A stretch of 49,512 nucleotides of DNA from Angustibacter sp. Root456 (lineage in GTDB: Bacteria; Actinomycetota; Actinomycetes; Actinomycetales; Angustibacteraceae). The notes beneath the pieces were generated by a model that saw only the letters and a program-made list of their open reading frames with translations, made no database searches and was not told the DNA's origin. The stretch spans positions 1 through 49,512 of the forward strand of contig NZ_LMER01000002.1 in NCBI RefSeq assembly GCF_001426435.1. The letters run 5' to 3'. The translations under genes and the position numbers were made by a program. Of this stretch, positions 1 to 49,512 are shown piece by piece (positions within the stretch are counted from its first letter, which is position 1; each line of letters starts with the position of its first letter).

Positions 1-63
1 TACTTCACCCAGTCCGGCAACACCCTGGACGGCAAGGCCGTCTCCCTGCCCGGAGGCAAGTGA
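1..63 (+). CDS. C-terminal tail of a beta-helix protein (partial, cut by window start)
   Basis: The window opens inside a coding frame that ends at a TGA at 61-63. The last 20 residues (YFTQSGNTLDGKAVSLPGGK) match the end of the next gene, which closes with AFAQSGNTLDGQPTDLPGGK. The upstream gene is therefore a tandem paralogue of the parallel beta-helix protein at 235-1389. Only the tail is visible, so nothing can be said about its export signal or length. A strong hairpin follows directly and should end its transcript. Confidence 0.7.
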   Translation, partial: YFTQSGNTLDGKAVSLPGGK

Positions 64-81
64 CAGGAGTCAGCAGTGCGT

Positions 82-127
82 GACGGCCCCGGTGCCGAGG
101 GTGATCGACCTCGGCACCGGGGCCGTC
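82..127 (+). terminator. Perfect 19-bp hairpin terminator between the two beta-helix paralogues
   Basis: Arms 82-100 and 109-127 are perfect reverse complements (left arm GACGGCCCCGGTGCCGAGG) around an 8-nt loop. No T-tract follows, which is usual for high-GC actinobacterial terminators. It lies 18 bases after the stop of the preceding gene. Confidence 0.8.
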
Positions 128-234
128 GGCGTACCCACCAATGCGCTCAGCGTGCCCGATGCGCGCTGCCGGTCAGGTAGATTCACCCGAACGGGCGGTC
201 ACGGGTCGGGCCGTCTTCGCCGGATCGGAGCGTG

Positions 235-1389
235 ATGCAGGGGCTACGACGACCAGGCAGACGCGCGACGGTGGTCGCTCTCGCAGCCGGTGCCGCGGTG
301 CTGTGCGGTGCCGCGGTGGCGCTGTCGGTTGACTCCACGCCGGAACCCGTTCGAGCCGAGGCGACGAAGAGCGCACCCAGTCCGCTCAGCGTCAGCCCGG
401 TGCCAACCTCCGCGACGCCGACACCGCCCGCAACGCCCTCCGCTGGGCGGACGGCGAGTCCCAGCCGCACGGAGAGTCCGGCCCCGAAGTCGCCGACGCC
501 GACCGTGGCGGCCGCACCCAGCCGTCGGCCGGTCGTGCGCACGAGCGACGTCGGCGCTCGGCGGGTCATCACGGCTGCGGCGGGGCCGCGTCGGTCGCCG
601 ACGTCCACCACGAGCGGCGACTACGTCGTCAAGCGGTCGGGCGTCTCGCTCTCCCGTCGTCACGTCCGTGGCAGTCTGTACATCACGGGCAGCGACGTGA
701 CGGTGAGCGACGTCGTCGTCGACGGCAACGTGTACGTCAACTTCACGCCGCAGGGTGGGCTGGTGGAGCCGGTACCGTCCGACGTCCGGCTCGTGCACGT
801 GCGCGCCACGGGCATCTTCAGTAACGGCTTCAGGGGCCTGACGCTCGACGGTGTGGAGCTCGTCGACCAACAGGACGGCCCCCACGCGCAGCTGTTCAAC
901 TACGCCGACGACGCGCACGGCGCAGTCTTCCCGGCCAGCCGTCTGGTCATCACGCGCAGCTGGTTCCACGGCGTGCGGCCGTCCACGACCGAGGCCCACC
1001 TGGAGAACCTGCACCTGGGAGGAGTCCAGGGCGCGGTGATCCGCGACAACGTGTTCGAGCTTTACTCGCCCAACGGGGGCGGCACCCAGACCCAGTTCAC
1101 CGCCAACGTCGCCCTCGAGCCGCAGATGTACGGCGTCTTCAACTCCGACGTCGTCTTCGACGGCAACTGGCTGCTCGGCGGCGGCGCCTACCAGCTCTAC
1201 TTCAACGCCAAGGGCACCAACCGGGTCACGAACAACCACTTCGCCTCCGACAGTCCGTCGTTCGCCGCAGTGCAGTACCCGCCGGACGCCTACGTGCCAG
1301 ATGCACTGCCTCCGGGGGGATACGTGGCCTTCGCGCAGTCCGGCAACACTCTGGACGGCCAGCCGACTGACCTACCCGGCGGGAAATAG
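235..1389 (+). CDS. Exported right-handed parallel beta-helix protein
   Basis: About 384 residues. A basic N-terminus and hydrophobic segment (about residues 10-31, VVALAAGAAVLCGAAVALSV) form a signal peptide or membrane anchor. A Pro/Ser/Thr-rich linker runs to about 125. The rest is a repetitive, Asn/Gly/Val-rich domain with the short beta-strand cadence of the pectate-lyase-like beta-helix fold (for example SDVTVSDVVVDGNVYV and VIRDNVFELYS). Such proteins bind or cleave polysaccharides, and neighbouring glycosyltransferases suggest action on the exported glycan. No catalytic residues could be assigned. The start is GTG 232 or ATG 235, with GGAG at 227-230 favouring the ATG. It is the second of two tandem paralogues. 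Confidence 0.75.
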   Translation: MQGLRRPGRRATVVALAAGAAVLCGAAVALSVDSTPEPVRAEATKSAPSPLSVSPVPTSATPTPPATPSAGRTASPSRTESPAPKSPTPTVAAAPSRRPVVRTSDVGARRVITAAAGPRRSPTSTTSGDYVVKRSGVSLSRRHVRGSLYITGSDVTVSDVVVDGNVYVNFTPQGGLVEPVPSDVRLVHVRATGIFSNGFRGLTLDGVELVDQQDGPHAQLFNYADDAHGAVFPASRLVITRSWFHGVRPSTTEAHLENLHLGGVQGAVIRDNVFELYSPNGGGTQTQFTANVALEPQMYGVFNSDVVFDGNWLLGGGAYQLYFNAKGTNRVTNNHFASDSPSFAAVQYPPDAYVPDALPPGGYVAFAQSGNTLDGQPTDLPGGK

Positions 1390-1422
1390 TCGCAAAGCCA
1401 GGGGTGCCGCGATGCGCGGCCC

Positions 1423-1428
1423 TATGCT
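1423..1428 (+). promoter_or_regulatory. Candidate -10 element (TATGCT) for the family 2 glycosyltransferase
   Basis: TATGCT fits the actinobacterial TAnnnT -10 consensus and lies 48 bases before the preferred GTG start. No convincing -35 was seen. This is inference from sequence only. Confidence 0.35.
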
Positions 1429-1475
1429 CTGAGCGATCGACCGTTCAGCCCATGGATGCTCGCGAGGGGACGAAG

Positions 1476-2369
1476 GTGAGTTCAGGCGCCTCCTCTGCCG
1501 GCCCCGTGGACTTGGCCGTGGTGATCCCCGTCCGCAACGGTGGCGCCCTGTTCGCTGAGCAGCTGGAATCGTTGTGCCGCCAGGACTTCACCGGAACCTT
1601 CGAGGTCGTGGTGGCCGACAACGGCAGTACCGACGACACCGGCGCGCTGGTCGAGCGCTTTGCCAGTCGGCTGGCCGTGCGCCTGGTCGACGCCTCGCAA
1701 CGCTCGGGGCCTGCCCATGCCCGTAACGTCGGTGCAGCTGCCACGGACGCGCAGTGGATCGCCTACTGCGACGCCGACGACGTCGCCGACCCCTCCTGGC
1801 TGCGCCTGCTCTTCGGCGCCCGGCATCGCGGTGATCTCGTGGCCGGGCAGCTCGAGGCACGTTGCCTCAATGACCCCGACGTGCTGCAGGCCCGCGGCTT
1901 CCATGAGGTGGCGACCCGGCTGCCCGACGGTCCGGCGCGCTTCCTGTCGTACGCGGCATCGGCGAACTTGCTCATCCGCAGGGAGGCGCTCGGCCGTATC
2001 GGTGGCTGGGACGAGGACCTGCGCTACTGCGAGGACGTCGACCTGTGCTGGCGGGCGCAGCTCGCGGGCTTGTCGCTGGTCTACGAGCCCGAGGCGGTCA
2101 TGCACTACCGCTTTCGGGGGACGGCCTGGGACATGTTCCGGCAGATCAGCAACTACGCCTCGCGCGAGCCGTCGTTGTTCGTGCGCTACCGCCGCCACGG
2201 AGCGCGCCGACCACCCTGGACCCACCTGCCGGCCCAGGTGCTCTGGTTGCTCAGCCGCAGCCCCTACGTCGTGCTCGGTGGTCGGCGTCGGCTGCTCTGG
2301 GTGGCCGTGGCCGCCGAAGCCGTGGGCCACGTGCGCGGGAGCGTGACCGAGCGGGTCTACTTCGCCTGA
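1476..2369 (+). CDS. Family 2 glycosyltransferase (GT-A fold)
   Basis: Inverting-type sugar transferase, likely adding a sugar to a lipid-linked or surface glycan. The N-terminus reads VVIPVRNGGALF, then VVVADNGSTDDTG, the nucleotide-binding strand and loop. CDADD (about residue 92) supplies the DXD metal site. RIGGWDEDLRYCEDVDLCWR is the typical acceptor/base region with ED. There are no clear transmembrane spans. GTG 1476 is chosen because AGGGGA at 1465-1470 is well spaced; the open frame extends upstream to 1404 without ribosome-binding support. The 3' end overlaps the convergent flippase gene by 13 bases. Confidence 0.85.
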   Translation: MSSGASSAGPVDLAVVIPVRNGGALFAEQLESLCRQDFTGTFEVVVADNGSTDDTGALVERFASRLAVRLVDASQRSGPAHARNVGAAATDAQWIAYCDADDVADPSWLRLLFGARHRGDLVAGQLEARCLNDPDVLQARGFHEVATRLPDGPARFLSYAASANLLIRREALGRIGGWDEDLRYCEDVDLCWRAQLAGLSLVYEPEAVMHYRFRGTAWDMFRQISNYASREPSLFVRYRRHGARRPPWTHLPAQVLWLLSRSPYVVLGGRRRLLWVAVAAEAVGHVRGSVTERVYFA

Positions 2370-3880
2370 GCCGGGTCCTCCGGCACCGAGGCGATCTGGC
2401 GGCGGCTGCGCAGCACCGTGAGGGCGTCCTCCAAGGCCGGCGGCCGCAAGAGCGCGACCAGCCCGCCGTACACGACCACTCCGGTGACCGCGCCAGCCAG
2501 CAGGCTGAGCACCGAGCCGAGCGGTCGGCTCGCCTGCACGACAGCGAAGGTCGCGGCGAACATCACGAGGCTGGTACCCACCTGCGGCAGCATCGCCCGG
2601 CCGAACTGCGAGTGGCGCAGCCCGACGAGCCGGAAGGCGAAGAACATGCTGGGCGCCATCAGCAGCAGGATCGCGGTCGCGTACGCGACGCACATGCCGA
2701 CCAGCCCCCACTGCAGACCGATCACGTAGCCGGCCACCACGACCGCGCTGTTGACCAGTGACAGCCGGAAGAGCAGGTCGGACCGGCCCTTGGCGAGGAG
2801 CAGACCGTTGGACGTGAACATGATGGTCTGCAGCGCCCCGATGGGCGCCAGGATCTGGATCAGTGGGATGAGGTCGACCCAGCGCTCTCCGAAGATGACG
2901 TGCACGGCCGGCTCGGCCACGGCCGCGGTGCCGAACATCAGCGGGAAGGTGATGAGCGTCGTGACGCAAGTCGCCCGCACGAACCCCGTGCGCACGGCCT
3001 CGTCGTCCTTCTGGTTCTTCGCGAGCACCGGGAAGGCGATCTCGTTGACGACGTCGCTCACCGCGGTCAGCGGGTACATGAGGATCCGCTGCGCGAGCGT
3101 GTAGACGCCCAGCGGCGCCGCACCCAGGAAGCGTCCGACGAGGACCTTGTCGGACTGCACGTAGAAGAACGACAGGAAGTTCGTGAGGAACAGGTGGGTG
3201 CTGTACCTGGCGATGGGTCGCAGCTCACCCCAGTGCGTGCGGGCCGTCGGGCGCCAGCGGTCGTAGTGCCACGACAGGTACACGGACACCCCGGTGGAAG
3301 CGAGGTTGCCGATCACCAGCGCCCACACGCCGAGCCCGAAGAAGGCCAGCCCGATAGAGCCGACGGCCAGGGTCACCGCCGTGGCCGCGGAGATGATCGC
3401 GACCGCGCGGAACCGCAGGTCTCGACGGAGCAGCGCGTGGTGGACCTGAGCGAGGGAGGTCATGAACGTCACCGCGGCGAAGGCCCTGAGGACCGGGGCC
3501 GCCTCGGGGTTGCCCAACAGCTGAGCCAGCGGGTGCGCCGTCGCGAACACGACCACCGACAGCACGACGCCGATGGCGGCGTTGAGCCAGAACACCGCGT
3601 TGACGAGGGCGTGCGTGATGCGCGGGGCTTGGATCAGCGCGTTGCCGGTGCCCGCGTCCTTGAGCTGGTCGAGGAAGACGGTGACGACCAGAGCGATGGC
3701 GACCACGCCGAAGTCGTGCGGTGCCAGCAGGCGGGCGAGGACCACGTTGCTGAGCAGCCGCGTCGCCTGGGTGAGGGCCTGGCTCGCGGCCATCGCCTTC
3801 GTGCCGCCGGCCACGGACGCCGGTGGCGTCTCGGGCAGAGCTCGTACCCCGGAGGCGTGGTCGCCAGAGCTCTCACGCAC
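2357..3880 (-). CDS. Wzx-like polysaccharide flippase (MOP superfamily)
   Basis: About 507 residues with 12-14 predicted membrane spans, for example AIGVVLSVVVFATAH and AVTLAVGSIGLAFFGLGVWA. It should translocate lipid-linked glycan units across the membrane. The N-terminal stretch ASVAGGTKAMAASQALTQ and SNVVLARLLAPHDFGVVAIA are typical of the lipopolysaccharide/O-unit exporter family. GTG 3880 is preceded by GAGGGG with a 7-base gap, so it is preferred over the longer frame starting at 4117, which would run into the divergent glycosyltransferase. It fits the surrounding glycosyltransferases as the export step of one pathway. Confidence 0.88.
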   Translation of the reverse strand: MRESSGDHASGVRALPETPPASVAGGTKAMAASQALTQATRLLSNVVLARLLAPHDFGVVAIALVVTVFLDQLKDAGTGNALIQAPRITHALVNAVFWLNAAIGVVLSVVVFATAHPLAQLLGNPEAAPVLRAFAAVTFMTSLAQVHHALLRRDLRFRAVAIISAATAVTLAVGSIGLAFFGLGVWALVIGNLASTGVSVYLSWHYDRWRPTARTHWGELRPIARYSTHLFLTNFLSFFYVQSDKVLVGRFLGAAPLGVYTLAQRILMYPLTAVSDVVNEIAFPVLAKNQKDDEAVRTGFVRATCVTTLITFPLMFGTAAVAEPAVHVIFGERWVDLIPLIQILAPIGALQTIMFTSNGLLLAKGRSDLLFRLSLVNSAVVVAGYVIGLQWGLVGMCVAYATAILLLMAPSMFFAFRLVGLRHSQFGRAMLPQVGTSLVMFAATFAVVQASRPLGSVLSLLAGAVTGVVVYGGLVALLRPPALEDALTVLRSRRQIASVPEDPAQAK

Positions 3881-4017
3881 AGATCTGCCCCTCGTTGCTG
3901 GTCGTCGCGCGTTCGGGTGCCGATCGGCCGACCTCGCCCCCCCGACGTGCCGCGCTGTTCGTAGGATACCGACGATCTGCCGCCCGGTGGGGCGCTTCGG
4001 TGACGGGAGCCAAGGAC

Positions 4018-5160
4018 GTGCACACCAGCTGGGGCCAGCCGGCGGCCGCGCGCGACCTCGTGCTCTCGCTCGCGTTCGAGACCTACACCGACACGGTGCG
4101 ACGGTCGGCCTTCTCACCCGACCTGCTCGTGCAGCACCTGCTCACCAGCGAGCGTGTCGACCGCCTGCTCGTCGCCGATCCGTGGCGCAGCGTCCTGGGT
4201 TTGCTGCGCCGCGACCGCATCCCCTTCCCGGCCGATGCTCGTCATCACCACGCGTCGCCGCGACGGCTGCGGCGCACCGACCCCACGGACGTCGCTGCCG
4301 TGCGCCGCGCCACCCGGCGATATCTGGCCCGTGTCCGGCGGGCGGCCGATCGCGCGGGCCTGGAGCACCCGGTGCTGCTGGCCACTCACCCGTGGGTGGC
4401 GGCCGAGGCCGACCCCGACCAGTGGCACCACGTCGCCTACTACGGCTGGGACGACTGGGCCGCCCACCCCGCCTTCGCGCCCTGGCACGACAGCTACCTC
4501 GATGCTTACGCGCGGATGCGGGAGCGAGGGGTACGCGTCGTGGGGGTCACCGACGCGATCGTGCAGCGAGCGGGCGCACCTGCCGGCTCGGCTACCGTGC
4601 CGAACGGGCTCATCGCGGACGAGTGGCGTGATCCCGCTCCGGCGCCGCAGTGGTTCCTCGACCTCGATCGCCCCCGGTTGCTCTACACCGGCACCGTCGA
4701 CACGCGCCTCGACCTCGACACCGTCGAGGCGGTGTGCCAGAGCCTGGACGCCGGGTCGCTGACCGTCGTGGGTCAGCTCGACGACGAGGACGTCGTCGCG
4801 CGCCTGAGGAGCATTCCGCGGGTGCACGTGCAGTCCTGGCAACCGCGGGAGGTGACTCGAGGCGTCGTGGCCGGGTGCGACGTCGCGCTGATCCCCCACG
4901 TGAAGAGCGACCTGACGGTCGCCATGAGCCCGCTGAAGCTGTACGAGTACCTCGCGGCCGGTCGCCCCGTCGTCGCGAGCGACCTCCCGGCGATCCGGGC
5001 CGTGCCCGGCGTCGTCACGGCGGCGACGGTCGAGGACTTCGTGCACCGGGTCCACGAGGGTCTGCGACGCGGCCCTGCGGCCGAGCCTGACCGGCTGGGC
5101 TTCATCGAGCAGAACACCTGGGGCTCGCGCTTCGAGACGCTGCTCGACGCTGTCCTCTGA
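4018..5160 (+). CDS. GT4-like (GT-B fold) glycosyltransferase
   Basis: About 380 residues. The C-terminal half has the donor-binding pattern of GT-B enzymes: LLYTGTVDTRLDLD, then VHVQSWQPREV, ADVALIPH-like CDVALIPHVKSDL and SPLKLYEYLAAGRPVVASDL, where the last glutamate region contacts the nucleotide sugar. The N-terminal half includes HHVAYYGWDDW. GTG 4018 has GGGAG 8 bases upstream; GTG 4000 is an alternative. It is divergent from the flippase and convergent with the amidotransferase gene. A possible -10 (TAGGAT, 3962-3967) lies in the intergenic space. Role: one sugar-transfer step in the envelope glycan. Confidence 0.82.
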   Translation: MHTSWGQPAAARDLVLSLAFETYTDTVRRSAFSPDLLVQHLLTSERVDRLLVADPWRSVLGLLRRDRIPFPADARHHHASPRRLRRTDPTDVAAVRRATRRYLARVRRAADRAGLEHPVLLATHPWVAAEADPDQWHHVAYYGWDDWAAHPAFAPWHDSYLDAYARMRERGVRVVGVTDAIVQRAGAPAGSATVPNGLIADEWRDPAPAPQWFLDLDRPRLLYTGTVDTRLDLDTVEAVCQSLDAGSLTVVGQLDDEDVVARLRSIPRVHVQSWQPREVTRGVVAGCDVALIPHVKSDLTVAMSPLKLYEYLAAGRPVVASDLPAIRAVPGVVTAATVEDFVHRVHEGLRRGPAAEPDRLGFIEQNTWGSRFETLLDAVL

Positions 5161-5184
5161 CCTCGGCGGCGCTGCGGCGGCCGG

Positions 5185-7035
5185 TCAGCCGGCCTCGAGC
5201 GACGACGTCGGGCGCAGCTCGGCCCGGGCCCACATCTCCAGGGAGAGCAGGGTCCACAGCCGGATCTCCTCGTTGCGCCGACCGGAGTCGTGCGAGCGCA
5301 CCAGCTCGGCGACCACACCGGGGTCCATGACCTGCGCCACGGTGGAGTCGGCACCCAGCAGCAGGTCATGGGCGATGTCGCGCAGCCCCGAGCGGAACCA
5401 GCTGTCGAGTGGAACCCGGAAGCCCACCTTGGGGCGGTCGACGATGGAGGTGGGCAGGTAGCGGCGCGCCACCTGCTTCAGTACCGCCTTGGTCTGCCCG
5501 CGATGCACCCTGACCGACGACGGGAGTCGAAACGCCAGCTCGACCAGCCGGTGGTCGAGGAACGGCGGGCGGAGCTCGAGGGAAGCGGCCATTGACATCC
5601 GGTCACCGCGCTCGAGCAGGTTGTCGGGCAGCCACGACATGAGGTCGAGGCGGCCGAGCAGGTCGATGGCGTCGCGGTGGGGGACCGGCGCGGCCAGGTG
5701 CGGCACGCGGGCGCCGAGCAGCCGCTCGCACTCGGCCGCCGTGAACGGCGCGAACCAGGTGGCGAGCCGGTCCTCGGCGCTGCGCCCGCTCTGCGCGCGG
5801 GCAGCGATGCGCAGCCGACCCGCCTGCGCGGGCAACGCGTCCGCGATGGTCTGCAGCAGCCCCGAGCGCACAGACTGGGGGACGACCCCGGCCCACGTCG
5901 TGGCCCGGGCGAAGCGGTACTTCGGGTAGCCACCGAAGAGCTCGTCGCTGCCCTCGCCCGACAGCACGACCTTGACGTGCTCGCGTGCGGTGCGGGCCAG
6001 GTGGTGCACCGCGATGTCGGCCGGCTCGCTCAGGGGTGCGTCGCGAAAGCGCGTCAGCTCGATCCACGCCTGCTGGAAGTCCGCGGCGTCGACCGGCACC
6101 TCGTGGTGCGCAGTCCCGAACTGCCGGGCCACCTCGCGCGCGTGGGCCGACTCGTCGTACCGAGGGTCGCCGAAGGTGGCCGAGAACGTCTGCACCGGTC
6201 CGCTGGTGCGGCGGCTCGCGAGGGCCACGACCAGGCTGCTGTCGACGCCACCGCTGAGGTAGGAGCCGACCGGGACGTCGGCCACCAGGGCGTCGTCGAC
6301 GGCGCGGCCGAGGGCGCGGTCGACGAGGTCGGCCGCCGCGTCGAGGTCGACGTCGAGGACGTCGCTGGGATCGGGCAGCTCCCAGTACCGGTGCAGCGAC
6401 TGCTGACCGTCCGCCCGCAGGTGCAGCACGCAGCCCGGCGGGACCTTGTGGACGCCGCGGAACAGCGTGCCGGGAGCCGGCACCGACCGGCGCATGAGGT
6501 ACGCGGGCAGCTGCTGGTGGTCGAGCTCGAGGGGGTGCGTCAGCGCGGGTTCGAGCGCCTTGACCTCCGAGCCGAACACGACCTGCTCGGGCTCGCGCGC
6601 GTAGTACAGCGGCAGCACGCCGAGACGGTCGCGCACCAGCCACGTCTCGCGGGTGGCGGTGTCGTGGACGGCGAAGGCGAACTGGCCGCGCAGCGCGCTC
6701 AGCCCGGCGACGCCGCGCTCGACGAACAGCGCCAGGAGGGTCTCGACGTCCCCGTCCGTGACGAAGCGGTGGTCGAGCCCGCGCCGCAGCTCGCGGTAGT
6801 TGAAGATCTCGCCGTTGAAGCACAGGTGGTAGCGACCGTCCGCCGTCGCCATCGGTTGGTGCGACCCCGCCAGGTCGATGATGGCCAGCCGCCGGTGGCC
6901 GAAGCCGATGCCCGGGCCGGTCCAGCTGCCACTGCCGTCCGGGCCGCGGTGCTCGAGCCGGTCGGCCATGGCGGTCACGAGGGCGCACGGCACCTCCTCA
7001 CCGTCGAAGCGGTGGACGCCGGCGATGCCGCACAT
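5185..7035 (-). CDS. asnB: Glutamine-dependent asparagine synthase-type amidotransferase
   Basis: 616 residues. MCGIAGVHRF carries the Cys2 nucleophile of class II glutaminases; HRRLAIIDL, FNGEIFNYRELR and the GDVET segment complete the glutaminase domain. The synthetase domain has the PPi-loop SYLSGGVDSSLVVALAS near residue 260 and GEGSDELFGGYPKYR. All key residues are present, so it should be active, unlike the AsnB-like cyclases of lasso peptide loci. AsnB relatives in polysaccharide loci amidate sugar acids or lipid-linked glycans. The start overlaps the upstream stop as TGATG, indicating translational coupling. The substrate, free aspartate or a glycan, cannot be decided here. Confidence 0.88.
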   Translation of the reverse strand: MCGIAGVHRFDGEEVPCALVTAMADRLEHRGPDGSGSWTGPGIGFGHRRLAIIDLAGSHQPMATADGRYHLCFNGEIFNYRELRRGLDHRFVTDGDVETLLALFVERGVAGLSALRGQFAFAVHDTATRETWLVRDRLGVLPLYYAREPEQVVFGSEVKALEPALTHPLELDHQQLPAYLMRRSVPAPGTLFRGVHKVPPGCVLHLRADGQQSLHRYWELPDPSDVLDVDLDAAADLVDRALGRAVDDALVADVPVGSYLSGGVDSSLVVALASRRTSGPVQTFSATFGDPRYDESAHAREVARQFGTAHHEVPVDAADFQQAWIELTRFRDAPLSEPADIAVHHLARTAREHVKVVLSGEGSDELFGGYPKYRFARATTWAGVVPQSVRSGLLQTIADALPAQAGRLRIAARAQSGRSAEDRLATWFAPFTAAECERLLGARVPHLAAPVPHRDAIDLLGRLDLMSWLPDNLLERGDRMSMAASLELRPPFLDHRLVELAFRLPSSVRVHRGQTKAVLKQVARRYLPTSIVDRPKVGFRVPLDSWFRSGLRDIAHDLLLGADSTVAQVMDPGVVAELVRSHDSGRRNEEIRLWTLLSLEMWARAELRPTSSLEAG

Positions 7036-9134
7036 CAGCTGTCTCCCTGCAGGTCGAGCTCTCGCAGTACCTCGTCGGCGCGCACCTGCCAGGAGTGCTC
7101 GCGCACTGCGGCGCGGCGCGTCGTCGGGTCGCCGCGACCGCCGTCCAGCGCCTTGCGCACCAGCGTGACGAACTCGTCGGGCGAGTCGGCGACGTCCATG
7201 ACGTCGGCGAGCGCGTCGACCTCGGCGTAGCGGATCGTCACCACCGGCAACCCCAGCGCGAGGTACTCCATCGCCTTGATCGGGTTGCAGTGCTCGATCC
7301 ACTCGTTGCGAAGCCACGGCATGATCGCGACGTCGAACGCGGCGCCGTAGGCCGGGATCTGCTCGTACGGCCGGGCTCCCAGCCAGTGCACGTTCGGCAG
7401 CGCCGTGAGGGACTCCATGGAGCAGGTGGCGTCGCCGATCAGCACGATGTGGGCCTCGGGCAGCTCGAGCGCGAGGCGGCGCACGAGGTCGAGGTCGACG
7501 ACGTAGTCGTCGATCCCGCCGAAGAACCCGATGCGGGGCGAGGGGATGCGGGCGATGTCGGCCGGTACGCGGTCGCCGTGGGCCGCGACGAATCGGTCGT
7601 AGTCGACGCCGTGCCCCAGGTACACCGACCGCCCCGCCGTGAGTGACCGCTCGGCGTTGAGCAGGTGGCGGCTCACGTACACCGCGGCATCGGCCTGGCC
7701 GAGCAGCCGGTGCTCCAGCGACTCGATGAGCCGCTGGTCGGTCTCGGGGAAGGCCGAGTACTTGTCGGAGCGGTTGACCAGCAGCGTGCGGCGGGGGAGT
7801 CGCTCGACGACGTCGACAGCCGTCGGGATGGTGACGACGACATCGGGTGGCGCGCTCTGACCCATGGCACGCAACGCGATCCGCACCTGTGCGCGCACGA
7901 GGGCTGCGCTCAGTCGGCGCAGCGCGGGCGAGGAGTAGGCGGGCACGATCGCCGGCGACAGCACGTACAGGTCGGGATTGTCGCGCTCGGGTCGGCGCAG
8001 TGCGCGCGCTGTGCTGCGCAGCTTGCGCAGGATCCGGCGTCCGCTCTGCGTGCTGCGGCCCGGCGTCGGCATGCGCATGCCGATGCTGTTCACCAGGAGC
8101 ACCGGTGTGCGGTGCGACATGTGGCGGGCCAGCTGGACGTCCGAGTGCGCACGGTTGTGGTACCAGTAGTCCTGCGCCGAGAAGAGCACGACGGCCGGGC
8201 GGCGGACGCCGGGCGGCATCGTGACCTCGCCGGTGACCAGCGTGCGCAGGGCGGCGCGGTGGCTCGGCCGCGCCGCGCGCGACGCCTCGTTGGCGATACC
8301 GACCGCGCGGAACGCGGCTGCGGCCCACGGGCCGTGGTGGCGCCGGTACAGCCGCTGCTTGCTGTTGACGAGCACGGGACGCAAGCCGGTGTCGGACTCG
8401 CCTCCGCCTTCGAGGTGCTCCGCGGTGGCGCTGGGGACGTACCGGATCCCGAAGCCGGCCGCTCTCGCGCGCAGGCAGAAGTCGGTCTCCTCCGAGTACA
8501 GGAAGTAGCCCTCGTCCCACGGGCCGACGGCCGCTCGGCAGCGGGCGCTCACCAGCAGGACGGCGCCGGTCGCCCAGTCGACCCAGCCGGGTCGTTCGTA
8601 GGCGCTGGGGTCGACGACGACCTCGCCGGCCCACGGTCGCCGTCCGGCTCGCCGACCGCCGAGCACGGCCTCGCCCAGGGCCCGCAGGAGCGTGGGGTCG
8701 CGACGCAACGAGGGCCGGGGTGCGCCGTCCGCGCCGATGATGCGGGGGACGGCGACGCCCGCCCCACTGGTGCGCAGGCCGGTGCGCAACGCGGCGACCG
8801 CGCCCGGCTCCAGCCGGACGTCCGGGTTCAGCACGAGCACGTCGTCGGACGCCGGGACGCGCTCCAGCGCGTGGTTGATGGCCGCGGCGTAACCGGCGTT
8901 GCGGCCCGTGCTGAGGCGCAGCGCGTCCGGTGCCAGCTGCGCCACGACGTCCAGCGACCCGTCGCAGGAGTCGTTGTCGACCACGACGAGCTGCCACTGG
9001 TCGATGCCGTCCATGGCGGCGGGCAGGGAGTCCAGCAGCCCCGGCAGGACGTCGGCGCTGTGGTAGGTCACGATCACGACGCTGAGTGCGCTGGCAGTGG
9101 AGGCTGCTGCATGGACGGCGCGAGGCTGGTTCAT
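7035..9134 (-). CDS. Two-domain glycosyltransferase (family 2 domain fused to GT-B domain)
   Basis: About 699 residues. The N-terminal part (about 15-290) is a rhamnosyltransferase-like GT2: SVVIVTYHSADVLPGLL, VVVDNDSCDGS, VLVLNPDVRLEPG and WATGAVLLVSARC, then YSEETDFCLRARAAG. The C-terminal part (about 310-699) is GT-B: IGFFGGIDDYVVDLDLV, HWLGARPYEQIPAYGAAFDV and NPIKAMEYLALGLPVVTI. A bifunctional enzyme could add two successive sugars. ATG 9134 is preferred; GTG 9191 would overlap the upstream gene by 14 bases and neither has a strong ribosome-binding site. The stop overlaps the asnB start. It follows the PqqD and kinase genes in the same direction. Confidence 0.85.
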   Translation of the reverse strand: MNQPRAVHAAASTASALSVVIVTYHSADVLPGLLDSLPAAMDGIDQWQLVVVDNDSCDGSLDVVAQLAPDALRLSTGRNAGYAAAINHALERVPASDDVLVLNPDVRLEPGAVAALRTGLRTSGAGVAVPRIIGADGAPRPSLRRDPTLLRALGEAVLGGRRAGRRPWAGEVVVDPSAYERPGWVDWATGAVLLVSARCRAAVGPWDEGYFLYSEETDFCLRARAAGFGIRYVPSATAEHLEGGGESDTGLRPVLVNSKQRLYRRHHGPWAAAAFRAVGIANEASRAARPSHRAALRTLVTGEVTMPPGVRRPAVVLFSAQDYWYHNRAHSDVQLARHMSHRTPVLLVNSIGMRMPTPGRSTQSGRRILRKLRSTARALRRPERDNPDLYVLSPAIVPAYSSPALRRLSAALVRAQVRIALRAMGQSAPPDVVVTIPTAVDVVERLPRRTLLVNRSDKYSAFPETDQRLIESLEHRLLGQADAAVYVSRHLLNAERSLTAGRSVYLGHGVDYDRFVAAHGDRVPADIARIPSPRIGFFGGIDDYVVDLDLVRRLALELPEAHIVLIGDATCSMESLTALPNVHWLGARPYEQIPAYGAAFDVAIMPWLRNEWIEHCNPIKAMEYLALGLPVVTIRYAEVDALADVMDVADSPDEFVTLVRKALDGGRGDPTTRRAAVREHSWQVRADEVLRELDLQGDS

Positions 9135-9177
9135 CGCCCGCGATTCTGCCGCACGGCCAGCAGCGTGCGCGGGCGTT

Positions 9178-10008
9178 TCAGGCAGAACCACCCGACAGGC
9201 CGGCGCTCAGCGCCGCCGCCGTCTCGTCCGGCGCACCGACCAGCAACCGGTGCACTCGCACGCGCTGGAGCATGGTGGACAGCACCTGCAGCGCGCGGCC
9301 CGCGTCGACGTGGTGGGTGAACCCTCGGCGCAGCAAGGTTTCCAACGCCGCCGAGCGGTCGGCGGCCTCGAGGTGCGGTGTCGCGTCGCCGCGCTGGCTG
9401 AGCACCACGTCACTGACCTCCAGTGGTGCGGGTTCCGCCCGGGCGCCGAGGTCGCCGGCGGTGACGAAGCGCTCGCCGTCACCGAAAGTGCCCGTGACCC
9501 CGAGGTAGTCGGCCGCCCACGCTGACAGGCCCAGCGGGCGCGGGTAGGCGACGAGGGCGCCGTCGACCCAGCGCAGGCAGAGCGACTCGTCCGACACGTA
9601 GTCCCAGCCCGCACGCAGCAGCGCGGCCACGAGCGTGCTCTTGCCGTGACCCGACGGGCCGGGCAGCACCAGTGCCCGGCCCGCGCGCGCCACCACCCCG
9701 GCATGCAGCGCGAGCGCCGGAGTGTGCGCGACGGCGGTGAGGTTGACCGCCGCCAGCGCCGCGCTGACGGCCTCGGGCCGGCTGGAGCAGGTCACCTGGC
9801 CCAGATCGGACGAGACGACGAACGGCCCCTGGCCGGTCACCGATATCCGGCGGGCGTTCGGCGTGCCAGTCGAGCCGAGATCGCCCAGCAGGTGGCCGAG
9901 CAGGCGGCCCAGCTCGGCGTCGTCCACCTCGATGCGCAGGGGGACGTCCAGCGCCGTCAGGTCGAAGCCAGTAGTGGCGGTCGCCGGAGAGGCCACGGGC
10001 TCGCTCAC
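9178..10008 (-). CDS. HPr kinase-like P-loop protein
   Basis: 276 residues. GPSGHGKST at 117-125 is a Walker A motif; LHAGVVARAGRALVLPGPSG before it and DYVSDESL after it match the HprK-related family found in RiPP and exopolysaccharide loci rather than the catabolite-repression HPr kinase. The C-terminal capping helix region is present (THHVDAGRALQVL). In related loci these proteins occur with a PqqD-like recognition protein; kinase activity on a peptide or protein partner is inference. The GTG start overlaps the stop of the PqqD gene as GTGA, so the two are coupled. Confidence 0.78.
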   Translation of the reverse strand: MSEPVASPATATTGFDLTALDVPLRIEVDDAELGRLLGHLLGDLGSTGTPNARRISVTGQGPFVVSSDLGQVTCSSRPEAVSAALAAVNLTAVAHTPALALHAGVVARAGRALVLPGPSGHGKSTLVAALLRAGWDYVSDESLCLRWVDGALVAYPRPLGLSAWAADYLGVTGTFGDGERFVTAGDLGARAEPAPLEVSDVVLSQRGDATPHLEAADRSAALETLLRRGFTHHVDAGRALQVLSTMLQRVRVHRLLVGAPDETAAALSAGLSGGSA

Positions 10009-10295
10009 CCGGCGTCGGAGGCGTCGGCGAGCAGGCCCTCGGCCCGGAACGTCGCGAGCGCGGAGACGACGTCGGGGCGGATCTGCTCGGCACCGACCGC
10101 GTAGGCCGCTGCGAGCAGCTCGACGATGCGCTGCTCGCTCAGGGTGCCGTCGACCAGCCGCCACACGTCGCTGGCGGTGTCGTTGAGCATGACGACCTGC
10201 TCGCTGCTGGGGGCGTACAGGCAGACCCGGCCGTCGAGCTCGACCTCGGTCACCCCGGCGAGCGGCGGGCCGACCACGGCGTCGGGGTGGCTCAT
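10005..10295 (-). CDS. PqqD-like (RiPP recognition element-type) protein
   Basis: 96 residues. The pattern SSEQVVMLNDTASDVWRLVD followed by a helical segment (SEQRIVELLAAAYA) and a C-terminal helix is that of the PqqD family, a winged-helix fold that binds leader peptides in ribosomal peptide maturation. It heads the operon PqqD, kinase, glycosyltransferase, amidotransferase. ATG 10295 is preceded by TACGCT at 10302-10307 with a gap of 6 bases and by no ribosome-binding site, so the mRNA is probably leaderless. No precursor-peptide gene is recognisable downstream; the divergent Tat/LAYTG protein is the only small candidate partner. Confidence 0.75.
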   Translation of the reverse strand: MSHPDAVVGPPLAGVTEVELDGRVCLYAPSSEQVVMLNDTASDVWRLVDGTLSEQRIVELLAAAYAVGAEQIRPDVVSALATFRAEGLLADASDAG

Positions 10296-10301
10296 GTGAG
10301 C

Positions 10302-10307
10302 AGCGTA
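10302..10307 (-). promoter_or_regulatory. Candidate -10 (TACGCT) giving a leaderless PqqD mRNA
   Basis: On the minus strand TACGCT is followed by six bases and then the ATG at 10295. The spacing is that of actinobacterial leaderless genes. No -35 was assigned. Confidence 0.4.
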
Positions 10308-10449
10308 GCCAGGGATGGACCGCGGCTCGGGGCACTTCGGGAACACCCCACGATCACCTGACGGTGACGAAGGATCAGCGCTGCGTCAGACCTAGCCTCC
10401 AACGGGGGGCAATGTCCCCATTTCACGATGCGTGACGACGCGGCCCCCC

Positions 10450-10455
10450 TATTGT
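10450..10455 (+). promoter_or_regulatory. Candidate -10 (TATTGT) for the Tat/LAYTG protein
   Basis: TATTGT lies about 30 bases before ATG 10485, leaving room for a short leader with the AAGGGG ribosome-binding site at 10474-10479. An imperfect G/C palindrome (GGGGGGCAATGTCCCC, 10404-10419) sits just upstream and could be an operator. Confidence 0.35.
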
Positions 10456-10484
10456 GAGATCACCGACCAGTCGAAGGGGTCTCG

Positions 10485-10847
10485 ATGGAAGCCAAGGGTT
10501 CTGGCATCAGCCGCCGCCAGGCGCTGCGCGCTGGCGCGTACGTCGCCGGTGCGGCGTGGGTGGTGCCAGCGGTCACCGTCATCGGTGCCGGTCCAGCGAG
10601 CGCCGACTCACCGAGCGGCCAGACTCCGTCGCAGCAGCCGCAGGTGAAGGGCGAGCAGTACGAGCGTGGCGTGCCGACGGCAGCCGAGCAGCCGTCGTCC
10701 CTGGCCTACACCGGCGCCAACGCGGGGGGCGCGGCGATGATCGGCGCGGGCCTGGTGGCCGGCGGTGCGGCGCTGGCGGTGGCGAGCCGTCGCCGGCAGC
10801 CGGCGACGGTCGCGGGAGCGGCTGACGGCGAGCCGTCCGGCGACTGA
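10485..10847 (+). CDS. Small Tat-exported protein with class-E-like LAYTG sortase signal
   Basis: 120 residues. The N-terminus carries a twin-arginine motif, SRRQALRAG, then a hydrophobic core and a probable cleavage site in GPASADSPSG (about 38-42). The C-terminus has LAYTG, a hydrophobic stretch rich in Gly/Ala and a basic SRRRQP tail, as in LAxTG substrates of class E sortases. Only about 35 residues remain between the two signals, rich in Gln, Ser and Pro, so the mature protein is little more than a short wall-linked tether. It is divergent from the PqqD operon. Possibly it is a carrier or anchor for the glycan or for a modification made by that operon; this is inference. Confidence 0.75.
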   Translation: MEAKGSGISRRQALRAGAYVAGAAWVVPAVTVIGAGPASADSPSGQTPSQQPQVKGEQYERGVPTAAEQPSSLAYTGANAGGAAMIGAGLVAGGAALAVASRRRQPATVAGAADGEPSGD

Positions 10848-10885
10848 CGCCCGGCACAGGCGGTCGAGGCCGCCGCCGTAGCATG

Positions 10886-10919
10886 GAGCACCCCGTCCCC
10901 TCACGGAGGCGGGGTGCTC
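10886..10919 (+). terminator. Hairpin terminator before mfd
   Basis: GAGCACCCCG (10886-10895) pairs perfectly with CGGGGTGCTC (10910-10919), with a further CCTC/GAGG pairing inside the loop. It lies 38 bases after the stop of the LAYTG protein gene and before mfd. Confidence 0.7.
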
Positions 10920-10965
10920 GTGCTGTCCGGCACGATCCGTCCGGCAACGACCCGCGCTGGAGATC

Positions 10966-13900
10966 ATGAGCCTCACCGGCATCCTCGACGCCTTCTTCGC
11001 CGACCCCGCGGTGCGGTCCGCGCGCGATCTGGCACGCAGCGGCGCGCAGGCGACGCTCGACCTGTCGGCGCCGGTCGGTGCCTATCCGGCGGTAACTGCC
11101 GCGTTGGCTGCCGATCCGGCGCACGAGGGCGCGGGACGCACGGTGCTGGCAGTGACCGCCACCACCCGTGAGGCAGAGGACCTCGCCTCCGCGCTGCGGT
11201 GCTTCCTGCCGCCCGACTCGGTGGTGGAGTTCCCGTCGTGGGAGACGCTGCCCCACGAGCGGCTGAGCCCGCGCAGCGACACGGTCGGGCGTCGACTGGC
11301 GGTGCTGCGGCGACTCGCGCACCCCGCCGCCGACGACGAGACCACCGGCCGGATCAGCGTCGTCGTGGCGCCGGTTCGGGCCGTGCTGCAGCCGCTCGTC
11401 AAGGGCCTCGGTGACCTCGAGCCGGTGCAGCTCGCCGCCGGTGACGAGGCCGAGCTGGACGACGTCGCCCGGCGGCTCGCCGGCGCCGCCTACACCCGCA
11501 CCGACCTCGTCGAGCGCCGCGGGGACTTCGCGGTGCGCGGTGGCATCCTCGACGTCTTCCCGCCCACCGAGGAGCACCCGCTGCGCGTGGAGTTCTGGGG
11601 CGACACCGTCGAGGAGATCCGCTGGTTCTCCGTCGCCGACCAGCGCAGCCTCGAGGTGGCCCAGCACGGCCTGTGGGCGCCGCCCTGCCGTGAGCTGCTG
11701 CTCACCGACGAGGTTCGCCAGCGGGCCCGCGAGCTCGCGCCGCAGCTGCCCGGCGTCACCGACCTGCTCGACAAGGTCGCCGAGGGGATCGCCGTCGAGG
11801 GCATGGAGTCGCTCACCCCCGCGCTGGTCGGCGACGGCATGGAGCTGCTCACCGACGCGCTGCCCGACGGCGCCCACGTGCTGGTGTGCGACCCCGAGCG
11901 CGTGCGCGCCCGAGCGCACGACCTCGTCGCCACCAGCGAGGAGTTCCTGCAGGCCAGCTGGGCCAACGCGGCCGCCGGCAACGCCACCCCCATCGACCTC
12001 GAGGCGGTGCTCGGCACCGCGTCGTTCCGCACCCTCGCCGACGTGCGTGAGCACGCTGTCGCCACCGGCGTGCCCTGGTGGAGCGTCGGGCCGTTCGCGG
12101 CGGACCTCGAGACGTCGTCCGCCGAGACGGTGGTGGACGACGACACCGTTCGCGCGGTCGACGCCCACGAGGTCGAGTCGTACCGCGGCGACACCCAGCG
12201 GGCGCTCGACGACCTGGCCGGCTGGACGTCGTCCGGCTGGCGCGTCGTGGTGGTCACCGAGGGGCACGGGCTCGTGCAGCGCGTCGTCGAGGTGCTCTCG
12301 GAGCGCGATATCGCGGCGCGGGCCGTCGACAGCCTCGACGACCTGCCGGAGCCGTCGGTGGTGCACGTCACCACCGGCAGCCTGGGGCGCGGCTTCGTGG
12401 CCGAGGGCGTGCGCCTCGCGGTCGTCACCGAGACCGACCTGACGGGTACCGCGGGGCAGACCACCAAGGACATGCGCCGCATGCCCGCGCGCCGCCGCAA
12501 CGTCGTCGACCCGTTGCAGCTCAAGCCCGGCGACTACGTCGTGCACGAGCAGCACGGCGTCGGCCGGTTCGTCGAGATGATGCAGCGCACGGTGCAGGGC
12601 AGCACCCGCGAGTACCTCGTGATCGAGTACGCGCCGAGCAAGCGGGGCCAGCCCGGCGACCGGCTGTTCGTGCCGAGCGACTCGCTCGACCAGGTGACGC
12701 GGTACGTCGGCGGTGAGGCGCCGACGCTGAACAAGCTCGGTGGCGGCGACTGGGCCAAGACGAAGGGCCGCGCGCGCAAGGCGGTCAAGCAGATCGCCGG
12801 CGAGCTGATCCGCCTTTACTCGGCACGAATGGCCTCGCCCGGCCACGCCTTCGCGCCCGACACGCCGTGGCAGCGTGAGCTCGAGGACGCCTTCGCCTAC
12901 GTGGAGACCCCTGACCAGCTCGTGACGATCGACGAGGTCAAGGCCGACATGGAGCGCTCTGTGCCCATGGACCGCCTCATCTGCGGGGACGTCGGCTACG
13001 GCAAGACCGAGATCGCCGTGCGGGCCGCCTTCAAGGCGGTGCAGGACGGCAAGCAGGTCGCGGTGCTGGTGCCCACGACGCTGCTGGTTCAGCAGCACCT
13101 GCAGACGTTCGGCGACCGCTACGCGAACTTCCCGGTGAACGTCGCGGCGCTGTCGCGGTTCCAGACCGACAAGGAGGCCGAGCAGGTCAAGGCCGGGATC
13201 CGCGACGGCAGCATCGACGTCGTCATCGGCACCCACCGGCTGCTCACCAGCGAGGTGCGGTTCAAGGACCTCGGACTCATCGTCGTCGACGAGGAGCAGC
13301 GCTTCGGCGTCGAGCACAAGGAGCAGCTGAAGGCGATGCGGACGGCGGTCGACGTCCTCGCGATGAGCGCCACCCCGATCCCGCGCACGCTCGAGATGGC
13401 CGTGACCGGGATCCGTGAGATGTCTACTCTCGCAACGCCTCCGGAGGAGCGGCACCCCGTGCTGACGTTCGTCGGCGCCTACGACGAGAAGCAGATCGCC
13501 GCCGCGATCCGCCGTGAGCTGCTGCGCGAGGGCCAGGTCTTCTACGTCCACAACCGCGTGAGCTCGATCGAGAAGGCGGCGAGCCGGCTGCGCGAGCTCG
13601 TGCCCGAGGCGCGCATCGCCACCGCCCACGGGCAGATGGGCGAGCACAAGCTCGAGCAGGTGGTCGTCGACTTCTGGGAGAAGCGCTTCGACGTCCTGGT
13701 GTGCACCACCATCGTCGAGACCGGTCTCGACATCAGCAACGCCAACACGTTGATCCTCGAGCGTGCGGAGAACTTCGGCCTCTCGCAGCTGCACCAGCTG
13801 CGGGGCCGGGTGGGCCGCGGACGCGAGCGGGCCTACGCGTACTTCCTCTACCCGCCCGAGAAGCCGCTCACCGAGACGGCGATCGACCGACTGCAGACCA

Positions 13901-14574
13901 TCGCCCAGAACACCGACCTCGGCTCGGGTATGGCCGTCGCGATGAAGGACCTCGAGATCCGCGGAGCAGGCAACCTGCTCGGCGGCGAGCAGTCCGGGCA
14001 CATCGAGGGCGTCGGCTTCGACCTCTACATCCGGCTCGTCGGCGAGGCCGTCGCCGAGTACCGCGGCGACACCGAGGCGGCGCCAGCCGAGATGAAGGTC
14101 GAGCTGCCCGTCGACGCGCACCTGCCGCACGAGTACGTGCCCGGTGAGCGGCTGCGCCTCGAGGCCTACAAGAAGCTCGCGGAGGCCGACTCCGACGCCG
14201 CCGTCGAGGCGGTGCGCGAGGAGCTGGTCGACCGGTACGGCGAGCCGCCGGCGCCGGTCGAGAACCTGCTCGAGGTCGCGCGCCTGCGCGTGCTGGCCCG
14301 CAGGGCCGGCCTCACCGACATCGCGGTGCAGGGTAACCACGTGCGCTTCGCACCCGTCGAGCTGCGCGAGAGCCAGCAGCTGCGGCTCACGCGGCTCTAT
14401 CCCGGGTCGCAGGTGCGGCCCGCGGTGCGCATGATCCAGGTGCCCAAACCCACCACCGCGCGTATCGGCGGCCGCCCGCTGCGCGACGCCGAGGTGCTGG
14501 CGTGGGCGCGCGACCTCGTGCAGGCGGTGCTGCTGGACGACGTCGCCGGGGCAGCGAAGGTCGCCACCACCTGA
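10966..14574 (+). CDS. mfd: Transcription-repair coupling factor Mfd
   Basis: 1202 residues, normal full length. The N-terminal UvrB-like region includes [18 protein letters not shown] and [20 protein letters not shown]. The RNA-polymerase-interacting domain is seen as [14 protein letters not shown] near 520. The RecG-like translocase has Walker [12 protein letters not shown] near 675, the [12 protein letters not shown] box near 775, [12 protein letters not shown] and the [15 protein letters not shown] motif VI. The C-terminal TRCF domain follows. Mfd removes stalled RNA polymerase and recruits UvrA. ATG 10966 has GGAG just upstream. It heads the conserved block mfd, lipoprotein, mazG. Confidence 0.97.
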
Positions 14575-14631
14575 GTGAGGTCGGCGAGCGACCGGCGGCG
14601 GGTGCGGGGCGGTCGTCGCCCGCGCGGCGCC

Positions 14632-14643
14632 TAGGCTTAGGCT
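14632..14643 (+). promoter_or_regulatory. Candidate -10 (tandem TAGGCT) for the SurA-like lipoprotein operon
   Basis: TAGGCT occurs twice in tandem (14632-14637, 14638-14643), 77-88 bases before GTG 14720. The same hexamer precedes eno, the tRNA gene and the metallo-beta-lactamase-fold gene in this window, supporting use as a -10 element. Confidence 0.35.
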
Positions 14644-14719
14644 CTGGCGGGGCCGTGTGCGGGTGAACGCCTGCCACCGGGCTCGCGACTGAGCCACCTC
14701 AGGGACCGAAGGGACAGCG

Positions 14720-15298
14720 GTGTTCGACACCTCCAGTGACTCCACGGCGGCACGACGCGCGGGACGGCGCGGGCTCAAGGCCGCGGCCGCTGCTGCGGTG
14801 GCAGCCGTCGCGCTGGCCGCCTGCACCCCGGGCCAGGCCGGTGCGGCCGCGATCGTCGGCGACCGGCGCATCAGCACCAGCGAGGTGAGCCAGGCGGCGC
14901 AGGGCATCAAGCAGGGCAACCCGCAGCTGGCCCAGGGCCAGGGGCTCGAGCGCACGGTGCTGTTCTTCCTCGTCATCTCGCCGTACGTGCTGTCGGCGGC
15001 TGAGCAGAACGGCGTGGGCGTCAGCGCCGACACCGCACGGGAGATGCTGCCCAACGTCCACGACGCCGACCCTGGAGCGGTGCGCGTGCTGCGCACCTTC
15101 GTGGCGCTGCAGAAGCTGCAGCAGGCCGGCAAGAACGACGCACTCACCCAGATCCAGAAGGACGTCGCGGCGGCCGAGCCGGAGCTCAACCCGCGCTACG
15201 GCACGTTCGACGTCAAGCAGATGGCCGTGGTCGACGCACCCCCGAACTGGATCGCGCCGCGCGCCGAGCCCACCGCGTCGTCCGGCGACACGCCCTGA
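14720..15298 (+). CDS. SurA-N-like lipoprotein
   Basis: 192 residues. A basic start and hydrophobic core end in a lipobox, VALAAC, with Cys at about residue 35, so the protein should be lipidated and tethered outside the membrane. The remaining region (AAAIVGDRRISTSEVSQAAQ) matches the helical SurA N-terminal domain. No parvulin isomerase domain follows, so a chaperone-like rather than isomerase role is likely. This gene sits between mfd and mazG in many actinobacteria. GTG 14720 has AAGGGA upstream. The stop is 6 bases before mazG. Confidence 0.82.
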   Translation: MFDTSSDSTAARRAGRRGLKAAAAAAVAAVALAACTPGQAGAAAIVGDRRISTSEVSQAAQGIKQGNPQLAQGQGLERTVLFFLVISPYVLSAAEQNGVGVSADTAREMLPNVHDADPGAVRVLRTFVALQKLQQAGKNDALTQIQKDVAAAEPELNPRYGTFDVKQMAVVDAPPNWIAPRAEPTASSGDTP

Positions 15299-15304
15299 TC
15301 CGCG

Positions 15305-16342
15305 GTGAGCGCGCCGGCTGACCTCGTCCTGCTCGTCACGACCCCACGAGTCGCCGCTGGCCTGCTCACGCGGGCCGGGTGGCAGGCGCTCGAGCAGGCC
15401 GACCGGGTGCTGTGCGCCGACCTCGCCGATCCGACGCCGGCCGCAGTCGCCGACGCGGGCGTGGGGGTCGAGCAGGCTGCGCAGCAGGACGCCGCGTCGC
15501 TCGCCCGGGCGCTCGTGGAGGCGGCGGCCACGTCGTCGGTGGTCTGGCTGAGCTCACCGGACGGCGACCCCGGCCTCACCGACGCGCTGGCCGCTGAGCT
15601 GTCGCGCGTGGCCGCCCACGCTGACCCCCCGTCAGTGGAGGTGCTCGTGGCGAGCCACGACGTGCGGGGGGCGCGGCTGCTCGACCTGGTCGAGGTGATG
15701 GACAGGCTGCGCTCACCCGGCGGCTGTCCGTGGGACGCCGAGCAGACTCACGAGAGCCTGGTGCCCTACCTGGTCGAGGAGGCCTACGAGGCCGCGGAGG
15801 CGCTGGAGTCGGACGACCGAGCCGCGATGCGCGAGGAGCTGGGCGACGTCCTGCTGCAGGTGGCCTTCCACGCTCGCGTCGGTCAGGAGCACCCCATCGA
15901 GCCGTTCGACATCGACGACGTCGCATCGGGCATCGTCACCAAGCTGGTGCGCCGTCACCCGCACGTCTTCGCCGTCGACAGCAGCGCAGCGGGCGACGGC
16001 GCAGTCGACGACGGCGGTGAGCCGGCCGCCGGTCACACGGCCGAGCAGGTGCAGCAGCGCTGGGACGAGCTGAAGGCGCAGGAGAAGGGCCGGGCCAGCG
16101 TGCTGGACGGCATCCCGCGCGCCCTGCCGGCGCTCGCCCGAGCCGACAAGGTGCTGAGCCGGCTGCAGCGCAGCCGCCCGGGCGCCGTCGACGAGCTGAG
16201 CGCCGTGGACGACGAGACCGCCCGCGAGCTGATCGACACCGTGCGCCGGGCGCAGGCCCGCGGCGAGGATGCCGAGGCCCGGCTGCGCCAGGCGGTGCAG
16301 GAGATCGAGGCCCGTGTGCGTCGCACCGAGGTGGCGTCGTGA
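15305..16342 (+). CDS. mazG: Nucleoside triphosphate pyrophosphohydrolase MazG
   Basis: 345 residues. It hydrolyses (d)NTPs, including damaged ones, to monophosphates. The core is MDRLRSPGGCPWDAEQTHES followed by the EExxE...ExxD metal site in VEEAYEAAEALESDD and MREELGDVLLQVAFH (about 155-185). A second region, HPHVFAV and QQRWDELKAQEKG, completes the family pattern. The N-terminal 115 residues resemble a degenerate tetrapyrrole-methylase-like extension. The GTG of the next gene overlaps its stop (GTGA). Confidence 0.93.
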   Translation: MSAPADLVLLVTTPRVAAGLLTRAGWQALEQADRVLCADLADPTPAAVADAGVGVEQAAQQDAASLARALVEAAATSSVVWLSSPDGDPGLTDALAAELSRVAAHADPPSVEVLVASHDVRGARLLDLVEVMDRLRSPGGCPWDAEQTHESLVPYLVEEAYEAAEALESDDRAAMREELGDVLLQVAFHARVGQEHPIEPFDIDDVASGIVTKLVRRHPHVFAVDSSAAGDGAVDDGGEPAAGHTAEQVQQRWDELKAQEKGRASVLDGIPRALPALARADKVLSRLQRSRPGAVDELSAVDDETARELIDTVRRAQARGEDAEARLRQAVQEIEARVRRTEVAS

Positions 16343-18026
16343 GCGCCGGCAACACCGAGTCGACGCGCTTTCGCCGCACGGCCACCACCGCGCTCGACGT
16401 CCTGCTCGAGGCCGACCCACCGGCGGCCACGGCGCTGGGCGACCACCGATTCGACGACCGCCTGCCTGACCCGTCGCCGGCCGGCACGCACGCCACGCTC
16501 GGCCTGCTCGTCGACGCGACCGGAGCCCTCGACGACCTCGACGACGCCGAGCTCGACGCCCAGGACGCCGTCGACCTCGAGCTGCTGCGCTCGCGGCTCA
16601 CGGCCATGCAGTGGTCGATGGGCGAACTGGCGGAGCAGACGTGGAACCCCCTCACCACCGTTCCGGCACAGGCGATCTACTCGTTGGTTGCCCGCGACAC
16701 CGGTGAGCCCGAGCAGCGCGCGCGAGCCCTCGCGGCTCGGCTGAGCGCGCTGCCCGCCTACCTCGCTCACGCTCGCGACCAGCTCGGTGCCATGCCTCGG
16801 GTGCACGTCGAGACCGCGGCGGCGCAGGTCAGGGGAGCGGCGTCGCTGCTGGGTGGGACGGTCGACGCGCTGCTGGCGCGTGCGCCCGGCGAGCGGGCCG
16901 CCGTCGACACCGCGCGTGCCACTGCCGCGCAGGCGCTCGAGCAGCACGCGCGCTGGCTCGACGGCAAGCTGGCGGAGTCCGAGCGCGACCCCCGCCTCGG
17001 TGAGCGCGACTTCGCGGCCCGGCTCTGGTACTCCCTCGACACCCACACCAGCCCCGACACGCTGCTCGACCGCGCCGAGAGCGACCTCATGGCCGTCGAG
17101 GAGGAGATCGCCGAAGTGGCGGCCCTCCTGGCGCCGCGGCTGGGCATCACGGCACCGGCCTCCGATCGGGTGCGCGAGGTGCTCGACGCCCTGGCGGCGG
17201 GTGCGCCCGTGGGCGACCACGACGTCCTCGACCGCTGCCGTCGTCACCTGGCTGCTCTCACCGACCTCGTGCGCGAGCGCGATCTCGTGAGCATCCCGGA
17301 CGACGCCGTCGAGGTGATCGAGATGCCCGAGGCCGACCGCGGGGTCGCCGTCGCCTACTGCGATCCTCCGGGCGCGCTCGAGCCCGGTGGCCCCGGCGGG
17401 CCGCCGCCGACGTTCTTCGCGGTGGCTCCGACGCCCTCGAGCTGGTCGGCCGCGCGGGTCGCGTCGTTCTATCGCGAGTACAACGACCACATGCTGCGCG
17501 ACCTCACGGTGCACGAGGCCATGCCCGGCCACGTGCTGCAGCTCGCCCACTCCCGGCGCTTCCGCGGCGCGACCTCGGTGCGAGCCGCCCTGTGGAGCGG
17601 CACGTTCGTCGAGGGCTGGGCCGTCTACGCCGAGCAGCTGGTCGCCGACGCTCTCGAACAGCTCGCGCCCGGCGACGACGCCACGCTCGCGCTGCGCATG
17701 CAGCAGCTGAAGATGCGCCTGCGCTGCACCATCAACGCGATCCTCGACGTCCGCGTGCACGCACGGGGCATGACCGAGGGCGAGGCGATGGCACTCATGA
17801 CCGGCCGTGGGCACCAGGAGGACGGCGAGGCGACGGGCAAGTGGCGGCGCGCGCTGCTCACGAGCGGCCAGCTCGCGACGTACTACGTGGGCCACGCGGA
17901 GGTGTCGGCGCTCGCGACCGACCTGCGGGCTGCGCGTCCGGGAGCCACCGACCGGGCGGTGCACGACGAGCTGCTGTCGCACGGCTCACCGTCCCCGCGG
18001 CTGTTGCGTGACCTGCTGGAACTGGT

Positions 18027-18030
<4 letters not shown>
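16339..18030 (+). CDS. DUF885 family putative metallopeptidase
   Basis: 563 residues, normal for the family. The motif HEAMPGHVLQLAHSRR (about 392) has the HExxxGH metal-site pattern of DUF885 proteins, and WSGTFVEGWAVYAEQL follows, supplying the further acidic ligand. Function is inferred as a zinc peptidase; no substrate is known. There is no signal peptide, so it should be cytoplasmic. GTG 16339 overlaps the mazG stop, and its own stop overlaps the amidohydrolase start (GTGTGA), so three genes are translated in a coupled series. Confidence 0.85.
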
Positions 18031-21106
<3,076 letters not shown>

Positions 21107-21113
21107 GCAGCCC

Positions 21114-21677
21114 ATGGGGGCGGGACGACGGCCGCCGGGCAGCGGGGCCAAGGGCACCGGTGCCCGCGGTGGCTCGCGCGCGGGTACGCGGCCCGGTGCG
21201 GGCGGTGCTCGCACCGGCGTGCGTCCGGCCGCGGCGGTGGCCGGCCGCCCGCAGCGTGGGGGAGCGGGCGCTGGGCGTCCTAGCCGCATGCTGCGGTTCG
21301 TCGTGCTCGGCGGCGTGCTCGCCGTGCTCGCGGTGCTGCTCGCCCCCGCGCTGCGGTCGTACCTCGCGCAGCAGCAGCAGATCGGCGCCCTGCGCGAGCA
21401 CGTGCGCGAGCAGCAGGCCACGGTGACCCAGCTCGAGAAGGACCGTGCCGCCTGGAACGACCCCGCCTACGTGAAGGCGCAGGCGCGCGACCGGCTGAAG
21501 TTCGTCATGCCGGGCGAGCGCGCCTACACCGTCATCGACCCTCGGCCCGCGAAGGACCAGGCGACGACGTCCCCGGTGCGAGCGGCGGCCGAGACCGCGC
21601 GCGGCGACCGCTCGTGGTTCGGCGACATGTGGCGCTCGGCGCAGATCGCGGGCTCGGCGTCCGCGGGCGCCAAGTGA
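21114..21677 (+). CDS. ftsB: FtsB/DivIC-family septum formation protein
   Basis: 187 residues. A long Gly/Arg/Pro-rich cytoplasmic segment (about 1-57) precedes one membrane span (MLRFVVLGGVLAVLAVLLAP), then a coiled coil (QQQQIGALREHVREQQATV) and the conserved WNDPAYVKAQARDRLKFV motif of this family. It should work in the FtsQ-FtsB-FtsL divisome subcomplex with the coil outside the membrane. The position between eno and DUF501 is typical for actinobacteria. The following gene overlaps its stop (GTGA). Confidence 0.88.
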   Translation: MGAGRRPPGSGAKGTGARGGSRAGTRPGAGGARTGVRPAAAVAGRPQRGGAGAGRPSRMLRFVVLGGVLAVLAVLLAPALRSYLAQQQQIGALREHVREQQATVTQLEKDRAAWNDPAYVKAQARDRLKFVMPGERAYTVIDPRPAKDQATTSPVRAAAETARGDRSWFGDMWRSAQIAGSASAGAK

Positions 21678-22201
21678 CCGACGTCCCGGGGGGTGCGGGC
21701 GGGGTCGACGCCGCTGACCTGGCGGCGGTCGAGCAGCAGCTCGGGCGCCGGCCGCGCGGTGTGGTGGGTGTGGCCCACCGCTGCCCGTGCGGCGCACCGG
21801 ACGTCGTCGAGACCGTGCCGCGGCTGGACGACGGCACGCCCTTCCCGACGACGTACTACGCCACCTGCCCACGGCTCACCGGCGCCATCAGCACGCTCGA
21901 GTCGTCCGGCCTCATGGCGCGCATGACCGAGCGTCTGGCGGACGACGCCGACCTGGCCGACCGCTACCGCGCTGCGCACGAGGACTACCTGCGCCGCCGG
22001 AATCGGCTCGGCGAGGTGGCCGAGATCGCAGGCATCAGCGCGGGTGGCATGCCCACGCGGGTGAAGTGCCTGCACGTGCTCGTCGGCCACGCGCTGGCGG
22101 CGGGCCCGGGCGTGAACCCGTTCGGCGACGAGGCGCTCGAGGCCCTGGGCGAGTGGTGGGCGCCCGGCAGCTGCGTGGCGCCGGAGGGGGAAGACTCGTG
22201 A
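21674..22201 (+). CDS. DUF501 family protein
   Basis: 175 residues. The conserved features are GRRPRGVVGVAHRCPCG, PFPTTYYATCPRL and a C-terminal GMPTRVKCLHVLVGH. Conserved cysteines (CPCG, ATC, VKC) suggest metal binding, but no function is established. It is always found next to ppx/eno in actinobacteria. GTG 21674 overlaps the divisome gene stop and is chosen over the longer frame from 21614. The stop overlaps the ppx start. Confidence 0.88.
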   Translation: MTDVPGGAGGVDAADLAAVEQQLGRRPRGVVGVAHRCPCGAPDVVETVPRLDDGTPFPTTYYATCPRLTGAISTLESSGLMARMTERLADDADLADRYRAAHEDYLRRRNRLGEVAEIAGISAGGMPTRVKCLHVLVGHALAAGPGVNPFGDEALEALGEWWAPGSCVAPEGEDS

Positions 22202-23133
22202 CTCGCGTAGCGGCCTTCGACTGCGGCACCAACTCCTTGCGTCTGCTGGTGGCGGACGTCGACCCCGGCCGCGGCACGCTTACCGATGTCGAGCGGGTCA
22301 TGGAGGTCGTGCGTCTCGGTGAAGGTGTTGACCGCACCGGACGCCTTGCGCCGCAAGCGTTGCAGCGCACCTTCGCCGTCGCCGACCGGTACGCCGAGCG
22401 CTGCCGCGAGCTGGGGGTGGAGCGGATGCGGTTCGTGGCGACGTCTGCCTCGCGGGACGCCGACAACCGCCAGGACTTCGTCGACGGCGTGCGCGAGCGG
22501 CTCGGCATCGAGCCCGAGGTCATCGCCGGCAGCGAGGAGGCGGCGCTGTCGTTCGTTGGCGCGACCTTCGAGCTGCTGGCGGACGACGTGCCGAACCCGT
22601 TCGTCGTGGTCGACATCGGTGGTGGCTCGACCGAGGTGGTGCGCGGTGAGCGCGCGGTGGAGTCGGCGCTGTCGGTCGACGTCGGCTGCGTGCGGCTCAC
22701 GGAGCGGCACCTGCACGACGACCCGCCTACCGAGGCCCAGGTCGAGGCCGCTCGCGGCGACATCGACCGCGCGCTCGATCGGGTGGCTGACTGCGTTGCG
22801 CTGCAAGGGGTCTCGACGCTGGTCGGGCTGGCTGGGTCGGTCACTACCGTGGCCGCTGAGGCGCTGCACCTGCCGGGCTACGACGCTGGGCGCATCCACC
22901 GGGCGCGCCTCGGCGTCGACGACGTGCGTGCGGCGTGCGACCGCCTGCTCGCCATGACGCGGGCCGAGCGCGCCGCACTGCCGTTCATGCACCCCGGGCG
23001 CGTCGACGTCATCGGCGCCGGCGCCCTGGTGTGGCGGCGGGTGATCGACCGAGTGCAGGCCGAGTCCGGCATCACCGACGTCCTGGTGAGCGAGCGCGAC
23101 ATCCTCGACGGCATCGCCTTCAGCATCGCCTGA
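22198..23133 (+). CDS. ppx: Exopolyphosphatase / guanosine pentaphosphate phosphatase family
   Basis: 311 residues. Ppx/GppA family member of the ASKHA fold: FDCGTNSLRLLV (phosphate-binding loop 1), FVATSASRDADN and VVVDIGGGSTEVVRG (loop 2), then VGLAGSVTTVAAEAL. The short form matches the single-domain actinobacterial Ppx proteins, which act on polyphosphate or on (p)ppGpp-related nucleotides. GTG 22198 has GGAGG 12 bases upstream and overlaps the DUF501 stop. It is the last gene of the eno-linked series and is followed by a strong hairpin. Confidence 0.92.
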   Translation: MTRVAAFDCGTNSLRLLVADVDPGRGTLTDVERVMEVVRLGEGVDRTGRLAPQALQRTFAVADRYAERCRELGVERMRFVATSASRDADNRQDFVDGVRERLGIEPEVIAGSEEAALSFVGATFELLADDVPNPFVVVDIGGGSTEVVRGERAVESALSVDVGCVRLTERHLHDDPPTEAQVEAARGDIDRALDRVADCVALQGVSTLVGLAGSVTTVAAEALHLPGYDAGRIHRARLGVDDVRAACDRLLAMTRAERAALPFMHPGRVDVIGAGALVWRRVIDRVQAESGITDVLVSERDILDGIAFSIA

Positions 23134-23166
23134 CCCCACCATCCCGTTTCCGCCACTCAAGCTGGT

Positions 23167-23208
23167 TTGCGCCCCCCAAGCCGCCGCGAGGCGGTCTGGG
23201 TGGCGCAA
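23167..23208 (+). terminator. Hairpin terminator after ppx
   Basis: TTGCGCCCCCCAAGCCGCC (23167-23185) pairs with 23190-23208 (16 of 19 positions) around a GCGA tetraloop, 33 bases after the ppx stop. Confidence 0.7.
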
Positions 23209-23240
23209 CGATGGGTCGGGCCGCCTGGCAGGATCGGCGC

Positions 23241-23351
23241 ATGGCGGTCGAGGGTCACTACGCGGTCGTGCTCCTGGTGGACCCGCGCGGTCGGATCCTG
23301 CTGCAGGAGCGCGACGAGCACTACCGCGAGCTGGCCGGCGGTCGCTCGTGA
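23241..23351 (+). pseudogene. N-terminal relic of a Nudix hydrolase gene
   Basis: A 36-codon frame begins MAVEGHYAVVLLVDPRGR and continues ILLQERDEHYRELAGG, which is the first two strands of a Nudix domain. It then stops; no Nudix box (GX5EX7REUXEEXGU) follows. The stop overlaps the GTG of the uracil-DNA glycosylase gene as GTGA, so the relic could now serve as a short coupling leader. It appears to be a deletion that joined the start of one gene to the next. Confidence 0.65.
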
Positions 23352-24208
23352 GCACCCACCCGCACCCGATCACGGGGCAGGAGTTCACCTCGCCGGTGCC
23401 GCCGGGCACCGGCTGGCCGGGCGACCCGGCCCAGCCCCGCACTGCGCGTGCGCACACCGCGGCCGACGTCGCCCGGCTGGCGTCGTCGTCCCGCGACGTC
23501 GCCGCCCTCGACGCCCGCGTGTCGGTGTGCCGGGCCTGCCCGCGGCTGGTCGAGTGGCGCGAGGACGTCGCGCGCAGCGGCCGGCGGGCGTCGTTCGCCG
23601 ACCAGCCCTACTGGGGCCGCCCCGGGCCCGGCTTCGGCGACACGCACCCGCGCCTGCTCGTCGTCGGGCTCGCGCCTGCCGCCAACGGCACCAACCGCAC
23701 CGGCCGCATGTTCACCGGCGACCGCAGCGGCGACTGGATCTACGCCGCCCTCCACCGCGCCGGGTACGCGAGCGTCCCGTGGTCGCGGCACGCCGGCGAC
23801 GGGCAGCACCTCGACGGCGCGCGCATCGTCGCGGCGGTGCGGTGCGCCCCGCCCGCCAACAAGCCGACCCCCGACGAGCGCGCCACCTGCGCCCCCTGGC
23901 TCGACCGCGACGTCGAGCTGGCGCTGCCGACCCTGCGCGTGGTGCTGGCGCTGGGCTCGATCGGCTTCGAGGCGTTCCTGGCCGCCGCACGCCGTGCCGG
24001 GTGGGCGGTGCCGCGACCCAAGCCCCGCTTCGGGCACGGCGTCGAGGTGCCGCTCGTGACGCCGGACGGCCGCGTCGTCCCGCTGCTCGCCAGCTACCAC
24101 GTCAGCCAGCAGAACACGTTCACCGGCAAGCTCACCGAGGCGATGCTCGACGACGTCCTCGCTCGCGTGAGACGGCTCACCGACCCGCCCGGCGCCCTGG
24201 AATCATGA
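23348..24208 (+). CDS. Family 5 uracil-DNA glycosylase (UdgB-like)
   Basis: 286 residues. The motifs GLAPAANGTNRTGRMF with TGDRSGDW and the C-terminal SYHVSQQNTFTGKLT are signatures of family 5 (UDGb). Four cysteines for a 4Fe-4S cluster are visible: CRACP near 60, then RCAPP and ATCAPW. The enzyme excises uracil, and in this family hypoxanthine and other deaminated bases, from DNA, which is relevant in a high-GC genome. GTG 23348 is coupled to the truncated Nudix frame. Confidence 0.9.
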   Translation: MSTHPHPITGQEFTSPVPPGTGWPGDPAQPRTARAHTAADVARLASSSRDVAALDARVSVCRACPRLVEWREDVARSGRRASFADQPYWGRPGPGFGDTHPRLLVVGLAPAANGTNRTGRMFTGDRSGDWIYAALHRAGYASVPWSRHAGDGQHLDGARIVAAVRCAPPANKPTPDERATCAPWLDRDVELALPTLRVVLALGSIGFEAFLAAARRAGWAVPRPKPRFGHGVEVPLVTPDGRVVPLLASYHVSQQNTFTGKLTEAMLDDVLARVRRLTDPPGALES

Positions 24209-24212
24209 CGGC

Positions 24213-24734
24213 ATGAGCCTGTTCGCCGTCACCGTGCTCGGCCACGACCGGCCGGGGATCGTCGCCGACACCACCGCCGCGCTCGCCCGCCTCGGGGGCA
24301 ACCTCGAGGACTCCACGATGACGCTGCTGGGCGGCCACTTCGCCATGCTGCTGCTCGTGCGCACCGGGAGCGGGCGGGAGGGCGTCGAGCACGCGCTGCA
24401 GCCGCTCGGCGCCGACGGGTTGCTCACGGTGGACGTGCGCGAGGTCACGGACGACGCCGCGACGCCCGCACCGGCGTCCGACCTGCACGTGCTGAGCGTG
24501 CACGGCGCCGACCGGGCGGGCATCGTCAGCGCCGTCACCGGCGTGCTCGCCGGTGCGGGTGGCAACGTCACCGACCTCACGACCCGCCTGGCCGGTGGCC
24601 TCTACGTGCTGCTCGCCGACGTCGCGCTGCCGGCGTCCGTCGACGTCGCGGCCCTGCGCCAGGCGCTCGCGGCCACAGCGGACGAGCTCGGCGTCGACGT
24701 CTCGCTGCGCCCGGTCGACACCGACGAGCTGTGA
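24213..24734 (+). CDS. Double ACT-domain protein (GcvR-like)
   Basis: 173 residues made of two ACT domains. The first starts FAVTVLGHDRPGIVADTTAA and the second LHVLSVHGADRAGIVSAVTG, both with the DRxGI ligand loop. ACT pairs bind amino acids and regulate enzymes or transcription; GcvR in enteric bacteria is the nearest described type. No DNA-binding or catalytic domain is present. It ends in an overlap with the deformylase gene (GTGA). Confidence 0.85.
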   Translation: MSLFAVTVLGHDRPGIVADTTAALARLGGNLEDSTMTLLGGHFAMLLLVRTGSGREGVEHALQPLGADGLLTVDVREVTDDAATPAPASDLHVLSVHGADRAGIVSAVTGVLAGAGGNVTDLTTRLAGGLYVLLADVALPASVDVAALRQALAATADELGVDVSLRPVDTDEL

Positions 24735-25273
24735 GCGAGCCCTTGCTCGTCATGCCGCAGCTGCCGGACGGCGTGGTGCGCGACGTCGTGCGCGCCCCGG
24801 CCCGGGTGCTGTCGACGCCCGGACTCGACGTCGATCCCACCGACCCCGACGTGGTGCAGCTGGCCGCGGACCTGCTGGCGACCCAGGCCGTGTCGCCCGG
24901 GTGCGTCGGGCTGGCTGCGCAGCAGGTGGGCGTCGCCTGGCGGGTCTTCAGCGTCGACGTCTCCGCACATCCCAAGACCCGCACGTGCCACGGTGCCTTC
25001 GTGCTGTGCAACGCCGTCGTCGTCGAGGGTTCGCGGCGTGAGAGGGGCCGTGAGGGCTGCCTGTCGGTTCCCGATCTCACCGGAGACGTCAAGCGCTACC
25101 GCAGGGTCGTCGTGCGCGGGCTGCTGCCGGTGACGGGCGAGCAGGTGACGATCGCGACCGACGCCTTCGAGGCCGTCGCGCTGCAGCACGAGATCGACCA
25201 CACCGACGGCGCGCTGTTCCTCGACCGCGTGGCGGGGGCGCACGCCCTGCACGCCCGCCAGACCTACCTCTAA
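24731..25273 (+). CDS. def: Peptide deformylase
   Basis: 180 residues. It removes the formyl group from nascent proteins. The three motifs are present: GLAAQQVG (60-67), EGCLS (108-112, Cys metal ligand) and HEIDH (153-157, two His ligands and catalytic Glu). GTG 24731 overlaps the preceding stop. It is followed by a spacer and then the tRNA gene. Confidence 0.95.
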   Translation: MSEPLLVMPQLPDGVVRDVVRAPARVLSTPGLDVDPTDPDVVQLAADLLATQAVSPGCVGLAAQQVGVAWRVFSVDVSAHPKTRTCHGAFVLCNAVVVEGSRRERGREGCLSVPDLTGDVKRYRRVVVRGLLPVTGEQVTIATDAFEAVALQHEIDHTDGALFLDRVAGAHALHARQTYL

Positions 25274-25303
25274 CCCCACCACCTCTCCCGTGGGTTTGGC
25301 GCG

Positions 25304-25350
25304 GGGGCACCCTGCGGCCAACCTATGGCAGCTGGGGCACCCAGTGGCCA
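25304..25350. repeat. Imperfect 17-bp direct repeat downstream of def
   Basis: GGGGCACCCTGCGGCCA (25304-25320) recurs as GGGGCACCCAGTGGCCA (25334-25350). The second copy can also fold on itself. It lies in the 155-base gap between def and the tRNA and may contribute to termination. Confidence 0.4.
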
Positions 25351-25380
25351 CCGCCGAGTGCAGTGATCTTCCCCAGTCGG

Positions 25381-25422
25381 GGGTCTGGCCGCCCCGGACG
25401 GCGGGTCTGGCCGCTCTAGGCT
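25381..25422 (+). promoter_or_regulatory. tRNA promoter region with a 12-bp direct repeat
   Basis: GGGTCTGGCCGC occurs at 25381-25392 and 25403-25414, exactly 22 bases apart (two helical turns). TAGGCT at 25417-25422 lies 6 bases before the tRNA 5' end and fits a -10 element. The repeated hexads could bind a regulator side by side. Confidence 0.45.
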
Positions 25423-25428
25423 GGGTGC

Positions 25429-25502
25429 GCCCCCGTAGCCCAACCGGCAGAGGCAGACGCCTTAAAAGCGTCCGAGTGCGGGTTCGAACCCCGTCGGGGG
25501 CA
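25429..25502 (+). tRNA. tRNA with anticodon UAA but class I structure
   Basis: The cloverleaf folds cleanly: acceptor GCCCCCG (25429-25435) with CGGGGGC (25495-25501) and discriminator A. The D-arm starts at 25438. The anticodon stem GACGC/GCGTC has loop CTTAAAA, anticodon TAA at 25463-25465. A five-base variable loop CGAGT and T-arm GCGGG TTCGAAC CCCGT follow. Anticodon UAA reads the leucine codon UUA, but canonical tRNA-Leu is class II with a long variable arm, which is absent here. CCA is not encoded. A tRNA-Leu(UAA) label would rest on the anticodon alone; charging identity is uncertain. Confidence 0.85.
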
Positions 25503-25648
25503 CGCCGACGCGCCGACCGGGAACTGCCGCGCCGTCGCCCGCGTCTGACAGGGTGGCGGGAACTTTCGACGGCGTTCCCGCATTGACTGGTGTGACGGCC
25601 CGCGACGGCGGGACGCCAACGGGCCCGCACGGGCCGAGGAGGAGCACG

Positions 25649-26443
25649 ATGAGCAACCCGGTGTTCGAGCGGATGAAGGACAGCCGCGGCTACGCCACGT
25701 TCGGCCCGCCCGGAGCCACGCGTCAGCCCAGCGGGTACGCCACGCCGTCCCCGGACGAGCTCGAGACGATGTACAACGCGCCGTCCGCGACGCCGGTCGA
25801 CACCCGCCGGATGACCTACGACGACGTCGTGGTCAAGACGGCGATCGTCTTCGCGGCCGTGCTCGTGGGTGGTGTGGTCGGCTGGAAGGTCCCTGGCCTG
25901 ATGTGGGTCGGCCTCATCGGCGGCCTCGTGCTGGGTCTGGTCAACTCGTTCAAGAAGAGCCCCAGCCCGGCGCTCATCGTCGGCTACGGCCTGCTCGAGG
26001 GCGTGGCCCTCGGCGGCATCAGCATGTTCTTCGAGGGACGCTACCCAGGCATCGTCGCGCAAGCCGTGCTCGGCACGCTCAGCGTCTTCGCCGCCGTGCT
26101 CGTGGGCTTCCGCAGCGGCAAGCTGCGCACCTCGCCGAAGCTGAACAAGATCTTCTTCATCGCGATCGGCGGGTACCTGCTGTTCTCGCTGGTCAACCTC
26201 GGCCTGATGGTGTTCGCCGGCCAGGACTCCCTGCGCGCCGGCCCCCTCGGCCTGGTGATCGGCGCCTTCGCGGTGCTGCTCGCGTCGTACTCGCTGGTCA
26301 TGGACTTCGAGTTCATCAAGGCCGGCGTCGAGCAGGGCGCCCCGGCCAAGTTCGCCTGGACGGCGGCCTTCGGTCTCGTCGTCACGCTCGTCTGGCTCTA
26401 CATCGAGATCCTGCGGATCCTCGCGATCCTGCGCGGCGACTGA
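25649..26443 (+). CDS. Bax inhibitor-1/YccA family membrane protein
   Basis: 264 residues. After a polar N-terminus of about 75 residues come seven hydrophobic spans, for example TAIVFAAVLVGGVVGWKV, MWVGLIGGLVLGLVNSF and FGLVVTLVWLYIEILRIL. The LIVGYGLLEGVALGGIS and DFEFIKAGVEQGAPAKFAW segments, with acidic residues near the last helices, are characteristic of the family. Members act as Ca2+ leak or stress-related membrane proteins; the role in actinobacteria is not established. ATG 25649 has GAGGAGG with a 6-base gap. Confidence 0.88.
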   Translation: MSNPVFERMKDSRGYATFGPPGATRQPSGYATPSPDELETMYNAPSATPVDTRRMTYDDVVVKTAIVFAAVLVGGVVGWKVPGLMWVGLIGGLVLGLVNSFKKSPSPALIVGYGLLEGVALGGISMFFEGRYPGIVAQAVLGTLSVFAAVLVGFRSGKLRTSPKLNKIFFIAIGGYLLFSLVNLGLMVFAGQDSLRAGPLGLVIGAFAVLLASYSLVMDFEFIKAGVEQGAPAKFAWTAAFGLVVTLVWLYIEILRILAILRGD

Positions 26444-26529
26444 CGCTCGCACTCCTACTGCCTGGCGGGTCGTCACGAACGAGGTGGCGGCCCGCCGGTG
26501 CGTGCGGGGACCTATGGCAGAGTGCGGGC

Positions 26530-26847
26530 GTGGACGACGTCCGTGAGCAGCTCGAGCGGGAGGCCGCCCGCGTCACCGACCGCCTGCGCGCCATGGCCCT
26601 CGACCGCCTCCAGCGCCCGGACGGCGAGGGGCAGGCTCTGGAACAGCGCGTTCACGCCGCGGCCCAGACCCTCGCCGACCTCGCCGCCGACGCAGCAGGG
26701 CGCGAGCGCCGTCCGCTGCCGGTGCTCGCGACGCACGGCGTCGCCGATCAGCTGGCCGTTACGGCCGCCGACGTCCTCGCCGAGGCTGACGAGCCGCGCC
26801 GGCGTGAGGCTCTCGACGTCCTCGTCGCCCTGCGCCGCACCCTCTGA
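26530..26847 (+). CDS. Small acidic helical protein, function unknown
   Basis: 105 residues, strongly helical with heptad-like Leu/Ala spacing (REQLEREAARVTDRLRAMAL, then EQRVHAAAQTLADLAADAAG). I do not recognise a characterised family. GTG 26530 follows TATGGC at 26514-26519 closely, so the mRNA may be leaderless or nearly so. It is transcribed after the Bax-inhibitor-like gene and ends inside a bidirectional hairpin shared with the convergent thiolase gene. Confidence 0.6.
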   Translation: MDDVREQLEREAARVTDRLRAMALDRLQRPDGEGQALEQRVHAAAQTLADLAADAAGRERRPLPVLATHGVADQLAVTAADVLAEADEPRRREALDVLVALRRTL

Positions 26848-26862
26848 GTGCGGCGCAGGGCG
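26826..26862. terminator. Bidirectional terminator with the stop codon in its loop
   Basis: CGCCCTGCGCCGCAC (26826-26840) pairs perfectly with 26848-26862 over 15 bp; the 7-base loop contains the TGA of the helical protein gene. It separates two convergent genes. Confidence 0.8.
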
Positions 26863-26871
26863 CACGCCGGG

Positions 26872-28095
<1,224 letters not shown>

Positions 28096-28173
28096 GACGG
28101 GCTCCTCGGATTGTCCGGCCCCGGGATCGACAGCGATCGGCCGGGTGGTTCGGGTGGATTGCCGCGGTCGATG

Positions 28174-29238
28174 CTACTCGGCGGTAGGGGAGGTGGTCGC
28201 CGTGACCTGCGTCTCGTTCGAGCCGTCCTCGGTGGCCGGCGACGCCTCGGCCGGCTCCTGACGCCGCCGGCGCAGCACCGCCCACCGGCCCCGCGGCCCG
28301 CGCTGCTCGCCGGCCACCTCGGTGGCGCTGACCTCGGTGCCGGGGTCGGCGGCCGACGCGACGGCCGCGACGGTGATCGGCCCGATCCCCTCGCCGCGGC
28401 GGGCGTCGGGTAGGCGCTCGGCGCCGCCGTCCGGCCAGTAGCCGAGCGCTGCGGCCACCGACGGCAGCATGGCCCGCGCGGCCGCGGCGTACCCGGCGGA
28501 CGACGGGTGGAAGCGATCGGCGCTGAACATCTCGGCCGGGACGCGACGGAACTCATCACCCAGCAGGTCGCCCAGCGACACCGTGCGAGCGCCGGCCTCG
28601 ACGGCGCTGACGGTCTGCGCGGCGGCGAGGTCGCGGCTGAGCCGACGCGCGATGAGCCGCAGCGGCTGGGGAACGGGCTCGATGGTGCCGAGGTCAGGGC
28701 AGGTGCCCACCACGACCTGGCAGCCGAGGTCGACGAGCCGCTCGACCGTCTGCGCGAGGTGTCGGACGGCGACGGCGGGCCGCACGCGGTGGGTGACGTC
28801 GTTCGCCCCGACCATGATGATCACGGCGTCGGGCACCACGCCGGGGCGCACCTCGTCGAGCAGCCGGTCGAGCTGCCCGGCGAGGTCGGCGGAGACGGCC
28901 CCGACGACGGCCACGGTGGTGAGCCGGACGGCCCGACCGGAGACGGCGGCCAGCCCCCGCGCGACGACGGCGCCGGGCGCGTGCTCGGGCAGGTCGGCGC
29001 CCAACCCGGCGGCCGAGGAGTCGCCGAGCACCGCGAGCTCGATTGGCTCGCCCGCCCCGGCACCGTAGACGCCGTCGGCGTCCGGCCGGGCGGCCCCGAA
29101 CGGCGTGCCGATCGTGCGCCGGGCGAGCTTCATCTCCAGCGCCATCACCCCGACGCCGAGCGCGCCGAGCGCGGTGACGCCACCCCCTCCGAAGGCTGCC
29201 GCGGCAGCCACCTTGCGGGCCCGACGGGCGCGACCCAT
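28174..29238 (-). CDS. SGNH/GDSL hydrolase with N-terminal membrane anchor
   Basis: 354 residues. A basic start and hydrophobic span (about 10-34, FGGGGVTALGALGVGVMAL) anchor it. Block I is VLGDSSAAGLG (Ser74), the oxyanion block is MVGANDVTH and block V is SADRFHPSSAGYAA with Asp and His. It is likely a lipase or esterase acting at the membrane or wall. A basic, disordered tail of about 75 residues follows the domain. ATG 29238 is preferred over ATG 29244 because GGGGAGG is only properly spaced from the former. Confidence 0.85.
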   Translation of the reverse strand: MGRARRARKVAAAAAFGGGGVTALGALGVGVMALEMKLARRTIGTPFGAARPDADGVYGAGAGEPIELAVLGDSSAAGLGADLPEHAPGAVVARGLAAVSGRAVRLTTVAVVGAVSADLAGQLDRLLDEVRPGVVPDAVIIMVGANDVTHRVRPAVAVRHLAQTVERLVDLGCQVVVGTCPDLGTIEPVPQPLRLIARRLSRDLAAAQTVSAVEAGARTVSLGDLLGDEFRRVPAEMFSADRFHPSSAGYAAAARAMLPSVAAALGYWPDGGAERLPDARRGEGIGPITVAAVASAADPGTEVSATEVAGEQRGPRGRWAVLRRRRQEPAEASPATEDGSNETQVTATTSPTAE

Positions 29239-29305
29239 GGACATCCCTCCCCGACCGTGATCTTCATCGCCACCGTACCCGCCGGGGCCGACCGAGGCGC
29301 GGCGT

Positions 29306-30031
29306 TCAGTCGTGGGTGTAGCGGGCGAGGAACTCGCCGACGTACCGCCGCGCGTTCGTGCTGACGTGCGGGCCGTGCATGAACGCGGCCACCGTGAAGT
29401 CGAGCTCGGTGAAGCGCTGGGCGGTGCGCTGGCTGAGCCGGAAGTCGCTGCAGAAGAAGGGCACGGACCAGCCGATGCCGCGCCAGTTGAACAGCGCGTC
29501 GCCGACCACCAGGACGCCGGTGGGCTCGTGCAGCAGCGACACGTGCCCCGGGGAGTGGCCGGGGGTGTGGACGACCCGCAGCCCTCCGGCCACCGGGAGC
29601 ACCTGGCCGTCCGCGAGCTCCTCGTCGACCGGCACGGGCTCGAAGGCTGGCTTGCCGCTGCGCGAGCCGCGGGTGAGCAGGCGGCCGAGCCGCAGCGACT
29701 GGTCGCGAGGCGGCGCGATCCCGCTGCGGGCGGCGGCGGCGTCGTCGGCGTGGATCGCCACCGCCTCAGCGCCGGTGCGGCGCACCATCTCTGCCGCACC
29801 GCCCGCGTGGTCGGCGTGGGCGTGCGTGAGCAGGATGCGGGTGACCTGCTCGGGCGCGATACCGAGGTGGGTGAGCGCGGCGCTGATCTTCGCCGGTGAC
29901 TTCTTCACGCCGCAGTCGACGAGCGTCACCTGGCCGTCGTCGTCGCGCAGGACGTAGCCGTTGACGAAGCTGGCGAGCAGGGGCAGGCGCCAGACGTTCG
30001 GCGCGAGCTCGATGGCGGGTGCGGTGGCCAC
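29306..30031 (-). CDS. Metallo-beta-lactamase-fold hydrolase
   Basis: 241 residues. THAHADHAGG (His70, His72, Asp74, His75) is the dinuclear metal motif; HTPGHSPGHVSL and VVGDALF provide further ligands and HGPHVSTNARRY the last histidine. The family includes glyoxalase II-like and quorum-lactone hydrolases; the substrate is unknown here. GTG 30031 lies 6 bases after a TAGGCT element and has no ribosome-binding site, so translation is likely leaderless. It is followed by the SGNH hydrolase gene on the same strand. Confidence 0.88.
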   Translation of the reverse strand: MATAPAIELAPNVWRLPLLASFVNGYVLRDDDGQVTLVDCGVKKSPAKISAALTHLGIAPEQVTRILLTHAHADHAGGAAEMVRRTGAEAVAIHADDAAAARSGIAPPRDQSLRLGRLLTRGSRSGKPAFEPVPVDEELADGQVLPVAGGLRVVHTPGHSPGHVSLLHEPTGVLVVGDALFNWRGIGWSVPFFCSDFRLSQRTAQRFTELDFTVAAFMHGPHVSTNARRYVGEFLARYTHD

Positions 30032-30037
30032 GCGCCG

Positions 30038-30043
30038 AGCCTA
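30038..30043 (-). promoter_or_regulatory. Candidate -10 (TAGGCT) giving a leaderless mRNA
   Basis: On the minus strand TAGGCT is followed by CGGCGC and then the GTG at 30031. The hexamer equals the candidate -10 of eno and of the tRNA gene. Confidence 0.45.
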
Positions 30044-30056
30044 CGGCGACCCCGTC

Positions 30057-30126
30057 CCCGACAAATACCCGGGAAGTTGTGCGCCTGGCATCGCGTAGGC
30101 GTCGAAGTTCCCCGGAATTTGCCGGG
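30057..30126. repeat. Intergenic palindromic repeat, copy 2
   Basis: Left arm CCGACAAATACCCGGGAAG onwards and right arm ending GTTCCCCGGAATTTGCCGGG form an imperfect palindrome around TGGCATCGCGTA. The left arm is homologous to that of the element at 19654-19720, including GCCTGG at its inner end. It occupies most of the divergent promoter gap between the metallo-beta-lactamase-fold gene and cystathionine beta-synthase, so it may also influence both promoters. Confidence 0.7.
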
Positions 30127-30151
30127 AGACGGGATCTGGGACCATGGCCCG

Positions 30152-31528
30152 GTGAAGTACGCAGAGCACATCGCCGACCTCGTGGGCAACACGCCCCTCG
30201 TCAAGCTGAACTCGGTCACCGAGGGGATCACCGCCACGGTGCTCGCCAAGGTCGAGTACATGAACCCGGGCGGGAGCGTGAAGGACCGCATCGCGCTGCG
30301 CATGGTGGAAGCGGCCGAGGCGTCCGGTGCCCTGAAGCCCGGCGGCACGATCGTCGAGCCGACGAGCGGCAACACCGGCGTCGGCCTCGCGCTCATCGCG
30401 CAGCGCAAGGGCTACCACTGCATCTTCGTGTGCCCCGACAAGGTGAGCGAGGACAAGCGCAACGTGCTCAAGGCGTACGGCGCCGACGTCGTCGTGTGCC
30501 CGACCGCCGTGGCGCCCGACCACCCCGACAGCTACTACTCCGTGAGCGACCGGCTGGTGCGCGAGGTCGAGGGCGCCTGGAAGCCCGACCAGTACTCCAA
30601 CCCGGAGGGCCCGGCGAGCCACTACGCCAGCACGGGCCCGGAGATCTGGGCCGACACCGACGGCAAGGTCACGCACTTCGTGGCCGGCGTGGGCACGGGC
30701 GGCACCATCACCGGCACCGGCCGCTACCTCAAGGACGTCTCGGCCGACCGCGACGGCGGCCCGGTCGTCGTCGTGGGCGCCGACCCTGAGGGCTCGGTGT
30801 ACTCCGGCGGCACCGGCCGGCCGTACCTCGTCGAGGGCGTGGGCGAGGACTTCTGGCCGACCGCCTACGACCCTTCGGTGCCCGACCGCATCGTCGCGGT
30901 GAGCGACGCGGACTCGTTCGAGATGACCCGCCGCCTCGCCCGCGAGGAGGGCCTGCTCGTCGGCGGCTCCTGTGGCATGGCGGTCGTGGCCGCCCTGGAG
31001 GTCGCGCGCGAGCTCGGCCCGGATGACGTCGTCGTCGTGCTGCTGCCCGACAGCGGCCGCGGCTACCTGTCGAAGATCTTCAACGACGGCTGGATGTCGT
31101 CGTACGGCTTCATGCGCGCGGACGGCGAGAAGACCGTCGGCGACGTCCTGCACGCCAAGGCCGGTGACCTGCCGGCGCTCGTGCACACGCACCCCAGCGA
31201 GACGGTGCGCGACGCCGTGCAGATCCTGCGCGAGTACGGCGTCTCGCAGATGCCGGTGGTGGGCGCGGAGCCGCCGGTAATGGCCGGTGAGGTGGCGGGC
31301 AGCGTCGGTGAGCGTGAGCTGCTCGACGCGCTGTTCACCGGCAAGGCCCACCTGTCCGACCCCGTGAGCCAGCACATGAGTCCGCCCTTCGCCCTCGTCG
31401 GCGCGGGCGAGCCGGTGACCACCGCGCGGCACGAGCTGGAGCACGCCGACGCGGTCATGGTCGTCGAGGACGGCAAGCCGGTGGGCGTGCTGACGCGCGC
31501 GGACCTGCTGGGCTTCCTCGCCGACTGA
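30152..31528 (+). CDS. Cystathionine beta-synthase
   Basis: 458 residues. PLP enzyme joining serine and homocysteine. LVGNTPLVKLN opens the fold, K44 in PGGSVKDRIALR is the PLP lysine, EPTSGNTGVGLA binds the cofactor, and GVGTGGTITGTGRYLK is the phosphate loop. After about residue 335 come two CBS regulatory domains (VRDAVQILREYGVSQMPVVG and ADAVMVVEDGKPVGVLTRAD), which separate it from O-acetylserine sulfhydrylases. GTG 30152 matches the family N-terminus (KYAEHIADLVGNT); the ribosome-binding site is weak. Confidence 0.93.
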   Translation: MKYAEHIADLVGNTPLVKLNSVTEGITATVLAKVEYMNPGGSVKDRIALRMVEAAEASGALKPGGTIVEPTSGNTGVGLALIAQRKGYHCIFVCPDKVSEDKRNVLKAYGADVVVCPTAVAPDHPDSYYSVSDRLVREVEGAWKPDQYSNPEGPASHYASTGPEIWADTDGKVTHFVAGVGTGGTITGTGRYLKDVSADRDGGPVVVVGADPEGSVYSGGTGRPYLVEGVGEDFWPTAYDPSVPDRIVAVSDADSFEMTRRLAREEGLLVGGSCGMAVVAALEVARELGPDDVVVVLLPDSGRGYLSKIFNDGWMSSYGFMRADGEKTVGDVLHAKAGDLPALVHTHPSETVRDAVQILREYGVSQMPVVGAEPPVMAGEVAGSVGERELLDALFTGKAHLSDPVSQHMSPPFALVGAGEPVTTARHELEHADAVMVVEDGKPVGVLTRADLLGFLAD

Positions 31529-31544
31529 GCGTGCGGGCACGGGG

Positions 31545-31573
31545 CACCTCGCGGGCGGTCAGCCCGCGAGGTG
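31545..31573. terminator. Bidirectional terminator between CBS and ABC genes
   Basis: CACCTCGCGGGC (31545-31556) pairs perfectly with GCCCGCGAGGTG (31562-31573) around GGTCA. The loop and right arm overlap the stop of the convergent ABC gene. Outer GGGG/CCCC pairing extends the stem past one bulge. Confidence 0.75.
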
Positions 31574-34500
31574 GCCCCAGCCGGACTCGAGCTCGCGCCA
31601 CGGCCCGACGGCCGCGACCTGGCCCTCGGCCAGGACGACGACCCGGTCGGCCCGCGCGAGCGCAGCCCGCTTGGTGGTGGCGCCGATGACGGTGCTTCCC
31701 CTGCGTCGCAACGAGTCCCACAGCTCGACCTCGGTAGTGGCGTCGAGCGCCGACGAGACGTCGTCGGCGAGCAGCAGCTCGGCGTCGGCCGCCAGGGCCC
31801 GGGCGAGCGCGAGCCGCTGCACCTGGCCGCCGGACAGCCGCACGCCCCGGTGCCCGACGAGCGAGTGGGGGCCACCGGCGTCGTCGACGTCGCGACCGAG
31901 CCGGGCGTCGGCGATCGAGCGCTCGACCTCGCGGTCGTGGTCGAGTCGGATGTTGTCGGCGAAGGTGCCGGACAGCACCCGCGGCACCTGGGCCACGTGC
32001 GCGACGCGCCCGGGGCGCAGGAACGCCTCGGGGTCGGTCACCGGCTCGCCGTTCCAGTGCAGCTCGCCGCGGTAGGACACCAGGCCGGCCAGCGACGACA
32101 GCAGGCTCGACTTGCCGGAGCCGATCTGGCCGAGCAGCAGCACCAGCTCGCCGCGCCGGACCTCGAGGTCGACGTCGCTCGCGCCGATCGTGCCGTCGTC
32201 GTGGACGGCGGTGAGCCCGCGCAGGCGCAGGTGCTCGAGGCGGTCATCGGCCGGCTGGGGCGGCGCCGGTGAGGCGCCGCTCACCAGGTCGAGTCCCTGG
32301 GGCAGCTGCATGAGGTCGCGGCCTCCGGCGTACTCGGTGGTGGCGCGCTGCCAGGCCCGCGTGCCGGGCGCCTCGGTGATGACGGCGCCGGCGACCCGGC
32401 CGAACCAGTCGAAGCCGTTGACGGCGCCGGAGACGAGCAGCGCGGTGGCCAGGCCCCAACCACCCGCCAGGTGCACCGCCCACGCCGTGACGACGCCGAT
32501 CTGCACGAGCACCACCGGGACGCCCGCGAGCATCGCCTGGATGCGGTGCTCGTGCACGGCGGCGTCGATGCGGCCGCCGTCGACACGACGCAGGTGCGCG
32601 TGCACGGCGGGTGTGGCCGCTGCGAGCTTCACGGTGCGGATCGACTCCAGCGCCGACACCAGGGAACGGCCGAAGCGCGCGCGAGCGGCGGACGCCTCGG
32701 CGGCCGAGCGCCCGGCGGCGGGGGAGCCCAACGCCGAGACGGCGGCGGACGCGACCATGACGCCCAGCAGGACGCCGCCCGCCAGCAGGCTCGACCCGGC
32801 GATGCCGGTGACGACCACGATCGCCAGGCCGTTGGCGAAGTCGACCCAGCGGTCGCCGTACCGAGCGAACCGGTCGGCGTCCATCGCCCGCGCCACGACC
32901 TCACCGGGGGGCGTGCGCTCGAGCCGACGCTGTGCGGTCTGCCCCAGCAGGACGGCGGTGCGCGCGCGCAGCATCACCGCGACCCACCAGCGCGGGTAGC
33001 GCCCGATGGCCTCGGCGAGCAGCAGCGGCGCGACGAGCAGCGAGACGACCATCGCCAGCAGCAGCCCGGTGGGACGCCCGCCCGCCTGCAGGTCGACGAC
33101 GAGGTGCCCCCAGAGCCAGCCGGTGATCGCGCCGTACGCGCCCATCAGCGCGGAGGCGAGGAAGAGCGCGACGGAGACCAGCCCCCACGACGGGTGGATC
33201 GTCAGCGCGTGCCAGATGCCGCGCACGAGGCCGGGGCCCGGCGGCACCTGCGGCGCGGGCGGCGCCTGCCCGGCCCGGCGCGCGGTGCCGACACCGCTCT
33301 GGGCTGCGTCGGCGGCGACGCTGGCCGCCGTCGCTCCCGGGACGTCCTCGGCGGCCTCGAGCAGCCGTCGGAACGGGCCGGCTGCCTCGGCGAGCGCGGC
33401 GCGCCGGCCGAACTGCACGACGCGGCCGGCGTCCATCACGGCGACCAGGTCGGCCCGGGCGGTGGTGGTGAGCCGGTGCGCGACGAGGATGCCGGTGCGG
33501 CCCGACAGCAGGCGGTGGGACGCCGCGACGACGCGCGCCTCGGTGACGGGGTCCATGCGCGCGGTCGCCTCGTCGAGCACGACGACGTGCACGTCGCGCA
33601 CGAGCAGGCGGGCGAAGGCGACGAGCTGCTCCTCGCCTGCGGACAGCGTCGTGCCGCTCGGGCCGAGCATGGTCTCGAGGCCGTCGGGCAGGCCGGCCAC
33701 CCAGTCGGTGAGACTGAGCTCGTCGACGGCAGCCTGCACCCGGCTGAGCGGCATGTCGGCGAACAGCGCGATGTTCTCGGCCAGCGTGCCGGCGAGGATC
33801 TCGGTGCGCTGGGTGACGACGCCGACGGCGCGGCGCAGGTTCTGCAGGTCGAGGTCGCGGACGTCGACGCCGTCGAGCAGCACGCTGCCCGGCTCGGGCT
33901 CGACGGCCCGCGAGAGCAGCGACGCCAAGGTGGACTTGCCCGATCCGCTGCGCCCGACCAGCGCCAGCGTCTGGCCCGCGGGGACGGTGAGGTTGACGTC
34001 CTGCAGCGCGAACGTCCCTTCGGCGTAGGCGAAGTGCAGGTGCCTCAGCTCGAGCTCGGGGACGACGTCGCGCACCGGCGCCCCACCCTGCGGCTCGGGC
34101 GCGGCCGCGAGCAGCCCGCGCAGGCGCACGAGCGCGCCGACACCGCCCTGCAGGTCGGGCACGTGCCGGGCGACCTGGTCGACCTGGCCCACGAAGGTGG
34201 TGGTCACCAGGAACAGGGTGACGAGGGTGGCCGTCGACTCGGTGCCGTTCAGCACCAGGAAGACGCCGATCACCGCCACGGCCGCCAGCACCCCGTGCAG
34301 GATCACGCCGGCCCGTCGGCTGATCTGGCTCTCGAGCCGGACGACGTTCGCGAACCGGGCGTGGACGGCCGACGAGAGCTCGGCGCACCGGCGCACGAGG
34401 TAGGACTGGCCGAGGGCGGTGCGCAGGTCGTCGCGCGCGGCGACGCCCTCCTCCATCGCGGCGGCGTGGTCGGTCCAGGCCATCTCCTCGACGACCTTGG

Positions 34501-35092
34501 CGGCCGACATCTTCGCCAGCAGCGGGCGGATCGCCAGCGTGACGCTGCCGGCGGTGACCGGCAGCAGCAGCCACGCCGGCCACCACGTCCACCCCGCGAC
34601 GACGAGCAGAGGCAGGGTGCTGAGCAGCACCCGGATGACCGCCCAGGCGTTCTGCCGCAGCAGCGCGCCGAGCTCGTGCGTGTCGTCGTCGACGCGGTCG
34701 AGCACCTCGCCGACCGCCTGCTCGCTCAGCTCGGACACCGGCTGGTCCATCACCGCGTCGAGCAGGTCGGCTCGCAACCGGCCCTCGGCGCGGTCGACCG
34801 CCACCGACCACAGGGTGCGGCCGAGGGTGTCGAGCAGGGCGGCGCCGACGACGCACGCGGCGAGCACCAGCACCAGGCGCAGCGTCGGGCCCTCGGCCAG
34901 CCACCCGGCGACCTTGGTGCCCAGGGCCTGGCCGAGGCCCGCCAGCGCGGAGGCCGTGAGGGCCACGGTGGACCCGCGGCCCTTGAGCCGGCGCCAGTCC
35001 AGGCGTCGCTGCGCCGGCACCGCTTGGGCAGGCGTCGATGAGGACCCCCCTGCTGCGGACCCGGCGAGCGTGGTGTCGTTCTCGCTCGTCAT
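31559..35092 (-). CDS. Fused ABC exporter (TMD-NBD-TMD-NBD)
   Basis: About 1177 residues, two complete half-transporters in one chain. NBD1 has Walker A LVGRSGSGKST (near 380), a degenerate signature LSAGEEQL and Walker B VVVLDEATARM. NBD2 has Walker A LLGQIGSGKSS (near 990), a normal LSGGQVQRLALARALA and Walker B LLLADDVSSALD, where Asp replaces the catalytic Glu. Signature 1 and Walker B 2 form the same composite site, so that site is probably inactive and the other canonical, as in heterodimeric multidrug exporters. ATG 35092 has GGGG with a 5-base gap. The substrate is unknown; drug, lipid or peptide are possible. Confidence 0.9.
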   Translation of the reverse strand: MTSENDTTLAGSAAGGSSSTPAQAVPAQRRLDWRRLKGRGSTVALTASALAGLGQALGTKVAGWLAEGPTLRLVLVLAACVVGAALLDTLGRTLWSVAVDRAEGRLRADLLDAVMDQPVSELSEQAVGEVLDRVDDDTHELGALLRQNAWAVIRVLLSTLPLLVVAGWTWWPAWLLLPVTAGSVTLAIRPLLAKMSAAKVVEEMAWTDHAAAMEEGVAARDDLRTALGQSYLVRRCAELSSAVHARFANVVRLESQISRRAGVILHGVLAAVAVIGVFLVLNGTESTATLVTLFLVTTTFVGQVDQVARHVPDLQGGVGALVRLRGLLAAAPEPQGGAPVRDVVPELELRHLHFAYAEGTFALQDVNLTVPAGQTLALVGRSGSGKSTLASLLSRAVEPEPGSVLLDGVDVRDLDLQNLRRAVGVVTQRTEILAGTLAENIALFADMPLSRVQAAVDELSLTDWVAGLPDGLETMLGPSGTTLSAGEEQLVAFARLLVRDVHVVVLDEATARMDPVTEARVVAASHRLLSGRTGILVAHRLTTTARADLVAVMDAGRVVQFGRRAALAEAAGPFRRLLEAAEDVPGATAASVAADAAQSGVGTARRAGQAPPAPQVPPGPGLVRGIWHALTIHPSWGLVSVALFLASALMGAYGAITGWLWGHLVVDLQAGGRPTGLLLAMVVSLLVAPLLLAEAIGRYPRWWVAVMLRARTAVLLGQTAQRRLERTPPGEVVARAMDADRFARYGDRWVDFANGLAIVVVTGIAGSSLLAGGVLLGVMVASAAVSALGSPAAGRSAAEASAARARFGRSLVSALESIRTVKLAAATPAVHAHLRRVDGGRIDAAVHEHRIQAMLAGVPVVLVQIGVVTAWAVHLAGGWGLATALLVSGAVNGFDWFGRVAGAVITEAPGTRAWQRATTEYAGGRDLMQLPQGLDLVSGASPAPPQPADDRLEHLRLRGLTAVHDDGTIGASDVDLEVRRGELVLLLGQIGSGKSSLLSSLAGLVSYRGELHWNGEPVTDPEAFLRPGRVAHVAQVPRVLSGTFADNIRLDHDREVERSIADARLGRDVDDAGGPHSLVGHRGVRLSGGQVQRLALARALAADAELLLADDVSSALDATTEVELWDSLRRRGSTVIGATTKRAALARADRVVVLAEGQVAAVGPWRELESGWGHLAG

Positions 35093-35285
35093 CGTCACCC
35101 CAGCACGCTACGTCCCACCACCGACAGATCGCCTCCTGTTTTCGGCTCGCCCGGGGTTCGCGCCGCCAGGATCCGGCCACCTTGCGTCACCGGGGGCGAC
35201 GGTGCGCGACGGCGGTGAGCGGTGCGGGGGACCTGCGGCCCGGAACGCTCGCGAGCGTCGTCCCCAGGGCCCCACCATCGAGTCC

Positions 35286-35438
35286 ATGAAGCTCAGCCCA
35301 CTGCCGGTGCGACGTCCCGGCAACCAGGACACCGACGCCGTGACCCCTGGCGTCGTCGACCTCAGGTCGGCCGAGGCGGCCGGGCAGCCGGCGCCCCTCG
35401 GCGAGGTGCTCGCCTGGTTGAGCGCGCTCGAGTCCTGA
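35286..35438 (+). CDS. Possible 50-residue small protein
   Basis: ATG 35286 opens MKLSPLPVRRPGNQDTDAV and the frame ends in EVLAWLSALES. It has a basic N-terminal stretch, an acidic centre and an amphipathic C-terminal helix. No family is recognised and the ribosome-binding site is poor. It lies in the gap between the divergent ABC gene and the AraC-DinB gene. The rest of this gap (35093-35285) shows no gene. Confidence 0.3.
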   Translation: MKLSPLPVRRPGNQDTDAVTPGVVDLRSAEAAGQPAPLGEVLAWLSALES

Positions 35439-35516
35439 CCCGGGTCGAGCGCCACCGGACCACCTGCGCACTCACGATCAAGCGGGCGGCCACCGGCACC
35501 CGCCAGGCTGGTGCCC

Positions 35517-36446
35517 ATGACGACGGACGTGATGGCGCGGATCCTCGACCTGGTCACCGAGACCTTGGCCGACCCCGAGGCCTCTGCGGCCGATCTCGCC
35601 GACCGGGCCTACCTGTCGCGGTTCCACTTCAACCGCCTGGTGAGCGCGGCCATGGGGGAGCCGCCGGGGGCGCTGCGCCGCCGGCTGCTCATGGAGCGGG
35701 CGGCCTACCTGCTCGCCACCACCCGCAGGTCGGTGCTCGATGTCGCGGTCGGTGCGGGCTACTCCTCGCACGAGGCGTTCACCCGCGCGTTCACCCGGTA
35801 CTACGGGTGGCCGCCGAGCGACGTCCGCCGTCGTCCTCCCCGCACGTTCCGCGACCTCGAGCTCGCGTGCCCGAGCGGCGTGCACTTCCAACCGCCGGGT
35901 GGCCTGCGGCTGCCGGCTGAGCACCAGGAGAGCGACATGGACGTCCTGCGCCAGATGACCGACCACCACGTGGGCCTGCTGACCCAGATCATCGAACGGG
36001 CCTCGCACCTCGACGACGAGGTGCTCGACCGGCCGATCGAGGTGTCGGTGGAGACGATCGACGACGACGGGCAGAGCCTGCGGTCACTGCTCAACGCGAT
36101 GGTGACGCAAGAGGAGCACTGGCTGAACGCGTTGCGCGGCCAGGGCTGGCCCGACGACAGCGACGCCTCGCTCGCAGGCCTGGCCGCGCGTCACGCCGTG
36201 GCCGGACGCGACTACCGCGAGTGGGTCGCCGAGACCATCGAGCTCGGCCGGCTGGCCGACACGTTCGTCGACACGACGTGCGAGCCGCCGGTCACGCACA
36301 CCATGGGCGGCACGATCGGCCACGTGCTGTGCTTCGGTGCGGTCCGGCGCACCCTGGCGCTCGGCGCGCTGGCCACGGCCGGGATCACCGACCTGGACGC
36401 CGGCGACCCGCGTCCCTACCTCGACGCGGAGGCCGGCGTCCGCTGA
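35517..36446 (+). CDS. AraC-type HTH fused to a DinB-like domain
   Basis: 309 residues. The first 105 residues are an AraC double HTH: SAADLADRAYLSRFHFNRLV for the first motif and SVLDVAVGAGYSSHEAFTRA for the second, with FTRYYGWPPSDVRR closing it. The remainder is a four-helix DinB/YfiT-like domain: LRQMTDHHVGLLTQII, MVTQEEHWLNAL and THTMGGTIGHVLCFG, with three His positions that could hold a metal. DNA-binding at the N-terminus and a DinB domain at the C-terminus suggest a thiol- or metal-responsive regulator. ATG 35517 is preferred to GTG 35511. Confidence 0.82.
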   Translation: MTTDVMARILDLVTETLADPEASAADLADRAYLSRFHFNRLVSAAMGEPPGALRRRLLMERAAYLLATTRRSVLDVAVGAGYSSHEAFTRAFTRYYGWPPSDVRRRPPRTFRDLELACPSGVHFQPPGGLRLPAEHQESDMDVLRQMTDHHVGLLTQIIERASHLDDEVLDRPIEVSVETIDDDGQSLRSLLNAMVTQEEHWLNALRGQGWPDDSDASLAGLAARHAVAGRDYREWVAETIELGRLADTFVDTTCEPPVTHTMGGTIGHVLCFGAVRRTLALGALATAGITDLDAGDPRPYLDAEAGVR

Positions 36447-36470
36447 CCCCGGTTGCCCCGGAGCGGGCCG

Positions 36471-37274
36471 TCAGGCCGTGCGCCCGATGCGCACGCGCCA
36501 GACCTGCGGACCCTCCTCGAGGTAGTCCCACGTGATCTGGCCCGGCCGCTCGGCGTCGAGCTGGTAGCGCAGCGGCTTGGGGTCGTGGTCGTTGCACAGC
36601 ACGAACGAGCCGCCGGGCGGGAGGTCGGCCACCGCCGCGAAGATCTGCTCGTGCCGCAGCGCGGGAGGCATGGCCCGGACGTCGAGGTCGGCCTCGACCT
36701 CGAGCCCGGCGTCCGCCGCGGCCTCGGCTCCGCCGCCGCACCCGCACCCGCCGCAGCCGCAGCCACCCTCGGCCGCCGGCTCGTCGTGGCCGCCACCGAG
36801 GATCTCGTGCATGCCCTCGAGCAGCCGCGCGAGGTCGACGTCGTGGGCCACGAGCTCGGGGAGCAGGTCGTCGTTCTCCTTGGCCAGGTGGGCCTCGAAC
36901 AGCGCCCGCACGGCCCCGGCGCTCGCGGCCATGGCACCCGAGGTGCGCGCACGGGCCAGCTCGTTCACCAGGCCCTCGAGCCGCCGGTGCTCGGCCACCA
37001 TCGCGCGCACGAGCAGCTCGGTACGGGGCAGCGTCGCGGCGACGTCGTAGAGGGTGCTCTCCTCGGCGGCGGCGTGCGGTAGCACCTCCTGCAGCAGCAG
37101 GAGCACGAGCGCGTCGCGGGCCGGGGCGACGTCGCCGAGCCGGTCGGCGGCGTCGCGCACGCTCAGTGCACCGGCGGCGACCGCCTGCTCGAGCTGCTCG
37201 TGGTGGCGGCGGATGGCGTCGACGACGTCGTCCTGACCGTGCTGCTGGGTGGCTTCGGGGGTGGTGAGGCTCAT
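36471..37274 (-). CDS. Hemerythrin-domain and DUF2249 protein
   Basis: 267 residues. The N-terminal four-helix hemerythrin-like domain has His/Glu ligands in IRRHHEQLE (24-25), LPHAAAEEST, VAEHRRLEG and EAHLAKENDD, a di-iron site that binds O2 or NO. A flexible linker (about 167-180) is a run of Gly and Cys (GGCGCGGCGCGGG), possibly a second metal site. The C-terminal DUF2249 domain (LPPGGSFVLCNDHDPKPLRY) is common in nitrogen-oxide clusters. It is divergent from the regulator that heads the nitrite reductase operon, supporting a sensing or repair role under nitrosative stress. ATG 37274 has GAGGAG. Confidence 0.85.
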   Translation of the reverse strand: MSLTTPEATQQHGQDDVVDAIRRHHEQLEQAVAAGALSVRDAADRLGDVAPARDALVLLLLQEVLPHAAAEESTLYDVAATLPRTELLVRAMVAEHRRLEGLVNELARARTSGAMAASAGAVRALFEAHLAKENDDLLPELVAHDVDLARLLEGMHEILGGGHDEPAAEGGCGCGGCGCGGGAEAAADAGLEVEADLDVRAMPPALRHEQIFAAVADLPPGGSFVLCNDHDPKPLRYQLDAERPGQITWDYLEEGPQVWRVRIGRTA

Positions 37275-37316
37275 CCGGGGGCTCCTCGAGAAGGTGGGCC
37301 GGAGGAGTTCTCACGG

Positions 37317-37355
37317 CCTAGATTGTTTTTACGGCACTTCTCGTGGAAAATGCAA
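37317..37355. promoter_or_regulatory. A/T-rich divergent promoter region of the nitrogen-oxide module
   Basis: The gap between the hemerythrin gene (start 37274) and the regulator contains the only A/T-rich stretch nearby (CTAGATTGTTTTTACGGCAC and GTGGAAAATGCA). TTTT...GGCAC and GTGG...AAAA form a weak dyad that could be an operator for the adjacent regulator. TAGATT at 37319-37324 is a possible -10. Confidence 0.35.
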
Positions 37356-37357
37356 GT

Positions 37358-38059
37358 GTGCCCACGAACCGCCGCCCCCGCAGCCCCCACCAGGTGCTCG
37401 CCAGCACCAGTCGCAGCGCCGTCCTCGAGGTGCTTCGCAGCCGCGGCACCGCCCTCGACGTCGACGAGGTGGCGGCCGCCGTCGGGCTGCACGTCAACAC
37501 CGTGCGCGGCCACCTCGAGGTGCTCGTCGACGGCGGGTACGCCGTGCGACGCAGCCTCCCGCCGTCCGGGCCCGGCCGCCCCCGCACGGTGTACGAGGCC
37601 ACGGCGGCGCCCGAGGACGGCAGCAACTACCGGCTGCTCGCCGAGGTGCTCACGCACTACCTCGCCAGCACGAGTGCCCAGCCCGCGGCCGACGCCGTCG
37701 CGGCCGGCCGCTCCTGGGCCGCGCCGCAGGTCGACGCCGCGCCACACACGCGCAGCGACGGCGAGCCGACGACCGAGCGCGAGGCGGTCGCCGCAGTCGT
37801 GAAGTTGTTGGCCGACAGCGGTTTTCAGCCCGAGGCCAGCGCGGACGGCTCGCGCATCGACCTGCACCACTGCCCGTTCCGCGACCTCGCCGTCGCCAGC
37901 CCCGAGGTCGTGTGCGGCGCCCATCTCGGCATCCTGCAGGGCGCGCTCGCGCAGCTGGGCGCGCCGATCGCGGCCACGAAGCTGCTGCCACTCGTCGAGC
38001 CCGACCTCTGCGTCGCCACCCTCGAGCGCACACCCACCTCGTCCTCGCCGACCCGATGA
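37358..38059 (+). CDS. HTH regulator with C-terminal cysteine motif (SufR/COG2345-like)
   Basis: 233 residues. The N-terminal winged HTH (about 12-80) reads SRSAVLEVLRSRG, LDVDEVAAAVGLHVNTVRGH and ends in the wing GPGRPRTVYE. The C-terminal part contains LHHCPFRDLAVASPEVVCGA with C172 and C186 (13 residues apart), then C218 in VEPDLC, resembling Fe-S-binding SufR-like repressors. An Fe-S or NO-responsive switch controlling the adjacent nitrite reductase operon is likely but inferred. GTG 37358 is preferred; GTG 37343 is in frame. The stop overlaps the next start (ATGA). Confidence 0.8.
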   Translation: MPTNRRPRSPHQVLASTSRSAVLEVLRSRGTALDVDEVAAAVGLHVNTVRGHLEVLVDGGYAVRRSLPPSGPGRPRTVYEATAAPEDGSNYRLLAEVLTHYLASTSAQPAADAVAAGRSWAAPQVDAAPHTRSDGEPTTEREAVAAVVKLLADSGFQPEASADGSRIDLHHCPFRDLAVASPEVVCGAHLGILQGALAQLGAPIAATKLLPLVEPDLCVATLERTPTSSSPTR

Positions 38060-39174
38060 CCGTCGCCGGCCGCCGGGTGCCGGTGCTGGCACTGGGGGCG
38101 TTCTCGCTGCTCGCTGGCCTCGCCGGTGGTCTCGCGCGCATCGGCGCCGGCAGCCCGAGCCCGGCGACCGCTGCCGCCGGCCACGGCGTGCTCATGACGC
38201 TCGGTTTCCTCGGCACGCTCATCGCCCTCGAACGGGCCGTGGCGCTGAGGCGGTGGTGGGGGTACGTCGCCCCCGTGCTGAGCGGTCTGGGCGGCGTCGC
38301 CGTGGTGGCCGGCCTGCCGACGTCCGCGAGCGCCCTGGCCTTCGCGGCAGCCGGGGCCTGGCTCGTGGCCACCTACGCCGTGATGATGCAGACCCAGCCG
38401 ACGCTGCACCTGGTGGTCGAGGCGCTCGGCGCGGTCGCCTGGTGGGCCGCCGCCGTCGTCTGGCTCCGCGGAGCCGACCTGCCGGATCTCGTGCCGTGGC
38501 TGGCGGCGTTCGTCGTCCTCACGATCGCGGGGGAGCGGCTGGAGCTGGCGCGCGTGGCGCTGCTCGGCCGCGACCACCGGCGCGCCGTTCTCACCTGGAC
38601 GGCGCTGCTGCTCGCCGGTCCGCTCGTGACGCTCGCGACCCCCGAGGTCGGCCTGCGCGTGCTCGCCCTCGGCCTGCTGACGCTCGCGGCCTGGCTGGTG
38701 CGGCACGACGTCGCCCGCCACACCGTGCGCGCGTCCGGACTCACCCGCTACATGGCGGTCTGCCTGCTCACGGGCTACGCGTGGATGACGGCCGCCGGCG
38801 TCGTGTGGCTGGTGCGCGGGCAGGTCGTGCAGGGCGGCGCGTACGACGCCGTCGTCCACGCGGTGTTCCTGGGGTTCGCGATGTCGATGGTGCTCGGGCA
38901 CGCGCCGGTGATCCTGCCCGCCGTCCTGCGGGTGCGGCTGCCGCACCACCGCCGCGACTACGGGCCGCTCGTGCTGCTGCACGCAGGACTGCTCGTGCGC
39001 GTCGTGGGTGGTGACCTCGCCGGCGTCACGGCGCTGCGGGTCGCCGGTGGCGTCGTCGGCGTCGTCGCCCTGCTGTCGTTCGTCGTCGGTGCCGCCGTGT
39101 CCGCGGTCGGTGCCACCCGTCGTCGAGGCCGGTCACCGGTCGGCCCGCGCTCACTCTCGGAGTCCGCTGCATGA
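38056..39174 (+). CDS. NnrS-like multi-pass membrane protein
   Basis: 372 residues with about 11-12 membrane spans, for example VPVLALGAFSLLAGLAGGLA and LLTLAAWLVRHDVARHTVRA. Conserved elements are GHGVLMTLGFLGTLIALERA and FLGFAMSMVLGHAPVILPAV, with membrane-buried histidines of the kind seen in NnrS and heme-copper oxidase-related proteins. It lies between the regulator and the nitrite reductase with ATGA overlaps at both ends, so it is made with them. A role in NO tolerance or in metal/heme handling is inferred from context. Confidence 0.7.
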   Translation: MTVAGRRVPVLALGAFSLLAGLAGGLARIGAGSPSPATAAAGHGVLMTLGFLGTLIALERAVALRRWWGYVAPVLSGLGGVAVVAGLPTSASALAFAAAGAWLVATYAVMMQTQPTLHLVVEALGAVAWWAAAVVWLRGADLPDLVPWLAAFVVLTIAGERLELARVALLGRDHRRAVLTWTALLLAGPLVTLATPEVGLRVLALGLLTLAAWLVRHDVARHTVRASGLTRYMAVCLLTGYAWMTAAGVVWLVRGQVVQGGAYDAVVHAVFLGFAMSMVLGHAPVILPAVLRVRLPHHRRDYGPLVLLHAGLLVRVVGGDLAGVTALRVAGGVVGVVALLSFVVGAAVSAVGATRRRGRSPVGPRSLSESAA

Positions 39175-41777
39175 CCACCACCACCCGCCCGGCTCGCACT
39201 CCCGCCGAGGCGCCGAACGCCCGTCGCACCTGGCACCTGCGCGCCAACGCGGTCGTGCTGGTCTACGTCGTCGCGGCGTGCGCCGCCGTGGTGGCGCACG
39301 GGGCCCTGCCGATGCCGCGCTGGTTGGCCGTGCACCTGCTGCTCCTCGGCGGGGCCACCAACGCGATCGTCACCTGGACCGAGCACTTCGCCGTCGCCCT
39401 GCTGCGCGCGCGCCCCGCCTCACGGCGGTGGTCGGCCGCGCGTCTGGTGGCGCTGAACGTCGGTGTGGTGGGGGTGCTGTGCGGCGTCTCGGCCGACGTC
39501 CCCGCCCTCACCGTCGGCGCGGCGGTGCTGCTCACCGCGGTCGTGGTGGCTCACGCGAGCGCACTCGCGGTGGTGTGGAAGCGCGCGTTGATGAGCCGGT
39601 TCGCGCGCACCGTGGGCTACTACCTGACCGCCGCCGGCGCGCTGGTCGTGGGCATCACGCTCGGGGTGCTCACCGTCATGGCGCACCGGGGCTCGTGGGG
39701 ACTCAGCGCCGTGCACGACGAGCTGCACGCCGCCCACGTGCACGCGAACCTCTTCGGCTGGGTGGCGCTCACGGTGCTGGGCACGCTGTTCACCTTGTGG
39801 CCCACCGTGTTGCGCACCCGCATGGTCGACGGCGTGATGGCCGACGCCACCCGCAGCCTGTGGCTCACGGCGGTGGGCCTGGCCGTCACCGTCGGTGCCC
39901 TCGTGGCGGGGCAGCGGCTCGTCGCCGCTGTCGGCATGCTGCCGTACGTCGGCGGCGTGCTCCTCGCCCTGCGCCCGTTCGTCGCGACGTGGCGACGCAA
40001 GGCGCCCCACGACCCCGCGGCGTGGTCGTTGGCGGCGTCCGTGGCGTGGTTGGCCGTCGGCGCCGCCACGGACGTCGTGCTCCTCGCGGCCTCGGGCGAC
40101 CTCGATGCCTACCTCGGTCGCCTGGACGCGGTGGTGCCCGGCCTGGCCGTGGGGTTCGTCCTGCAGGTGCTCGTCGGTGCGCTGACCTACCTCGTGCCGG
40201 TGATGCGCGGAGGCGGCCCGTTGCAGGTGCGCGAGACCATCGCCGCGCTCTCGCCCGGCTGGGTCGTGCGCGTGACGGCGCTGAACGTCGGTGCCGTGGT
40301 GCTGGTGGCCGCCGCCCTCGCCGACCTGCCGGCACCGGTGACGACCGCGGGTTGGGTGCTCGTGCTGGCGCCGGTCGCGGCGTTCGTCGTGCTGGTCGCG
40401 GGGGCGGTGCTGCCGACGGCGGCGCGCGGCCCGGCTGGCGGCGTGGCCCTGGGCGTCGTGATGACCCTCGTGCCGGTACTCATCGCGGTGTCGGGTGGTG
40501 CACCGGCGTCCGGGCCGTCGGCGGTGCGGGTGGCTGCGGCGTCCGGCGTCCAGCAGGTGGCGGTGACCATGGTGGGCATGGACATCCGGCCGGCCGTGAT
40601 CGAGGTGCCGGTCGGCACGCGAGTTCGGCTCGTCGTGAGCAACCGCGACGCCATGCGCCACGACCTCGCGTTCGCGAACGGGCCGTCGACGCCGATGCTC
40701 TCGCAGGGCGAGCGCGCCACGCTCGATCTCGGTGTCGTGCAGGCCAACCTGTCCGGCTGGTGCACGGTGCCGGGCCACCGTGCGGCCGGCATGACGCTCG
40801 ACGTCCGGGTCACCGGCGGAACGACGAAGGCCGGCGGCACCGACCACACGAATCACGGCGGCTCGACCATGCCGATGGCCGGAGCGGCGGCGTCCGGTGC
40901 GGCCACCAGGATCGACGTGCACGGCCAACCCGGCCCCGGCTGGACGCCGTACGACGCGGCGCTCGCACCGGCGTCCTCCGCCACGGTGCACCGCATGACG
41001 CTGCACGTGATCGAGAAGGACGTCGAGGTCGCACCCGGTGTGCGGCAACGGGTTTGGACTTTCGGTGGGTCGGTGCCCGGCCCGACGCTGCGCGGGCACG
41101 TCGGCGACGTCTTCGAGGTCACGCTCGTCAACGACGGCTCGATGGACCACGGCATCGACTTCCACGCCGGCCAGAACGCCCCCGACGGCGTGATGCGCGC
41201 GCTGGCGCCCGGCCAGTCCCTCGTCTACCGCTTCCGCGCCGACCACTCGGGGGCGTGGCTCTACCACTGCAGCACCATGCCGATGACCCAGCACATCGCG
41301 AACGGCATGTACGGCGCGGTCGTCATCGACCCACCGCACCTGCCGAAGGTCGACCGCGAGTTCGTCCTGGTCTCCTCGCAGCTGTACGTCGGCCCCGACG
41401 GCGCCGACCCCGCGCGCCTGGCCGCCGGCCAGTGGGACGCGACCGAGTTCAACGGCTACCCCGACCAGTACGTGCACGCGCCCTTGGCCGCAAAGGTGGG
41501 GGAGCGCGTGCGGTGGTGGGTGGTCGCCGCCGGGCCCAGCGACGGCGTCGACTTCCACGTCGTGGGCACGCAGTTCGACACCGTCTTCAAGGAGGGCGCC
41601 TACCTGCTGCGGCGCGACAACCCCGAGCACGGGGCGGCCCAGGTGCTCGACCTGGGTGCGGCGCAAGGTGGGTTCGTCGAGGCGGTGATGCCCGAGCCGG
41701 GGCACTTCGTGATGGTCGACCACGACATGCGGCGCGGTGAGGCCGGCGCCCGCGGAGTCATCGAGGTGACGCGCTGA
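39171..41777 (+). CDS. nirK: Membrane-anchored NirK-type copper nitrite reductase fusion
   Basis: 868 residues. Residues 1-430 hold about 12 membrane spans with conserved His (HAAHVHANLFGWVALTVLG). A cupredoxin domain follows (about 455-545, VSNRDAMRHDLAF and SGWCTVPGH). The C-terminal part (about 590-868) is a two-domain NirK: type 1 copper ligands H660, C700, H708, M713 (HGIDFHAG, YHCSTMPMTQH, NGMYG) and type 2 ligands H665, H699, H796, with the catalytic Asp663. It should reduce nitrite to NO outside the membrane, the attached cupredoxin passing electrons. Starts and ends in translational overlaps with its neighbours. Other multicopper oxidase activity is not excluded. Confidence 0.88.
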   Translation: MTTTTRPARTPAEAPNARRTWHLRANAVVLVYVVAACAAVVAHGALPMPRWLAVHLLLLGGATNAIVTWTEHFAVALLRARPASRRWSAARLVALNVGVVGVLCGVSADVPALTVGAAVLLTAVVVAHASALAVVWKRALMSRFARTVGYYLTAAGALVVGITLGVLTVMAHRGSWGLSAVHDELHAAHVHANLFGWVALTVLGTLFTLWPTVLRTRMVDGVMADATRSLWLTAVGLAVTVGALVAGQRLVAAVGMLPYVGGVLLALRPFVATWRRKAPHDPAAWSLAASVAWLAVGAATDVVLLAASGDLDAYLGRLDAVVPGLAVGFVLQVLVGALTYLVPVMRGGGPLQVRETIAALSPGWVVRVTALNVGAVVLVAAALADLPAPVTTAGWVLVLAPVAAFVVLVAGAVLPTAARGPAGGVALGVVMTLVPVLIAVSGGAPASGPSAVRVAAASGVQQVAVTMVGMDIRPAVIEVPVGTRVRLVVSNRDAMRHDLAFANGPSTPMLSQGERATLDLGVVQANLSGWCTVPGHRAAGMTLDVRVTGGTTKAGGTDHTNHGGSTMPMAGAAASGAATRIDVHGQPGPGWTPYDAALAPASSATVHRMTLHVIEKDVEVAPGVRQRVWTFGGSVPGPTLRGHVGDVFEVTLVNDGSMDHGIDFHAGQNAPDGVMRALAPGQSLVYRFRADHSGAWLYHCSTMPMTQHIANGMYGAVVIDPPHLPKVDREFVLVSSQLYVGPDGADPARLAAGQWDATEFNGYPDQYVHAPLAAKVGERVRWWVVAAGPSDGVDFHVVGTQFDTVFKEGAYLLRRDNPEHGAAQVLDLGAAQGGFVEAVMPEPGHFVMVDHDMRRGEAGARGVIEVTR

Positions 41778-42217
41778 TGCTGAGCGGCTGGTCGGTGGTG
41801 CGGTTCCTGCACGTCGTGTCGGCGATGGTGTGGGTCGGTGGGCAGCTCACCATCTCCTCGATGCTGCTCCCGGTGGTGCGCAAGCACGTCGAGCCGGCGA
41901 TGCGCGGGTGGATCCTGAGCGCCGTCGGACGCCGGTTCGGTGTGTTCACGGTGACGGTGTTCCTGCCGCTGCAGGTCGGCACCGGCGTCGCGCTGGCCTG
42001 GCACAAGGGCGTGACGATCTCCTCGCTCGCCGACCCCGGCTACGGCCGCACGCTCGGCGCCAAGCTGGTCGCGTTCGCGCTCGTGATGCTCGCGGCCGGA
42101 GCCCACGGGTGGGCGATGGGCAGCGGGCGCCAGGTGCTGGCGCGCGCGCTGGCCATCGCCTCGCTCGTGGGCTCGCTGGCGATCGTGCTGCTCGCGACCG
42201 CGCTGCCCACGACCTGA
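41777..42217 (+). CDS. CopD-like four-span membrane protein
   Basis: 146 residues with four hydrophobic spans. VVRFLHVVSAMVWVGGQL at the start and the histidine in LAWHKG recall the CopD/DUF4149 type, found in copper uptake or in cytochrome-like electron transfer. It overlaps the NirK stop as TGATG and ends the operon. Copper supply to NirK or electron delivery are both possible. It converges on the YCII gene with one base between stops. Confidence 0.72.
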   Translation: MLSGWSVVRFLHVVSAMVWVGGQLTISSMLLPVVRKHVEPAMRGWILSAVGRRFGVFTVTVFLPLQVGTGVALAWHKGVTISSLADPGYGRTLGAKLVAFALVMLAAGAHGWAMGSGRQVLARALAIASLVGSLAIVLLATALPTT

Positions 42218-42218
42218 G

Positions 42219-42572
42219 TCAGAGCTCCGACCCCTTGAAACGGCGCACCTCCTGCGGCCACCCGCACCCCACGGCGACCTTCCCCGCCCACATGCGCGCC
42301 GTCTCGTCGTCGGGCACGTCGATGATGGTCAGGCCGCCGAGGTACTCCTTGGTCTCCACGTACGGCCCGTCGGTGATGACGACCTCGCCGCTGGTCGCGT
42401 CGGCGCTGGCCGCCTCCTCGAGCTCCTCCACGAGTCCACCGGCGAACACCAGGACGCCGGCCTGCCGCATCTCGTCGACGACAGCCCGCGACGGCGCGAC
42501 GCGCGAGGCGAACCACTCCTCGGGGTGGTCGCCCACCCACTGCTGGTTGAAGAAGATCAGGTACCTGGCCAT
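42219..42572 (-). CDS. YCII-related (DGPF-domain) protein
   Basis: 117 residues. MARYLIFFNQQWVGDHPEEW and EVVITDGPYVETKEYLGG (the DGPF-like motif) identify the ferredoxin-like YCII family. Members include dehalogenase-like and sigma-factor-linked proteins; no function is fixed. ATG 42572 has GAGGAG. A -10-like TAGGTT lies upstream on the minus strand near 42614-42619. The 113 bases between its start and the msrA fragment hold no gene. Confidence 0.85.
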   Translation of the reverse strand: MARYLIFFNQQWVGDHPEEWFASRVAPSRAVVDEMRQAGVLVFAGGLVEELEEAASADATSGEVVITDGPYVETKEYLGGLTIIDVPDDETARMWAGKVAVGCGWPQEVRRFKGSEL

Positions 42573-42685
42573 GCGGCTGCTCCTCGTCTTGGCGGCGGAC
42601 CCGGCGTCCGCTCAACCTAGCGACGAACGGGGTCGGCCAGATCCGACAGCCACGACGAAAGTTCTTGGAGGGGTCGGCGTGAGGC

Positions 42686-42787
42686 TCAGGCCGCCGGGCC
42701 GCTGCCCGGCATCGGGCAGGTCGCGCCCGTGCCGGCGATGCCGCAGTAGCCGTTCGGCACCTTGTACAGGTACTGCTGGTGGTAGTC
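42686..42787 (-). pseudogene. msrA: Displaced native 3' end of msrA
   Basis: The minus strand encodes [16 protein letters not shown] followed by [17 protein letters not shown] and a stop: the last 33 residues of an MsrA, including the C-terminal recycling cysteines. The complete msrA at 48691-49365 ends with a near-identical tail (26 of 33 residues the same, the rest conservative). The fragment has no start. It is best read as the chromosomal 3' end cut off when the island at 42788-48775 integrated. Confidence 0.88.
42768..42787. repeat. Left attachment-site core (20-bp direct repeat)
   Basis: AGGTACTGCTGGTGGTAGTC is identical to 48776-48795. It codes for the DYHQQYL segment of MsrA. On its left is the native msrA end and on its right is island sequence. 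Confidence 0.82.
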
Positions 42788-42836
42788 ATGTCGATATTCA
42801 CAGACCATCCAAGGGCGCGACCGGAGTGTGTCCTCG

Positions 42837-43109
42837 TCAGACCTGACCGCGCTCGGCGCGCGAGTGGATCTCGTGCAGCAGTTGCTCTTTGCTCAGTGAG
42901 ACCCGCGGCTCTCGTTCCGCCTGCCGCACCTCATCGAGGTGCGGCAGCCAGTACATGGTCTCCTCGATGCTCTCAAGTTCGTCGACGGAGATGAGGACCG
43001 CGACGGGGCGCCCATACCTGGTGATGATCGTGCGCTCGCCTGCGGTCTCGGCGCGCTGCACAAGATCACCGAGCCGAGCCTTGGCGTCAGTTATAGACGT
43101 CTCCGTCAT
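42837..43109 (-). CDS. Phd/YefM-family antitoxin, without a visible toxin
   Basis: 90 residues. [20 protein letters not shown] followed by [20 protein letters not shown] is the Phd/YefM N-terminal DNA-binding and dimer fold. The C-terminal part ([18 protein letters not shown]) is the toxin-binding region. In such pairs the toxin gene follows immediately, but here only 49 bases remain before the island edge, and they continue in frame into the msrA remnant without toxin features. The toxin was probably lost at the boundary. The ribosome-binding site for ATG 43109 is weak. Confidence 0.82.
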
Positions 43110-43510
43110 GGCTTGAACGCTACCCGCCGGTTTGGATTGCGTGGGAGCCTCTGGAGGCATGCCATGGCTGGAAGCTGAAGACGCGAGTGGTGACTCGTTC
43201 GATGCCTGAGGCCGTGGCTGAAGTGGTCTCGACGCGCCTGTTGTTCTCTGGTCAGGCCGTATGCGCCCGCGCCCCAGGGACAGCGTCATGAGGGCTTCTT
43301 GCACCTTGGCGGGGAAGGGGCCGGCTTGGACGGCCATGGCTCGGCCCTCCGAGCGCAACCAGAGGAAGTCATTGAGGGGCAGGCCGACGCGATCAGCCTC
43401 TAGTGCAGCCGCCTCAGACATGAGGCGGAGCTCCTCGAGCCTTGCCGCCCGAGCGCCCCCCCGGCGGATCTTCGGTCATCAAGGCTCACGGACCACTAGT
43501 CGCAGCATGC
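43110..43510. other. Island spacer with a degenerate minus-strand reading frame
   Basis: No convincing gene is seen in these roughly 400 bases. A minus-strand frame from ATG 43421 (SEAAALEADRVGLPLNDFLW, then KVQEALMTLSLGRGRIRP) has protein-like composition to about 43240 and then stays open as low-complexity sequence into the antitoxin frame. It may be a decayed gene or an N-terminal relic; I do not recognise it. A run of seven C (43456-43462) lies just upstream of it and could mark a frameshift. Confidence 0.35.
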
Positions 43511-43536
43511 TACTCATAGTCTGTCGACTCATCGTC
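43511..43536 (+). promoter_or_regulatory. C-box: tandem controller-protein operators
   Basis: Two imperfect palindromes, TACTCATAGTC (43511-43521) and GACTCATCGTC (43526-43536), are separated by TGTC with centres 15 bp apart. This GACT-N3-AGTC arrangement is that of the C-box bound by restriction-modification controller proteins. It ends 22 bases before the C-protein start, the usual position for autogenous activation and repression. Confidence 0.72.
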
Positions 43537-43558
43537 ATCCGTCAAGCACCGTGGGCGG

Positions 43559-43849
43559 GTGCGATCGTCCGACGCTGAGGCACTGGCGGCCCTGCAGGCG
43601 TTCGGTGACCGCGTGCGGGCATACCGAGAGCAGGCTCAGCTCTCGCAGGAAGGACTGGCCGCGCGTTCTGGCCTGCACAGAACCTATGTCGGCTCGGTGG
43701 AGCGGGGAGAGCGCAACGTCAGTCTTCTCAACATCGTGCACCTTGCCGAGGCTCTGGGGGTTAACCCGGGCACCCTGCTCTCGGGACTATCCCTGACCCG
43801 AGCAAGCCAGCCTGCAGCAGACCGCTCGAAAGGCCACCGTCCTGAGTGA
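43559..43849 (+). CDS. Restriction-modification controller (C) protein, XRE-type HTH
   Basis: 96 residues. The helix-turn-helix reads FGDRVRAYREQAQLSQEGLA, then RSGLHRTYVGSVERGERNVS and LLNIVHLAEALGVNPGTLL, the pattern LHRTYxGSVERGERN being characteristic of C proteins that time expression of restriction genes. The C-box directly upstream supports this. GTG 43559 has no clear ribosome-binding site, consistent with the leaderless transcripts known for C genes. It heads the island's plus-strand gene series; 245 bases separate it from the methyltransferase, in which I see no second C-box. Confidence 0.85.
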   Translation: MRSSDAEALAALQAFGDRVRAYREQAQLSQEGLAARSGLHRTYVGSVERGERNVSLLNIVHLAEALGVNPGTLLSGLSLTRASQPAADRSKGHRPE

Positions 43850-44094
43850 TGTCGAGCACTGGCAAGAGCAAGTGAGTCGCCTGCTGACCTTCCTCCGCGC
43901 CCCCGCAGCCCAGCGGCGACTACGTCGGAGACGGGCACAGCAGCGCTCGTGACATCGACCGACCGCAGTTCCATATCGTGCCTCGCTCGGGGCAAGGGCG
44001 ACAGATGCGTGCGACGCGCCGTGAACGTCCAGTGCCACAGCCCGGTTGTCTGGCAGGCTCCATCACACAAATGCCTACCCGGGGACCAGGTGAA

Positions 44095-45264
44095 ATGAGC
44101 ACGCGGACAGTCCACCCCTTCCCCGCGAGGATGGCGCCAGAGATCGCGCTCGATGCGATTCCGCCGCGCACCAAACGTGAGCTTGTCATCTTGGACCCGA
44201 TGTGCGGCTCGGGAACTGTGCTGAACGCTGCGCGAGCGCGAGGTCACCGAGCTATCGGCATCGACATCGATCCCCTGGCAGTGATGATGTCTCGCGTCGC
44301 AGTCAGCCGCATTGACAGCGAGGAGCTCCTTCAGGCCGCGAAAGAAGTGGTGGCCTTCTCGCAAGGCGCGGGGGGTGACGCGCCCTGGGGAGATGATGAG
44401 GAGACAGACCGATTCGTCGATTACTGGTTTGGCAAAAAGCAACGTAGCGACCTGCTTGAGGTGACGCACGCCGTACGTTCACTCACTCAAGGGCAGATTC
44501 GGCTGGCCCTTGAAGTGGCGATCAGCCGAATCATTGTTACCAAGACACCGCAGGCATCTCTCGCCGCCGACACATCTCACAGCCGGCCGCACAAGGTCCT
44601 GACAACGTCGCCTTACGATGTACGCTCCGGGTTTGAAAGATCGGTCCGACAGCTCGCGCACATGCTCAGTCAGCAAACAGCCTCCGGCGAGGCAGAAGTA
44701 TCACTCGGTGACGCCCGGGACATGAAGGGCGTGCGTCGGGGCAGCGTCGATATGGCCGTTACATCGCCACCGTATTTGAACGCGCTCGACTACCTGCGCG
44801 GACACAAACTCGCCCTTATATGGTTCGGGTACACTATTTCGGAACTGCGTCTACGTCGTGCCACAAGCATTGGCTCGGAACGAAGCGCTACATCGCCAGC
44901 GTCTGAGGATGTGGCGGCGATGCTGCGCGCGATTGAGCGTGAAGCTCTCGACAAGAATCTGCTACGCAAAGGTATGGTGCAGCGATTTGCTCAGGACTGT
45001 ATTCAGTTCGCTAGTGAGCTCTCCCGCGTGCTGCGGAAAGATGGCCAGGCTGTCTTGGTAGTCGGCAACTCCACGCTGCGAGGGAACTACATTCGGAATG
45101 ATGTCATCGTCCAAACGGCCATGGAAATAGCAGGTTTCACGCTCAATGGACGTTATGAGCGAGAGATTCCCCCCAGTCGGCGGTACATGGCTATTGAGAC
45201 CCCGGCCTCGTCGAACATGGGCCGGCGGATGAGGACCGAGGTCGTTATGAAGATGGGACGCTGA
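44095..45264 (+). CDS. Amino-DNA methyltransferase (N6-adenine or N4-cytosine)
   Basis: About 389 residues. HPFPARMAPEIALDAI resembles motif X, DPMCGSGTVLNAARARG (34-41 core) is the AdoMet-binding motif I, GIDIDPLAV motif II and SPPYLNALDYLRGHK (SPPY 224-227) the catalytic motif IV. SPPY rather than DPPY favours N4-cytosine but does not settle it. The AdoMet part precedes the catalytic part, and 180 residues between them could be the target-recognition region. ATG 44095 (AGGTGA just upstream) is preferred over the open frame reaching back to 43978. It stops 3 bases before the dual-GHKL gene, forming one operon. Confidence 0.88.
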   Translation: MSTRTVHPFPARMAPEIALDAIPPRTKRELVILDPMCGSGTVLNAARARGHRAIGIDIDPLAVMMSRVAVSRIDSEELLQAAKEVVAFSQGAGGDAPWGDDEETDRFVDYWFGKKQRSDLLEVTHAVRSLTQGQIRLALEVAISRIIVTKTPQASLAADTSHSRPHKVLTTSPYDVRSGFERSVRQLAHMLSQQTASGEAEVSLGDARDMKGVRRGSVDMAVTSPPYLNALDYLRGHKLALIWFGYTISELRLRRATSIGSERSATSPASEDVAAMLRAIEREALDKNLLRKGMVQRFAQDCIQFASELSRVLRKDGQAVLVVGNSTLRGNYIRNDVIVQTAMEIAGFTLNGRYEREIPPSRRYMAIETPASSNMGRRMRTEVVMKMGR

Positions 45265-45267
45265 GAT

Positions 45268-47457
45268 ATGGCAGAGAGCTTAGGCTTCAAGGCGCATGCA
45301 CGGCTCCTGACAATGCTCGGCGAACAACTCATCAAAAACGAACGTATTGCGCTGGTTGAGATCGTAAAAAACTCCTATGACGCGGATGCGCGAAGAGTAG
45401 TCGTCGACTTCCGTGGCTTCGGCGAAGCATTCGAGGTGCTGCCAGATTCCGCTCTGGTGATAACCGACGACGGGTTTGGGATGGAGCCCAACGTCGTACG
45501 GCACACCTGGATGAGCCCGGCGACGCCCAGCAAGGCTCGAGCCAAACGCGCGCGGCCTCGCACGCCGCTCGGCCGCGCTATCCAAGGGGAGAAGGGGATC
45601 GGCAGGTTCGCGACATTCAAGCTCGGCCGCCAACTTGCAGTCACCTCGCGGGCTGAAGGGGCCCCAATAGAGACCACCCTGCTGATCGACATCGGGGTCT
45701 TGGATGATGCAGGCCATGGATCGCAGGCCGAGGACATGTATCTCGAAGAAATGGCGGCGATCATAGACACGAGTGCCCCCGTGATCTTCGACGGTTCCGG
45801 GCCCATGGCAAGCGAGCATGGCACTCAACTGGAGGTTCGCGGCCTCCGAGCCGAGTGGAACGCCAAGTTGGTCCGCGAAGTGTTCGAAGACGTAGGTCGC
45901 CTTGAGCCTGTCATGTGGAGCGCTAGCGGTGAAGATAGGGCCGCAGCCTTCGAGGTAACGTTCTGTCGCGATGGCGTTGATATGCGGTTGAATGTGGAAC
46001 GGAATGCAGATTTCCAAGCGGTGCTTCAGCGCGCGGTCCTGAAGGTCGAAGACGGTCGCTTCGATCCAGTCGGCCGTCAGTTCGTATTCACGCTAGACGG
46101 CCGAGAGGAGGTGCTAAGTATCGATGACGCCCAGATTCGCGGGTTGAAGGTATTTCGTGACCACTTCCTTGAGGGCACAGAGGCTCTGCCCCGCCCGCAA
46201 TGTGGGCCCTTCGCATTCGAGTTCTACGTCTTTGACTTCAGTGCTACCGCACCAGCGGCGCACTCTCTCGATCGCGATGAGAAGGCCCTTCTGAAACGGC
46301 ACCGCGTCTACCTCTACAGAGACGGGATCCGCGTCTACCCCTACGGGGATCCAGGAGACGACTGGCTGCAGATCGACGTGATCAGAGGGACGCAGTCCGC
46401 CCGGTCCATGTTCAGTAACGATCAGACTGCCGGCTTCGTGTCCATCACACAGGAGCACAATCCGCGGCTGAGAGATAAGACCAACCGCGAAGGCCTCCTG
46501 GAAGATGGGCCGGCTACGGGCGACTTTGTTGCCCTAATCCAGACCATCCTTGCGTACCTGCGAGCAAAGCCCTACGAGCGCTACGCGGCTGCGAACAGAC
46601 GCGTTCGAGAGCGGAAGCTTGAGGGCAAGCGTGTTGACCAGTTCGTCAACGCAATGCGGCAAACCGCGAATCTCCCGTCGAGTGCCACCAAGGCACTCGA
46701 CGCCCTCGAAGACTCCCTCAGTGCTGAGCGCGAACTTGCGAACTTGAGGATCTCGCGCACTGAGCAGCTCGCAGGTGTTGGCTTGTCAGTGGAGACAGCC
46801 TCTCACGACCTGATCGCTGCGGGGCAGGAGGCGCTAAGGCTTGCCCGCCGCTTGTTGGACGATCTCCGATACCACGACCTGACAAGCGAACCAATATTCG
46901 CGCAGGCGAAAGCCCTGGTCGCCCGGTTAGAGTTTGTCGTCAGTCGATTCTCTGATGTCCAAGGACTATTTGTCTCTACTCGCCAAAGGCGAAGTCGCAT
47001 CGACGTTCTGCAACTGATTCGCAAAGTTCGGTCTATGTATGCGAGCCTCCATCGAGACCAGAAGATTGACTTTGACGTGGACGGGGCCGGTAAGGTGATC
47101 GCGGAAACGACTGAGAGCGCGCTTCTGCAATGCGTGATAAATCTTGTTGATAACGCGACCTACTGGCTTATGACTACCTCTGGTCGAGAGCGAAGGATTC
47201 GCGCATACGCGCTGGGCGCAGACGCCGTCGTTATCACTGACAATGGGCCCGGTGTCAGAGAGGAAGACGTCCCCTTCATTTTCGAGCCTTTTTACTCAGG
47301 TAAGGGAGACGAGGGCAAGGGGCTAGGCCTGTATATCGCCAGGCAAAACGGACTTCGTAACGGCTTCGCCGTCGACGTGGCGCAGTCACCGCCAGACGAG
47401 AGAGCGCTTGCTGGCGCTACATTTACCGTATCGTTCGACTCGGGGGCTAAATCGTGA
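45268..47457 (+). CDS. Dual GHKL ATPase: Hsp90/MutL-like plus histidine-kinase-like domain
   Basis: 729 residues. The N-terminal ATPase has ALVEIVKNSYDADA (N35), ITDDGFGM (67-72) and GEKGIGRFATFKLG (107-120), the Hsp90/MutL/MORC pattern. A middle region (about 200-440) follows, then a helical segment with a histidine-kinase-like H-box, ETASHDLIAAG (H513). The C-terminal ATPase has N-box VINLVDNA (N625, N629), G1 ITDNGPGV, F-box FEPFYSGK and G2 GKGLGLYIA. It may sense DNA or a phage cue and phosphorylate the coupled receiver protein. TTA codons occur at 45280 and 46927. Its stop overlaps the next GTG. Confidence 0.88.
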   Translation: MAESLGFKAHARLLTMLGEQLIKNERIALVEIVKNSYDADARRVVVDFRGFGEAFEVLPDSALVITDDGFGMEPNVVRHTWMSPATPSKARAKRARPRTPLGRAIQGEKGIGRFATFKLGRQLAVTSRAEGAPIETTLLIDIGVLDDAGHGSQAEDMYLEEMAAIIDTSAPVIFDGSGPMASEHGTQLEVRGLRAEWNAKLVREVFEDVGRLEPVMWSASGEDRAAAFEVTFCRDGVDMRLNVERNADFQAVLQRAVLKVEDGRFDPVGRQFVFTLDGREEVLSIDDAQIRGLKVFRDHFLEGTEALPRPQCGPFAFEFYVFDFSATAPAAHSLDRDEKALLKRHRVYLYRDGIRVYPYGDPGDDWLQIDVIRGTQSARSMFSNDQTAGFVSITQEHNPRLRDKTNREGLLEDGPATGDFVALIQTILAYLRAKPYERYAAANRRVRERKLEGKRVDQFVNAMRQTANLPSSATKALDALEDSLSAERELANLRISRTEQLAGVGLSVETASHDLIAAGQEALRLARRLLDDLRYHDLTSEPIFAQAKALVARLEFVVSRFSDVQGLFVSTRQRRSRIDVLQLIRKVRSMYASLHRDQKIDFDVDGAGKVIAETTESALLQCVINLVDNATYWLMTTSGRERRIRAYALGADAVVITDNGPGVREEDVPFIFEPFYSGKGDEGKGLGLYIARQNGLRNGFAVDVAQSPPDERALAGATFTVSFDSGAKS

Positions 47458-48662
47458 GCCTTCTTTCCGGGCCAGTAGTTTTCATTGATGACGAAATTGA
47501 CAATGATGAAAGCGAGGCGGGTCAACTACTTTCCGCGCTCAAGGCTTCAGGGAGGCCCGTCCTTGCGGTGAGAGATCTGCCAGAGGAAGACGCGCGCGAC
47601 ACCTGGTTCGAACACTGGCAGACCCTATCCTTCGTGGTTGTCGATTGGGATCTGAGCCCGGGCTCTCTCGGCGCAGTTGGCAGCTCAACCCTCAGTGAGT
47701 TCAAGCGGCGTGCCCTCTTCGATTTCCTCGATCGGCTGATGCAGGTTGTCTACTGCCCGATCTTCATAATCAGTCGAGAGGACGCGGACGAAATCAAGCG
47801 GCAGATTCATGAGAGCGAACAACTCCGGAACTCAGCCGGCGATGTCGATGCGCGCATCACCGTGTTCCCCAAGCGTGAGTTGATGGAGAATATCGTTGAG
47901 CACTTGACGAACAGGATTGCGGCCAGCCCTGCCCTGTCGGTGTTGCGCACCTGGGAGCAGGAGTTTGACGCAGCCCGAAACCGGCTCTTCATTGACTTGA
48001 ACAGCATGGAGCCGGACTGGCCGGTCTACGTGTGGCGTATGGCCGTTGATGACGGCGTGGACCCGGCGTTTGAGCTCTCGTCTGTGATCAGCTCCAACCT
48101 GTTGACGCGCCTGAACCCCGTGGCCTTCGACGATGGCTGTACCCAGCAGGACGTGGCTATTTCCCCCGCCGCGGTAAGGAAAGTCCTAAATGGACGGACC
48201 TTTGTTGACAACTCTCGGCTGTCTGAACGCATGGTATTTCCTGGGGACCTCTTTCGCTTGGACGGGGCAGGGGTCGATGAGTTATGGATCAACATTTCGC
48301 CGGTCTGCCAAACGGTGCCGAGGCCCGGCCCGTATGGGCAGCCTGCCCAACCAATCCGCCTGCACCTGATCCGTGGCGAGCGTGCCGACGTCAGTTCTCT
48401 TTCGCAGTTCAGGAGACTGGAGAATCGGCAGAAGGGCCCAGCTGGCGAGGTCGTGCATACTCTGCTGGACGACGCTCCCTACTACTTCGAGTTTCGCCAC
48501 GCGCAACTGCTCGACTGGGATGACATCAGGCAGTATCGGATTGGTCGACTCTTGCCGCCGTACGCCACGCGGTTTCAACAGAAGCACGCGGCGTATTTGC
48601 AGGCCGAAGGGTTGCCCCGAGTCGACTACACCATCTACAGCGACGTCTCGGATCCCGCGTGA
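47454..48662 (+). CDS. Receiver-domain protein with C-terminal domain of unknown function
   Basis: 402 residues. Residues 1-150 look like a response-regulator receiver: VVFIDDEID (acidic D12, D13, E14), FVVVDWDLSPG (candidate phosphoacceptor D64), PIFIISRED (S107) and VFPKREL (K140). The remaining 250 residues have no motif I can name; DAPYYFEFRHAQLLDW near 350 is conserved-looking but is not a clear nuclease site. GTG 47454 overlaps the dual-GHKL stop (GTGA), so the two are made together as a likely kinase-receiver pair. The C-terminal domain is the natural effector candidate. A TTA codon is at 48282. Confidence 0.8.
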   Translation: MSLLSGPVVFIDDEIDNDESEAGQLLSALKASGRPVLAVRDLPEEDARDTWFEHWQTLSFVVVDWDLSPGSLGAVGSSTLSEFKRRALFDFLDRLMQVVYCPIFIISREDADEIKRQIHESEQLRNSAGDVDARITVFPKRELMENIVEHLTNRIAASPALSVLRTWEQEFDAARNRLFIDLNSMEPDWPVYVWRMAVDDGVDPAFELSSVISSNLLTRLNPVAFDDGCTQQDVAISPAAVRKVLNGRTFVDNSRLSERMVFPGDLFRLDGAGVDELWINISPVCQTVPRPGPYGQPAQPIRLHLIRGERADVSSLSQFRRLENRQKGPAGEVVHTLLDDAPYYFEFRHAQLLDWDDIRQYRIGRLLPPYATRFQQKHAAYLQAEGLPRVDYTIYSDVSDPA

Positions 48663-48690
48663 TCTGGCGTCCAGATTCTCAACGCCATTC

Positions 48691-49365
48691 TCAGTCGGCA
48701 GCGGGTCCGGTGCCCGGGAGGGGGCACGAAGCGCCCGTTCCGGACAAACCACAGTAGCCATTTGGCACACGAAAAAGGTACTGCTGGTGGTAGTCCTCGG
48801 CGTAGTAGAAGTCGCCCGCCTCGGACGCCGGACGCAGGTCGGTGGTGATGTCGCCGTACCCGCGCTCGCGCAGCGCCTGCTGGTAGGACTCGCGCGTCTG
48901 CTCGACGAGTTCGCGCTGGGCGTCGGTGGTCCAGAAGATCGCCGAGCGGTACTGCGTGCCGCGGTCGTTGCCCTGGCGGTAGCCCTGCGTCGGGTCGTGG
49001 CTCTCCCAGAACGCCTTGAGCAGCTGCTCGGTCGACACCTGCGCGGGGTCGTAGGCGACCAGCACCGTCTCGGCGTGGCCGGTGAGTCCGGTGCACGTCT
49101 CGTCGTACGTCGGGTGCGGCGTGTAGCCGCCCTGGTAGCCGACGGCGGTGGTGACCACGCCCGGCGTCTGCCAGAAGATCCGCTCCGCACCCCAGAAGCA
49201 GCCCATCGCGAGGTAGAGCACCTGCGTGCCCCCCGGCCACGGCCCCTTGAGCGGCGTGCCGAGCACGGCGTGCGTCTCGGGCACGGGGTACGGCGTCGAC
49301 TCGCGGCCCGGCAGGGCCTCGGCGGGTGTGACCATGCGGCTCTTGGCCGCCGAACCGAACAGCAC
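48691..49365 (-). CDS. msrA: Peptide methionine-S-sulfoxide reductase MsrA
   Basis: 224 residues. It repairs oxidised methionine. [12 protein letters not shown] holds catalytic Cys56; [24 protein letters not shown] and YRSAIFW are family motifs, and [13 protein letters not shown] carries the recycling cysteines. The last 28 codons come from the inserted island, while the 5' part is host sequence, so the protein is a chimaera that remains intact. GTG 49365 has GAGGAGG with a 6-base gap; an upstream TTG is unlikely. It converges with the receiver gene, whose stop is 28 bases away. Confidence 0.95.
48776..48795. repeat. Right attachment-site core (20-bp direct repeat)
   Basis: Identical to 42768-42787. 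It lies within intact msrA. To its left is the island-supplied 3' end, to its right the host 5' portion of the gene. Confidence 0.82.
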
Positions 49366-49446
49366 GGTGAACCTCCTCGTGGGTAGCAGAGGGGTCAACC
49401 AGCAGGCAGCCGCAGATCATCCCCGCTCGACACCCCTGCTCGCCCT

Positions 49447-49502
49447 GCGCTGGCGTGCATGATCACGCCCGGCCCGCTTGGCGTGATCATGCACGCCAGC
49501 GC
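49447..49502. repeat. Perfect 23-bp palindrome upstream of msrA
   Basis: GCGCTGGCGTGCATGATCAC GCC (49447-49469) pairs without mismatch with 49480-49502 around a 10-base loop. It contains TGATCA and TGCATG-like palindromic cores. It could be a terminator for a gene beyond the window or a dispersed palindromic element. It is not homologous to the repeats at 19654 and 30057. Confidence 0.75.
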
Positions 49503-49512
49503 ACCTGACCGC

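Follow-up and report, generated by a model that had tools for sequence, protein, structure and literature searches.

A class I leucine tRNA with a UAA anticodon in Angustibacter sp. Root456 and its actinobacterial relatives

Introduction

By the textbook rule used in tRNA identity and annotation, leucine tRNAs belong to class II, and the class II UAA tRNA of Streptomyces-like genomes is presumably bldA. According to the excerpted text of a 2023 review tRNA-Leu is long-armed everywhere but in animal mitochondria; the same text describes the long arm as dispensable in E. coli tRNA-Leu, of which variants without the arm remain active, and lists A73, A15-U48, G18G19 and A20a as the leucine identity elements for E. 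coli (PMC9976931). Long loops are given for tRNA-Leu-2, -3 and -5 of M. tuberculosis in an excerpt of another paper (PMC11541572), from which, by implication only, the remaining tRNA-Leu of this species would be short-looped. A tRNA-Leu(TAG) with a short loop is mentioned in a mycobacterial cluster in the excerpted part of a third source (PMC6582537). In our searches of the open-licence PMC literature we met no paper that presents class I tRNA-Leu as a lineage-wide trait of actinobacteria, and earlier notice elsewhere is possible.

Here we analysed a tRNA gene located in a stretch of 49,512 nucleotides from Angustibacter sp. Root456, which we call the window throughout. Our results point to a housekeeping, UUA-reading leucine tRNA without the long arm that would be charged by LeuRS and would decode UUA (and UUG) as leucine, a reading to which we give a probability of about 0.9.

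Results

A complete cloverleaf with a five-nucleotide variable loop

ARAGORN made a single tRNA call in the window, a tRNA-Leu with the anticodon taa at 25429-25503 (+), and the Rfam tRNA model (RF00005) covers 25429-25502 end to end at E 4e-10, its gathering score being 29. The gene and its parts are:

25429..25502, + strand: tRNA-Leu(UAA) gene, variable loop short (class I), no encoded CCA (ARAGORN, Rfam, sequence reading)
25417..25422, + strand: TAGGCT, a TANNNT -10-like hexamer just upstream of the tRNA, putative promoter
25438..25454, + strand: leucine-type D arm GCCC-AACCGGCAG-AGGC with a 3-bp stem, C13.A22 mismatch, A14 A15, G18 G19 and A20a
25463..25465, + strand: anticodon TAA, in the loop CTTAAAA with A36-A37-A38; reads UUA
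25473..25477, + strand: variable loop CGAGT, 5 nt, with a GT end as in the genome's three class II leucine arms
25502..25502, + strand: discriminator A73, leucine identity base (role as given in an excerpt of PMC9976931)

The acceptor (7 bp, strands GCCCCCG/CGGGGGC) and the T stem (5 bp, in the T arm GCGGG-TTCGAAC-CCCGT) form 12 of 12 pairs, and the anticodon stem is GACGC/GCGTC. Class II requires a variable loop of at least 10 nt and the 5 nt found here place the tRNA in class I. The class I cloverleaf with UAA and a five-base loop that had been described from the sequence alone is thus borne out by ARAGORN, the RF00005 match and the stem pairs. A UAA anticodon also reads UUG by wobble. The TAGGCT hexamer lies just ahead of the gene and TAGGCTGG precedes the tRNA in a similar position at 4 of the 18 other loci printed; a promoter from which the tRNA would be transcribed is therefore plausible here.

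The only UAA tRNA of the genome

The genome (3.84 Mb in 20 contigs, 100% complete) gave 45 tRNAs in a whole-genome Rfam scan, and all 45 were read. The tRNA at 25429-25502 is the sole one with a UAA anticodon. A standard class II tRNA-Leu(UAA) elsewhere in the genome, the first check that the sequence-only reading had proposed, is absent from these 45 tRNAs, which rules out a hidden one. The class II tRNAs are Leu CAG, GAG and UAG (variable loops of 15, 17 and 13 nt, respectively), Ser CGA, GCU, GGA and UGA, and Tyr GUA. The class I leucine tRNAs are CAA and UAA, each with a 5-nt variable loop, so that in this genome both UUR readers are armless and the three CUN readers armed. The class I tRNA-Leu(CAA) lies at G000:C14:264448-264520 (locus L040) and has the loop ACAGT; its D stem, TTCC/AGAA, is divergent.

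The armless tRNA has a leucine body

Within the genome, a D loop ending in GGCAG, combined with a D stem of 3 bp and a mismatch at 13.22, is found in 5 of 5 leucine tRNAs and in 0 of 40 others. Besides its leucine anticodon (A35), tRNA-Leu(UAA) has the discriminator A73, the A15-U48 pair, and G18G19 and A20a in the D loop, i.e. all four leucine identity elements in the excerpted E. coli list (PMC9976931), a set of rules for E. coli and not for actinobacteria. In a tree, 92 leucine rows from the two classes form one group at 100/99, away from eight rows for Arg, Val, Met and Ser tRNAs of the Angustibacter genome; the anticodon was masked and the variable loop trimmed to its last base, leaving few columns, rough support and many open forks. 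The tree supports a leucine body and does not bear on the direction of arm change, and with so few columns and so many open forks it was discarded for timing arm loss. Judged by these sequence features, the body of tRNA-Leu(UAA) is a leucine body. Charging with leucine by an unusual route, one of the options raised earlier, is unnecessary, given that the E. coli identity elements are kept and that the long arm is dispensable in E. coli in the account cited (PMC9976931, in excerpt).

A special LeuRS for the armless tRNA was also considered and is not supported: a single LeuRS passes the family cut-off in the Angustibacter genome (C3:61597-64395), and each of two LeuRS forms co-occurs with class I UAA tRNAs among the 20 genomes compared (one of them, G535, with weak hits only). 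The long form has about 960 aa and the short one about 830 aa; both are present within the class (L149-L178), the short one in Rothia, Rathayibacter and family f113.

The discriminator is G73 instead of A73 in 2 of 49 class I UAA tRNAs (L087 and L098, family f7) and in 1 of 10 class II UAA tRNAs. In L087 and L098, which come from two genomes, G1.U72 is found alongside G73, which is unusual, A73 being a key leucine base.

UUA stands for leucine in relatives with the same tRNA

The expectation that UUA would be extremely rare was correct for Angustibacter, where TTA makes up 6 of 5,499 leucine codons in a sample of 138 crudely called genes (about 190 kb of 3.84 Mb). Low-GC relatives with a class I UAA tRNA have a UUA share of 9-12% of leucine codons: TTA accounts for 396 of 3,376 in the f113 stretches (48% GC) and for 35 of 381 in a stretch from Rothia. 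Codons of these relatives were aligned to homologues, with the subjects' TTA/TTG codons left out and duplicate loci removed. Leucine was the top residue in 139 of 188 TTA columns (74%; 186 of 256 before duplicate removal), compared with 71-86% for the CTN codons (CTT 379/482, CTC 267/355, CTA 97/113, CTG 74/104). UUA means leucine in these relatives. G498 is the one low-GC genome of the codon test for which all class II tRNAs were read. It has six of them, namely Leu UAG, Leu GAG, three Ser and Tyr; none is for UUR, so no class II UUR reader is hidden there. In G237 (family f22) the class II tRNAs are eight, Leu UAG, GAG and CAG, four Ser and Tyr.

In the Angustibacter genome itself the unfiltered codon alignment had three TTA columns, one each of L, V and F, and the TTG columns had F in 16 of 52 and L in 12 of 52. 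With called genes, TTG columns were L in 9 of 12, for which reason the unfiltered TTG-on-F columns are taken as wrong-frame noise, and no TTA column was left in that alignment. UUA is probably leucine in Angustibacter as well.

These data bear on a reassignment of UUA, in which the tRNA would be charged with another amino acid and the change tolerated as the codon is nearly absent. Its rarity in the 138-gene sample would fit this, as would a class I shape atypical for leucine tRNAs and a 5' acceptor strand identical to that of the genome's own tRNA-Arg(CCU), which likewise has A73. However, the D arm is of the leucine type with C20 and A20a, while the four Arg tRNAs read in this genome have a 4-bp D stem; the tree places both leucine classes together; and in relatives that have the same tRNA UUA is frequent and falls mostly in columns with leucine as the top residue, not the other residue expected of a reassigned codon (in Angustibacter itself TTA is too rare for this comparison). 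With a leucine body, one LeuRS and the relatives' UUA at leucine positions no reassignment is needed, and we regard it as very improbable. The two other proposals made from the sequence alone, charging with a different amino acid at UUA and a non-translational role, are not supported by this evidence, and a leucine tRNA that decodes UUA remains our preferred reading.

Class I tRNA-Leu(UAA) is widespread in actinobacteria

A blastn search of 99 genomes (Angustibacter and 98 relatives) gave matches in 90. The best 30 loci (its own and those of 29 relatives) are all tRNA-Leu(UAA), 28 with a 5-nt and two with a 6-nt loop. Orthologues carrying other anticodons on the same body, which the earlier reading had named as the sign of a recent mutation, were not seen among these 30 loci, and a recent change of anticodon is ruled out. 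A tRNA without any part in translation, be it a recent mutant, a pseudogene or a non-coding RNA, could be suspected from the Rfam score of 58.3 bits, which most class I tRNAs of this genome exceed. This is contradicted by the retention of UAA throughout the best 30 loci, by the complete acceptor and T-stem pairing, and by the fact that TTA is present in called genes yet no other tRNA of the genome has this anticodon, leaving it the least credible of the alternatives and the housekeeping reading in place.

Phylum-wide, 264 of 396 genomes matched a UAA leucine pattern of either class, chance matches included. A class I-only UAA pattern matched 103 of 396; demanding at least 4 of 5 anticodon-stem pairs kept 91 of the 103, and with one (G285) taken as chance 90 remained. 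This puts class I tRNA-Leu(UAA) in some 90 of the 396 genomes, which were drawn from the whole phylum, and in 19 families, as counted with patterns that fix G18G19, A20a, G21 and A22 and so miss leucine tRNAs with other D loops. It was found in 20 of 20 genomes of family f22 (inferred to be Mycobacterium-like) and 12 of 12 of f69, and the class I UAA pattern had no match in the 19 genomes of f21 (inferred to be Streptomyces-like). Six of seven named genomes searched have class I UAA matches (Brevibacterium casei, a Dermabacteraceae strain, Agrococcus lahaulensis, Microbacteriaceae bacterium VKM Ac-2855, Rathayibacter and a Rothia MAG), and each of these six has a class II CAA match; the seventh, Pseudoclavibacter, had a class II CAA match only. 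Class I UAA tRNAs are also found in Nonomuraea gerenzanensis, Nocardia farcinica and an Arthrobacter, in records filed as plasmids. The Mycolicibacterium plasmid pTY66_01 (L226) carries a class I tRNA-Leu(UAA) whose loop has 6 nt; its site has no feature in the PLSDB gene table, which omits RNA genes.

The classes can also be reversed. Two f3 genomes (G021 and G052) have a class II UAA and a class I CAA tRNA, a third (G080) has a class I UAA tRNA, and in the f21 genome G247 CAA is class I and UAA class II. From these combinations it appears that the UAA and CAA tRNAs changed class independently of each other.

A gene neighbourhood common to armless and armed UAA tRNAs

In the window the gene order is eno, DUF501, ppx, UDG, ACT, def, the tRNA, a Bax1-like gene and a thiolase gene (on the opposite strand). 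The immediate neighbours are:

24731..25273, + strand: peptide deformylase gene (def), upstream of the tRNA (Pep_deformylase, E 7.9e-37); the order is alike in Nonomuraea gerenzanensis
25652..26443, + strand: Bax inhibitor-1-like gene, downstream (BaxI_1, E 1.1e-78); a neighbour of tRNA-Leu(UAA) of either class in many genomes

Among the 29 other best loci, 22 have at least one of the window's neighbours within 1.5 kb and seven have none. Nonomuraea keeps UDG-ACT-def-tRNA-Bax1-thiolase in the order of the window, and four f113 stretches have eno-DUF501-ppx-UDG-tRNA with Bax1 beyond. At named Bax1 loci, mostly of Micrococcales, a tRNA-Leu(UAA) was present in the examined stretch of 3 of 27 only, so the place beside Bax1 is not fixed everywhere; a fixed place was discarded on this count and on that of the seven relatives' loci. 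The position near def, for which a survey had been suggested, is kept in some relatives and not in all.

A long-arm-only pattern, with ARAGORN used as well, found class II UAA tRNAs in 3 of 4 f21 genomes and in G286 of family f23. In two f21 genomes this tRNA lies between ppx (about 7 kb off) and Bax1-thiolase, and in G286 it is beside Bax1-thiolase with UDG about 6 kb off. The common neighbourhood suggests that the armless and the armed UAA tRNAs are probably positional orthologues. The window tRNA has the surroundings found in the two f21 genomes and lacks the class II body of the bldA type.

It could be asked whether, besides decoding, the window tRNA acts as a bldA-like switch, the level of a sole rare-codon reader gating a few TTA-bearing genes. 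The neighbourhood that it has in common with the bldA-like tRNA of Streptomyces-like genomes and the rarity of TTA in the sample speak for this, as do three of the six TTA codons falling in two adjacent genes of a low-GC stretch (45.3-48.7 kb). Low-GC DNA, however, is richer in TTA by composition alone, the TTA counts come from a small sample of about 190 kb out of 3.84 Mb, and roughly one leucine codon in ten is read by this tRNA in the low-GC relatives, which means that regulation is not the general role of the armless tRNA. We consider such a switch unlikely, if less so than reassignment, and keep to the housekeeping role in decoding.

Between 42500 and 48999 of the window the GC content drops from about 72% to 55-66%. 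The protein encoded at 45268-47457 has two GHKL-type ATPase matches (Pfam) and its N-terminal part matches a type II restriction enzyme model in PADLOC (E 1.1e-12); 47454-48662 has no Pfam match. The two genes may be an acquired signalling or defence pair.

Core of the armless type

Distinct leucine tRNAs of the two classes, 65 of class I and 27 of class II, were compared. All 65 class I tRNAs have C-G at pair 12-23 and all 27 class II tRNAs have G-C; at nucleotide 9, A is found in 59 of the 65 class I tRNAs and G in all 27 class II tRNAs. In class I 13.22 is C.A in 65 of 65 and the loop ends in GT in 58 of 65. Positions 9, 12, 13 and 23 were free in the search patterns behind these rows, and many class I rows were gathered by similarity to the window tRNA, which favours common features. 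Nucleotide 9 and pair 12-23 contact each other in the tRNA core. Since they touch, the armless type looks, at the level of sequence, as though the core had been re-tuned and not as though the arm had simply been deleted.

Armless leucine tRNAs in phages

The same armless type was found in Corynebacterium phage StAB (CAA), Gordonia phage Phendrix (UAG), Myxococcus phage Mx1 (UAA), cyanophage P-RSM6 (UAA) and an unverified gut phage scaffold (UAA), and further phage records matched by similarity. In a tRNA array of Bacillus phage P59 (L221), two class I leucine tRNAs with the anticodons UAG and UAA lie side by side. Bacterial tRNA-Leu(UAG) is class II in the four genomes read (G000, G237, G498 and G543).

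Viral sequences gave another line of support for the leucine body. IMG/VR was scanned with the D-arm pattern alone and no anticodon; at least 120 stretches matched, and 80 loci are among the matches listed. Among these matches, 73 of 84 occurrences of the D arm were called as tRNAs and 11 had no call; the anticodon is a leucine one in 70 of 70 readable cases, with three more unreadable (UAA 38, UAG 13, CAA 8, GAG 6, AAG 5), and the variable loop is 4-6 nt in 71 of 71 measured. Some of the uncalled occurrences, ten of the 11 being inspected, are apparently split by inserts. At L267 a group I intron lies beside a half gene of a class I leucine tRNA, and at L256, L257 and L261 class I leucine tRNAs are apparently interrupted near the anticodon by inserts of about 45-85 nt.

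These sequences suggest an exchange of the armless tRNA-Leu between phages and hosts. A wider proposal would be that the armless tRNA-Leu (A9, C12-G23, C13.A22, short loop) is one type common to actinobacteria and phages (hosts being actinobacteria, Bacillus, Myxococcus and Prochlorococcus) that moved between them, changed anticodons within the leucine set and more than once displaced class II UUA/UUG readers, including at the bldA locus. The phage-host move and the swaps are suggested because the signature and the neighbourhood are common and the distribution is mosaic; as a whole we hold this proposal only tentatively and think it rather doubtful.

Discussion

How could a leucine tRNA work without the long arm? 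The ordinary LeuRS would charge tRNA-Leu(UAA) with leucine through A73, A15-U48 and the D loop with G18G19 and A20a, and none of these contacts on the acceptor end, the D loop and the elbow should need the long arm. The charged tRNA would then decode UUA, plus UUG by wobble, as leucine. The armless form is probably an old state kept by vertical descent at the eno-DUF501-ppx-UDG-ACT-def-tRNA-Bax1 locus, and its class II counterpart in that neighbourhood of Streptomyces-like genomes is the bldA-like tRNA.

A sizeable part of one phylum, including f22, reads UUA with an armless leucine tRNA. Such tRNAs are natural material for asking whether LeuRS and the ribosome need the arm, and the comparison at a single locus, armless here versus armed in bldA-like genes, is a route to how the arm was lost or gained. 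They also bear on toxins such as MenT3, whose preference is for tRNAs carrying certain long variable arms according to an excerpt of its description (PMC11541572). Speculatively, the loss of the arm may spare the tRNA from toxins or nucleases that grip it.

Compared with known systems, the window tRNA resembles bacterial class II tRNA-Leu in A73, A14-A15/U48, G18G19, A20a, the 3-bp D stem, the mismatched 13.22 and a variable region ending in U48, but the variable loop of the armless type has 4-6 nt against 11-17 in class II tRNA-Leu. Like the window tRNA, the animal mitochondrial tRNA-Leu(UUR) has no long arm and is charged by LeuRS, as stated in the review excerpt; it is organellar and, in humans, its anticodon branch is partly unfolded (PMC9976931), whereas the window tRNA is bacterial, chromosomal and fully paired. 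Phage tRNA-Leu with short loops have the same D-arm signature and a 4-6 nt loop but are additional copies, while the window tRNA is the sole chromosomal UAA reader. Finally, Streptomyces bldA has in common with the window tRNA the UAA anticodon and the neighbourhood between ppx and a Bax1-like gene, followed by the thiolase, and differs in its class II body where the window tRNA is class I.
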